From assembly GCA_019096065.1 (NCBI GenBank), contig JAGUCH010000002.1:1500501-1564500 (forward strand): 64,000 nt of DNA, given 5' to 3'. This DNA is from Paracyclopina nana (taxonomy: Eukaryota > Arthropoda > Copepoda > Cyclopoida > Cyclopettidae). Shown in pieces: positions 1 to 64,000 of this stretch (position 1 is its first letter; each line of letters begins with the position of its first letter). Below the pieces are notes generated by a model. It ran no database searches. It had not been told where the DNA came from and saw only the letters and a list, made by a program, of their open reading frames with translations. A program made the translations under genes and the position numbers.

Positions 1-3000
1 CAACATCACGAGACTTTGCAATCTCGCCAAAATGCTCTTGGCCTTCCAATGTTTTTTCCTCCTTGTCATCTGTCATGCAGAAAACACGCAGTCTGGCCTC
101 AAGGACTTCATGACGCTTGGAGAAAACGACAAATCTGCAAAGATAGTTTACATATTACACATGGGAAAATAAAGATTTGTTGAAGATAAATTTGCAGCCA
201 ACAAGGATCATGGAGATTTTCCATAGGCAAATTTTTGTTTTTACAAATGCAGTTAAAAATGAAAATATGGGTGATTTGGCTACAAATGAAGTGGGAAGAC
301 ATTTCATTTACTTGGCCATGAATGGGACATGTATTGCTTCTCTGTAGAGCTCAGTGGCCATTTTGGTTGCTTCACCAACATTTCTGCAATCCATGAGCCA
401 GAACCTGGCTGACACTGTAGTGGTGAAGTTGACACAGTCATTGACAAAGTGCAAGGGAGTCGATCCAGTGACATCTTCCCACTGAGCCCTGGTTGTGCCT
501 CCTAAAAAGATGACACCATGAGATTTTTGTAAGGTATGCCTAATGTTGCTCAAACTGATGAAATGACTTTAATTTCTAGCAGCAGTATATAGCCTTTGAA
601 AAAGAGAGAGTTCCATAACATTAGAGATGTCAGTGGTTGATGATGATTATTTTTGTTTTAGTGCACTAGTTGTATAAAGTGTGAATCATATCTGTTTGTG
701 CAGCTAACATGCTCTCACAACTTCTAGATGACGATAATAGCAACAATGATGATGATACACTCTTAAAAACGAGATATCTTGGGAGTAAGTGCAAAAGAAA
801 AAAATCAGCAGCAAGCATCAGCAGCAGGCTGTTCAGGTTGAGAGGAACAATAAGGCTCAAATTCTCTCTACCATTGTGATAGTCATGTTATGTGGGTGAT
901 TTGGGTCAGTGTGATGAGTCTTTTCCACCAGAAAAATAAAGAAAGCTCTAAAAGTACTATTAACATAATTGTCATGCTGGGTCACAATTATTGACAAAAG
1001 AAAGGCCAACTTTTAATTACAAGGCATCACAACCATGGCTTAAGTTTTGCACTCTCTTTGTTAATAAGCTAGAAAAATGTGAATCTTTCTCAAAATTCAA
1101 GTAAATGCAAGGTCAATTTAAAGCAAATTATAAGATTTGTCTAAGGCTAGCATTAGCTTTCTTACAGCTAGATCTTAGCTCAGGCCCAGCTCCTAGGTAA
1201 TTAAGTTCAATGCTTTCTTAGCTTTTCATTTGGGTTTCAACTAGCTTGAAGCAGAGAAGAGTCAGGATTTTATTCATGTAAATCCTAAAGCATTCTTAAA
1301 CAAGCTTCAAGTCAGCTTAATCTGGCCATAAATTTGTCTTGCATCAGTTTAAAACTAGCATTGAACCAGAGTTGAAGCAGTTGCTTAAAATCTGCCTTAT
1401 CCTAAAAACAAGCAATACATGGGCATTGAGTTAACAACAACTTATTATAACCTAACTTTACAAATCCTTAAATTGACCTCAAACAAGAAATGAACTAGCA
1501 TTGAAGAACCATGAAACTAAACTTAAACTAACCTATTGTTGTTTTTCAATGAAGCCTTCAAAAAGCTAAATGAGAGAATACAAATTCTAGGCCCAAAAGT
1601 GAAAGACAGGAGAAGAAGTAGCATTCTTAAGTAATTCAAGGGGTCTTGTACTTGTTCATAATCATGGTATCTTTTCTTTTGGTTGTTGCAGATGTAATAT
1701 CAGAATAATAGAGAGTTTTTTAAGTTTAAAAGAAACAGGAATGTAAAAAAAGGAAAAAGAGACACAACAACATTGACTGCTCTCATTGGGATGTTGAAGT
1801 GATGTAAAAATGATGTAGTAAACAAGAGTCTTTTTTACACATTGGTAGGAGAATTACCTTTGAGTGATCTTTTCCGGAACACGCCTGCTTGCCAAGTGAG
1901 AAAAAAAGAAAAGAAAGAAGTATCACTTTTTTGATTTGCTTTTGCAATGACAAGATCAGATCAAAGGCACTTGTATTCTGGGGTTAGGTCCACCCTCTTT
2001 TTTTCAGGGTGAGAGAGAGAGTAAAATGGCTGTCAAAACTAAAATTTTCATGCTTTTTGCAGACCTATTTCAAGTCTCTCAACACCAAGGGTCTCAAATT
2101 GTTTGGTGGACTTTTTGGGTCCATTGAGTAGTTTTTTTTCCAATAACAACTAAAGGAGGGAAACAGAACTACTATGCATTTGCTCTCAGGAGACAAGAAC
2201 GTTTTTGCTGTCTTCTATGCTAATAAATAAGTAAGGTTCAACAGTAACAATGTACTAGCAAGTGGTCAACTGCCTTGAAGTCAGCAGGTCAAAGGATGAC
2301 ACAATGATAGCAATCATACTAAGCTAGTATATATAAATAAGTAAAGGACACTAGATAATATGTTTTTCTGTAGTGAAAACTATATGATGATGTTGTGATG
2401 AATTATTGTAGAGTAGCTCTTTTTGCTTTTCCAATTAGTCTACATAGAACATAGAGAATGGCGCGAAATGTAAACAGTTTTCTTTCGAATTCTATGTTGT
2501 GAACTACTAAGGCAATTTTTAGATTAAGAACTTTTTAAATTTTTTTTTTTTAAAGTGAAAGGAATTCAAGTTTCCCAATTTAAGGGAGCCATTCTCTATA
2601 GCCTATGTAGAGAGCTATTGCATATGTAATACATATACTGTTGTTATAAGACCCTGCATATAGTAATAGAGAAAGGAAAACACTCAGGAGAGCAAGCATT
2701 TTTTTTTTAGAATCCTAGCTGAAAATAGAATGGTTGATTTTTAGCTACCATACCTGTGATTGAGCATAGTAGCCTTAGTGTAGGCGTTTCTCCGTTATAC
2801 TGGTTAATCATGCCTTTTCCAGCAGCTTGTGGCACTGGAATAGTCAGAGTGATTGGCTTGTGGAACTTCCTTCGACGAGGTTCCACTGTGACAATGGGTG
2901 ACACTGCCACTCTGTTACCCAAGAGCTTGGCAGTCAGCTCCGGAGGAATGGGTTGAGCCTAAGCATAGTGAAAAATACACATAATAAAAAAACTAATTGT

Positions 3001-3950
3001 GATGCAGGATTTGGAGAACTGTAAACCATATACCAAAGTAAATAAATAATGCTGGTGGGGTTCAAATTAAAAAAAAAGAAGCATAAAGTCAGCAGTGACA
3101 ACTGAAAAATTGGTGAGAAAATGCAAAGGCTCCCCACACACACATAAGGACAAAAAATAAATAAATGAAATAATACATTCAATGAAGAATGCCCAAAAGT
3201 CACAGATACATGAAAAAACACCAATAATTTAACAACAACAATAACCATGGATTTTTGTTGGGTGTTGGCAACCTTTGCATTTTTTTTGCAATAATTACAA
3301 GAATTGGTAAGGGCAAAAGTGTAGTATATTGTTGTCTCTTTTTCAATAGCATAGTAATAATTATTTTTTTTGTTTTGGTTGGGCATATCTTCAAAGAATG
3401 CATAGACTTATTGATAAATTGCATATTACAATTTGGTGGTCACAGTTTAAATTGTTTTAGCAGTTGAAGGGTTGGTTTTTGAACAGGAGGGCAAAAATGG
3501 GGCAGATTTATCAGATCTTTGTCACACAATCTCTGTTAATTTGCTTATTACTGAATGAAGGGAGGGGATGATTGCAAAATCAGCCTATTATCCACATTTC
3601 TTGATGCATTTTGGCTCTTACAAATTTTAACCAGAAAAGTGAAGAGTGCCTGAAAATTTAGGGCTCAACTCAAATGTAACATTTGCTGCACCAGGCTTTT
3701 ACTGTTATTTACTGAACTATGTTAATCCAAAATTGAATTGAGAGGTGGATAGTAAGTCTTCACCAAATCAAAGAGAAACGCTTTTTCTTAGGCAAATGGT
3801 TTACAGTGATCTTTTTCAGTAGCCCATTGGGCACCCCTTTGCGAGGCCTGAACATGTTTACCTGAAGGCCAACTTTAATCTTCTTTGTCAAGGCTCCCTG
3901 TGGGAACACAGCTTGCACTTGGGGCACCACTGTGCTGTTCACAACGCCAC
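1..3950 (-). CDS. Ank: Ankyrin second ZU5 and UPA exons (partial)
   Basis: Exon 3950-3862 ([20 protein letters not shown]), 2958-2754 ([20 protein letters not shown]; ends LLCSIT), 501-312 ([35 protein letters not shown]) and 134-1 ([35 protein letters not shown]) are collinear with known ankyrins. The donor of exon 501-312 lies inside the Lys codon of FMAK and the next exon supplies the last base. The window cuts the last exon after SRDV. Confidence 0.93.
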
Positions 3951-6900
3951 CTAGGAAGCCAAAAAAAAAAATTTTTCAAGTCCCTAATGAGAAATAAAAA
4001 AACCTACCTTCAGGTCCAATAGCATGAACCTCCTGTCTGATCCTGGAGACAATAGCAAAATATTGGGGGAAATCCGTGGTCAAAATCCTGGTGATCCTGG
4101 TAGTGTTCAAGTCCTCCAATTGAGTCAACTCTGAAAAGATGCCACATTTTAAAGAAGGAGGAAAAAATTACAAAAAGGCTGTCAAACCGTCAGGGTCAAA
4201 GCTCTCTTGAAGCACTTCTTGGACAGCCTCTTCAGTGGCCTCCAAAGTGTGCTCCCTCCAAGTTTCTCCATTGTCTGACCTCAAAATGACTATCTCCCTT
4301 TCCTTCCCCCTTAAAGCTGCAAAATGTGGAACCTCAATAATGACTGGCCTGAAAAAGATCGGACCTAGCTGGTTAATCCCCAAAATCATGAGATTTCGAT
4401 TTTACCCCAAGAATTTGGCTCCTGAGGGTCCAAGTTCCAAGACTCTTGAGGCAATCGCTTCACCCTCCATTAGAGGTGGAGGGTGGATTAACTTGTCCTT
4501 TTTGAGGTATCTACACGTGATTCTCATGGGCATTGGAGCTTTCCTGGGTGGAATGATGACTCTTACTCCGGAATGCCTACAGCCACGCATAGCTCCACCA
4601 CGAGCATCAACCATGAAGCTCACCAGGAACCTGCATTAATTTGGTAACTTTAAATTGACTGTAAAAAAAGTAGGTCAATACAATCAACAGCAAAAAGTGG
4701 ACACAGCACTTAGAAAATCAAATGCAGGTCAACTATGGAATGGGGAGAAGCAGATATAACTACAAGGATGAAAAAGAGTGACATATTTTTTGCATCACCC
4801 TTTAGGATATGTTTTTTTTGGCAAGCAATGATCAGAAAAAGGCAAAAGCAAAATAAAACAGAGTCTATGTCTCAAATAGATGGAGTGCAACATCTATTGC
4901 TAGCATAAATGAAATAACATACAGGCTGTCTGGCAGAATTTAGCAAGAGCAGCAAAAATCTACTGGACACACTGTATATGTATCAGTAGTTGTTGTTGTT
5001 GTTAGAGTAGCTTTGACTTACGATCTCCAACGAAGTTTTCTGTACATGTACACAAATTAGTTGATGTTAGTAGTTATGAGCGAAATTAGTAGCAGAGAGG
5101 GAGAGTTTAAAGTAGACATAATCCCCAAGGACAAAAATCGGAACTCAAAGTTGAAAAAAGGGAAGAAATGGCCTTTAAAAGGATAGGACATCTACAACTT
5201 AGTTCATTTTATGCCCGCAAGGCAAAACGATGGCGCTCCAAACAAAGTTTAATATAAATTGCTAAAAAAGCAACAAAAACAAATTGGAGCGCCACCTAGC
5301 GGTGATTTTTTGAATAGGTCCAAATCCTTGTAAAGGCAACATAACAGCCCTTCGATATGGGTTTATATCTATGAGAAGGTGGTGCGAACAACAGAAAAGT
5401 CTACAGAATGGAAGATTGGCACAACATGATAGCAAGAATCTGAAGGCAAAATTACTTGGCTCTCCACATGGGTTGGCTGACAAAAAATCATGGTCAAATT
5501 CATTAGTATGTAAGATCACCTCATCATAGAATATATCCCATTAAAAGCAAAGGAAAAAGAATCAGAAGAATGAAAGTCAAAGGAAGGTAAACAAAAAGTC
5601 AAAAAATTAATGTCTACCTTTCCCTCCACATGGAAGACACACTGCGATTTCCCACACTTGTAGCCAAACTAAGATGGCTATGGTTCCCAAGTGTACTCCT
5701 TCAAAAACATAAGATAACAGGTGAACCAAAACAACCAAAACAAAATATGAAATGAATAACCTGCCTAAAACAAAAATGAGCTATGTTGGCCTAACCCCAA
5801 AAACTGAGCTATTCTTAATTTTCCCTCAAGACTTTTTATGCTAGGAATTGACTTACCCAATTTTCAGGGTGGATTTGTTGGGTAAATCCACGTTGTCAGC
5901 TGATGCGTTGTTGACACCAGAGTGATACTCCTTGGTTTTCTCCAAAGCAGCCAATTTTTCCTCCAAACTGCCAGGGGCAGCAGCAGCTGCTGCAGCTCTC
6001 TGTAATTGCAAAAATGTAAACATTAGATGAGAAAACAAGTCTTTTAACTTTCAAGCAGACAAAAATAAGATTTTCCCATTTCTTTTCAATTAGCAACTTT
6101 GCAATTACTGTACTTAAAATCCATGACAGCTGCGCATTTTAGGCACAAAGTGAAATTCAATAGAATTCCAAAAAAGGACATATTTCCTATTTTGGCATAT
6201 CACCTTACATTATTTTCCATTTTGAGGGAAAAAAATTAAGTAAGCTCATAAGATGTTTAACATTATTTTAGGTATTTTAGAATGGTTAAATCAGTAGAAT
6301 TTCTTAGGCCACAAAATAATCCACTGTGACTTGGCACAAAGGAGAAAAGTACTTAGATACCAAAAAAGGCAAAAACTAGCTTTTTTGCTACAATCAAATG
6401 GAAACTCCAGTTTCCCAATAAAACAGATAAATGACACACCCATCATCATGACATTAGCTTTTTTTCTGACAATTACCTGGTGGTACACAGTGGATGTTTG
6501 CTCTTTTGTGGAGATGAGTTTTTCATCATGAGTGACATCAATTGGCATTGAGTCATCTCCCAAAGACTTCATTTCATCCACAGTCAAATATTTGTACGAG
6601 GATTCTCCCAGCATGTTCTCCTCACCTGCAAATAATTTCAAATGACAATTGATCAAGGACAACAGTGCGGTGGTGGAAAAAAAAGTGAAACCTTTGGCTG
6701 AAACTTCATATTGGCCATGATGGCAACAAATTTGCAATTTGCAGCAGCTCTTAGCTGGGCTCATTGCTCAAATCGAACTGGCTCAAAGCTGCAGCAGGAT
6801 TGCAAAATCCTTCAAAAAATCTAGTGGCTTGAGGAACCTGTTTTGCAAGCATTTTTCACTCAAAACTGAGCGTTTTGTGAGTGTTTTCTGCAAAATCACT

Positions 6901-9900
6901 ACACAAACAACGATATTTTTAAGTAGCTCACTTTTCTAAGAAACAGAGGTTTTTTTAATAAGTACTTTAAAAAATAGCAAATTTTTTTTAAATGAATTTA
7001 TTGAAAGAAATATGTTCTGAAAATGGCAAGCTTCATTACCTTTGTCAAAACAGCAATTTAGATAGCTTAAAAGTATCATGATAAGATTATTTTAAAATTC
7101 AGCTAAAACTTAAATTAAAAGTAAAGTGTACCTTTGAGGAGCAAATTCATTACAAAAGTTCTGTAATAGCTAGTGTCACAATTATCCATGTTTGCAAGCT
7201 GAGCTTGAAACAGTAACTCACCAAGCATAAAAAAGCTGAATTTGGCCAAATCGAAGACTATTCACTTTATTCAGCAATCTAGTCAGCTGATGAAATCACA
7301 CACTTTTTTCCCACACAGCATGACTGGAATTTTGCAGAAAAATTATTAAAATTCCTCACATGATGCTGCACACTTCAGAATTACTTCTTTTTTACGCGTA
7401 ATCCTCAGCTGTTGATAATCAGTCAAGCTAAGACAAAATTGAGGATTTTCATCCTTTGCTCTTATGGCCAAGGAGACTTACTGAGCTCCAAGTTGGACAT
7501 GCACACTGGGGGTCGTGACCCTGTAAAAAGTGCCATGATGGCCTTAAGCCACTCTCACAGACACTACCTGCTCAAAGGCATATTTGAATCATAACCCCTT
7601 TGAAGCTACGGTTTTCCCATAGTGCTATTTATTGAGCCAAGGTAAGTAGTTAGCCAGTATGTAAGTCATGAAAAAGCAAACATAACATTCAAGGTCTAAA
7701 AGCAGCAGCAGCAGCTATTAAAAGAGTCAATATTTTGGCCAAGTGGAAGTTAGCATGTTTAATTCAGTGCTGCTTCACCTGGCTAATGTACAAATGTATG
7801 CATCTTGGAATCTAAAAGTGAGAGTTGAAACCAGTCGTGAGCTGGCATTGTGCAAAATCTAGGGGGTCACTATGCATATTCAGACATACGTGACACATTC
7901 AGTGCCGCTATTATGCAGCATTAAACTGGAGTGGAATAACCCGCAGTGACGTCACGATTTGTTTACAAACAAAGTTTGCCACGTGGCGCGCGGAAAGCGG
8001 GACAGTACTGCACGCGCGCACTGCTGCTCACAGCTTTGCTGTTGTTATTGTTAGTAAATGCCACTTTTTCTACTTGAAATCACTATTTTACTTACTAGGC
8101 TGGCCTAACGTGGCCCCTTCATAACCTGACATCAGTTCAAGATGATGAACATCCTGGCCATTGGCAGCTTGTGTGCCATAAATGGCAGAATCTAGCAAAT
8201 CTTCGCCTAGTTAACAAAACAAAAAGGAAAGAAAAAAACGAACATAAAGAAGGGGGGAAAACAATGGACTTACCTCCTTCGTCTTCAGAGTCGGACATAA
8301 AAGTCTCTTGCATGGACTCTGGTGCCAGGACTTTGTACTTTTCTTCAATGGTGGTGGTGGTTGTGGTGGTGATTTCCTGCTCAGTGACCACCTTGAGGGT
8401 CTCAACCACCGAGATGTATCCAAGCCTCTGGGCAATCGACAAGGCAGTTTGGCCATTCTGCAAACAGAAACCCATTTTCAAAATTAGATATTCAAAGGCA
8501 TTTTTTTTCACTTTAACTTGTTAGGTGTCCAAGGCGTGATGCTGAGCAACACAGCCTTGGATGATTTGAGCAGTTGTCTAAAATTATTTTTCCTCCGAGC
8601 TAAATAATGTCTTAATTAGTAGCGCAACTGATGAAGCAAACTTGGCCTCGCTCCGCTTAAATAAAAATGCTTACGTTAGAAACAATGTTTGGCTCAGCGC
8701 TGCCAGTTTCAAGGAGCAAGCTGACAATCTGAGAGTGTCCTTGCTGAGCTGCCTGATGAAGTGGAGTGTATCCGAGCTCATTCTGGCCATTGACCACAAC
8801 TTGCTGGTCCAGCAAAAACTTGACCATGCTGGCTGATCCGAAATGGGCAGCCACGTGCAATGGGCTGTACCCAGCTTTGGTGACAGCATTCAAGTCGGCC
8901 TCGTTGCCAGCCAACACTTCAGCCACGTTGATCTTGTCCTCCTGTGCACACAAATGGATTGGAGCCAGGCCATTCTTGGCTTGGGCATTGGGATCAGCAC
9001 TGTGCTTGAGCAGGAGCTTGCCCATATCCATATGCCCTTCCTGAGCTGCCAAGTGAAGCGGAGTGAATCCAGCCTTGGACTCGGCGTCAGTTTTGGCTCC
9101 ATACTCCAAAAGGCTGGCAGCAATGTCCAGCTGGTTCTTCTTGGCTGTGATGTGCAGTGGAGTGTATCCATTCTTGGCTGCAGCATGTGGAGATGCTCCC
9201 TAACATGAAAAAGGAGAGTTAACTATGGCCTCAAAAGGAGTGTTTGATTTTTTAGTTACTTTGTCAAGGAGAAGAAGTGCCACATTTTGGTGGTCATAAT
9301 GAGCTGCCACGTGGAGTGGAGTGACTCCATTCTTGCCCTCAGCATCAACAGGAGCATCTTTCTCCAGTAGGAGCCTCGATACTTTGAGGTTGCCATATTT
9401 GGCTGCCAAGTGCAAGGGAGTGAAGCCCTTCTTGGTGGCTGCAGTGAGAGAGGCCTTGTGCTCCAGCAGGACTGAGGCCACCTCTTCCTGGCCTTCCTTG
9501 GCAGCAATGTGCAAAGCGGTGTACAGATCTTTGGTGGTGGCATCCACTTGAGCTCCGGATTGGAGCAACAAGACCACAATGTCCACATTTCCCAATCTGG
9601 AGGCAATGTGAAGGGGAGTTTGCTGCTCCTGCGAACGAATAAAAAGTTATGATAAACGAGCGTAAAGTTCTGCTGCATTGCACCAAAAGCTCGGTCTCAC
9701 ACTCTTTCAGCAAAGTTGGAACGAAGAAAAGCTCGGCACATTTGTGGTGTCTGGCTTAACAACTACTTTGCTGATTGGCAGCAACCTCGGTCGCTATCTT
9801 TTGAGCCGATTGCGCTAATGAGCTAGCCACAATGGAGGCCTCCATTAAAAAGACATTAAGCTACAAAGAATAGCAACAAATTTTAAGTGGATAAAGTCTG

Positions 9901-12900
9901 ATGTATCTAGCATGAATGGGGCAGGCTATCTCAGTTTTCGCAACCAAGTTTGACGTCAATCAGCTCAAAAGTTGTAAAGCGAAGAGTCTCAAAAGAACTT
10001 TGATTAGTTCCATTCCAACTTTGCTGAGAGAGTGCGAGAACGAGCCAAAGACTCACCCGAGCACGAGCATCCACTTGGGCCCCATTTCTCAAAAGGATTC
10101 GAATGATGTCCGTTTGGTTGGCCCTGGCTGCCAAATGTAATGGAGTCTCTCCGCGTACAGTGGCCTCGTCCGGAGAGGCTTGGTGTTGGATCAAGAAGAT
10201 CACAATGTTCATGCATCCCATGAAGCTGGCCACATGCAGGGGAGTGAGTCCGGATTCAGTGGTGGCCTCGATGGAAGCTCCATACTTCAAGAGCAGTTCC
10301 ACAACTTTGATCCGGTTCTTCTTGCAGGCAATATGCAATGGAGTGAAGCCGTTGAGGGCTCGGGCATTCGGGTCAGCCTTTCGGTCAAGCAACAGCTTGG
10401 CCACCCTCACATGGCCACAGTGGGCAGCGACATGCAAGGCGGTCAAATAGTCCACTGTGACCTCATCCACAGGAGCTTTGTGGTGGAGCAGGATCCTGGC
10501 TGCATCCACATGGTCACCCTGGCTGGCCATGTGTAAGGGAGCAAGGCCATTTTTGGTCTTTGCTGAAATGGGGGCTCCCCTTTGGACCATCATGTCCACC
10601 ACATTCTCATGGCCTGACCGGGCTGCACAGTGGAGTGGGGTGAGGCCATCCCTGGTCTTGGCCTCCAAATTGGCTCCTTTGTCCAACAAGAGAGCCACCA
10701 TGTTCGCCTTGCCCCATTTGGCAGCCACATGCAAAGGGGTGATGTTATGCTGAGAAAGATACACATTGAGAATGCTAAAAAGCTGAAGGCTAATCTTTGT
10801 GCTCACCTTGGCAGCATAATTGACATTGGCGTTCCTCTGCAGCAAAAGAGCCGCAATGTTCTCATTGCCATAGTGGGCAGCAATATGCAGGGGAGTGAAT
10901 CCGGATTTGGAAGTGACATCTGGATTATGGTCGTTTTGCAACAGCAAACCTGCAGCCTTTGTGTCATCCTTCTTGGCAGCGATGTGCAATGCAGGCAGTC
11001 TCACTTTGCCTCTTGTATCATTTTCTAGCAGAACTGCCACCACCTAAAATCATCATAGTTAGAAGATAGCAGATTTATTTTTTGACGAATGAAAATCCTA
11101 AGCATTCAAATGTTTATTGATGTCCATGCATGGAGCATAGATGAGAATCCTAAGCATTGAGAGCCTTTCAAAAAAATTGTATCATTTGTCACTCGGCATC
11201 AGCTATGATTTCTTCAAGTTGAAAAGCTTGTTGTCAACAATCAAGCATATCAAATATACTTTTTCAAAAGTTCATGAAGTAGTTTTTGAAGTTCATCCAA
11301 TAAAAAGTGAGCATTGATTCCAAAATCAAATCATCGCAATTAATGTTTTTGTGTAGATGCATTGATAATAGATGATAATCCTAAGATTTAAGACCCATTC
11401 AAAAAATTATCATCCTACGACACTCGGCTTCATCAATGATTTCCTCAAGTTGAAAAGCTCTTTTGCAATAATCAAGCATTTCAAATGTACTTTCTCAAAA
11501 GTTCGTAAAGTCGTCTTTGAATTCTATCCAATTAATAGTAAGCATTGGATCCTTATATGAAATCATCGTCATAAGTACACATGACTTTGATTCATGTCCA
11601 TGCATTGAGCATCGATGAAAATCCTAAGCATTGATACCCTTTCCAAAAAAATTAAATCATTTGTCACTCGGCATCAGCCAAGATTTCTTCAAGTTGAAAA
11701 GCTTTCTTGGCAAAATCAAGCATTTCGAATGCATGAATCGCATGGAGGCTTTCTAGCCAATCTACCTTATCATGTCCTTGCTGGAGGGCCACAGCTAAGG
11801 GCGTGAATCCATCTTCGGTGGCCAAGCTCTGATTGGCTCCACTTGCCAACAAAAACCTCACAACTCCATCATGGTTCTCCTGGGCTGCCATGTACAAAGG
11901 AGTGAAGCCATTTTGGGATTGCACATTGACAGCACTGCCAGCCTCAACCAAGATTTTCACCACAGCTTCCTACACATAAAAAGAACTTTAAATTGAATTA
12001 TCAAAGGACTATTTTTTGCTGGCTTACTTGACCAGCCAATGAGGCAATGTGGAGGGCAGTGTTGCCCTTTTTAGTGGCAGAATCAATTTTGGCACCCCTG
12101 GCCAACAATTCTTCCACCACAGACACATGGCCTTCTTTGGATGCCAAATGGAGAGCATTGAGTCCATTCTAAATGCGGAAAAATAGAGTTGAATGTATTT
12201 TGGTATTATCATAATTATATAGCTTACAGCATTGCAAGTGTTGATGTCAGTGCTGGCTTTTAAGTACTCGAGGACTTTTTCCAGGTTTCCTCCCCTGGCA
12301 GCTCTGAGGAAGCTGGCATTGTCATCAGACTGTAAAATAAAATGGAGAATACTTGATTATCTTTGATTTTTTACAATGGAGAAAAAAGCAGTGCTTTAGC
12401 AGTCAAGAGGCTTTCTCAAGCCAATAATAGTGCACGAGCCTGGGCCTCAAAGGCCTTTTTCTCAAGGCCATTGACTCTTATAGTACTACATGTACACTAT
12501 AACTGGAGGCAAAATTATGGCTATTTCCTTAATATATATGCCAAGTAAACTATTTTTCAGATGCATTTCTGCCATATTGCCTAGTGTGAATTTTCAGCCT
12601 TTAGCTACTGAAATTTCCCAGCTTCCAGGTGAATTTCCACAATTTTCTCACTGCCATGCACTTGGGACAAAATTAGCATAAATTGGAATATATGCAATGG
12701 CCAAAGCTGGAATTCAGCCAACTTTTCCCATTAAACAAGGCCTTCGCAACTTTTTATATGCAGTAATTTAAAAGGCCTTAACTTCTTTAAAATTAGATTA
12801 GGGGCTAAAAAAGTACTTCTTTTTTGGTGTGGCAAAGATTTTCTGTCCTGAAGTGGAGAGAGAAAATCAACTTCCACAGGAAATTCGATATTAGTACCTA

Positions 12901-15900
12901 GTTATTGGAGTCAATTGACCAGAAAGAAGGGAGAGAACGCAATCTCAGTATTAGTACATAAGGCAGGAAGTGTCTTTTATTATGATCCATGGGGTTCTAA
13001 GGCCAGCCAGCCCAGCATAGATCTCTACTCGATACTCCAAATGAATACATTAATTACATCATCAGTCAAGTAATCAGAGCAAAAATCGACCAGCCCCAAT
13101 TTTAAAAAGTTGACATCTATCGAATTTTCAGATTTATGCTCTCTTTTCCTCAAGCCAATCATGCACTGATGAAAGGAAATTGAATGGCCTTTTAATAAAG
13201 GGGAAAAAGGCCTTACCAAAGGTTGGCCTTCAGTGACCATTTCGTAGCTGATTTTGACACTGTCACTGCATTTGAAAAAGCACTGCAATCAACAGTGGGA
13301 TTTTTGTTCCAATGAATTTCTGCTTTAGCTGGCTGATGACACGTTTTTCTCTTTCCTCCTCCTCTTCTAAATGGTACATATATACTTTATACTAGGAGCT
13401 GCTGCTGCTGCTTCAGCTCAGAGCACGCCTTTCACTCCCCTCCCTCACTTTCTGCTGCCAGGCTCAACTGCCCAGGGAGAGAGGGAAGGAGAGAAAGCCA
13501 GGAGTAATGATGATGCCATGAAAAGGGAGGGATGGAACCTTTCAGAGGGATCCTACTGTGTTCCCCTAAACAGGGGCCCCAGAAGCTCCATCCCCTTAAT
13601 AAACTCCCTTACATTTGTTTAATAATCTAAAAAAAATAATTTTGAAAGCATTATTGAAGGCAAGCTAATTTTTTAACAAAGCTGTTTACATTTTAGTGGC
13701 AAAACTAACATTCTAGAATGCAGAAAAAATGACAACAATGGAAGAGTTTCACGTTTTTCATCCTAGCAATAGCAATATACACAGGAAATGTGAGTAGCAA
13801 AATAGATATATTCATTATTAATAAAAATGCTTCATAGTTCATTCTAGTTATAGAAGTAAGCTAGTCACTCAACATAATAAAAGTTAAAGTGCTAGAATTT
13901 AGAATTTAAATCAAATTTTGATAATAGACCAAAAAATTAAAAGTTTATTTCAGAATAGCACTCAGAGGTCTAGACACTGCTATGAAATAATGAATAAATC
14001 ATTTTTCCCCCTATTGCTACATTGCAATGATTGGTTTGCATGTCATGTCAAACATGTGAGAGAAATAGCTGTAATACTGGAAAAATCACTTCACAGTCCC
14101 ACACAATAGAATGTCTTTTACAACCCGGCTGGTCTTAAAATGGGAGAGTGTGAGGGAGGGTGGGTGAAGTTAGCCCCTCTCCCTCCCTCCCTTTTCTCCC
14201 GCGCTTAGCTGAGTAGCCGTGGATCAATATTAGTGCTTTCTCCTTCGCAGTCCAAGCTCGTGGCACACCCAACGGACCTTCCACGCCTAAGACAAGTACG
14301 AACAGGGTCATTTTGCACCAGAATCATTGTCAACGTTCGCCGCCTACAAACTAAGATTCCTAATTTAAATTCCCCTGCCAAGAAAAGGGAAATTTCAGCT
14401 TGAGACACTTAAAAGAATCAAAACAGGCAAATGTGCATGAATGTGGAGAAGTATTCAAATAAAATGGCGGGAAAATAATTTGTTGTAGTATTGACTGTAT
14501 TAGTGCTGTAAAACAGCTGGAATGGGCTTGAAAAAAAAGGGAGGCGACCCGCCGGGCCATTTTTCGTCACCTCGTACATAGAAGAAAAGTTGGAGTAACT
14601 CTAGACCCGGGCAAAAGAAAGAGAGCTTACAACTGCATAATAGAACGGCTGTAGTTTGAACGAGCTCTCTTGATTTAGGACAAACAAAAGCACTTCCGTA
14701 TCGGAAATGCAAGTCTCCATACATCTCAGAAAAGCTCAGTGACCTTTCGCACAAATCGGGTCAAACTAGTGACTGAAGACTAGTTTTAGCTGATAGAAAA
14801 CCCTTCAAAGACACTCAAGCTGATAATTCTTGTGTTATGAATAAACGTTAGCAACGCTTGCTTACATTGTAAATTAAACGATACTTTTACTAAGGCATAT
14901 ATTTTTATGAAAAAAAGGTTGGTATATAGATTGCATGACAACACCCCACCAGAACTTTGGTTCCCAATTCGAGAATGAATGTTACGCGATTCCTCCAGAG
15001 TACGTATTCGGTAAAGAATCGTTCTACGATTTTGTCTCGATTAGTCAGTTAATTTGGCTCATAGAAATAATCATTGATGATTATTACTCGAATTCTTGGC
15101 AAAGAATCTTTAACAAAAATCTCGATAAACATTCTTAGATGAATATTACTTGAATATTCAAGAACTATTCAGTAATGTTCAATTCAACAACTTTTCAATA
15201 ATGAATACTTTTTGATAATTCAAGAGCTATTCAAGAACTTTCAATCATCAACTTTTCAACAATAAATTATGCTTAATTTTTCAAGAACTATTCAGTAATG
15301 TTCATTTCAGCAACTTTTCAACAACGAAAGCTTCTTGACAATTTAAGAACTATGCAAGAGCTTATGTTCAGTTGCTTTTCAATAATGAATGAAACTTGAA
15401 TGTTCAATTACAATTCAGGAATGTTCATGTCAATAACTTTTCAAGAATGAATATTTTTTCTTAATTACGATCGCCGTCATTTAGCGCTAAAAGTTACTAA
15501 AAATGCAAAATAGAGGGCGTATCAACCCTCGTGCAAACTCACGGCAACATTTTCGCGCAAAAACTTAGAGGGCGGAGCTTAACATAGGATCCAGAGGTGG
15601 CAATTTGAATTAGCTGTCAAACTGGCATTTTTATCAATTAATCAACAGAATCGTACTGCAGCACTGATCAAATTGAGACCTTCCTTACAAAAGTTTGGGC
15701 GATTTTAAAAGCAAGTTCTAGCTCAAAATCTGTTCTTTAGTTCCAAATGGCATTTTTTCAATGTTTTCTGACCCAGAGGCTTGAATTTTGGGTGTTTTGT
15801 TTCATTGACTTTTCAAATAGAGCAATGACGCCAACAGAATCTACTAAAATGCCTATTAAGTGGGCTCCATAAATCCTAGATCGAGGTCATTTTCGATCCG

Positions 15901-18900
15901 TCTATTCTACTTAGTGCAAGCTGCTGGGAAGAAACTGCCGCTAAAAATAAGCGCGATGCTCAAGATCGTCTCTGATATGTAGCATGTATGGGCCAATCGA
16001 CCTGAATTCTGACCAATTTTTACGAAAATGGTACCAAAATGATCACCATTAATCAAGGATCTTAGGTATCAGAATGACAATAAGTGAAATCAATGAATTC
16101 TCAAAAAAAAATTTCGGCTTTTTGTTTATGTTTGATGACGTCACATCTGCAAATGCTTTTAGCGCCATCTGTTGCAGGCCTTTCAACTAAAATGTTGAGT
16201 TTGACGGCGATCGTAATTCAAGAACTATTCACATACTTTTGTTTGGGAACTATTCATTATAAATACTTTTTCACAGTTTTAAGAGCTATTCAAGAAGTTT
16301 TAATTTCAGCAATCTTTCAATTAAGTATGCTTCTTGAGCAGTCAAGAACTATTCAGTGACATCTGGACTTAAAAGACATTTCCAAGTACTCTAAAAATTA
16401 AAGCTAGCTCCATCTAGAGTATGTTATGCACAATATTACAGCTAAAAAAAGCCCAAATCAGAGTGGGACATCTGTGGTCTAGAGGCAAGGCACTGGATTC
16501 CGAATCTGAGGTTTGTGGGTTCAAGTCCACCCTGGGTAAACTTTCATACTAGCTTTTCTACCTTTCTTTCTTTCAGAAATAATCCATCATTGTTTAAAGA
16601 AAGAGTAAGCCTAATCAAAAAGCTAGAAAGCTGCAAAAAATTAATTTTTGACAGGTCCTTGAATAGTAGCTGAAATCAAGTCCTTGAATACTAACTGAAC
16701 TCAATTCTTGAAAAGTTCCTGAAAAGTTCCTGAATAATCTGCTGAAAGTGGCTAAGCATAAGAGATAATCAGGAAACAATCAACTTTGAATATCAGTTAC
16801 ATTTCATCAGCAAATTGATTTCTCAGCATTGAATTCCGTCACCGATTTGCTACCGAGACAAGTAATCATCAAGAACTAAAATCAACCATGATAAGTAATC
16901 GATTGTTTAATGAAAAAAAGGGAAAAGTTCTCGTGGGGCATATTGGTCATGCACATGATGGCTACATTAAAATTGGATGCCGAATGGATTGTCGCTAAAT
17001 ACATACATTGTTTCAAAATCACAATTAAAATCAGCAAGTCTGACCTTTGAGGGTTTTCTTGATGCAAAAACTAGTTCGCTAGATCTAGTTTAAACATATT
17101 TGCAAGAATGGTAACTGAGATTCTCTGATGAAAAAGGAGGATTAGCGACGCATGCTATATGCTGTATATTTGCACATGTCAACAAGTAAACAACCTCATG
17201 AATGTTCAAGGTTAAGTAGAAATAGCACTCTCACCAATCGCTTTATTCCATGATGTTGTTGTTCTTGTTGTTGCTGTTGCTGCTGCTGCTGATGGTGGAA
17301 TCGATTGTCAACATATCTGTTGTCTTCTGGCATTTTCACAAATTATTTCACTAGTAGCAAAACAAAAGGTTTGCCATCATTCTAGCAATAATGCTTTCGC
17401 TTCCACCACAACGAAGTTACTACTAACAAGGTTGCCTTATACCTTGCATATTATATGCTCAATTTATAGTCCTCGTTTCAACAGAGAAAAGCACACTTCC
17501 ACTGCTTTATAGCTCTCATAAAAAAGTAAGAGCAGCAAGCCCTTCTTCCTATTCATAACAATTTTGCCTACTTGAGTTGGATCAATAGTTTCTTTTTTCA
17601 AAATTTCATTGCTTTTCTAATAAGACTCTACTTGGTGCATGTGAGGACTCTGACTAAGTGTTGCAAAGCAACCACACTAAGCCCTGGCCTGGTGGGGAAA
17701 ATAATGAGAGGTTCGATTGGCTGGATCCCCACCAACCTGCTAATACACAAAGGTGTATTAGCACTTTCTACACCACTGAGCATTCATGGAGATTTTCGCC
17801 ATGATAATTTGTCACACTAACGCAGTAATGAGGTGCAAACAGAGCATTACAAAGTATGTCTCAAAAAGCTTTGGCAAGAAACTGAAAGTCCACAAGATGC
17901 TAATGTCTTAACAAAGCTAGTAAACTGCATGAAAAAAAAGCTTTAAAAAGCTATTTGATACTCTGAAAAGCAGTTCAGATTCAGCCATTTATTAGCATTA
18001 TAACTACTTCAATTTCTGATACATGTTTTAAGCAACCAGAATACATAAAAAATTATCTTTGAATCTAAATCATACATCAAAATATTTAAGTGTTTTTAAA
18101 AAGTAAAAATTGTGGATACTTGATTACAGCGCCATCTCAAGTCTAAGAAGCAATTTTGAGAATTACGCTGTAAATATGTATCGGCTGTATCCGGTAGGGA
18201 AGAGCCTTGAATTTCGGGGCTCACAAGGCATTACTCTATGAATACAACACTTTTGAAAGCCCTGAATACACATTTTATGCTATATGTAGGCGAGCGCGTA
18301 AAGGCACGCCCGCAAGCCACGCAATACAGTACAGCAAGGTATTTTAATGCCAAGCAGACAGCGTATTTTCCTTACAACATTGTGTTGTATTTCTGCACGC
18401 AAAAGCAAAGAAGCTCTTTATGCCAATCTGCACCTTACAATGGACTTGTTTTTGCTAGCAACAGCAAAAATACAACCGATGGCAAACCTTTGTTCAATAA
18501 ACACACTATTATATAGTAGTGCATGTGTTTCTGTATCAAAGAGTGCTTACAGACTGGCATATAGCAAAACCATCTTATGAGGCAAACTCCATTTGTTTTA
18601 GGGAGGAGCTTTTCCCATCGCCGTTGGCAGGATCCTGTCGGAATTACTATTTCCTACCAAAAAGTAGCCTTTCACTTAAAATCAAGCCTTCCTTCTAGCA
18701 TACATCCTAGTTTATTTCCCCACAATTCAAATCAAAACTATAGTGAGACTAACTAGCTTCACAGTTGCTAAATTAAATATTTCAAATAAAAACATACTAA
18801 AAATTATTTTTGCAATGGCTGGAGTTAATTGCAAAAAAGCAAAAACGTAAAAATGCAAAAATATCACACTTGAATTAATGGCTGAAACTGACAATGAATA

Positions 18901-21900
18901 AAGAAACATACAAAATAAGCAAGCTATGAAAATAAACTATTAATTGAATAAAAGCATCTTCACTAGAGAAATCGACATTTACAAAAATGTATTTTCGTGG
19001 GATTCAGATGGAATCCATCCATTGTGGTGATGATAAGAAAGAGGCAACTATTGTAAAAGGGGGAGGGGAGAAACAATAATGCATTCCTAATCCTGCTGCA
19101 ACTCTGCTGGGAAATTACATCTTCATACTTTTTAAGAGCAGTAATATTTCCACTACTATTTGGGCATGTCATAAAAGTTGGATTGCTCTGCAGTTTTTGG
19201 AACCCGCAAGGACCAATGAAACAGCCAAGCCAAGATTTATACCCCTTATTTTCAAAAGTGCTCAGACCTGGCTAATAGCAAAGACAAATACATCTCAATA
19301 CATCTTATTCGAAGTACTACGCTTACATTCCGATACACTTATTTAGAGCTAAAAGCAAGATGTATCTGGAGACCTTCAAGTAATTCCAGAAAATCCCCAA
19401 AAGTAATTACAAGAAGTCAACCATGACGACGACGAAATTGAGCAGAAGCCCCAAAATGTATTTCAGTTTCCAGATACAGACGAAACTACTACAGTGGCCT
19501 TTTTATGGTACAAAGAGTTGATGGATGCTGACATGACACAAAAAGTTTACTTAAGATGCCAAGAATATATTGGATACATCTCTTAATGCAGAGTCGTTGT
19601 TGTTGTTGTTGCAGGTGTTTGCGTATCGGATACATTCTCACACGAGGGAAATACATTTTTCATCAATAATGTATTCGCAGGTGTATTGCATATCTTATTG
19701 GAATTCCCTCTCAAACTGAAGATTATTTTTATACCAAATCAAATAAGGTACATAAAAAATGCTAGAAATTAACTGTATTTCCCACAAATTAGTAAGATAG
19801 CACATTAAAAATACAATGTTTCGAATTCAAAAAGAAGTAAACAACTGCTTTGTCACATCAACAATTTTGGAAATAAGAATTGCAGTAAAATATCCCAAGT
19901 TGGGCTACTTTAGAGTAAGAAAAAGCTTGTATTTATCTGACTTACCTGTCCAAAAGGAGGACAGAAAAGCAAGGAATTTCGCTTCAACTCGTGGCTATCT
20001 TCAGGCAAAATGAGACAACTATTTTCCATTACACCTTCAACTGAAGCAAAAATAAACAGATACTTTTGTTATGCACTCACTAACTTCCTAAGCCAGACTG
20101 AGCACAAAAAGTCACCCCTTTCAATTATTTGAAAGTCTGACTGAACTTAAAAACACTAATACCTACAATATGGCAACATTTCAAGCCAAAAAAAACGGAG
20201 ATTTTTTTTCTATGCACATTGTTTTTTAGCATATTACAATGTACCAAAAAAATGGGATATTGCTTTGCATTTGACTAGTTAAAAGCTTTTATAGCAACTT
20301 AAAGTTTTGTCATTTTGGAGCGCTGATGCGCGCGAAAATGGAGATTATTGCCCATTGTGGACCAGTATATTTTGGCAGTTGAAAAATGTAGCAGCAATTA
20401 ACAAGTCATTAGCAGCTCTTCTTTTTCTTCCTCGGAAAAAAAGTTGGGAAAGCACTTTGCTCCAGACAAGCAATTCAAAGGGAGAGAGTTAAAAAAAAGG
20501 CTAAGGCCAAACAGCAATTTTTTAAAACCTTATTTCGAAACTATAAGAAAAAAAATTCCGGAATTAATTATGATTTGCTTGACTGATTATGAATTTTGTG
20601 TGTGAACCAAATAAACTAATTTTTTTGGCATATTTTTGGAGCCAACAATTATTTTCCAATCATAGATTTTGCGGTAATGAAATAAAAAGCAAACCATTCA
20701 TCTAATAACCTATGGCAAATAATCGAGGCCTTTGATCTTTTTCAGAATTGATAAATGGCATTTTCAGTATAACAGTGAATGCTTATCTGTGATTGTTTAC
20801 CATTTTAAGCCCACAAAGGCAAAAAATGGACTTTTTCTCACACTTGCAAACGATGAGGAATTGCTTAGTCAAATATTGACTCACTCTTGAATTCATGCGC
20901 ACAGAGGATTATTTCACCTTTTCAGCGCGCATAAAGAAAATTAAAAAGTCCAAAACCAAAAATACTCCTGTATTATGTAAACGTATTTGCTGAGGTGCGC
21001 GAAAAAATTGCAAAATCATCCACTGTGCAGAGTACTCATACAATACTTTAAAAAGGAAACATGAATTGCATCAAGTAAATTTTCTTTCTTTTTCAGGCTT
21101 TTTATAATGTGCATCAGACTGGAGCATTTCTTTCATAAAAGGTCAACTGAGAGACACAAAAAGAAATTTCCTGGTAATTTCACTTTCAAATCAGGTTTCA
21201 ATGACTCGCCTTTAATTTGCTATTTTGGCCAATTCACGACTTTCTAGCTGTTTTATCATTTCCCACACGCATCAACAAAATGCATTTGGGCAGAGATAAG
21301 CAATCTTGCAAAAAAAAAGATCAAATACCATGACTAAATAAGGCTAAATTCAGCACAGAGTTTAAGCTAAGCGACGCTAATTTAGTTAAGGCGCCAGCTT
21401 ACATAGGAAGGTGTTGCCAGATTTGTTTACCTTTTTTGGCATTTTTGAAGAGTGATTGGCAAATATATTCAAAAAAGGCCTGGTTATAGCTTTGAAATGA
21501 TTGATTATGAAAAAAAAATTGTGGTTGGCTTTGCTTAGCTAAAATGATGAAAATGTGCTACTTTCTTTTGCTGTAGTCCATTTTTATTAAAGTATCTCAG
21601 TTGCCCATGACATTTTGACATAGTAAAAAAGTCTCGCAACCTTTCATGCAGAACTGAGTCGAGGACATAAAAAGGGGTGTTTTCCAGTGCCAATAAATGG
21701 TGTCACAGCTGTTCTAGATCTATCATGAATAGGAAATAACAATAGCATGCAAATACTATATAGGATTTCTTTTTGTGTGCAATAATAATGGCCTTATTTT
21801 ATCCCCCAATCACGAACAAAAAGATAGTTTCCATTTCTACCCGTATTTAGCACATAGGACTATAACTCATTTTTTGGCTCGCATAAAAAGATTTTCAAGA

Positions 21901-23602
21901 ATTAATTTTTGCTTCAAAAACATGCATTTCAAATGAGCTTCTGCTGTGGGCTTTTCACATGACAGATGAAGAATTTACAGCTGATTTATCAAAAGTAGGA
22001 ATTCCAAACGAGTGAGTGAGTGATGATATAAAAGCCCAGTTTTCATATCTCGTCAAAAATTCCAGTTTTCTTGGAGATGTTTTTCCAAACGCAGAATTTG
22101 TCCAGAAAAGTCAATTTGGGCTAAAGTAGTCGACAATTGAAAAATTGCTGTGCTTGTTTACTTTGTGAGATGTGTGTGTGTATAAATGACATCATCACTT
22201 CATGGTCAAGAACTTTGGCGCAAAATGCAGAAATCCCACTTTTTCCTGCACAGTCACGAAGTTGTAGTAAAATAACACCTCAAAAGCACCTATACATAGC
22301 ACAGTAGGTTATTTCTCAGTTTGCCTCGCATAAAAACTATAATTTTAAAAAATTCCCAATTTTTGATTAAAATTAACATTCACAGTGTATTTTGAGCAAA
22401 TCAGCTGATGCTTTACCACGAATTTTGATGAAAATCCAGACTATTTAGCTGTATAGTTTTTTTGGTCTTTAATCTCAGATCAGGAATTTAATGCCAAAAA
22501 TAAGCATACAAAGCATTATATCTTGGAATCAATTGCATTGTTGTTTTTTGGCAGGATTGACGAAATAAATAAAATGAGATGTGAGCGCCCCCATTATAAA
22601 AGTGTGCATTTTGCAAACTAAACATAAAAAAAAACATTAAAAAAATCGAGTGATGACAGAGCTTTGTCATAAGTTATTCCTTGAGTTGCACAAAATCATG
22701 ATGAAAATTCAAAACATAACAGTCAACTTGACCTTCAGAGGCCAAAGTCCAAAATGAAAATTCCGCTGACAATTTCAGGCTCATAAAAAAGTTGAAATTG
22801 CTTACAATAAAAAACTTGCTGATGATGTGGTGAAAAGATCAGGCATTAAAATCACTCGTTGCCCAGATTTTAGATTGTATCTTTTTTGGTGCATTTTAAA
22901 AGGATCAGCCCAGAAGCAATTTTGGACGGTACAAAACTGGTTTTCGTTAAACCAAAATTGGTGTGGTAACTGCATTTTTTCCCCTCTTGATTTCCCCAGA
23001 ACACAAAAAAGGAACGCACCTTGCCAAAACATGTCAAGACATATTACGCCAAGATTTTTCCACGTTACTGGCTTTTTACAAAAATAAAATCATTGTAAGC
23101 AATTCACGGCGGATTTAAAATTCGTCACCCATCAGCTATGGCAAATAAGTTAACAGAAAAAAAGCAGAAATGGCAATTAATTTAGCATTTTTTACCACAT
23201 GAGGGAAAAAAGCTGGCGAATCGGCCACTGTGGTAAAGCTTGCCAAAAGGACCAGGGAAAATGAGGCCATTTTTTTCCAATTAGTGAAACGTAAACAAAG
23301 TCAGCCAATAAATGTCAAATCTCCTTAGATCTGAAAATTGCCGAAATTTCTGCTTTTCAAAACTGACGTGGTCACTTTTCTTGACCCGAAAAAGAGGAGC
23401 TTTTTTAAACTTCTTGACCTCTTCACAACCTTGACGACGACAAAAAGTGACAGCTGACGCAAAAAGGCAGCAAACAAGTTTAAACTTGTCTTACCTTATG
23501 ATGCCTGTTGGACTTTTTGGGTGCATGAATTGCGGCATGTTCGTCTTCGTTGTTGGCACAGTGGCCATTATTAAGGCCGTTGTTTTCCACGGCCACGGGC
23601 AT
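1..23602 (-). CDS. Ank: Ankyrin (24 repeats + ZU5/UPA), 3' end beyond window
   Basis: Membrane-skeleton adaptor that links ion channels and adhesion proteins to spectrin. Core coding exons in transcript order: a first exon (see alternatives), 12329-12228, 12169-12028, 11969-11766, 11043-10807, 10749-10057, 9628-9260, 9199-8675, 8457-8274, 8206-8096, 6625-6477, 5999-5857, 4630-4406, 4348-4188, 4130-4008, 3950-3862, 2958-2754, 501-312, 134-1. Every junction has GT/AG and the reading phases match throughout. The translation gives 24 consecutive 33-residue ankyrin repeats (TPLHxAAxxGH pattern), then a linker with [19 protein letters not shown], then ZU5 starting at [12 protein letters not shown]. 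This is the family's canonical order. The window ends inside UPA, so the rest of UPA, the death domain and the tail are missing. Resemblance to insect ankyrins is strong; the exact orthologue (Ank1 or Ank2) is not resolved. Confidence 0.95.
502..2753 (-). other. Ank: Ankyrin intron (2.25 kb)
   Basis: Apart from the 27-nt microexon at 1858-1884 I see no coding sequence. The stretch 1,140-1,520 holds loosely repeated AGCTTGAAGC/CTAGCATT words, a decayed minisatellite. Confidence 0.6.
1858..1884 (-). CDS. Ank: Ankyrin 27-nt microexon in second ZU5/UPA border
   Basis: Lies alone in the 2.25-kb intron 502-2753. It has a long pyrimidine tract (TTCTTTCTTTTCTTTTTTTC) before GCAAGCAG, and the donor is CAAAG/GTAATT. 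Phase 1 in and out: it inserts VFRKRSLKG between LLCSITG and [10 protein letters not shown]. The Arg/Lys/Ser content could create a phosphorylation site. Confidence 0.55.
4008..6625 (-). CDS. Ank: Ankyrin linker and first ZU5 domain exons
   Basis: Exon 6625-6477 carries [15 protein letters not shown], a conserved linker just after the repeats. Exon 5999-5857 starts with an Ala run and [11 protein letters not shown], a short charged stretch likely to be helical. Exon 4630-4406 opens ZU5 ([19 protein letters not shown], then VRVIIPPRK). Exons 4348-4188 ([28 protein letters not shown]) and 4130-4008 ([23 protein letters not shown]) complete it. ZU5 is the spectrin-binding part of ankyrin. The 5857/4630 junction (phase 2) gives ...STLKIG-FLVSF and is where two optional exons can enter. 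Confidence 0.93.
5231..5294. repeat. Short foldback with CTCF-like arm
   Basis: TGGCGCTCCAA (5231-5241) pairs perfectly with TTGGAGCGCCA (5284-5294). The right arm continues as GCGCCACCTAGCGG (5289-5302), whose complement CCGCTAGGTGGCGC matches a full CTCF core. Confidence 0.6.
5456..5476 (-). CDS. Ank: Ankyrin 21-nt microexon
   Basis: Strong acceptor (ATGATTTTTTGTCAG) and donor (GCCAA/GTAATT). It inserts QPMWRAK between ...STLKIG and FLVSFMVD and keeps phase 2. The MWR-basic-FLVSF end is shared with the 81-nt cassette. Confidence 0.5.
5618..5698 (-). CDS. Ank: Ankyrin 81-nt cassette exon
   Basis: Acceptor GTTTTTGAAG before 5698 and donor GAAAG/GTAGAC at 5618/5617. The 81 nt add 27 Ser-rich residues that end SVSSMWRE just before FLVSFMVD. 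Phase 2 in and phase 2 out. Its end resembles that of the 21-nt exon at 5456-5476 (PMWRAK), suggesting alternative or mutually exclusive use. Confidence 0.5.
7482..7520 (-). CDS. Ank: Ankyrin 39-nt cassette exon
   Basis: Flanked by CTTTTTACAG and CTCA/GTAAGTC. The 39 nt insert 13 residues ([13 protein letters not shown]) between LGQP and SEENMLGE. The previous exon ends one base into a codon, the cassette starts with GG and ends with A, and the next exon supplies GT, so the frame is kept exactly. Confidence 0.6.
7930..8035. promoter_or_regulatory. Intronic CRE/forkhead/E-box island in ankyrin
   Basis: Inside the intron between ankyrin exons 8206-8096 and 7520-7482. It contains TGACGTCA (7947-7954), the palindrome TGTTTACAAACA (7960-7971), CCACGTGG (7979-7986) and CpG-rich CGCGCG runs. 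This fits an enhancer or internal promoter. Confidence 0.5.
8274..12329 (-). CDS. Ank: Ankyrin-repeat domain exons (repeats 1-24)
   Basis: Eight exons encode the whole membrane-binding solenoid. Repeat 1 begins [19 protein letters not shown] in 12329-12228 and reads on through DINTCNA into [14 protein letters not shown]. The largest exon (10749-10057, 693 nt) holds seven complete repeats in phase 0. Exon ends fall at the same phase (0) from exon 12329-12228 to exon 9199-8675, so each could be skipped without a frameshift. Repeat 24 ([21 protein letters not shown]) is followed by a Thr-rich run and [10 protein letters not shown], as in insect and nematode ankyrins. Introns are 55-430 nt except for the 722-nt intron 11044-11765, which holds a tandem duplication. 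Confidence 0.95.
11044..11765 (-). repeat. Intronic tandem duplication, about 2.5 units of 225-245 bp
   Basis: The unit AATCCTAAGCATT...CACTCGGCATCA...TTCAAGTTGAAAAGC recurs at about 11,150, 11,373 and 11,617. On the minus strand each copy can be read as [14 protein letters not shown]-like residues. The copy adjoining exon 11969-11766 is open from the exon through the donor to a stop (ending [12 protein letters not shown]), while the other copies contain stops. See findings. Confidence 0.8.
13217..13282 (-). CDS. Ank: Ankyrin alternative 5' exon D (MVTEGQPL)
   Basis: A 66-nt exon bounded by TTGATTGCAG and CCTTTG/GTAAGG. It is open throughout ([14 protein letters not shown] then MVTEGQPL) and phase 0 at both ends. 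It can therefore act as an in-frame cassette after exons A-C or supply its own ATG at 13240-13238, giving [20 protein letters not shown]. Fly ankyrin N-termini have a similar short lead-in as I recall them, which is suggestive only. Confidence 0.55.
15463..16218. mobile_element. MITE-like element with 17-bp perfect TIRs
   Basis: AATTACGATCGCCGTCA at 15463-15479 and its exact reverse complement at 16202-16218 bound 756 bp without a transposase. It sits inside a tandem repeat whose units continue on both sides (TTCAAGAACTATTCA). The duplication could be AATT or TA, because the ends are self-complementary. It carries TGACGTCA (16136-16143) and GCGCCATCT (16162-16170). Confidence 0.75.
16466..16543 (+). 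pseudogene. tRNA-like pseudogene (Arg CCG-like)
   Basis: Has an A-box-like GTGGTCTAGAGG, an anticodon loop TTCCGAA (CCG) and a good B box GGGTTCAAGTCC. The T stem is one base short, the anticodon stem is mispaired and the 5' and 3' ends do not form an acceptor stem. Probably a dead tRNA or SINE head. Confidence 0.4.
17235..17333 (-). CDS. Ank: Ankyrin alternative first coding exon C (polyQ)
   Basis: The ATG at 17333-17331 opens 33 codons: [14 protein letters not shown], a CAG/CAA run coding about nine Gln, then [10 protein letters not shown] at a GTGAGA donor in phase 0. The join to [12 protein letters not shown] is in frame. The repeat-rich codons make length variation likely. No acceptor was judged convincing directly upstream, so a promoter near 17.35-17.55 kb is likely. 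Confidence 0.65.
17690..17763. other. Two strong hairpins
   Basis: TGGTGGGGA (17690-17698) pairs with TCCCCACCA (17726-17734). It is followed at once by a perfect 11-bp stem TGCTAATACAC (17738-17748) / GTGTATTAGCA (17753-17763) with loop AAAG. I do not recognise a known RNA. It could be a small structured RNA or a MITE remnant. Confidence 0.35.
19946..20040 (-). CDS. Ank: Ankyrin alternative 5' exon B (candidate)
   Basis: Good acceptor (pyrimidine tract then TTCAG before 20040) and donor (GGACAG/GTAAGT at 19946/19945). From the ATG at 20029-20027 it reads 28 codons, starting [15 protein letters not shown], and ends in phase 0, matching exon 12329. It could be a second exon whose start codon is used after a non-coding leader, or an internal exon, since the frame is open upstream of the ATG. 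No homology supports it beyond phase and splice quality. Confidence 0.5.
23495..23602 (-). CDS. Ank: Ankyrin alternative first coding exon A (distal)
   Basis: A 36-codon open exon starting [20 protein letters not shown] and ending KKSNRHHK at a GTAAGA donor in phase 0. Joined to exon 12329 it gives [19 protein letters not shown], closely like the Lys-rich N-termini of ankyrin-B ([14 protein letters not shown]). It lies in the most CpG-rich part of the window, beside E-box/CRE sites at 24,063-24,082. A very short upstream ORF (five codons, starting at the ATG in the TGATGGCTCGG context near 23,677) precedes it. Inferred from splice phase and context, not from transcripts. Confidence 0.7.
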
Positions 23603-24062
23603 GGCGGAATTAATTTCTCGTCAAACGGCAACACGCACACGGGTCACAACACACGGGATGCTGTCACGCCAGCCGAGCCATCACTTTGACGGAAAAACAA
23701 GGAAATGTTGACGCTTTTTTCCTCCTCGGAAATTCACTCTTTTTAATTTTTCAAGCTTCTGCTTGCGGCTGACTTTGCTCTGCTCTTCTCAGCTTTGCAG
23801 TTTGCGCATGCGCCAGCTAAGCAGAGCATAGGTGGGGCTGGCGCGGGCGGGCGGGCGAGCGCGCGTGCGCTTTTTCAAGCAACACGGAATTTTCGTGCAC
23901 CGGCCGGCTCGCCTTTTTAAAAAGCGCGCGCGCATTTCGGATGTGTGTGAGTGCGCGCAGCGGCCGCAATTGCATAAGAGAAGTGAGCGAAGCAAAAGAC
24001 CGGGTGACTCACGCTCATTTGGCGAATTTTTTATGGATCTACTGAAATATCAAGAAAAAAGC

Positions 24063-24082
24063 CACGTGGGCACGTGACGTCA
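24063..24082. promoter_or_regulatory. Two CACGTG E-boxes and a CRE
   Basis: CACGTG at 24063-24068 and 24071-24076 run into TGACGTCA at 24075-24082. They sit about 470 bp upstream of ankyrin exon A (minus strand), beside a CpG-rich stretch (23,800-23,960) containing GCGGGCGGGCGGGCG. Likely promoter-proximal elements of the distal ankyrin promoter. Confidence 0.5.
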
Positions 24083-24099
24083 TCATGACATGATCGAGT

Positions 24100-26300
24100 G
24101 ATTTTCATCATGCCTAAAAATCTTTGTTTTATTTGATTTTTGTTCTTTTTGTGGCTGATGTATTAAAAACTGATTTTTTTAATTTTTTGGGATATTTTGC
24201 TTCAAAATTGTAAGACGGCATTTTTACACCTTTTAACATTAAGTCGAAATTCTTTAAAGTAAATCAACTCTATTTGCCTTTGGATTTTGTTTACGATTTT
24301 GTTTATTTTTCTAAATAATCACTCTGTTCAAGCTGTAAGCTGAGTCTTGAAGTTGAAGTGTGGTTTGTTGTCTCCGCTTTTCCTCTCGTTTTCGTACTTC
24401 CGTTTGTCCAACGATCATTAAATAACGCGCACCCTTTCAAGTTTCGGCTCAAAACATTCGAGTAACTCGGCCAGACATTTTGCCACTTCAAGCGAAACGT
24501 GAAATGCGAACCTTTGATTTTGTGCCTGCAAATTGAAGGCCTCGATTTAAATATGGCATATTTTCCAATTCAAGGCGACTCAATGATTGCCATGTTTTCA
24601 ACTGTGAAACTGGGGCTAGTGTATATTTGCATAATTTCACGAAGGGTAGCTTTGGAATTTGTCTGCTGCATTCATGATTTTCATGGGAAATGCAAATGAA
24701 CTGGCAAAGGTTGCGAGATTCTTCCTTTAATTCTTCCATTTAGAGAATGAATGACATTTTTGCCTCGCTTCATTTGACGGAAAATCTCGACTTTTGAGTC
24801 ACCCAACCTATGCTCTACTAGACATTTTTCGCATGTTTTCAAGCGGCGAATTCGATTTTTTAAACCTGTTTGAGATCATAATTAAGTCGATCCATCATTT
24901 AAAGAGGGGGCAGATGCTGTCATCCATTAGTTATCTTGGCCTTGGGTTGAAAATGTGAAACTTGAAATGAAAAAAAAAATAAAAAGCCCTTTTTTAAAAA
25001 CCTCAAGACATCGGATAAAATTGAGAAAATTCGAAACTTGACTTGTTTTCGACTTTAATTTTCTTTTAAAATTCATTTTTCTTAGCTTCATCCTATTATG
25101 AAAAGTGGCATTTTTCGCGATTTTTTTTTTTGGTGTGGGGCTCTCCATGTGCGTGCGTGGAAGAAGTAATTCCAAGCTGGCCAATTCCTCAAAGTTCTCA
25201 TTTGTGTTTTTTCCGATACAAATCTTGGTATTGCAAGCTAGCTAGGGTGGTGCCGTTTATGATGAAAGTAACGCCCAAAAAGTGCGCCGTGCGACTCAGC
25301 AAAAAGGAGACTTTTTTCCCCGTTTCCACTGCAGAAAAAATGGGTAGCACCGAGTCGTGGAGGCGTTTTGTAAATTCTCGTGAGATGCTTATCACTGTGG
25401 GAAGTTGGACTGGCTGAAACCACCCCCAAAAAAATACCAGTTCATATCAGGAAGTTGCCTCGTTTTTTGAACAAGATGGCGCCACTATTTTTAAAAACAA
25501 TAAACAACTCAGCCTTTTAGCGATATTTTGGCATTGTTTATTTATCAAAATGCTTGGTAGAAAAATAGGTTTGAAGCATAATTTGACATGACCCTTTTAT
25601 TATCCCTTTGTGGGCAGTAAATCCAATGAAATCAGAAGCGGCCATAAAAAGTAAATGCCACGTTGGTGAATTTAACCCACATGCAATTTCTCCGTTTCTA
25701 TATATGGCGCATCTGTTGATCACAACAAAGGCAAAATTTCGCCTCTTTTGTAGGTGTCTTAGAAGCTTAATGTGGGCGGGCCTGCGCTCCGCTCCAATAA
25801 TAACAACAACAACAAGAATCATCAAAAAGATGACAGAGCCTAGTCATGAATACGAGAAAATGAGCGCATTGTACCCACACTGTGCGGTTCAAATGGAAAA
25901 GGAGAAATCGAGACAAAAACGCGGTGACAAAACGTGACGATTCTCAAGCTCAATGAATTTATAATGAAGAAGATGAAGAAGACCATAAAAAACCGTTAAG
26001 GAACAAAAACTTGATAGAGCCAATGAGGGCTTGTTTTCAAAGCTGACAAATTGAATTTTCGCCCCCTTTTTTCGAAGCAAATAACAAGGTGGCCTCTTAC
26101 AGCTTGGCAAATGTAAATTGCCCAAGTTTGCTCTGCGAGCGGATGCAGGTTTTCATCAAAAGGGCGGGTCTCACACCCATTCCGTTGCTCCTTGAACGTG
26201 CTACTTTTTGCCGAGGGCTTTATCACATTCTGACCCACGGCTGCAAGTAAGCACAACATTCGATACTAAGTCACAAAATGTGTATTAGGAATACTATTGA
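24100..26300. other. Intergenic, no gene seen
   Basis: AT-rich with short ORFs that lack codon bias or family motifs. One CTCF-like AGATGGCGC at 25474-25482. Confidence 0.6.
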
Positions 26301-26311
26301 GTTGAAAGATT

Positions 26312-27200
26312 CTCAAGTCCCATCTGACTCAAGTCCAAGTTGACTCTAGTCCGAGCTGACTCTAGTCCCAACAGATTCTAGCCCCAACAGACTCTAGCCC
26401 CAACAGACTCTAGTCCCAACAGACTCTAGTCCCAACTGACTCTAGTCCCAACTGACTCAGGTCCCAACGGACTCTAGTCCCAACAGACTTTAGTCCCAAC
26501 TGACTCTAGTCCCAACAGACTTAAGTCCCAGCTGACTCTTGTCCCAACTGACACAGGTCTCAACTGACTCTAGTCCCAACTGACTCAGGTCCCAACTGAC
26601 TCAGGTCTCAACTGACTCAGGTCCCAACTTATTCTGATCCCAACAGACTCTGGTCCCAGATGACTCTAGTCCCAGCTGACTCTAGTTGCAGCTAGCTAAC
26701 TCAAGTCCCAAATAGCTAACTCAAGTCCCAACTAGCTGTCTCAAGTCCCAGCTAGCTAGCTCAAGTCCCAGCCAGCTAATACAAGACACAGCTAGCTAAT
26801 TCAAGTCCCAGCCAGCTAATACAAGACACAGCTAGCTAATTCAAGTCACAGCTTTCTCAACTCACAGCTAGCCCACTCACGTCCCAGCTAGATGACTCAA
26901 ATCAAGCTGACTCAAGAAGCACCTAGCTTACTTTAGTCCAGCTGACTCAAGTTCCTAGCTGACTCTAGTCCGAGCTGACTTTAGTCCCAGCTGTCTCTAG
27001 TCCCAGCTGGATGAGACAAGTCCTAGCTAGCTGCCTTATCATCCCAGCTCACTCAAATCCCATTTGACTGACTATAGTCCCAACAAACTCAATAATCTCA
27101 ACTACTAATTGTCTCTATTTTCAGCTGATTTTTAAGTCCTAGGTGACTCAAGTCCCGAATGACTCAAGTTCCAGAGCTGACTCAAGATAATCATGGAGTC
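26312..27200. repeat. 16-nt minisatellite (TCTAGTCCCAACTGAC)
   Basis: About 55 imperfect copies of CTGACTCTAGTCCCAA with variants (CAGACTCTAGCCCC, CTGACTCAGGTCC). From 26,690 a longer variant with GCTAGCTAACTCAAGTCCCA appears. Many units create TGACTCA. Confidence 0.9.
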
Positions 27201-27372
27201 CCAGTTCATGCAGTCAAAGGTGCTTACAGAACCTGGCAAAATGATCTAAATTGAAAGTCTTTCAAGCAAGTCTTGGAGCTATAAGAGATATATCTGAAAT
27301 CATCCCATTTGGGACCGTACCACAATTACCAAAGTAGCATAAAGGAGCTCAGCAGCAAGAACAGCTCAGCAG

Positions 27373-27417
27373 AACAGTTACTGAGCTGTTAAGAGTTGCT
27401 CAGCTGAGAATAACTGT
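27373..27417. other. Imperfect palindrome AACAGTTA...TAACTGTT
   Basis: Inverted arms AACAGTTACTGAG and CTCAGCTGAGAATAACTGTT within a GCTCAGCAG-rich stretch next to the 16-nt minisatellite. Confidence 0.4.
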
Positions 27418-29029
27418 TGCAGCAAAACTTCTGCTGATTTCATCTCAGCTTAAAAAAAGCTTTCTGTCCCAATTTTGCATATCAGATGATGACTCATAAC
27501 TCAGCATGGGCAGCTTGATAAAAAAAAGGGCTACTTCCACGCTTAGCTTTGGCGGCTCAGCTTGTTTTATGTGAGACGGTAAAATCTTTGACGTCCAATG
27601 CAATAAAACATGCATGCTCATGGCACAGATGTTTTAGCAAGGGACACACCCCTCCCGAAGACACTCACACAGGCAAAAGTAGAAACTTTTGCTGATGGCG
27701 ACAAATTGTCATCACAATTTTCACATTTTGATGCCAGTTATACTAGAAGAAATTTTCCCTCTGGTAAAAGCCAATTTTGGGTCACACTTGAGCTCAGCTG
27801 TTTTTTCATGATTGCTCTTACAAATTACACGGTAATTTCGCGGGTAAGGCTCGATCATAAAGTTAAATGCAGTTCTTTGAAATATTGCACGCCTTGTAAT
27901 TTAGACACCTTAAAAAAGGTGAAAACTTTATGAGGTTTTTCATCCCATTTTTTCTGCCCAAATGTCATTCATCTCTTTTTATCCAATACAGGGCAAATGT
28001 CAAGGATTCTTCAGTGGAAATTATATGTAAAAGCTGGTATGTAAGGCAGCCCAATAAATGTATAAAAGGCTTTGTTTCCCATCAACTCTTATCTTTACAT
28101 GTCACCTCTTTGTTGATTTACAGGTCACACTGGGGCAAAGTAGCCTCCAAAAACTCCATGGAAATCTGCTTCGACTTTTTTTATTCAAGTGCTTTTTGTT
28201 GATTGGCAGTGAAAGCCCACTTTTGGGGTCAAATGCAGCATTATTGATCAAGCTTTTTTCAGGTATGGATTGGCACTTTTCTGGATAGTAACAACAATTT
28301 CATGTCCTGATTTGAATTATTTATGGGCTGTTTCTACCTGCCAACTCTGTAATTGTCGTGACATTTCTTATACAGCAGAATTTTTGAGCTATTCTATTTG
28401 CAGTGAGAATGTAGTACAAATACAAAGTAATTTGAGCTTGCTCTGATAATTGCTTTTCATGTCATGAATCACTTTTTGCTGTAGCCTGTACAATAGTAAA
28501 GCAAATTGAGTGAGTTTATTGATTTCCTCACTCAAAAGTGTTTTTCACCTTTGTTTTCCTCATGGTAAAATGCTTCTCTAGTTGAAATCGGGCTAATTAA
28601 TTCCGGCACGTTTTTTCGCAACACTTCACAAATGTCAGGAAATAATTGATGATCTTTGTTAAGCGATTTGAGGTCACAAATGAAAAAAGTAAGGAGCATG
28701 TCATGTTCTTTTAATAGTCGAGCTGTCCAAAATCTCAGACTTTCTTCTGAGCACAAAATTAAAGTAAAATCCTCTTCAATGATTTAACCAACAAAAATCA
28801 TTTCCCGGAACCTAAGAAAATATATAAAAAATAATTCATCGTTTATTTGCAATCTTTTCAATGTTTTGTGGTTTTTGAAAGATACTCAATTTTTCCATTT
28901 GGGATGTGTTTTTGATTCTCTAATATCGGCAATTTTTACGGATTTTTTCAACTTTTATTTACTATTAAGAGGTATTTTTATAGGTAATGCGAGTTTTCGT
29001 GTGGCGGCGAGAAAAAACGCGCTTATTCA

Positions 29030-29400
29030 GCTTTTGCTGTTGCCTCAGCGCGAAAGCAAAACAAAACACTCTTTTCTCAGCCAGTCGCAGCTAAAACAGT
29101 GAAGTGAGCAAAGTAGGAGAAGTGAAACGCGAGAAAAATTCTTGTTTTTTCGTATTTTGACTATGGCGGAAGCGTCTTGGCCTACATCTTAAGTTTTTAA
29201 GGTCAGTTTCATCGTCCATTTTTATTGCCCCATAAGTCTGGGCTAAATTAGCATAGTTTTCACCTCTGCAAATCTCCCCTCGTTCTCTTATAAGCCGACT
29301 TCTGTCCTCTATATAGGCTTGCGTTTTTGAAAAATTCTAGTTCACAAAATGGCCGCAAGAGTGGAAGGTGGCGCTGGCTCGCAGAGGGTAAAAACGTTAA
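29030..29400 (+). promoter_or_regulatory. Candidate promoter and first exon (MAARVEGGAGSQR)
   Basis: A TATA-like CTATATAGG (about 29,311) is followed by ATG at 29,349 in a good context (AAAATGGCC). It opens 13 codons ending CAGAGG/GTAAAA. The exon also contains AGGTGGCGC (29366-29374). It could start an unidentified gene or an upstream kinase isoform, but its phase-0 end does not match the phase-1 acceptor at 49,739. Confidence 0.25.
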
Positions 29401-30387
29401 CTAAGGAAATTTGAATATTGGCTGAAATAAGTTGGTTTATGTAGTGAATTTGCGTCACCTGAAAACTCTTGAGAAATGCTGAGAAAGCAATTATTCCTCT
29501 GTAATTCGACTCTTTATGCGATCAATTGGCTCATTATGCATGAATCAGGTTAGCTCTGCAATACTTCTAAAAATAGCCGCAATAAAGTATCATGGTTGGC
29601 TGTTGCATTGTCTAGAATAAAATCAGCATTAATAGAAACCCTTAAATAGGCACACAGTAGCCTATCTCAGCTGAATGATAGCAAGTCCAAATAGAGTTTA
29701 GATGCTAATTGACCCAACTCCCCACTGTGCACCAACAATTCATGCAAATAATACTTCCACATCAGCTGACAAGTTTCTGACAATTAGCTAAATGACTCGA
29801 AAAAAGGCCCCACCCTGATATGTTTTATTACTAATTGCAACTCACCGTTTCCTAATCATAATAAATAGCTTTTTTGCCTTGAGTGACAGCAGCGCCACCT
29901 TTGCAATCAGTGCCTATTTCTGGTACTAATTTTCAAAATTATTTCAGTTGCCTTAGTGAAAAGCAATTTGCAAATAAACGGCCATTTCCTCAACCAAACT
30001 CGAATTTTGGAGACTGATTGAAAAATGAAAGTTGAATGCTAATCGCATGGCTTTTTTGGGGGATTTCTGGCTGCATATATAATTGCAGCTGCGACGAAAA
30101 CGAGTGGGTTATAATTACAAGTCCGTGAACTTGAGTGGGTGGACAATTCTCAATTCGCGCTCAGCAGGCCACACTTTAATTACGCACACATGCCTTCAAA
30201 CAATACACATCAATGACCCCCAAAATGCTTCGTGAAAACCTCGACTAATCTCGATTATGGCGATCTGCTGACAGATGGAAAATGGACAAAATTCAAGCAA
30301 AAAAAATTAATATGTTAAGAAATTCGTTTTGATGGCTCTGAGGCTCTGATGAGATTTTATCAAAATTTGCTGAGATCTTTAAGGATT

Positions 30388-31004
30388 AGGATCCTCTCAG
30401 CACTCACTGAGAATCTTCTCAGCACTCACGGAGAATCATTTCAGCACTCAATGAGAATCCTCTCAGCACTCACTTAGAATCCTCTCAGCTTTCACTGAGA
30501 ATCCTCTCAGCACTCACAAAAAATCCTCTCAGCACTCACAGAGAATCCTCTCAGCAAACACTGAGAATCTTCTCAGCAAACACTGATAGTCTTCTCAGCT
30601 AACACTGATAGTCTTCTCAGCTAACACTGAGAATCTTCTCAGCAAACACTGAGAATCTTCTCAGCACTCACTGTAAATCAAATCCGCACTCATAGAGAAT
30701 TTCTCAGGACTCAAAGAGAATTTCTCAGCACTCACTGAGAATTCTCTTAGCACTCACTGAGAATCTTCTCAGCACTCTATGTAAATCTTCTCAGCACTCT
30801 ATGTAAATCTTCTCAGCACTCTCTGTACATCAAATCAGTACTCACTGAGAATCTCATCAGCACTCACTGAGAATTTCTCAGCACTCACTGAGAATCCTCT
30901 CAGCACTCACAGAGAATCCTCTCAGTACTCACAGAGAATCCTCTCAGCACTTACAGAGAATCCTCTCAGCACTCACAGAGAATCCTCTCAGAACTCACTG
31001 AGGC
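30388..31004. repeat. 22-nt minisatellite (GAGAATCCTCTCAGCACTCACT)
   Basis: About 27 copies in register. Sub-blocks share variants (CTCAGCAAACACT, CTCAGCTAACACTGATAGT, CTCTATGTAAAT), showing stepwise local duplication. A few units have lost one base. Confidence 0.92.
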
Positions 31005-31009
31005 ATCTG

Positions 31010-33380
31010 AGTAACTTTTAAAAGTCTTGAGAGCTTTTGCTCACCATTCTTCAAAATCAAGGCAGTTTTAATGAAACTTGAAAGGCACTTTTAAGAAATC
31101 TTTAAAAGGACATATTTTGAGTTTTGGCATTCATGCACTTGTGCTGGTGAATTCCCTAGTTTCATCATGCTGGTGTAATGTTAAGTGGGAATGCAAAAAG
31201 ATGCAAAAAAGTCACTGATGTTGAGTTCAGCAAAACCCAAGCCAAAACAATTCATGATCATGATTGAGCTTTGTCTTATTTGTTCTGCTTTTTGCTGCTC
31301 TCCCTTTTTCCTGTCAGAATTCACAATGAAAAAGATTTCATTCCAGCAAAAACTGTGAAAACTTTGAAAGTTGACAAAAAACCCTTACTATGTATGGTAT
31401 CAGTTCTCCATAAAAAAGTATCATTAAATTCACCCTTTTTTTATTGACAACATTGTAGTACTTTTTTGGCTGTACAAATGACAAAATAATTTCTAATGAT
31501 CCCCGAGTTATTTTCATAGTTTAGATCGCATTTTTTAGTGTGGTTGTGACCTACTTTCCATGAAAAATACTCTACCTGGTTCACATACAATATCAGGCCT
31601 TTCTCTTGATTTGGTGGCCTCTATAAGGTCCATGCAGCCTTTGTCCTGTCAACAACTGAATAACTAGTATTTTCCACTGTGCACTGAGAAAGTGACGAAA
31701 GTCCATTGACCCACATTTATCAGCTAAATTAATGCATTTCCTTTACATAATCAAAACCTGGTCAAAATCAGGTTTTATGTCTGCAAAATGGTTCATTTGG
31801 GACTTCTTTTCAAAAAAAGCTGCAATATAAGTCAAAAAAACTAAAAATAAACTTAGAACCAGCAAATTCCACATGCGCGCCCAAATGTCTGAATTATCCA
31901 CTGTGGACTGCTGTTTATGGCTGCTCTCATTGCATGTAAGACTTTTTCGAGGAAATGAGCTCATTCTTGAGAAAAAACGATACGGAGCTTTGTTCAAATG
32001 TCAAACTTTGTGGCATTTCAAACTAGTCTACTTACTAATTTGGGTAACAAACTCGCTTTACATTTAAAAATGCTATTGAAAGTCTGCTGTGATATGGGTT
32101 GTTTCTAGATTTAGTTCAAAAAACGGCCGCATGCTGAAGAGAGGGCGCTGCATAATATAGGTAGCATTTAGAATCAGGGCCTTTTCGCCTGTTTATTATG
32201 ACCGGTATTACGTGAAAATTATAATGCAATACAAGTGCTAAAGAAGGGTAAAAATTAAATGACCTTATCAAGAATTGCATATTAATGCCGATTGTGGCTT
32301 CACAAAACTAGAAAAATAGCGGGAAATGCGTAAATTGGCCAATTTTTATTAATATTTGGCCGTAATATTGCCAATAACTGGCCCGGTGAACAGGGCCTTA
32401 GTTCAAAATACAGCCGCATGCTTAAGAGAGGGCGCTGAGTCACACACTCAAAATTGGGGTATTTTGGGCTATCAGTTGATTTCTACTATAAAAGCAAACA
32501 TTACTTAAAGTCTAACAAGGCCAAGGCCATAAGCCTTTTTAAATATTTATGAGCCTTTCATGGCTGAACACTCAAAGGAAAGAAGGCCTTTATAGCTAGA
32601 CTAGGTCAAGGCCTAATTTCCATACAAGGCCGATTTTTGAAGGCCTACCTGGGTGAAAGGCCCATTGGCCTCATTTTTTGATGGCTTCAAACCACAACTA
32701 GGTAAAGGCGTCCATAAATGGACAGCGGAGGGCGGGCCTACGGAGATATTTGAAAGTAGCCCTTTATTTTATAAAGAAATGGGAGCATGCTTCACTGGTA
32801 GCAAGGAGTTACAAGTGTGGCTCATTTCTGTTTTACATTGCAATGATAGAAATTATTGATCTGAGCTAGACTAAGAAAATAAGCAGCTGATTAAATACAA
32901 TTTATCATGAAAGTTTTATATTGAGGAACCATAAACTCTGCTCTTATGAAACCAATGAGGTGATTCATTATTTTGGTGCTTTTATTCTACATGATTATTG
33001 ATGTTTCTAAAATATGGTTGATTATGGTAATCCCCAAGGTATAACAAAACTTTACAAAAAGTACTTACAGCAGTTTTTGAATTAATTTAAGGTCTCCCGG
33101 TATAATGATGTGTCATTATGGGGCAATATTATGAAGATATTTGTAAATATCAGGTACTTTCAAAAACATTTTATCAATTTTTTCTGCATAATTGTTTTGT
33201 TTGAAACATATACCTTTGCCATTGAGAATTCAATGTCAATGTTTCCTTTTTTTCAATATTGTCATTGTGCTAGGTGAACTGGGCCTAAGAATTGTACAAT
33301 TATTTAGCAGATGACTTCATTAAATATTATGATTTGCCAAGAATGATTTGTGTAAATTAGAGGATCAAAAGTTAAATTAA
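31010..33380. other. Intergenic, no gene seen
   Basis: Contains the paired 40-bp repeats at 32.1-32.4 kb. No ORF shows domain motifs or plausible exon structure. Confidence 0.55.
32112..32437. repeat. Pair of 40-bp direct repeats ending AGAGAGGGCGCTG
   Basis: TTAGTTCAAAAAACGGCCGC-ATGCTGAAGAGAGGGCGCTG at 32112-32150 recurs with four changes at 32399-32437. Each copy ends in the CTCF-like AGAGGGCGC. Confidence 0.8.
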
Positions 33381-33389
33381 TTCAGTGAA

Positions 33390-35300
33390 TATTGTGGCCA
33401 GACTTGGATCAATTAGAACATACTGTCCTTGGATAGACTGAAATGGATCATGCTTGGATCGACAGCTAGAATACATTGTACATTCTTAGAATGCAACAGC
33501 AATCAGTCACTGGATCGACAAAACACACTGTTCTTGGATAGACTGGCAGAACAAAGAGTCTTGCATTATTTTCTGGCATTGAGGCAGAGCTACTTTTGTA
33601 AGGCATAATTTTGCAAGGCCGTTAAAAAAAAGATATAGATAATAAAGTGACATGATTGTTTAAAAGTTTACATCAAATTAAATGCAGCTTAAGTTTTATT
33701 TGCCAAGATTTTCTTCATTAAAGCTTAAAATATTAATTGGTTTAACATTTTTGATATGCCTTATTTTAGCTTGGGTTCTATTTTTGATGTTTGGTGCTCA
33801 GATGAAAAATAGCTGCTTGGTTCTCAAATTTTTCCCAACCTCTCAGGGATTTTTCTTGGGGTCTAACTTTTGCTGAGGGGGTAGGGAACTATTAGTCTAG
33901 TCGATCCAAATATAGTTTAATCTGTAGCTGATATAGTTTATCTGGAATGGCACTACCTGGTCAGCTCATTCTTTCAAAATAAATATACTGCCTTTTGCCC
34001 CAGGTACTTGTTCCCCTATTGACTTCAGTTGACCAGTAACGCCCTACTAAAACATAGGAGCTTTTTCATTCAGCAACCTTCACTTAATGGAAATGAGTCA
34101 CAATATGTACAGTTGCACTCAGGTGCAAATATGCTGATATTAAGAAGACCCGTGTCATACGCATGGATCAACTGAGACAAACATAGACCAAGACCAACTG
34201 TGGGCAGCCACACTTGGATTGACTAGAACATTGACTGCAACAGATCATCCCAAGATTGATTATGAGAACACACTGTCCTTGGATCAATAAGACAGGATTG
34301 TACTTGAATCAATAGTCATGACAGAGACTGACTTGGTTCAACTAGAACTGTACTTGGATAGACTGGCAGAATGTACTGCACTTGCATCGAAAAACGGATT
34401 GCCCTTGGATTGACTGTTATAACAAACAGTCCCTGGATAGACTAGAGCTAATCTGGTACTATTGGGAGTAGACAGACTAGAAAAACACTTTGTTGATTCG
34501 TTTTGTCGATCCAAGGACTGTGCGTTCTCATAGTCGGTCCTAGGACAGTTTGTCTTGTCTATCCAGGCACAACTCGTTTTTCTAGTTTAACTAAATGCAT
34601 TAAGTTCTGGTCTATCTGAGGACTGTGTGCTCAGATAGTAGATCCAAGGCAAATCCTTTTGTCAATTCAAGTCCAGTTCGCTGTAGTCTATCCACGAACA
34701 ATCCATTGTCAATCCAAGAGTAGGAGTTGACCAAATGTTTGCTAGAAACAGGACCTACTGTCCACAGGGTCTAACTAGTATTTGAACAGAATTGCTGACC
34801 ATGACCAACTGGAAGACCAAGATTAACAAATAGATTAGTCAGTTCTTGGACCTGGCTGTCCAAAATCTACCTATGTCCTAGAAAATCTAAGTTGGCCATG
34901 GTTATCAAAGTAATCTATAGCTGCTCATGTCAGCTATGGTTTCAGTCAGAAATGGTGACTCAAGTCACACCTTATGTGGCTGCACAAGGTGAAGCTTTAA
35001 CAAGTCATGGTTACCCAAGTCAGTCATAAGTAGTTTGTGGTTAACCAAGTCAGCCCTGGCTAGTTAAGTCACCCAATGGCTTCACTAGTCAGTTCTTCTT
35101 GCTGAGTGAATTTAAGTCAGTTACACAATTTAAGCCCAACTTAGTATGTTTTAGAATAGTAGTTGGTTACTGTCATGCCATGGTCTGGGTCAGTCATACC
35201 AGTAGGTCATGTTCCTGATATGTTTTATTGGTCATGATCTGGGTCCTTCATAAGTTGGTCATGTTTCTGTGAGCCTGTAGTTTGTCCTTTTGCCCAGTCA
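33390..35300. repeat. Degenerate minisatellite with internal inversion
   Basis: Words such as CACTGTCCTTGGATAGACTGGCAGAAC recur to about 34,470. From about 34,480 they continue in the opposite orientation (GTCGATCCAAGGACTGTG). A third stretch (34,790-35,300) has GTCAGTTCTTGG, CAAGTCAG and GGTCATG words. No coding potential. Confidence 0.65.
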
Positions 35301-35319
35301 AACTAGTGGCAAAAAGTCC

Positions 35320-35450
35320 ATAAAGGCTCAATCTCAATTTGCTTGCTGGTCAATTTTTTTGGTACAGTTTCCTGTTTCAAACAGAGGAGCAACATAGGAT
35401 GTAGAGAAATGTGGAGGGCAGGCCAGCCCTCCATAAAATTGAGAGGGGCC
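35320..35450 (+). mobile_element. SINE 3' fragment (tRNA-Thr-derived family)
   Basis: Shares TAAAGGCTCAATCTCAATTT, CAGTTTCCTGTTTCAAACAG and GAAATGTGGAGGGCAGGC with the copies at 37.6-39.3 kb. The tRNA head is missing. Confidence 0.7.
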
Positions 35451-37590
35451 CCACAAAACAAAAAGCCTGTAGTAATTCCCTAGTAATGCCAGTCTGAAAA
35501 TCAAACGAGTCCAAATTGTTTAAATTTGATTCACATCAATTCCTCTATGTCCATAGATTACATCCATGTTATTTTTTCACTCTATCATAATTAGTCTTTA
35601 AGATATTGAATTTTAAAAGATTCAAAATGGCGACAATTTGACACTCTCGAAGTAGCTAAAATATTTACATTAATCTTTAATTTTCAAATTGATATGAATT
35701 TTATAGCTTATTATTAGGTCATTATCCATTAAATTTTTTTAAAAAACCTAAAAAACAAACTTTGTATTTTATGCATATTAAAACTATATTAACCTAACTT
35801 AATAGCAATTAAGTATACTTTTATTTTTATCCCAACTTATTTGCTTCCTTATTAATGATATTTGTTTCAATAAAATGTATACTAATGCCAAATAGTATAT
35901 AATTTTAGGTGTGAGTTTTATAAAAACCTCAATATAAATTTATTACTGATTTTTTCTATATTTTAGCCCTTCTAAATCCCCACTCTTCTAATTAAGTATG
36001 TTAGTTCTAAATGAAGATTGACATCATTTCGCTATTAAAAAAATTGCATGTTCTAAATCACCCCTAATTGCAGTTACGACTCTACACTGAGAATCATCCA
36101 CTGCTATTCAGCTATGCTGTCAACAAGTATACTAAGTCTAGTGTTAAAGTATACTTATTGGAAAAAGTAGGTTAGTTCTAAATGTGGATTGACATCATTT
36201 CGCTATTAAAAAAATTGCATGTTCTAAATCACCCCTAATTGCAGTTACGACTCTACACTGAGAATCATCTGCTACTATTTGGCTATGGTGTCAACAAGTA
36301 TACTAAGTCAAGAGTTAAAGTATACTTATTGGAAAAAGTAGGTTAGTTCTAAATGTGGATTGACATCATTTCGCTATTTAAAAAATTGCATGTTCTAAAT
36401 CACCCCTAATTGCAGTTACGACTCTACACTGAGAATCATCTGCTACTATTCAGCTATGGTGTCAACAAGTATACTAAGTCAAGAGTTAAAGTATATTTAT
36501 TGGAATAAGTAGGTTAGTTAAGACTAAACAAAAATTGTGTATTTATTCCATATTTTTGAGAAATTTCAAATCTAACTTAGTAAACTATTCAGAGATGGCT
36601 CTGCTTGCAATTCAATAATTTGTGTAATTGTTCTTATCAATAACTTTGAATAGTTTTAAGATTTCAAAAATCATCATTAATAGATGTTGTTAAGAACAAC
36701 ATTAAAATTGAGTTAGTAAGTATCATGCTTCTTATTTTCAAACAACATCTGAGATTTTAAGAATATTTCAATATTTCGTACTATGTAACATAATCACTAT
36801 AATCCACTCTATTTTTTAAAGTCAGAAATTTTCATGTCTACAAGACTTATAAATGAAATGGGCCATTAGAGTGGAGTGAGCCTACAAATTTCAGGCTTAC
36901 AATTTCAAACTTTAAATAGTAAATTTAAAAAAAGGCAACAGATTAATAACAGATTGAAAATACACTATGTGCTGCTAATAAATCATTTTTTAAGAAATAC
37001 AAAAAATCGTAATCAATAATTGACATTTTTAACGAAAAATTGAGATGAATAATAATTTTGGATCAGAATGTATTGGGACTTAATTCAGAGAAAAATATGT
37101 ATTATATTAGTTGTAAACCAGAATTGATGATATTTAATAAGGAAAAAAATAATATTGAAATACATTTTGTTTATGTATTTATTAGCAGAAATAGACATTT
37201 CATACTTAAAAAATAGAGACACGTTTTTGAGCAGAAACAAAAAAAAAAGAAAATTAATTTGTAAATTTTTCCCGATAAATGAGATAAAATAGGTATAAAA
37301 ACCATATAGGTAGAATTTTTAACAATGTATAAGTCTTTTATTAATTAATATATTAAATTTTTTATTTAATTTTGGTAATCCTTAGAGGGTGTTCATTATT
37401 ATAAAAACAAAATATAAGTCGTTGCGGTAAATTTTAGTCATCCCTATTTACGATTTCTTATGTTTAGCGATATAGTTACGGATCAAGCTGTAGTAACTGG
37501 CATTACGACACATTTTAATTCACAATTTAGTCCAACTTAATTCCATACTATTTTTTGATTTGTTTTGTGGGGGGGTGGGCCTTTTGACTA
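35450..37590. other. Very AT-rich intergenic block
   Basis: No gene seen. The only clear structure is the 171-bp tandem triplet at 36,001-36,513. Confidence 0.6.
36001..36513. repeat. Satellite-like 171-bp tandem triplet
   Basis: Three copies start at 36001, 36172 and 36343, exactly 171 bp apart and nearly identical (TTAGTTCTAAATG...ATTGACATCATTTCGCTATT). Divergence is a handful of bases per copy. Confidence 0.93.
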
Positions 37591-37945
37591 CTCCCAAAAA
37601 TATGCTTCAATCACTTAGTTCATAGTGTTGCAGTTTAAGTTTTGTGGGATAAGGTTCAAATCCCCTCTTTTGAAAAAGAAATGCTACTAATACATTCATC
37701 CTAGAAGCCTCTAGCTAATGTAGTTAAAACACATAATTTGCTAGGTGTAGGACAATCCCAAACTTTTGCTCATCATTTTCTTTGAATTTGAATTAATTAT
37801 GTGATAAGAGGCAAACATTTTTTCTAGATTGCAATTTACTTCCTGGTCATTTTCTTGTACAGTTTCCTTGTTCAAACAGGGGAGCAGGGGAGCAACATAG
37901 GTCACAGCGAAATGTGGAGGGTGGGCCTTCAGCCCACTCACAATA
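37590..37945 (+). mobile_element. SINE copy with decayed tRNA head
   Basis: The head is GTTCATAGTGTTGCAGTTTAAG...GGTTCAAATCCCC. The body CTTCCTGGTCATTTTCTTGTACAG ends in GAAATGTGGAGGGTGGGCC-TTCAGCCCAC. Same order as the best copy at 39,056. Confidence 0.65.
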
Positions 37946-38021
37946 GTATTGCCTGAATATTGATCTTCTTAAAATTTACTATTTACATAAAGCACATAAT
38001 AACAAGCTGGAAACACGAGAT

Positions 38022-38589
38022 CACATTAACCTGAGGGCTACTGTAACCCAGAAAAAATTGCCCACCCAAAATATGTACATATTCTGAAAGCTAATGCTCT
38101 GGGGGTTCATTTGGTAGTAATTTTAAAATCCTGGCCTAGCGCTTCCCATAACATTTTTCCTGTTAAAATACCCCCACTAAAATGGCAAGATCTATCTTTC
38201 TTTACTTCATAAGAAAATCGCTAGGATGCCCTGGAATCGAGATATATTGGTCAGATCGGCCGCTGATGAAGAGATATTGAATTCACGCCATTTGACAATA
38301 AAGAGAACTGCCACCGCTATATCTCGATTCCAGGGCACCCTAGCAATTTTCCTATGAAATGAAGAAACATAGATCGTGCAATTTTATTGGGGGTACTTAA
38401 AGACGTAAAATCTGACTTAGTCCATACTTTCGGCGCTAGAAGTTTTTTAAAATTTTATGTTATGGGAAGCGCTAGGCCAGGATTTTAAAATTACCGCCAA
38501 ACAAACCCCCATGGCATAAGCTTTCAGAATATGTATATATTTTGGGTGGGCAATTTTTTCTGGGTTACAGTAGCCCTCAGGTTGATGTG
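38022..38589. mobile_element. Foldback transposon with very long inverted repeats
   Basis: Left arm 38022-38246 (CACATTAACCTGAGGGCTAC...) is mirrored by right arm 38318-38589, leaving only about 70 bp of spacer. The right arm has about 47 extra bases near 38,400-38,447. Both sides are flanked by AGAT (38018-38021 and 38590-38593), a probable 4-bp target duplication. No transposase ORF, so it is non-autonomous. Confidence 0.85.
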
Positions 38590-38593
38590 AGAT

Positions 38594-38965
38594 ATATAAG
38601 TCAGTCATAGAGCATTGGACTTGCATTCAGAGCAATGTGGGTTCTAAAGACAGATCCATAAAGGCTCAATCTCAATTTACTCAATTTTTTGGTACAGTTT
38701 CTGTTTTAAACAGATGAGAAAAAGATCACTTTGTTGAGAGTGTTTAATGGGATGAAGGTTTATATCCCATCTGTGGAAAAAAAAACTGGGGAGCGACATA
38801 AGTCAAAGCGAAATGTGGAGGGCGGGCCCTCCAAATATTGATGACTCATTGGTTTTTGTACAGTTTCCTGTTTGAATCAGGAGAGCAACATAAGTCATAG
38901 TGAAATGTGGAGGGCAGGCCTTCGGCCCGCCCACCAAAAAATTGACTGGGGTTGAGCCTTCAGCC
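38594..38965 (+). mobile_element. Nested/tandem SINE copies
   Basis: A tRNA-like head (AGTCAGTCATAGAGCATTGG...AATGTGGGTTC) directly follows the foldback element. Two successive tails follow: GAAATGTGGAGGGCGGGCCC near 38,810 and a full hairpin GGAGGGCAGGCC-TTC-GGCCCGCCCACC at about 38,909-38,935. Confidence 0.7.
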
Positions 38966-39055
38966 CGCTTACACTAATATTCTCTTCTTAAAATTTCCTT
39001 TTTACAAGAAGCACTAAATATAAAACTAGAAATATCAGACATACTAAGAAGTAAA

Positions 39056-39254
39056 GCTGGCTCATTGGTAGAGCGTCCGACTTGTAGTCAGAGAGATGTG
39101 GGTTCAAACCCCATTGATGACAAATGTACTTTTTCTCGTTTTTTCAGTGAGAATTTACTTCCTGGTCGATTTTCTTGTGCAGTTTCCTGTCTCAAAAAGG
39201 GGAATGTCATAGGTCACAGCGAAATGTGGAGGGCGGGCCTTCGGCCCGCCCTCC
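39056..39254 (+). mobile_element. Best-preserved tRNA-Thr-derived SINE
   Basis: The head GCTGGCTCATTGGTAGAGCG (D stem GCTC/GAGC perfect), anticodon loop CTTGTAG (TGT, Thr) and T arm GTGGGTTCAAACCCCAT are clear, but no acceptor stem forms. The body follows (CTTCCTGGTCGATTTTCTTG; CAGTTTCCTGTCTCAAAAAG). The tail is a perfect 12-bp hairpin GGAGGGCGGGCC-TTC-GGCCCGCCCTCC at 39228-39254. Confidence 0.8.
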
Positions 39255-39259
39255 AATAA

Positions 39260-42140
39260 ATAATTTTCATTAGAGGAAAATAAAGCAGTGAAAGAGTAAA
39301 ACACCCTGATTTGATTTGTTATTGCTCAACCCAGCCCAACTATCAGCACTTTTTCGCTAGGTCACACAGGCAATTTAGATGAAATATATCATTAATCAAG
39401 CCTAATGTCATTTTGTGTTCAAATTGTGGAAATGAGGTTGTATGTGATCAATTTTTGCTCCCTTGTCATAACAATTGTAGCCATTTTAAAGCTCGCAATG
39501 TCAACAATCAACAAGAATCCAAAATCTTGGTTTTCGATGTGCTGATGATGATTCAGCAAAAATGACCTCAATTTTCGCTTCCTGGTTCTAGTTCTTGAAA
39601 GATTTGAGACATTTTTTGTCAATGTAACTGGCCACTTTTGGCCATTTTGGGCTCTTTTAATGAACCTTTTTTCAAGTTAGATTGGCTATCTTTTTTTAAC
39701 ATTTTACGAGAGTTTTCCGTAACTCTTTTAAAAATTCAGAGGAATTCGTTATTATCCGAGTTCAGTTACAATTAACAGAAAACAAAGCATGATTTTTCCC
39801 TATTTATAAGGGGCTCATTTTCCAGTTTTTCCACTATGAAAAAGCACAAAATACTAAGTGCGGTAGTTTCTAGTTCAATCCAGCTGATTGCTCTTATCGA
39901 GGTCAATTTTCATATTTTCACTGTTAAGTAAACTTGTTCTACACATCTATGAAATCAATCAAAAAATCCTGTAATAAAAAAGTGAGAAAACTATTGTGTG
40001 TGTTTGCGTAGCTGTGTATTTATTTTTAAGAGTCAAACTGAACGCCTACTATGAGATGATGAATGTGAGATGACCCCTAAACCATGACCCGTATCATTAA
40101 CCACCCATACTCACCTCCTCAAGGCAAAACCAAGACACAACACTAAAAGAGAAAAGTGTTAAAAATCTGACAAGAAAAAACTATTGCTGTGGATTTTTTG
40201 GCTTTTTGTGGCAAAAATCAGAACTTTAAAGAAAAATGGGCAGATTTCTGTCTCAAATGCTAAAAAAATCAAAGAAAATGTAGGTTGAGTGGTGGCTTTT
40301 TAAAGCAATTTTGGTGATAATGAGTGTTTGAGGCAGCTTAACCACTACAGCGAATAGAGCTGGCAAATCTAAGGCACTATAAGTGCGATTTTTGGGGGGT
40401 TTTAGGTGCCAAAAAGTTAAAATTCTTGTGTAACTCTTTCTCAAGAAAAACAAAAGGACTTTGTTGAAAAAAATTCAAAATCTGCTTTTAGAGCTTTGTT
40501 TGGGGTTTTTTCGTACTATTTCCTGCTTCAGTCATGGAGTTATGTTATGGCAGTGGGTTCAACCAAACAGAAGAATCAAACTGGAAAATTTTAGGCCGCA
40601 CTGCCGAAAATTCAACTTAATTTTTCAATAGATAAAGTTAAGTGTTTTTTCTCAAGCACTAACCATTTTTGTGAACTGAACCTCAAAATCTAAGGCAGCT
40701 TAGCCATTTTCATCTGCTCGTCTTACTTTTCGTATCACCAGTTGCTTTGCATAAATTAAAGTGGAGGTGTCTCCATTGAAAGTGAGTTGGGTTTGTAAAC
40801 ACAAACTGACAGCCATTAATCAACTATCAGAGATGGCAAAAAACGATTAATTTTTGCACACAATAGCCATTTAAGATTGGACAGGGCCTTCATTAAAAAA
40901 TGTCCATTAAGAAAGTCATTCCTTGGAGATTTTGGCAAGTGGACAAACTCAAAAACGAGTCCATTAAACAAATATAATAGGATATTGTGGAGGGAAATTC
41001 ATAATTGGCACTTCTAAATATTTTTTTCCACAGCCACGAGGTTGATAGCCTAGAGGCAATTTTGGTCTCTTTTCACCAAAATTAGAAACTGATGAAAAAT
41101 TCCATGGTGAACTTCAAAAATGAGAAGTGGGTTGAAGAAAATGCATTTGATGTAAAGTTGCTGCAACAATGCACACACATTTCACAGCAGCAGTTTGACA
41201 GTCATAAATTAGAAGAAAACAATAGCACAGAAAACCTCTGGACACAGTGGATTATTTAAATATTCTTGCCTCATAAAAGGTCCAGAGTATTGAAAAAGAG
41301 CAAAAATTAGTTCTGTACTTGACTTGCACACTTTTCAAAATTATTATTTTTTTTTTGGTTTGATATTTCAGTTTTTTAAAAAACATTTTTATTTGTCTTG
41401 CCCTTTTTACTGATTACAGCATAAAATAATTTGCCCTGGTTTCATGATTGTAGCAAGGAATTTAGAGGAAAAATAGAATTTGTGAAGTTTAAAAAAGAAG
41501 TCAGTGGGTGAAAAAAGTTGTCTAGGGCAATTTTCCAATCAAGCTGAGCAAATCTAACAAATTGTGCATCCATAAAGCGAAGTCATAGCGTGACTGACCG
41601 CTATTTTACGCCAATACTTCGGCAAAATGCATTGGCACCTTTTTCGTTTCTGAGCCCGCCCTGTTAATTTTAGGGCCATCACTGCAAAGAATCATTGAAA
41701 ACTATCATGTTGAATCATAGCATGTTCGCGCAAAACTCTCACTTTTCTGCAAGAATTCCTCTGACTAACATGTCACTCTTGATGGATGATTTGCTTGTTT
41801 TTTTGGGTCACCCTTTAAAAGGTGATGTCACTCCATTGGAACCAAAGGTTGTGCCTCTATAAAATATGAGCTAAAATCCCTTCACAATTGATGATTGCTC
41901 CCATTCATAAGGACATGACATGTGGTCAAATAATGGATTTGGTCTTAATAATACCTTTTGGCAAAAAAGTTAGTTACTAAATTGGCCGCCAATTTCAAGG
42001 GTGGCGCTGCAATCAGGGACCTTATTAGTATATGCACTCTTTCAAAATCAGCATAAAAGGGAATAGATATATTGGCAGTATACATGTGGAAAAAGGCACC
42101 TGTAAGTGTAGCTGAGCTTGGCTGAATTTCAGCTGATTTC
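39260..42140. other. Intergenic, no gene seen
   Basis: AT-rich, with short unsupported ORFs and one GGTGGCGCT near 42,000. Confidence 0.55.
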
Positions 42141-42147
42141 CCTAAGG

Positions 42148-42382
42148 CCACGTGCGCGTGTTTTTGTGCGCGCGCACGCGCATGCGGTTACGCTAGCTAG
42201 CTTGCGCGCGCGCGCGTACTTCTTGCTGCTGTGTTGTTAAGTGAAAAAGGCTCAGTTTGATGCCGCGATCAGGCAAGCTCAGGCTCTCAGCTGGCAACTT
42301 GTCATAAATCTGTAGTGCGTCCTTCAGAACCTGAAATTACACATTTTCTTCAGCTCACACCAGAGGATGATTACCATGAGGG
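42148..42382 (+). promoter_or_regulatory. Z-DNA-prone CpG tract and candidate leader exon
   Basis: Two alternating purine-pyrimidine tracts (GTGCGCGCGCACGCGCATGC at about 42,167; TTGCGCGCGCGCGCGTAC at about 42,200) flank GCTAGCTAGC. Downstream, ATGATTACCATGAGG runs into a GTAAGT donor at 42,382. This could be a leader exon for the kinase gene, which starts its known coding part 7 kb further on. Confidence 0.35.
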
Positions 42383-43544
42383 TAAGTTTTGCGCCCAAGG
42401 CTGCTTTAATTAAAGCCCGTCCCTTTTTCTGACCTGTCACTGTGGTGTAATGGTGTCTGAGTGCCTGAAATGCTTGTGGTTTTGAAATTTTGCTGGCATC
42501 AGCTGAACTTTTGAAAGTTGCAATTCAAAATCGATTTTCTAGCTGTCATGTGGTAAATTATCTGGTTCTCCAAAAGAACCCGAGCCTGTCAATTTTAGGC
42601 GCATTATTTGTTATCACCTAGTTACTTAGTGCGCTCACCTTTGTGGCTTTGCAGCCATGCATTGGTAAAATTGGCTCGGAAAATTGGGTGGTTTTGGATT
42701 ATGCGTGAGATAATTATACATGTAGGTAGGTTGTCTCTCATAGCTTTGGCTGGGAAAATCCTTGAGACTGCTGTGGATTTTTGGTCAAGCTCTTTTGCTT
42801 TTGTTGTGTTTTGTTTCCAAATGTGGCCTTGACAATTCACAGACAAAAAACATGCATCAATGAACATTTAATCTAGCTTTTTTTCGAATACGTGTCATAA
42901 CTTTTCAGAAGGTGAAAAAAAGCAGCTGCCAAACAAAAAAAATATGTTTTATTGCATTGCTAAAAACAGGCTTAGGAAACATTTTTTGCATATTTCCTGT
43001 TTTTTCAGCGAAATCATGCGAAACTGGCACAGAAATTGCTAGTGTACACACAAAAGGCAAATTTGGCACATAATGCTCAAACAATGGCAAAACTGGCATT
43101 AAGAAGTGCTAATTTTGCCTCTAGAGGGCGCTTTTTGCACTCCCTGATTTGGAGGAACAATGAACTGTTCTTCCTTAAGCCCAACGTTCAAATCACTCCA
43201 TAATTGAGGATTTGTATGGTTCAGAATTCATACCATTTTCAAACTGAAAAATATCTCTTTTTAAGGCACTAAACATTACTTCAAATGTAGAGAAGTAAAT
43301 GGTTCCAGAATTTCCAATCAAGAATGCATTCATCATGGATGTGTGCATGTTCAGAAAATCATTTTGGCTCCTTTAATAGCTTCTGTCCACTGATGCTCTC
43401 ATAAAATCGATTTGACTGACCTGAGCTGTGATAAGACTGAATGGATCCTAAGCTGAGAGTAAATGTGAGATTTTGAGAGATTTGTGTCACTTTCTGTTCT
43501 TGAAGTTGCTATTGAAAATAAAATTGAGTAATTGCTAAAATTTT

Positions 43545-44170
43545 TCTGTTGAGGCTGAGACTTAAATCTAGCTGAGACTTAAAAGTTTCATAAAGCTGAG
43601 ACATTTAATTTAGACTTGAAAGTTTCATTTGATTTAGACTTGAAACTTTCATTTGATTTAGACCTGAAAGTTTCATTTGATGTAGTCTTAAAAAGCTGAG
43701 ACTTAAATGTTTTATATTGCTAAGACTAAAAAGTTGTATCTGGAGCTCGGTTCCAACAATGAAAATCAGTATAGTATAGACACCTTACTTATACTTATAA
43801 GTATAGTATGGTCCGTGCTAGCTCGCGCGCTCAGCTGCACCATACTATACTGGTTAATCGTACTTATACTATACTTATTTTGTTGTTGGAACCGGGCTTG
43901 GGACCTGATAGTTGCATCTAGCCAAGATTAAAAGCTACATTTAAATTCTACTTAAAAGTGTCATTTAGCTGAGACTAAAAAGCTACATTTATCTTAGACT
44001 TAAAAGTTTCATCTAGCTGAGACTAAAAAGCTACATTTATCTTAGACTTCAAAGTTTCATCGAGCTGAGAATAAAAAGTTCCATCAGATGAAACTAAAGA
44101 TTTTCATTTAACTTTACACTTTTAGCTTTACCCTTGATGAGACTTGAAAGTCTCATCAAGCTGAGTCTAA
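43545..44170. repeat. About 30-bp tandem repeat (AGCTGAGACTAAAAAGCTACAT...)
   Basis: Alternating blocks GACTTAAAAGTTTCAT and AGCTGAGACTAAAAAGC repeat about 15 times and are interrupted by the small inverted-repeat element at 43,744-43,898. Confidence 0.8.
43744..43898. mobile_element. 155-bp MITE with TGG target duplication
   Basis: AGCTCGGTTCCAACAA (43744-43759) is mirrored by TTGTTGGAACCGGGCT (43883-43898), one mismatch. TGG precedes and follows. Inside is a perfect 13-bp palindrome AGTATAGTATGGT / ACCATACTATACT (43800-43812, 43839-43851). It splits a tandem repeat. Confidence 0.75.
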
Positions 44171-45011
44171 AAATTGGCCTGTCTAAAACCCTAAACTTAT
44201 TTAAATGAGCCTCTAATCAACTCAAGCTAAGATTCTCAAATCAACAGTAACTGAGACTTTCCAAACTCTAGAATAGCTTTAAATCACTCTAAGCAAATAA
44301 TCAAATGTATTTAGCTTATATACAAATCTACCCTGTCTGAGTTGACCCATATTTATTGTTATTAAGACTTAAATCAACTCTACCTTATTGATTATGCAGT
44401 ATGTTTCTGACTTGAAATGCTACTTAAAAGATGATTTAGCGTTCATTGATCGTTGTACTAGTTTGTTTATGATGCATGTTTTGGTTCAGCTTTCGTCACG
44501 GTTTTCCTCATATCACAGAATCATTTTACCATTGTTCCCATGACTAATATGGAAGAAACTCTTGATTCGACCTTTCCCATTCAATGTCAGCACTGAATCG
44601 AAATTTGGCCATATAAATGAAATTTTTATTGATACAGCAGCAAATCTACGGATTTACAATAAGGACACGCGTAGTTTAGTATTATGTCTTTTGCCACTTC
44701 CCAAAAATATGGCCTGAGAGTGACCCAGAAGAGCCTTGGGCTCATTTTTATCTTTTGAGCATAAAAATAAGGGCCAGGTGTCCTAAAAAATGTAGGAAAC
44801 AAAAACCTTTGACAATCTCAACATATATACAAAATTAAAAGCAAGAGAATTATGACTTTGTCACCTTTTCATTTTCATTTTGTTTGCATTTTAAATTAGT
44901 TTTATTTATATTGCCCACCAATTTGGGCCCTATTATTGCTATTAGCAGGCAATTAAGCTATTAGTTTCAGTCAAAGCGTGTTATTATGCCCATAAACTCT
45001 TGGAGTTAATG

Positions 45012-45038
45012 AAAACCACGTGGTTTTGTTTACAAACA
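45012..45038. promoter_or_regulatory. E-box palindrome next to forkhead palindrome
   Basis: AAAACCACGTGGTTTT (45012-45027, perfect palindrome) abuts TGTTTACAAACA (45027-45038). The same two motifs occur together in the ankyrin intron at 7960-7986. Confidence 0.45.
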
Positions 45039-48000
45039 AAGCAGCTGCCATGGAAATTGAGATTTTTGTAGTGTGATGGATGATTGTAGAAGTAATTTTG
45101 CCTCAAGTAATTTTAGATTAAGCAATTTAACCAGAGGCTGATAAAATCATTTTTTTATTTCTTGCCACCCAGAATGAAAAATAAATGACTCACCTCTATT
45201 TTGCCATTTGATGCTAAAGTTTCTTCAGAGCTTGATGTATGCTGACAGAAAATTCTGATCATCTGATTTCATGTTGGCAAATTTGGCATATCAGATTAGA
45301 TGAGCCCAAAAAATCAACAAGGCCTGGAGTTTTAAGAGTTTGTGCCTTTGCGTTGCGGCGCAGCTAGTTTTATCATAAGTCAAACCCTTTTTTGCACCTA
45401 CTCAACTTGGTTGTAGCCATATAATATGAGGCTAGCTACAGCCAAAAAAGTACAGATGACCTTCTTTTCTTTAGCAGCTCATGATAATTTGCCAGCAGCA
45501 CCAAAAAATCCCCACTTTAAAAAAGGCTCAACTTGGCTCTAATAGGGCGGAGCTACTAGAGTGGGAAAGTTAGTTCAGAAAATTGTCACTTCACCTCATG
45601 GTGGCGCTGCTCTCAAATACCAAGCAAAAAAAACAAAAAAATACGCTGCATTAAATAAAGTGTTCCCCTTTAGATAACCTAAACAAAACCAAAAATTTGT
45701 GTTGCGATTTTTTGAGCGAATGGCAATTATCACTAAAGTTACAAAAACGCTACATTTGCCCTAGCTTTCAAAAATAGTTCCTAAAAGAGCCGCTCCAACT
45801 AAAGAGGGCGCTGAACTTAAAATTCCTGATTTCATGAGTTTCATTGCTATTTAAACTTTTGGCTCATTTCTGATGGAGTTAGCACAATTAATACACATGT
45901 TATTCAAGAGCAACATGAATTACACAGATTCCTCGAGAGATTAATTGGCTTCTTTCAACTGCTAACGAATCTGTGGTCGCGGCATTTTCTGACTAATTAA
46001 TTAACCTCTCGCCGGATCCTGAAAGACACACATGTTAAATTTTGTGTTTCTGCGTTGGTGTAAATTCCTTGTCAACACGGATACTCAAGCAAGATAAGAT
46101 TTTGAGTCTGTCTGTCTTTTCCCTCCACTTTTTTAAAGTCAGATTTAAATCCCATTTATTTGAGGCTGACCACGAAAAGGAAATCATGGTAATTAGGCTT
46201 CACTTTTGTAATGGTTCCCATTTGTCTTGCTGCTGCAGCATCCCAACTACATCTTCATCATATGATGATGGAGCCTGCCAGTTCAAAATGCAGATTTCAT
46301 GCAGATTGCTCTGTAAATTCGGGCCAAAATTCCATTCTGAATTATTGAGAAGAATGCATCTTGGTTTATTGAGGGTAGTATATATGCTATAATTAGGTAA
46401 AAAGCGGTCTTTTGTACAATGTCTTTTTGCTGGGCTCTGCTATGGTTCTGCCCACGATCAATCACTCTAATTCTCAAAATTGGGAAGGGCCCAAAAAATT
46501 GGGCCTTGGCAGTCATTCAGATTTCAGATAATTAACTTGACCGTAAGCATCTGTTGAAAAATTGCTGTTAGCTCAAGATAACAAAAAAGAACGCTAGATG
46601 GCGCTTTGTGTGCTTTGAATTTTACTCAGTTAATTTGTGCTGGGAAGTTTAAAAGAGTTATTCAACGCCAAGCCTTGATTACACACCGCTCATCAGAAAG
46701 TTATGAGAAGTTATCAACAAAAAAGCCACAAGTTCCAAAATCTTTTTTTAAACTATGCTTGCAGCGCCATCTTGCTGCCGAGCGACAGTTTTATGAACTA
46801 CACTAGGCCCATGACATTCGATTTCAATTTATGTCGACACCCATGTAAAATTCTGTCAAGATATCTTGATTTTCTCATAAAAAGGGCTGGTACACACACA
46901 TACACACCACATTTGAAGAAGTTGAGCACGAAATGGAATCGTGTGGGGCATAAAAAGAGCCAAATTTGGACTCTCAATTCCCCTGTGGACTTTTTTGCTG
47001 AAGGTTATGATAATACAGCCTTTCTGGTTCATCCCACGTTTCAGCTTTATTATCATGTTGACTGCTTCAATCGAGGAAGCTAATTTGAATGGCATGCTAT
47101 AATATACGCTTGTATTTCAAATGAGGAAAATCTCTGCACATTCCATAAAAGGAGAAGTTACTCAAAGTTCACTTTTTAATGGCTAATCAGGTTGGCTGAC
47201 ATCAAGCTGGAATGGGGAAATAATGGAGCGTCTGTTTTTAGCCATTGCACAAAAATGAAGTTTTCCTTTTTTGGCTCTTCAACTGCTGCATTTAGGATCT
47301 GTTTCTTCGTTTCCAAATTGCCCTGTTCACATTATTATCGTCATCATGATATCATAGTGCGCCCCCCTCCAGGCTCTTTTTGCCAGATTTGAATAGACAT
47401 CTTACGCAAGGCACCTACAAATCGAGTCATTTGCTAACACTTCATCTTTTCGACGCTCTTCACTAAGATGGCGCTGCAAGCAATATGTACCGTGAAGATT
47501 TCCTAGACTTGGCTTGTTGGCGATTTTTTGCTTAAACTCTCTGGCGCCAAATGATAAATTATGCTTTGCGACTTTCAACTTGCCTAAACGACTCAGCACT
47601 AATGAGTTGTTTTCTATCCAGAACGTACAAGGCGCCATCTAGGTGACGTTTATAAAATATCTTATTATAATTATTTAAAAATATTCATGACATTATAGCC
47701 ATTTGAAAATATTTTTCAATTCTGTATAATGATACATTGACCCTCAATACATTAAGTGAAGCCAAATTGCAGGGCATGGGTGCGTATTTCACTAGGTTTT
47801 CGCCTCTGGCACCAAATTTCCTGGGGTAGCTGCTCCTCAAGATAAAGATCATCATGATATGGCTGCATGTCTTAGGAAGTTTTAGTGTGTTATGTGTAAT
47901 CATTAAAAAGGTCTGAGTCATCATTGGCTAAACTCAGCTGAACTTGAGAAGCCAACCTTGATTGCATCCACCTTGGTGAGCTGTTGAGTCAATTGCAAAG

Positions 48001-48574
48001 CGTGGGTGGCAGCTCATTCTGATGGTTCCCCGATGATAAAAATCCGTTCATCTCTAGCATAAACATGAAAACTGAGAGTTTATCTTCCACTACTATATTG
48101 CTTCTACTCAGCAATTTGGGACTCGCGTAGCATTGGTGGAGCAAGCCTTAACTTTAAGGATCCGGGTCACGCGAGCTTCAAACTACTATCACTCAAATGC
48201 CTTGGCTCCTGCTATATAGCATGCATTACAATGAAAGAAATGGGATTTGGGAGTGTTGATTTAATTAGTGGCTCTTTGAAAAAAGAACCACTCAGCAATT
48301 AGCTGAGACTGCTTCTTTTCTTTTCTCATGAATCCATTTATATTTTTCAACTTTTTTCATGAAATGTGGCTTGGCTAACTTAAATCGGAATTATAACTGA
48401 GAAATCTCAAAGTGCTAACTGAGACTACCTCAGCTTTAGCTAAGAGTATCTCAGCTTTGAATGGGAAGATCTTTTGATCATAATGTCAGTTTTTATTGTA
48501 ACACTATTTCAGTTTGAATGGACTTTTCTCAGCTTTATAAGAGGGTATCTCAATTTTAACAATGACTATCTTCT

Positions 48575-48785
48575 CAGCTTTAAATGAGACTATTTCAAGT
48601 TTAACTGAGTCTACCTCAGTTTTGACTGAGTCTATCTCAGTTTTGACTGAGTCTACCTTAGCTTTGACTGAGTCTACCTCAGCTTTGACTGAGTCTACCT
48701 CAGCTTTGACTGAGTCTACCTCAGCTTTGACTGAGTCTACCTCAGCTTTGACTGAGACTACCTCAACTTTGACTGAGACAAAGAC
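48575..48785. repeat. 21-nt minisatellite (GAGTCTACCTCAGCTTTGACT)
   Basis: About ten copies, with decayed relatives from 48,395. Because 21 is a multiple of three, both strands stay open as seven-residue repeats (ALTESTS on plus, VKAEVDS on minus). No start context, splice sites or neighbours support coding. Confidence 0.88.
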
Positions 48786-49686
48786 GCAGAACAATTCAAC
48801 TTTTTGGAGTGAGGTAGCTCATAATCAATTGTTGAAATTTTTGCTTATTCATTAAGAATTTTGAATATGGTCATTTCTGCCTGAGATTCATTTGCACAAA
48901 ATTGCAAGGCACTGGACAGTAGTATATGTATGTGAAAATTGCAGAGTCACTGATGAAGCAGAAAATTGCCTAATTAGCATCAGCAATGGTGCAAAGCAAA
49001 GATTGGGCAATTTTCCTCAAAAAATAATCAGCAGCCCCCATCAACTAGCATAGTGGCAATAAGCTGAAGGGTGGAGTTTTTTGGCCAATTTTATGGTGCT
49101 CCTGAAAAAAATCTAGCATAATCATCCTGGCCTTGGTTTAGGCTTCTCGGTACTTTAGGATGTTGTGGTAATGTCGATGATGATAAAAATGATCATCATG
49201 ATTGTGAAAAATTGCTACCATAACACACTTTTCAACAAGTCTTGACATCACATAGTTACGCGTATTTTTCATGCAGCAAAAAATATAGCAAATATGTTTG
49301 GCATATTTGTAAACACACAAGTGGTTTGTTGCATGATTGTATCTGTTGATTTTCATCTGAAAGGCAGAAAATTGCAATAAAAAACACCGAAAAGCAATCC
49401 TTAAAAATGCTCTTGTAAACGTTTAGAGCAGCGCCATCTTTTTCACAAGCGGCCAAAAAATGAACTAAGACCTCCAATATAGGCTACCTCATTTTCCGTT
49501 CACTTCACGCTATAATTATTTACATTATCCAAGGCTCATGTAATTATGTGATTATTTTTCTATTTGCAGGCATCATCGCAGTTCCTACTGCATTCAATCT
49601 CAGGGGTTGAGAGCTAATTAAAAAACACTGTCAAAATTGGGGTGATCATATCCAAGAAGTTATCAAGTGCTTCCAATTCTTCTTTT

Positions 49687-49721
49687 GGCCCCGCCCCCTC
49701 CCTGTGTTGGGCCACGCCCCC
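49687..49721. promoter_or_regulatory. Two GC boxes before the kinase coding exon
   Basis: GGCCCCGCCCCC (49687-49698) and CCACGCCCCC (49712-49721) are Sp1/KLF-type sites in an otherwise AT-rich area. The CT-rich run that follows also serves as pyrimidine tract for the acceptor CATCATAG at 49,738. Confidence 0.4.
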
Positions 49722-49738
49722 TCTCTCTCCCATCATAG

Positions 49739-52700
49739 CAACCAAGGCTAAGGATTCAGTGTCAAGTGGAGACTCTGCTGTGGTTGAAGATATTGAAATT
49801 GAAGAAATCCACCCACCTCGAATTTATTACTTGGTGAAGACTCCCCCACCAGTGAAACCTATTCCATTTTTGGCTTCATTGAAGAAACTCACCATGACTA
49901 AAAGCAAGGTGAAGTTTGAGCAAATCATGTGCATAACATGGAGATTCTAATCAGCCAATTGGATGTATATGTACTCTTGTTTTTCAGGTGGACAGTTTGA
50001 CCGACATGAATGCAGTGAAGCAAGTCATTGCCAAGCTGGAGACTGAATTGCATGAAAAGTCCACAAACGTGTCTTACTTAGAGGCTGAAGTGCGAAGCCT
50101 ACAGCGAAAATTGCAAATGAAGGACTCTGAAATTGCTCGTCAGGACAGAGAACTGAACAAACTCAAGGTACAAAAAAAATATGGTAATCAAGGGAAAAAG
50201 TATGTCAAATCCAGCAAAACTTTGAAAGTGAAACGACATTTCAAGCCAAGAAGAATTAATAAAAGACAGCCACAAGCAATAATTGAAGAATCTCTTGGGA
50301 ACTTTCATTGCAGTGCCATCATTTGCACAAGTGATATTTCAATGATGCATGCTTATTGCTATAGGCTATAACTCTTTCTTTTTAAAAGTACGTCAAGGTT
50401 ACAACTATTTTTTTCATTACAGAGTGTACTTCAGCAAGCCTCAAGTGTGATGAATTCCAGTGATGATCCTCTATTGAACTCAATCCAGGAGCATTACACC
50501 ATGGCTGGCCAACTGATCAACTTGGCCAAAAAGCAAGGTGTGTCTGGTCAGTCAACTGAGGCCTCCAAGACCTTGGCTATGATCAAGTCTGAAAAGGACT
50601 TTAGGTCTAAAAACCTCATTAAGGAAGCTCTCATGGAGAATGACTTTTTGAAGAACTTGTCCAGAAGCCAAGTGAGAGAGATCATTGATCATATGGAATT
50701 GAAGAAAGTGGCTGCTGGCTGCTATGTCATCAGAGAAGGTGAAAATGGCAGCCATTTGTATGTCTCCAGCCAAGGAGAGTATGAAGTCATCAAGGATGGC
50801 AAAGTCTTGGGCAAAATGGGAATGGGCAAAGCTTTTGGAGAGTTGGCCATTTTGTACAACTGCAAAAGGACTGCATCAATCAAAGGTGCCCAAAATACTT
50901 GAATTTTTGGACATTCCAACAATGTGGTAAATCCAATTCTGTTACAGCTTTGACTCCTGGTGAAGTGTGGACTCTGAATCGAGATGTTTTCCAACAAATC
51001 ATGATGCAAACTGGCATGAAAAAGATTGAAGAGAAGCTGACTTTCTTGAAAAGTGTGCCCATCTTTTCAAAGCTGTCCAATGATGTGCTCCTAAGATTGT
51101 CTGATGCTCTTGAAGTTGTAAGTTTGAACTTTAGATATGAAATGGTGAAGGCTTTAATGTACAACTTTCTCTTCCCTTTTTCTGGCAATTCTTGTAGTCT
51201 GTAAGTATCCAAAAAAACTCACTAATGGGAATGCTTGATTTGATCACCTAAAACCTTGCTTTTTCTTTGATATGCTCAGTATAACAGTAACAGGACTTAA
51301 TTTTGATCCTTTTTTATGTCATGAAATTATGATAAACTGTTACTTTACAGACTGTGTATCAAAAAGGGGACTATATTGTGAGGCAAGGGACCAATGGAGA
51401 CACATTTTACATCATCAGTGAGGGGCAAGTTAAAGTCACCAAAAAGGTGGAAGGTAATTATATAAGCTACTCCATTTAAATAAGAAACCATTATAAAATT
51501 TGTAGGCAAAAGAGAAGAGGAAGACATCAGGTTCTTGTCCAGAGGTGACTATTTTGGTGAACAAGCCTTGCTCAGAACTGACTTGAGAACTGCAAATGTT
51601 GTGGCCAACTCATCCACTGTGGAATGCCTAGTGCTGGACAGAGAGTAACAAAAGATGAAATGAAACAAAGATCAGGAATTATCTATAACCAATGTTTATT
51701 AGGTCTTTCTTTACCCTGGTTGGAGATTTGAGTGAGATCAAAGACAAAAACTATGCTGATGTCCCTGGATCTGGAGGATCCACAAGATCCATGGAAGTCA
51801 AGAAAATGTCCAAAGGTAAAAGTAGCACATTTCAAAAATATGAATGATAATTATGACTTCTCCATTAGAATTTGAGGATCTTACTTTGGATGGATTGGAA
51901 GTGATTGCCACTCTAGGAATTGGTGGATTTGGAAGAGTTGCTCTTGTCCAAGTAAAAACATTGATGCACAACCTTATAGATTACTTATAAATGTTTCATG
52001 ACAGCTCGCAAAGGAGAAGGGCCGTACATTTGCACTGAAGTGCTTGAAAAAGAGGCACATTGTTGACACTCAGCAACAAGAACATGTGTACAGTGAAAAG
52101 AAAATCATGATGACTTGTCGACACCATTTCATCGCAAGATTGTTTCGCACTTTCAAGGATCGCAAGTATGTCTACTTTTTGATGGAGGCCTGCCTGGGTG
52201 GTGAATTGTGGACAATTCTAAGAGACAAAGGTCACTTTGATGATCTCACAACTCGATTCTATGTGGCCTGTGTTGTCAGTGCTCTTGGTAATTAGCATTA
52301 ATGTCATCAACATTTATTCATTTTACATCAGCAAACAATGTTGCAGACTACTTGCATGGCCAAGGAATCATCTACAGAGACTTGAAGCCAGAAAATTTGC
52401 TCTTGGACAACCATGGCTATGCCAAAATGGTGGACTTTGGATTCTCAAAGTACATTCCGGAAGGTCGAAAAACATGGACCTTTTGTGGCACTCCGGAATA
52501 TGTGGCTCCAGAAATCATCTTGAACAAAGGCCATGACAGGGCAGTTGACTATTGGTCTCTTGGAGTCCTTATGTGCGAACTTCTCATGGGAACGTAAGTC
52601 TCCCATAAAACTCTTAGAAATACCTTTCTATTCATTGATAATGATAAAACATGTGTGATTTTCTTAACAGACCACCATTCACTGCCAGTGATCCAATGAA

Positions 52701-53138
52701 GATATACAACATCATCCTGAGAGGAATTGAGCAAATTGAGTTTCCAAGACATGTGACCAAGACAGCTATTACCATTATTCGCAAGTTTTGTCGAGAAAAC
52801 CCCACCGACCGTTTGGGATATCAAAAAGATGGAATTCAAGACATCAAGAAACACAGGTACAAAAGTTGAAATACTTATCATGGTACATTGGTACAAGAAC
52901 TCATTTTCATACTTTTCCTAGATGGTACCAAGGTTTTGATTGGGATGGACTGGATGCGAGAACTCTCACTCCTCCAATTATACCAAAAGTAATAAGCTCA
53001 TTACGGTGTCAAAAATTACATTCAATAACACTTTTCTTCCAGATCAAAGCTTCAACTGATACTTCTAATTTTGATAATTACCCAAGAGAAGAAGAAATTC
53101 CTCCTGATGAATTCTCTGGTTGGGACACTGAATTTTAA
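49739..53138 (+). CDS. for: cGMP-dependent protein kinase (foraging/PRKG1 type)
   Basis: Ser/Thr kinase activated by cGMP. Exons: 49739-49908, 49988-50167, 50423-50885, 50948-51117, 51351-51453, 51506-51644, 51703-51815, 51869-51951, 52005-52287, 52347-52593, 52671-52856, 52922-52988, 53043-53138; all phases agree. Counting from the first in-frame ATG (49894) the protein is 714 aa. It has a coiled coil (about 6-70), pseudosubstrate KKQGVS (101-106), two cyclic-nucleotide domains ([30 protein letters not shown]), Gly loop GIGGFG (411-416), Lys434, YRDLKPEN (526-533), DFG (546-548), activation Thr561 in TWTFCGTPE, and the AGC tail ending SGWDTEF. Start uncertain: the exon is open upstream of 49894 and may splice to a distant exon at 49739, or be leader. 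An alternative acceptor 15 nt upstream (52,332) would add ANNVA before DYLHGQG. Confidence 0.93.
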
Positions 53139-53382
53139 CTCTGAATTAACTGTTATTGTATATATTAACATTATTATTTATGAACATCAACTTCTCTTTG
53201 TACATCCGGATTTTGTGCTACTTTATTATTGCAGTATTGACTGAACATCATCATTGGTAAACTATCCCTTATCATCAATCGCCGTCCATGAGAAAAGAAC
53301 AGTTTATTTTGTTAATTTATCATTAACAGCCAAATCATAAGTGTAAATTATGTCCTCATAGTGATACAACTACATTTCGCAC

Positions 53383-53388
53383 AATAAA
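53383..53388 (+). terminator. Poly(A) signal of the kinase gene
   Basis: AATAAA 245 nt after the kinase stop codon and 113 nt before the next ATG. Confidence 0.7.
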
Positions 53389-53500
53389 GCACACTGATTA
53401 TGAAGTTATTCTTGTCCAAAAGTCATTCTGCAGTTACATGCACATTTCTTATCATTTGGTAAGTCATTGTAGATGTTAGTCAGCATTGAAACAAAGGAAC

Positions 53501-53812
53501 ATGAAGAGCTTGATAATATTTTTGGTTTTTGCTTTGTGCACAGCTCATTGCTTGCCATCTCAAGGGAAAGAGGAGAAAGCAACTAAAATCTACTGCACTG
53601 GCCCTGGTGATGAATCTTGCAATGAACTTGGATTTGGAGCCTTTTGCTGTCAAACTACGTACGTATTTATGATAACACAACAAGTTAAAGTCAAAAGGCC
53701 TAATCAGAATTCTTATTTTATGCGCAGATGCTGTGAGCCTGGTCAAAAATGTTGTGACACTGGAATGAGCAATAGCTGTATGTGGGTGGAAAAGTGCCCG
53801 TTTGGCTTTTGA
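53501..53812 (+). CDS. Small secreted cysteine-rich protein
   Basis: Starts at ATG 53501 with a clear signal peptide (MKSLIIFLVFALCTAHC). Exons 53501-53658 and 53728-53812 are joined across a 69-nt intron (AC/GTACGT ... GCGCAG/A). The mature part then has ten cysteines spaced C-x7-C-x8-CC-x3-CC-x4-CC-x7-C-x5-C and ends CPFGF. The intron is a multiple of three without stops, so an unspliced message would add 23 residues between CCQTT and CCEPGQ. Reminiscent of small disulphide-rich secreted peptides, but I cannot assign a family or function. Confidence 0.75.
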   Translation: MKSLIIFLVFALCTAHCLPSQGKEEKATKIYCTGPGDESCNELGFGAFCCQTTYVFMITQQVKVKRPNQNSYFMRRCCEPGQKCCDTGMSNSCMWVEKCPFGF

Positions 53813-54479
53813 GCAATTTGACAATGAATAATACAAAATGTATAGTCCTGAAAATATAGCAAGACATCCAATGCAGTTCATATTGAATGATCAATAGCAT
53901 TGAACTTGAAAAATTATCAAGCAATGAGCTATTTTCCATCAATGAATTGGCTCAAAATCCTGCAAAGATATTTTAACCTTGTTTCATGATCCTTTCATGA
54001 TGATGAAATTATCATTTTTTTTGCTGACTATTTACTCACAATGATTCATGGCAGTATTTATATTTAGAGAAAGTTGCCTTACAAGCAGAAATTTCATGCC
54101 CTTTCATTTTAGATGCAAAGCAAGAATGAACCACTATATCGCTAGTTAAATCTGGTATTTGCATCCTTCTCCTTAATACTAGCTAAAGAGGAATGCATTT
54201 CTAGGTAATGGCCTCTTTTATCTATTTTAAAAGCTACACATTGTTTAAAACAAACTGTTGGGCAATTTGCTCAAGACGTTATAATATTTCTTGTCAAAAA
54301 ACTACTGCAGAAAATCTGGTTCAGTTGGTCTCCTGATCTACTTGACAATGAGTTTTAATTGAAGAAGGTGAGCTAGTGAAAAACTGAAAGTGGTTTTTCT
54401 GCAAGTCAATGCAGTGTCAAAATTGGCATGCGAAAAACCTGATGCTGAGCTGGCTGATTAAGAGTTGGCATTTGGCACT
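53813..54479. other. Intergenic, no gene seen
   Basis: AT-rich spacer between the two secreted-protein genes. Weak AATACA/AATAAT words after 53,825 could serve as poly(A) signal. Confidence 0.5.
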
Positions 54480-56118
54480 ATGAGTGTTCTGCACTTATTT
54501 CTTTCACTATGTTTGGTAAGCAAATACATAGTAGAAATTGCCACCCAAACTTTATTTTTCTTAGTGATGTACAGGTATCTGGACAATTTGGGCAATTGAA
54601 ATCACAAGGTAAGCCATAGACATATAATGGACATGTAAATTAGTGGCAGCATGTATTAACACCAATTTCTTTTAAGTCTGTGCGAGACAAAGATGTAATC
54701 AACTAATTAGTGGGAGAAATTTGAGATACAACAGAGCATTGAGAATTGTGCAAAGTGAAGAGTATCTGAGTGCAGCTGACTTGAGCATTTTGAGAAGGAG
54801 AAGTAAGAGAGATTCAAGTGGTGATTACATTGGCTTTTTGGACCTTTTCAACAATAAAGACACAACTTTAGCATTGCTGTGCTCATATCCTAATACCCCA
54901 TCTTTATTTGAGCCATCATGCAATTACTTTGCTTCTGAATGCATTGGGTGAGGATGTGACAATATCATTGCCAAGACAAATAAGCAATCGCAGCCATTTG
55001 GTACTATTTCAGATCTGGAAAATGTCAATACAACAATATTTTCACTGGAAAGCCATACATTTTGAGTTCCTCATCTTTCCAAGCCTCATATACAGATTGC
55101 ATCACATATTCGATGACACAATACAAATTATTGTGCTATTCAACTAGCACACCAAGCTCAGCTGTAGTGTCATCCACAACCAGCAGAAATGAAATGCTAG
55201 ATGAGTAATGAAAACAAACAAATGGATTTTGATGTTACTAACAGGTTCTTTTCTTTTCAGTGCTATGGAGGCAGCCAGATTGGCAGGCTTGGGAGGTGCA
55301 GTGTATTCAGGTGCTGTATTGACTATGAATCCCACCTATCCACTAGTAAATGGACAAGCCACACCACCAGGAAGTCCAGTACCTGGAACTCCTTTGGGAG
55401 GTGGCTTACCCTCTGGAGGTTTACCAGGAGCTTTGGCTCTCGTACCATTAGGGCTCATACCTGTTGCCACTTTCCCACCTTTTGCCACGCCCAGAACATT
55501 CCCAGCTGAAGCAGTGATCTTTTCAGAAATACCACAAATCAACAGAATAAGAAGAATGGGCAAAAGGTCCACACATTCCCAAAGATCAGTAGTGCATTGG
55601 ATCTACAAATGGCTCAATGCAATCATTTTGAAGCGGAACGATCACAGTCCTAGCAGTGATGCATTGTACAAATTTGTAGATCTTCTGATGAAGATCAAGA
55701 GGAAGTTGAAGAAGCTCAACAAGAATATGAAATGTCTGAGGACAAGACTGTATGCAAGAACTCATCCAAAGCAAATTGAAATGATGAAGAAGATGACATT
55801 ACAGAGCAATGGTTCAAGAGCTAGCTATGAGAGTGAAAGAGAAGAAGATTTGGATGATGAAGTTAATAGTATTGATGACTGCATTGATGGCATGAGTGAG
55901 CCTATGTACGGGTTTAGGGTCAATGTCACACTCATAGAGGATGAAATGTGCATTCTTGGGCAAACATGCAACAATGTCGCAGGATTTGATTCAAGTAAAA
56001 CATCAATTCTGATTTGCGTAACTCCCTTAAAGATATCTTTTCAGCTTTATCTTCAAGGCAAAGTGGTGAAGAATTCTCATCTGAAGCACCACCTGAATGC
56101 AGAGTTTCTTTATGCTAA
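54480..56118 (+). CDS. Unrecognised secreted protein
   Basis: Exons 54480-54515, 54575-54608, 54677-54947, 55261-55994 and 56045-56118 are phase-consistent and give 382 aa. Signal peptide MSVLHLFLSLCLVSG; VCARQRCNQLISGRN; RRRSKRDSS (dibasic); a Cys trio (LLCSYP, PSCNYF, SECIG). Then a Gly/Pro-rich stretch (PPGSPVPGTPLGGGLPSGG), RRMGKRS, a Lys-rich helix-like segment and an acidic tail. Two alternatives: the last intron may be retained (stop 56146), or a separate protein may start at ATG 55208 (MKTNKWILMLLTGSFLFSA, itself signal-like, although the hydrophobic codons are the pyrimidine tract of the acceptor). Function unknown. Confidence 0.6.
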
Positions 56119-56484
56119 TCAAATAAACACTGTCATAAATCCATGAAATTTATCAGGATTCAAAACTGTATCAATTTTTAAAAACTCATAAGCGCCAAAG
56201 TAAGAGAAACTGTCTTAATGAGGCTAATGAGGGTAAGTAATTTGCAGCAAATACCCAAATGTAGGGCATAAAAATAATTCTCCTATAGATTTCATTTCTA
56301 CTCCATCATTAAGAAAGTCATACCAGTAAGGAATTATGAACCTCAATGCAGAACAAACATTTCATCAAAAAAATATTTACTGATAGTGAAAACAAGGCTG
56401 ATGCAAGCAATTTCAATAAATTAGTGATATAATCTTGATTATAATATTCCAACAGTTTTTTTGTAGCATAAATTAAGTAAAATA

Positions 56485-58516
56485 TTAAACACCACCAGCC
56501 AGTTTTTTGACAGCAGCTCCAACCTCAGAGGCAAGTTTGTCAGCGTGTTCCTGAGTCTCTGCTTCAGCATAAACTCTCACAACATCCTCAGTTCCAGAAG
56601 GCCTAAAGATGAATGGAATTGTTTAAAAAGGCTGATCATAACAAGAGCTGACAAGTTATACCTAACAAATGACCTTCCCTTGGGGTATTTGCTCACAATG
56701 GAGTCAATTTCTGCTTGAAGGCCCGCAGGCTTGCTACATTTCCGCTCAGCATCCGTGGTTTCAATCACATTTCTATCAGCTACCTCAACTTTGATTTGCC
56801 TGTTTGGCAAATCCTGGTAAGCATGGTTCCAATCTTGGACATTCCATCCCTTAGCAAATAGGACAGACTCCACTAGGAGCATATCAGACAAAGCATCACC
56901 CACACATTGGTTGGTCATGTCCATGAAAAGCTTCAATTTAGTGGCATGCTCATTGTCACTGTCATTGTCAGCAGCTTCAATGATGGCTTTTTGAGCCTTC
57001 TCTGAATAGACCACTGTGCCATGACCATTAGCCTCAAAGTAGACTCCAATCTCAAAGTCCAGAGCTTTGTGGTGCAAGTGCTTCACTCCAGTTGGAACAC
57101 AGGCCACAGGAATGTCCTGTTACAAAATAATAGCAATTACCAAATTGATTTTTCAGTGCCTTTCTTACCAATTTCTGAGCAATGTAATCGGTTGAGCTGC
57201 CATTAGCATATGCAGTTTGAACCAAGCCCAAGTTTAATTCAAGGCCAGAATTTGCAAGGAGTTCTTTCAAGTATCCAGCGACTGAAGAAAAAAACCACAA
57301 ATTAACTGATTGAAATGTGTCAATAAAAAATTCTGGTTACTCAGAGTGGCAATTCTGTCTCCATCCAACATCTGGAACTTGTCCGAGGTATCGGTGTAAA
57401 AGTAGATGACCCTGTCAGCATCTCCATCCACTGAGACACACCTATGCAATTTCACCACTGGAAAGTTTTCAGGCACTCTTTGCTGCACCTTGACAAAGTC
57501 AGCACCACATTGATGATTGAGCAGCTCGTGTTGGTCAACATTGCCATTGAAGATGTCCACCTTGAGCAAATCTCCTTCGGAAGCATTGATGGTGCTCACT
57601 AAGCCTTGCATGGCAATAGCACCTACACCATTGGCACCATCAAAGTAAAACTCATTGTTGTAGTCTCCTCTTTGTTTGATCTTTCCTCTGAAAGACTCAA
57701 ATGCTCCTGCCAATTTGTTGAAGTAGCCTTCCATGGTTGGCTGTCCATAGGCATGATTGGTGTTTTCACAAACCACAAAGTAATGCAATTGGGGAGTTGT
57801 CACGACACCAAAGTCTTTGGCCTCTCCACCAGCAGCTTTAATTCCATCCAGGACAGCTTGAGCCAATCCTTCACTACTGGGCCTATGACACTTAAAAATG
57901 GTAGTTTAATCATCATAAGTATCATTGACTTCAAACCTGGTGTCTCTGCCAACGTAGACCAAAGCCTTTTCGTCCATGTCAACCTTGAACTTTTGCAGGA
58001 CAGCGCAAATCTCCACACCCAATTCTTCATCACTAAGGTTATCATCAACAGGAGTATAAGTAATAGCCATAATTTAAAGCTGTAAAGGGATTAAACCTCG
58101 CATTAGCTACTGCTGTTGCTACAGACTCCCACTTGTTTTCGAGCATTTCTCCGGCAGGATCGACAAGTTTGACTCCGTTATCTTGAGCAGGATTATGCGA
58201 GGCTGTTATCATGGCTCCAATGATTTCTGAAAATTCTCAATGAATGTTATTCTGTTCATTAAGAAAAGAGTAAGTTAAATATACTTGAATTCTTCACTCT
58301 TGATCTGATGGCAGCCAATACACCCATACGATACATGACATGATCCAAATTTTCAGCCCTAAATTAATTATAAAATAACAATTTACAACTGGCTGACAAG
58401 TATCAAAGCAATTACTTGGTCCGGAATCCTGCAGTGCCATAATTTATGGCCGATTTGCTTCCTTTTGGATGTTTAGTCGAGCCCACGTTTTGAATGGTTT
58501 GCACTACTTCCATCAT
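56485..58516 (-). CDS. PGM3: Phosphoacetylglucosamine mutase
   Basis: Interconverts GlcNAc-6-P and GlcNAc-1-P in the cytosolic route to UDP-GlcNAc (chitin, glycans). Exons: 58516-58416, 58358-58285, 58226-58097, 58032-57937, 57882-57341, 57281-57169, 57116-56662, 56602-56485. They give exactly 542 residues, the length of the human enzyme. Motifs: YGTAGFRTK; phosphoserine loop [11 protein letters not shown] (Ser68); YVGRDTRPSSEG; metal loop DGDADR (about 290); [26 protein letters not shown]; and the C-terminal phosphate site [18 protein letters not shown] 58516 is followed by a second ATG. The acceptor at 58032 (CCTTAG/T) was chosen because earlier ones bring an in-frame stop. Confidence 0.96.
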
Positions 58517-58954
58517 TATTGAAACTTTCACTAGTCCGATAGATGTGGCACTTGATGTTGCACTAACTTCAAGCCAGCCAAGCTCTAATCTTATCGAGCC
58601 AGCTTCGCTGGATTTAGAATACAATAGAAATTGCAGCTAAATGCAGCATTCAAATAAAAAAGCAACAACAATAAGTCAAGCCCAAAATTAATCGCCAGGT
58701 CAGCAAACAAAGCACGAATTGTCCGCGAAACAATTGTTGACGTTTACTTAAAGTTGGCCTCAGTTTAATGATGTCGCTCCCTTTTTTCCGCCAAATGAAC
58801 GCAACCAAAACAAAGCGCGCGCCAATCAAATCACTGAGAATTTAAGGCGCGTTATTTGCGAAAAAGACATACTGAAATGAATAGCTCCTGTTTGGGTAAT
58901 GATGAGCGAGATTCCTGATTGAAAGCTGGATTTGCAATTTGTGGAAGACAAAAA
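58517..58954. promoter_or_regulatory. Shared PGM3/ATG5 head-to-head promoter
   Basis: 438 bp separate the two start codons. Contains CCAAT (58822-58826), GCGCGCGCC and GGCGCG words and TTCCGCC (about 58,786). A 13-codon upstream ORF for ATG5 (ATG 58877, stop 58916-58918) ends 36 nt before its start. Confidence 0.65.
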
Positions 58955-60087
<1,133 letters not shown>

Positions 60088-60154
60088 ATATGTGCAACTC
60101 ATTAAAATATAAGAAAACTAAATGCCATTTGTTGCGTCTACATTTAGAGTGACT

Positions 60155-62529
60155 CTAGTGTTTGGCTCCATCAAAGGGATCTGGTGTCACTCCCCGGTAT
60201 CCAAGCCTGAAATAATTTAAGATGAAACAAGGTTTAAATGACTTAAACTAAAGTGAGCATACCCATAGTGATGAGGCTCAGAAATGTGGCAAGAGCAAGC
60301 AATGGGCATTTTGAAGGAATCAATATGAAGGCCTTCTTCGTACGTGTAAGCCAAGAGCCTTACAAAGTTGTGCTTTTGCAAGCACTGTGAGTAGTACTTC
60401 TTTTCAATGAAGCTGCACGGTGCACTAGGATACCTGAAATGAAAAAAAGGAGCTCCATTTTGCATATTCAGCTGCTTGGGACTTTTTAGCTTACATGCAT
60501 TGTTCAAGCCTCTGAGTTTGGGTGTACTTTTCGTAGCCTTTTCCGTATCCTTTTGCGTAGTAGTCATCCGGCAAATTGACAATCACCTTCCATTTTCCGT
60601 AGGTGTTGATGGCTCTTTTGGGCCTTCCATAATAAATGTCAGAAGGGCACAAATAGCCTCCTTTCTTGTAGTAATCCGGAGCATAATCATATCCACTAAA
60701 GAAAATGCATGATTCACCATTGTTTTCCAGTGTAACTTTATCTACTCACTGGTAGTCGTTTCCGTATTGCTGGTACTTTTTCTCCCCATAATAATGCTCG
60801 TATGTGTAGCCTTCCTCTTCGGCTTTTGTCAACCCATCGACCAAGTTGTCAGCTGATTGGTACGTGATGTCCGACAATAACCTGTCCACTAACGGTTTGT
60901 TTCTGTCCAACTCGTGCAAAATCGTCTCACTGGAAGACACATTTCATTTTTCACTCAAGGCCAGGGTCAAACAGAAGCAAATTATTCATGCATAAATAAT
61001 TATGACGGTTAGGTGTCCAATGCTTTGCAGACTCGGATAATTCGAGCAGAACTCATATTTTTGAATAATCCTATTAAATAATTTAGCTATTCTAGCATTA
61101 CTGTGGAGAGCACAAATAAATTCCAAAATCCGTTAAATTTCATCAAGTTGACATGCATTTTTTGGGGGGAAAGTGTGCATATTATTCTTTTTTTGCAGGA
61201 TCTCTCGCTCCGCTCGAAAAAAAAAATTTCAAAAAAATAAGGTACATACATTGGATAGTAGTCATCTTGGAGACAAAATGTCAAGTTGTAATAGTGCTTG
61301 TTTGTGTATGCACACTCAGGAATTTGGCCCACATCATATTGGTAGTAGTCATGGTGGCCATGATGGCCGTGTTCAGCCAAATGAGGCCGCTGGTGTTCAT
61401 GGTGCCTCAATTTCCCATATCCTTCAAGAGCATGCGCGTAGTGGGGCGCAAGATATGGATTATTGTACGGATTGTAGGGCTGCAATGCAAATAAAAGCCA
61501 TGTGTAGAAATTATTTTTGTAATATGCACTGATCGGGGGCCATGATTTCCCACTGTGCACAAGGAGATATCCTTAATGCAACATATGGCGAGTCAATAAA
61601 TATCTGCTGTACGTACCAAGGTTACGCCGCAATGTGCCGTAGATTTCGGACTTTTTTCTCTCACCAATAATAATTAGCAAAAGTCAGGCCAAGGAGACTT
61701 GTTTTATTAACCTGTCAGGACTTTTTCATATATCCACGAAGGCCCTTTTTTATTATTACAAGCCTAAAGTTCGTGCCACGCGCATATTATATGACCATTC
61801 CGGACTTGGGATTTTTTGCCTGGTAATTATGAACTTACTGCTAAATCAGCGTCTTGCGTTCGAATAGCATCGTATGCATCATGGGTGTCATAAGGGTTTC
61901 TGTGCACTGAGGACTCATGGTGGCCTTTGCCATAAGCATATCCTCTTGGCGTTACTATAATTAAAATAAATCAATGAATCACATTTTCATCGTTGGAATA
62001 ATTATGTTCAATTTACCATATGGGCTGTAGCGTGGCCTTGAGCGAATTTCGTCAAGATGCGTCAAAGGCAAAATAGTTGGACCCAAATGAGACTCGCGTC
62101 CAAGCAGAAAGTCCTTTTCGTCATTGGCGTACGTTGCTGTTGCACATAATAATATCTAAGAAACGAGAAGAGAAATTCTATTGAGGGCTAGTTAGACGTC
62201 CGAGGCGACCTGCGGTGCTTTGCCGACTTTGATAATTTGAGCGGAGTTTTATACACTAACTAGAGAAATCAGCGTTTTTGCACCAAGCATAAGTGGCGAT
62301 AATAAACACATAAATTAATGCTAAAATTAATGCTAAAATAACTTTTAAAAGATTAAAAGTAGGGGCACAAATAAATAGGCATATTTTTAAATAAGTACTT
62401 GGGACTGCTTTTTCGCTCCGCTCTGTTAAGACAATCCGAGTAAATGATAGAGAGAAAAGGAAAAAGTTGTCAACTTACGCTACAAATAAATCCTGCTACC
62501 ACCATTTTTGATGGCCAACTGTTACTCAT
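60155..62529 (-). CDS. spz: Spätzle-like cystine-knot ligand
   Basis: Secreted neurotrophin-type ligand, expected to bind Toll receptors. Exons 62529-62479, 62155-62017, 61954-61839, 61479-61250, 60929-60750, 60695-60495, 60433-60263, 60206-60155 give 379 aa with perfect phase. Signal peptide (VVAGFICSILLCATATYA); prodomain rich in His/Tyr/Pro with IPECAYTNKHYYNLTFC and DDYYP-ETILHEL-RLLSDI; knot from YLCPSD (Cys255) through WKVIVNLPDD, LEQC (305), APCSF (312), SQC (323) to FKMPIACSC (352, 354). Six knot cysteines are seen; classical Spätzle ends CCxC, so one is absent here, possibly the interchain one (inference). No RxxR cleavage site directly before the knot. The C-terminal LGYRGVTPDPFDGAKH follows the knot. 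The paralogue is not resolved. Confidence 0.85.
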
Positions 62530-63395
62530 AGTGAGGAGGAAAATGTACTACCATATATATAATATGTGGAGCGCGCGCAAAGCTACGCGCAGAACGCAAA
62601 ATGTGACATTTTCGCTTGATGTTTGGTTTATTCTTTTAGGTCTTCTTCGTTTTATTATCAATTGTTGGTTTTTTTAAACCCCGGCCCCGACGATCAACAA
62701 TCAAAAGGAACAGTTGCTTTCATAATAAACTTCTTCTTCTTCTTCTTCGTGGCGTTTACAGGGGCCAATTTTAGCGGTTATTTTTCAAAGTAAAGAAAAT
62801 CAAAGATAATGCCCTATCTGCTTTCTTATTATTAGTTTCGTTTAAAATTACTTCTTTTTTGTTGTTGATGTTGTTTCGCAAGTTGCTTAGTGGGGTTGCA
62901 GTAGTTGTAATAGTGGTAGAGGGGAGAGGAGGGAAATTTCTTGATAAATTTAGCACAGCACTTTTTTATCTTTCATACATCAAAAACACGTTTTAATAAT
63001 AATAATTGTCATCAGAAAAACACACGGACAAAATTGCGCAGTTCTTCCTTTTTTCCCAAAAAAAATGGCACTTCTAGTTCTTTTTTTTTCCTTTTTCTTC
63101 TTCTTCTTCCTTCATGGGGTTAGCACGAAATAAAATAACATAACAATTATTATTTATTAGTAGTTGTTGTGTGTGTGTGTGTATATTGTTGTAGTGGGTG
63201 GGTTGTCATTCAGCATATTATCCAAATAAGAAGTGAAAAGAAAAAAAGAAATTGATGTCGTGGTTTCCTCTTTTAGAATGTAACTTCTTGGAAATCTGCA
63301 AAGCGATGATGACAAACGACGACAATCATCAACGTGGTCATATAACTTAACAACTCATACCAAATAGCAATTGTTTTAGCTCTAATCAACAAGTC
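62530..63395. other. Spätzle promoter and 3' UTR of the RGG gene
   Basis: Holds the TATA box, a TTC run (62,731-62,751), a GT run (about 63,168-63,182) and, for the minus strand, AATAAA at 63158-63153, 238 nt after the RGG stop. Confidence 0.5.
62551..62561 (-). promoter_or_regulatory. TATA box of the Spätzle-like gene
   Basis: TATTATATATATGG on the minus strand lies only about 25-31 nt before ATG 62529. A usual TSS spacing would leave almost no leader, so the second ATG (62505-62503, MVVAGFICS) may be the real start. Confidence 0.5.
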
Positions 63396-63591
63396 CTAGC
63401 TCCTGCGAGTATAAGTGGTGCGTTGCTGCTGCTGTTGCTGCTGCTGCTGAGAGTTGACAGGTCCAGCAGAGGGAACAGCCATGTTGCCACTCCCCCCGGG
63501 CCCTGCCTGAGGGGGTGGCCCGTGGCCACGCCCACCGGAAAATCCGCCACGTCCCCCGCCTCGCTGACCTCCACGCGAATTGCCTCTTCCA
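63396..63591 (-). CDS. C-terminal exon of an RGG/polyQ protein (partial)
   Basis: Acceptor CTTTTTTAG before 63591; the first base completes a codon begun in an exon off the window's right edge. The translation is Arg-Gly-rich (GRGNSRGGQRGGGRGGFSGG), then GHGPPPQAGPGGSGN, an eight-Gln run coded by CAG/CAA, and ends TTYTRRS before TAG 63398-63396. RGG boxes bind RNA and are arginine-methylated in many ribonucleoproteins. Too little is present to name the family. Confidence 0.75.
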
Positions 63592-64000
63592 CTAAAAAAG
63601 TAAAAAAAACAAGCATAAAATTACAGAAAAATGGCAACGCTCTTTTCACATAATATAGCATATACGCATGGAAAGCTTTGCTTATTATTAATCAAGGATC
63701 TTGGGTTTTGATGACTTTGAATTTAGAGCCATTTTTAAATGAAAATTCCTTATTCATTAGCCTAGAAATCCACTTGGCTGCATTTTGCTCATTTTATTTC
63801 TGGAACGCTTTTTAAAAGTTACATAAAGAAAAGCAGGTAATGAAACAAACTCAAAGTATGTTTTTACCAACTCGGTGGATTACATTCTTTGTAATGAGCA
63901 AGGTAAAAATAATGAGCCCTTAAATAAGCAGTTATCAAGTCAGCCTTCAAGACGCACGTTCTTATTACTATTCACTATGACTTGAGAGAGAACCTAACCT
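63592..64000. other. Probable intron of the RGG gene
   Basis: No coding sequence recognised. The upstream exon is not in the window. Confidence 0.5.

Follow-up and report, generated by a model that had tools for sequence, protein, structure and literature searches.

Ankyrins link membrane proteins to spectrin. In mammals, ankyrin microexons alter neuronal excitability (excerpts of PMC12713133), and their splicing goes wrong in a disease model (excerpts of PMC12148930). Mouse Ank3 has a 33-nt exon 30 that was found in three neural ESTs and is rare in heart (PMC4449188), and two optional exons, 23 and 24 (63 and 54 nt), that are common in heart according to the excerpted text of the same paper. 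An ankyrin-B linker exon represses the ANK repeats, and optional exons directly 5' of it are mentioned in the available portion of PMC3663501. Here we describe an ankyrin gene of Paracyclopina nana, in a window of 64,000 nt, that probably carries optional in-frame pieces at three places of a putative giant ankyrin (the linker, a trio ahead of ZU5N, and ZU5C), with inclusion that would be enriched in the nervous system.

On the minus strand, where all features below lie, 16 exons (A-P) join into a single stop-free frame of 1247 residues. ANK repeats were recognised by eye in this joined frame, the last repeat and the start of the linker align with human ankyrins, Pfam matched ZU5 twice together with UPA_2 and, separately, UPA_2 with Death, and a PDB search with the protein matched human ANK2 (E 1.8e-170). 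Judged by these sequence matches, the gene is a canonical ankyrin with ANK repeats, ZU5-ZU5-UPA and a death domain. No intron separates UPA from the death domain; the two share one unbroken frame of 276 residues. Long open frames of 576, 1836, 612, 232 and 1133 residues follow downstream on the same strand and would be joined into the ankyrin mRNA; we propose that the host is part of a giant-ankyrin gene. Bilaterian giant ankyrins likewise combine ANK repeats, ZU5-ZU5-UPA and a death domain with very long downstream coding exons, whereas the mouse giant ankyrin has a single long frame in place of the several in P. nana (PMC5135030, from partial text). A search with the ZU5-ZU5-UPA protein against viral and genome contig collections gave 10 and 87 pattern matches and confirmed no relative in them. 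The genome itself yields 80 matches to PF00379, which marks it as arthropod; PF02949 and PF03392 matched neither this genome nor any control and are uninformative.

The first-pass annotation had proposed four in-frame microexons of 27, 21, 81 and 39 nt. All four are present at their reported positions on the minus strand, each bounded as AG|exon|GT, with lengths divisible by three and phases that fit the flanking exons; the count was one short, as a fifth exon of 18 nt at 5022-5039 had been overlooked. By exon joining, the host introns are phase 1 at G-H and N-O and phase 2 at I-J. The frame stays open in all 96 combinations of exon G, the 39-, 81-, 21- and 18-nt exons, and none, 27 or 30 nt of the ZU5C exon, and each small exon would be either included or skipped. 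Under the size criterion of 3 to ~30 nt in excerpts of PMC12148930, the 18-, 21- and 27-nt exons fit, and those of 39 and 81 nt exceed it. At the sequence level, in-frame optional microexons in this ankyrin gene are well supported, because splice signals, reading frame, the Trp-Arg likeness described below, and the presence of optional exons of mouse Ank3 at two of the same three intron slots all point to them.

The 39-nt microexon (7482..7520; AG/GT borders, acceptor 7.6 bits, donor 5.3 bits) adds, as had been claimed, 13 residues to the linker after the ankyrin repeats. It lies in intron G-H at phase 1, between exon G (8096..8206; 111 nt, phase 1-1) and exon H (6477..6625), a constitutive linker exon that begins GTGAG and is placed by exon joining and the mouse table. 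Mouse Ank3 exons 23 and 24 lie ahead of the GTGAA linker exon (26), the slot of exon G and the 39-nt exon, and the optional exons have lengths divisible by three in both species; by this analogy of position, exon G may itself be optional. We propose that exon G and the 39-nt microexon are optional pieces of the linker. The ankyrin-B linker exon is also small and divergent, sits in the same linker, and, because it covers the ANK repeats, governs binding to the membrane (PMC3663501, in part), a vertebrate result by analogy with which the P. nana linker pieces might tune cover of the ankyrin-repeat groove. Mammalian ANK2 has an optional, in-frame 12-nt microexon near the S901 site that is regulated by MBNL and SRRM (excerpts of PMC12148930). 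It is presumably the counterpart of a 12-nt exon that mouse Ank3 carries between its exons 26 and 28 (PMC4449188), a position equivalent to intron H-I here, in which the splice-pair scan returned no candidate microexon.

Intron I-J, between constitutive exons I (5857..5999, from exon joining) and J (4406..4630; 225 nt, the start of ZU5N, from exon joining and the mouse table), holds three small exons, each identified by its borders and splice scores. The 81-nt exon (5618..5698) encodes a 27-residue block with 7 Ser that ends SSMWRER, the 21-nt exon (5456..5476) encodes QPMWRAK, and the 18-nt exon (5022..5039) encodes KLRWRS; all are phase 2 and insert before FLVSFMVD, where the first two had already been assigned. 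The three share an intron and a phase and have similar 3' ends, with WR close to the end in 3/3 (chance per exon about 0.0023-0.0025), and CCATGTGGAG is common to the 21-nt and 81-nt exons. They look like a tandem family because all three end in a Trp-Arg peptide. As optional pieces directly before the first ZU5 domain, they would alter the stretch leading into the spectrin-binding ZU5N domain. Mouse Ank3 exon 30 precedes a 225-nt ZU5 exon (exon 31) in the same slot (PMC4449188), with the same intron and phase and with ...GG| and |GTT before the 225-nt exon in both genes; the mouse slot holds one exon against three here, and the five letters printed per exon end are too few to judge descent. 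Diverged paralogs occur in the same genome on C3, and one of them continues unbroken into FLVSFLVD and therefore lacks an intron that could host the trio. This sole resolved paralog, with no intron before FLVS, counts against our preferred explanation. Separately, a genome-repeat origin was rejected for the 81-nt and 27-nt exons, as each, with its flanks, occurs in one genomic place.

The 27-nt microexon (1858..1884; AG/GT borders, phase 1) lies in intron N-O, between constitutive exon N (2754..2958), which belongs to ZU5C and ends CACAG, and constitutive exon O (312..501), which begins GAGGC and runs from ZU5C to UPA, both placed by exon joining. A NAGNAG acceptor gives a 30-nt form (1858-1887). 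The peptide VFRKRSLKG is as first reported, but it falls inside the second ZU5 domain (ZU5C) and not at the ZU5/UPA border to which it had been assigned: the insert follows residue 269 of the 376 in the constitutive ZU5-ZU5-UPA piece, and the Pfam UPA match begins at 327. The Pfam ZU5 match on ZU5C stops ahead of the insert, and a BLASTP comparison of ZU5N with ZU5C produced no alignment of use. Three printed alignments with human structures show a nine-residue gap at this point; human ankyrins thus align without the insert, and the skipped form is therefore an ordinary ZU5C. As an optional piece of 27 or 30 nt, the exon would give ZU5C a basic segment (RKRS), which we take to be a look-alike of a kinase site. 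The mouse Ank3 table has no exon in this slot (PMC4449188), and we found no ZU5C microexon in the open-licence literature searched. Mouse Ank3 E35a is likewise an optional exon of 27 nt encoding nine residues, with neuron-type-specific use (preprint PMC12713133, from partial text), but its place is the stretch from UPA to the death domain, where P. nana has an intronless frame. Identity of the two was rejected on this difference of place.

Could these exons be decoy splice-site pairs, some or all of which never enter mRNA? Splice sites were scored with matrices that drew on no more than 15 introns, all of this gene, and in-frame, open pairs were counted against 300 dinucleotide shuffles at thresholds chosen after the exons had been seen. 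With an acceptor of at least 3.2 and a donor of at least 5.2 bits, five pairs passed against a shuffle mean of 1.2, a number reached in 5/300 shuffles; four of them are the 81-, 18-, 39- and 21-nt exons, and the fifth, a pair of 51 nt at 7354-7304, is probably a decoy. These background pairs, together with the 2.02 and 1.57 in-frame open pairs expected on the two strands of 35 kb of non-coding sequence in the window, leave the decoy account some room, but we regard it as very unlikely. Requiring an acceptor of at least 7.0 bits, a threshold also set post hoc, gave 3 pairs against 0.25 (0/300 shuffles), while an acceptor of at least 3.2 with a donor of at least 6.0 bits gave a weak excess of 3 against 0.77 (19/300). 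The 81-nt exon ranks first and the 18-nt exon second by summed score among 33 candidate pairs, and the 21-nt exon scores 3.3 bits at its acceptor and 7.2 at its donor. The acceptor of the 27-nt exon fails the small 15-intron matrix (-1.1 bits). Its donor ranks first among 354 intronic GTs, and its preceding 23-nt pyrimidine run is equalled among 374 intronic AGs only by the NAGNAG twin, both features having been picked after inspection. The coincidence of the top donor and the top pyrimidine tract at one exon argues against decoys, as does the Trp-Arg resemblance of the trio.

If the exons are real, they might still be used in other ways. The common intron, common phase and similar 3' ends of the trio would suit mutually exclusive duplicated exons, one per transcript; we consider this unlikely, given that the three are unequal in length, that gaps of 141 and 416 nt between them suffice for splicing together, and that the frame is kept with all of them and with none. 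It is also rather improbable that in this lineage the exons are always included, or serve non-neural tissue such as muscle. All five donors score 5.3 to 9.0 bits, comparable to constitutive donors, and the presence of mouse exons 23 and 24 in heart fits non-neural use. Constitutive inclusion, on the other hand, would place three consecutive Trp-Arg stretches before ZU5N and sits poorly with the nine-residue gap in the human alignments, and non-neural use with the neural ESTs of mouse exon 30 and its rarity in heart. Optional inclusion at three places remains our preferred reading.

Neural use of the five exons is plausible by analogy, and the evidence for neuronal behaviour is circumstantial. 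Favouring it are the mouse exon 30 ESTs, the giant frames after the gene and a genome-encoded eMIC-type SRRM domain (PF15230, 24.2 bits in one exon and 56.4 with the next exon joined). UGC near the 3' splice site is a reported element of eMIC-dependent fly exons (PMC8797185, in part); TGC occurs in the last 40 nt in 0/5 exons, an absence from all five acceptors that counts against neural use. No Rbfox-like GCAUG occurs in the 150 nt around the exons. Other traits looked for in eMIC-dependent neuronal microexons are an extended AG-free zone and a strong CUAAY branch point, and here the picture is mixed. The AG-free zone measures 104, 62, 43, 22 and 3 nt for the 18-, 81-, 21-, 39- and 27-nt exons, and CTAAY lies within 50 nt upstream in two of the five, with three such words at the 18-nt exon. 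The main texts of two fly/worm papers, PMC8797185 and PMC8042270, mention neither Ank2 nor ankyrin, and the available part of PMC5697891 discusses splicing-factor motifs for unc-44, with no microexon there.

Splicing could tune ankyrin at two positions in the protein that this locus singles out, one directly ahead of ZU5N and the other within ZU5C. One speculative and somewhat doubtful extension is that the phase-2 intron before ZU5N has been a neural microexon slot since the arthropod/vertebrate ancestor, and that this lineage enlarged it to the tandem Trp-Arg set and gained a further microexon within ZU5C, giving up to 96 forms that tune ankyrin-spectrin linkage. An intron slot common to mouse and arthropod, occupied here by a tandem set, would make the age of such control directly testable.

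The minus strand of window positions 1-11969 carries the central part of an ankyrin gene, in which sixteen exons picked by eye (A-P) join into a 1247-residue frame without a stop that runs from ankyrin repeats through a linker and ZU5-ZU5 into the first part of UPA. Human ANK2 (6m3q) matches the ZU5-ZU5-UPA part at E 1.8e-170, and the eight distinct PDB sequences matching it are six ankyrins and two ZO-1. Left of the window, exon P continues in one 276-residue open frame from UPA to the death domain, followed on the gene's strand by open frames of 576, 1836, 612, 232 and 1133 residues, candidate giant-ankyrin exons (P. nana genome G000, contig C2:1483299-1498853, loci L007 and L008). By sequence the gene has the look of a giant ankyrin, and these long frames are probably part of its mRNA. 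Two diverged ankyrin-like ZU5-ZU5-UPA genes lie on contig C3 (10662197-10665267, L011 and L012; 1619398-1621728, L013 and L014); the long frames printed near them showed no ankyrin repeats. Elsewhere in the window, a frame of roughly ten-residue repeats at 48504-48855 (SVKAEVD on the minus strand, ALTEST on the plus) is a tandem repeat.

The first-pass annotation had proposed four microexons here, and all four have AG and GT borders where it placed them: 39 nt (7520-7482) in intron G-H, 81 nt (5698-5618) and 21 nt (5476-5456) in intron I-J, and 27 nt (1884-1858) in intron N-O. Phases fit the flanking exons as claimed (phase 1 for G-H and N-O, phase 2 for I-J). These entries were correct, but the list left out an 18-nt exon in intron I-J (5039-5022, minus strand; KLRWRS), whose summed splice score is second-highest among 33 listed candidate pairs. 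All 96 combinations of exon G, the 39-, 81-, 21- and 18-nt exons, and none or either form (27 or 30 nt) of the last exon are stop-free.

The I-J exons end alike, in KLRWRS (18 nt), SSMWRER (81 nt) and QPMWRAK (21 nt), directly before FLVSFMVD, where the match to the first ZU5 domain starts. Because WR falls in the last five positions of random stop-free peptides of local composition at a frequency of only 0.0023 to 0.0025, its presence in all three is unlikely to be coincidence. CCATGTGGAG occurs in both the 81- and the 21-nt exon, and TGGAG in all three; from these likenesses we take the trio to be a family of tandem exons.

Could such splice pairs arise by chance? With donor and acceptor matrices trained on the gene's 15 constitutive introns, we scanned 7872 intron bases for pairs of 9-99 nt, all score thresholds having been chosen after the exons had been seen. 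With thresholds just under the lowest scores among four of the exons (acceptor 3.2, donor 5.2), there were 12 pairs, 7 divisible by three and 5 open, against 8.8, 3.2 and 1.2 in shuffles; five open pairs were reached in 5 of 300 shuffles. Raising the acceptor threshold to 7.0 left 3, 3 and 3 against 1.8, 0.6 and 0.25 (0/300 shuffles), and a donor threshold of 6.0 gave a weaker excess (3 open versus 0.77; 19/300). From 35 kb of the window, the open pairs expected for the scanned length were 2.02 on one strand and 1.57 on the other, falling to 0.45 and 0.22 under the strong setting. Among the five open pairs, we regard the one of 51 nt (7354-7304, minus strand) as a decoy.

The 27-nt exon has an acceptor of -1.1 bits, below the matrix threshold. 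Its donor is the strongest of 354 intronic GTs, and of 374 intronic AGs only the NAGNAG twin lying 3 nt upstream equals its 23-nt pyrimidine run, both features having been picked after inspection. It inserts VFRKRSLKG between CSIT and GGTT, an exact nine-residue gap in the three printed human alignments. Since the insertion follows residue 269 of 376 and the Pfam UPA match starts at 327, it lies inside the second ZU5 domain and not, as the first-pass annotation had it, at the ZU5/UPA border.

The genome encodes the C-terminal (eMIC) domain of an SRRM-type gene, interrupted by a 57-nt intron (L021, contig C6:1984650-1984811 and neighbours, minus strand; 24.2 bits for one exon, 56.4 with the next joined). 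In flies, exons that depend on eMIC are described as carrying UGC close to the acceptor, together with long zones free of AG and strong branch points (PMC8797185). UGC is absent from the 40 nt before the acceptor in all five of our exons; two have CTAAY within 50 nt, the 18-nt exon three times. AG-free distances are 104 nt (18-nt exon), 62 (81), 43 (21), 22 (39) and 3 (27). At most they are candidate targets of this machinery.

What the analysis establishes is the sequence of these exons, their frame, their splice signals and their position. We infer that they are optional, plausibly neurally enriched and of consequence for the protein; the first-pass reading is right in kind, and its claim of neuronal behaviour is plausible. 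Exon G and the 39-nt exon lie in the linker after the ankyrin repeats and may alter repression of the repeats, the best-founded of the proposed effects because a small linker exon represses them in vertebrate ankyrin-B (PMC3663501). From position, we would guess that the Trp-Arg exons and the ZU5 insert affect spectrin binding.

Mouse Ank3 offers a comparison through Table 2 of PMC4449188, which gives exon borders, lengths and five letters per exon end. Mouse exon 31 and P. nana exon J are both 225 nt (starting GTTTC and GTTCC), mouse exon 33 (212 nt) equals L and M together (123+89), and mouse 34/35, like N/O, meet at CACAG/GAGGC. The slot of mammalian E35a (PMC12713133) is without an intron in P. 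nana, the splice-pair scan found no candidate in intron H-I, the slot of the mouse 12-nt exon 27, and where the 27-nt exon would fall in mouse, from exon 34 to exon 35, the table lists no further exon. Exon G (8096-8206, 111 nt, phase 1-1) sits where mouse has two optional exons ahead of the GTGAA exon 26, exon 23 of 63 nt and exon 24 of 54 nt, and by analogy may be optional as well. Optional exon 30 (33 nt; three ESTs from neural tissue, rare in heart) lies in the intron before exon 31. By these positions, mouse too has optional in-frame exons at two of the three P. nana slots; the likeness of these exons is one of slot, and they may have arrived there independently. In the open-licence literature searched we found no precedent for a microexon in the second ZU5 domain; what is new here is that microexon, together with a tandem Trp-Arg set in a slot common to mouse.
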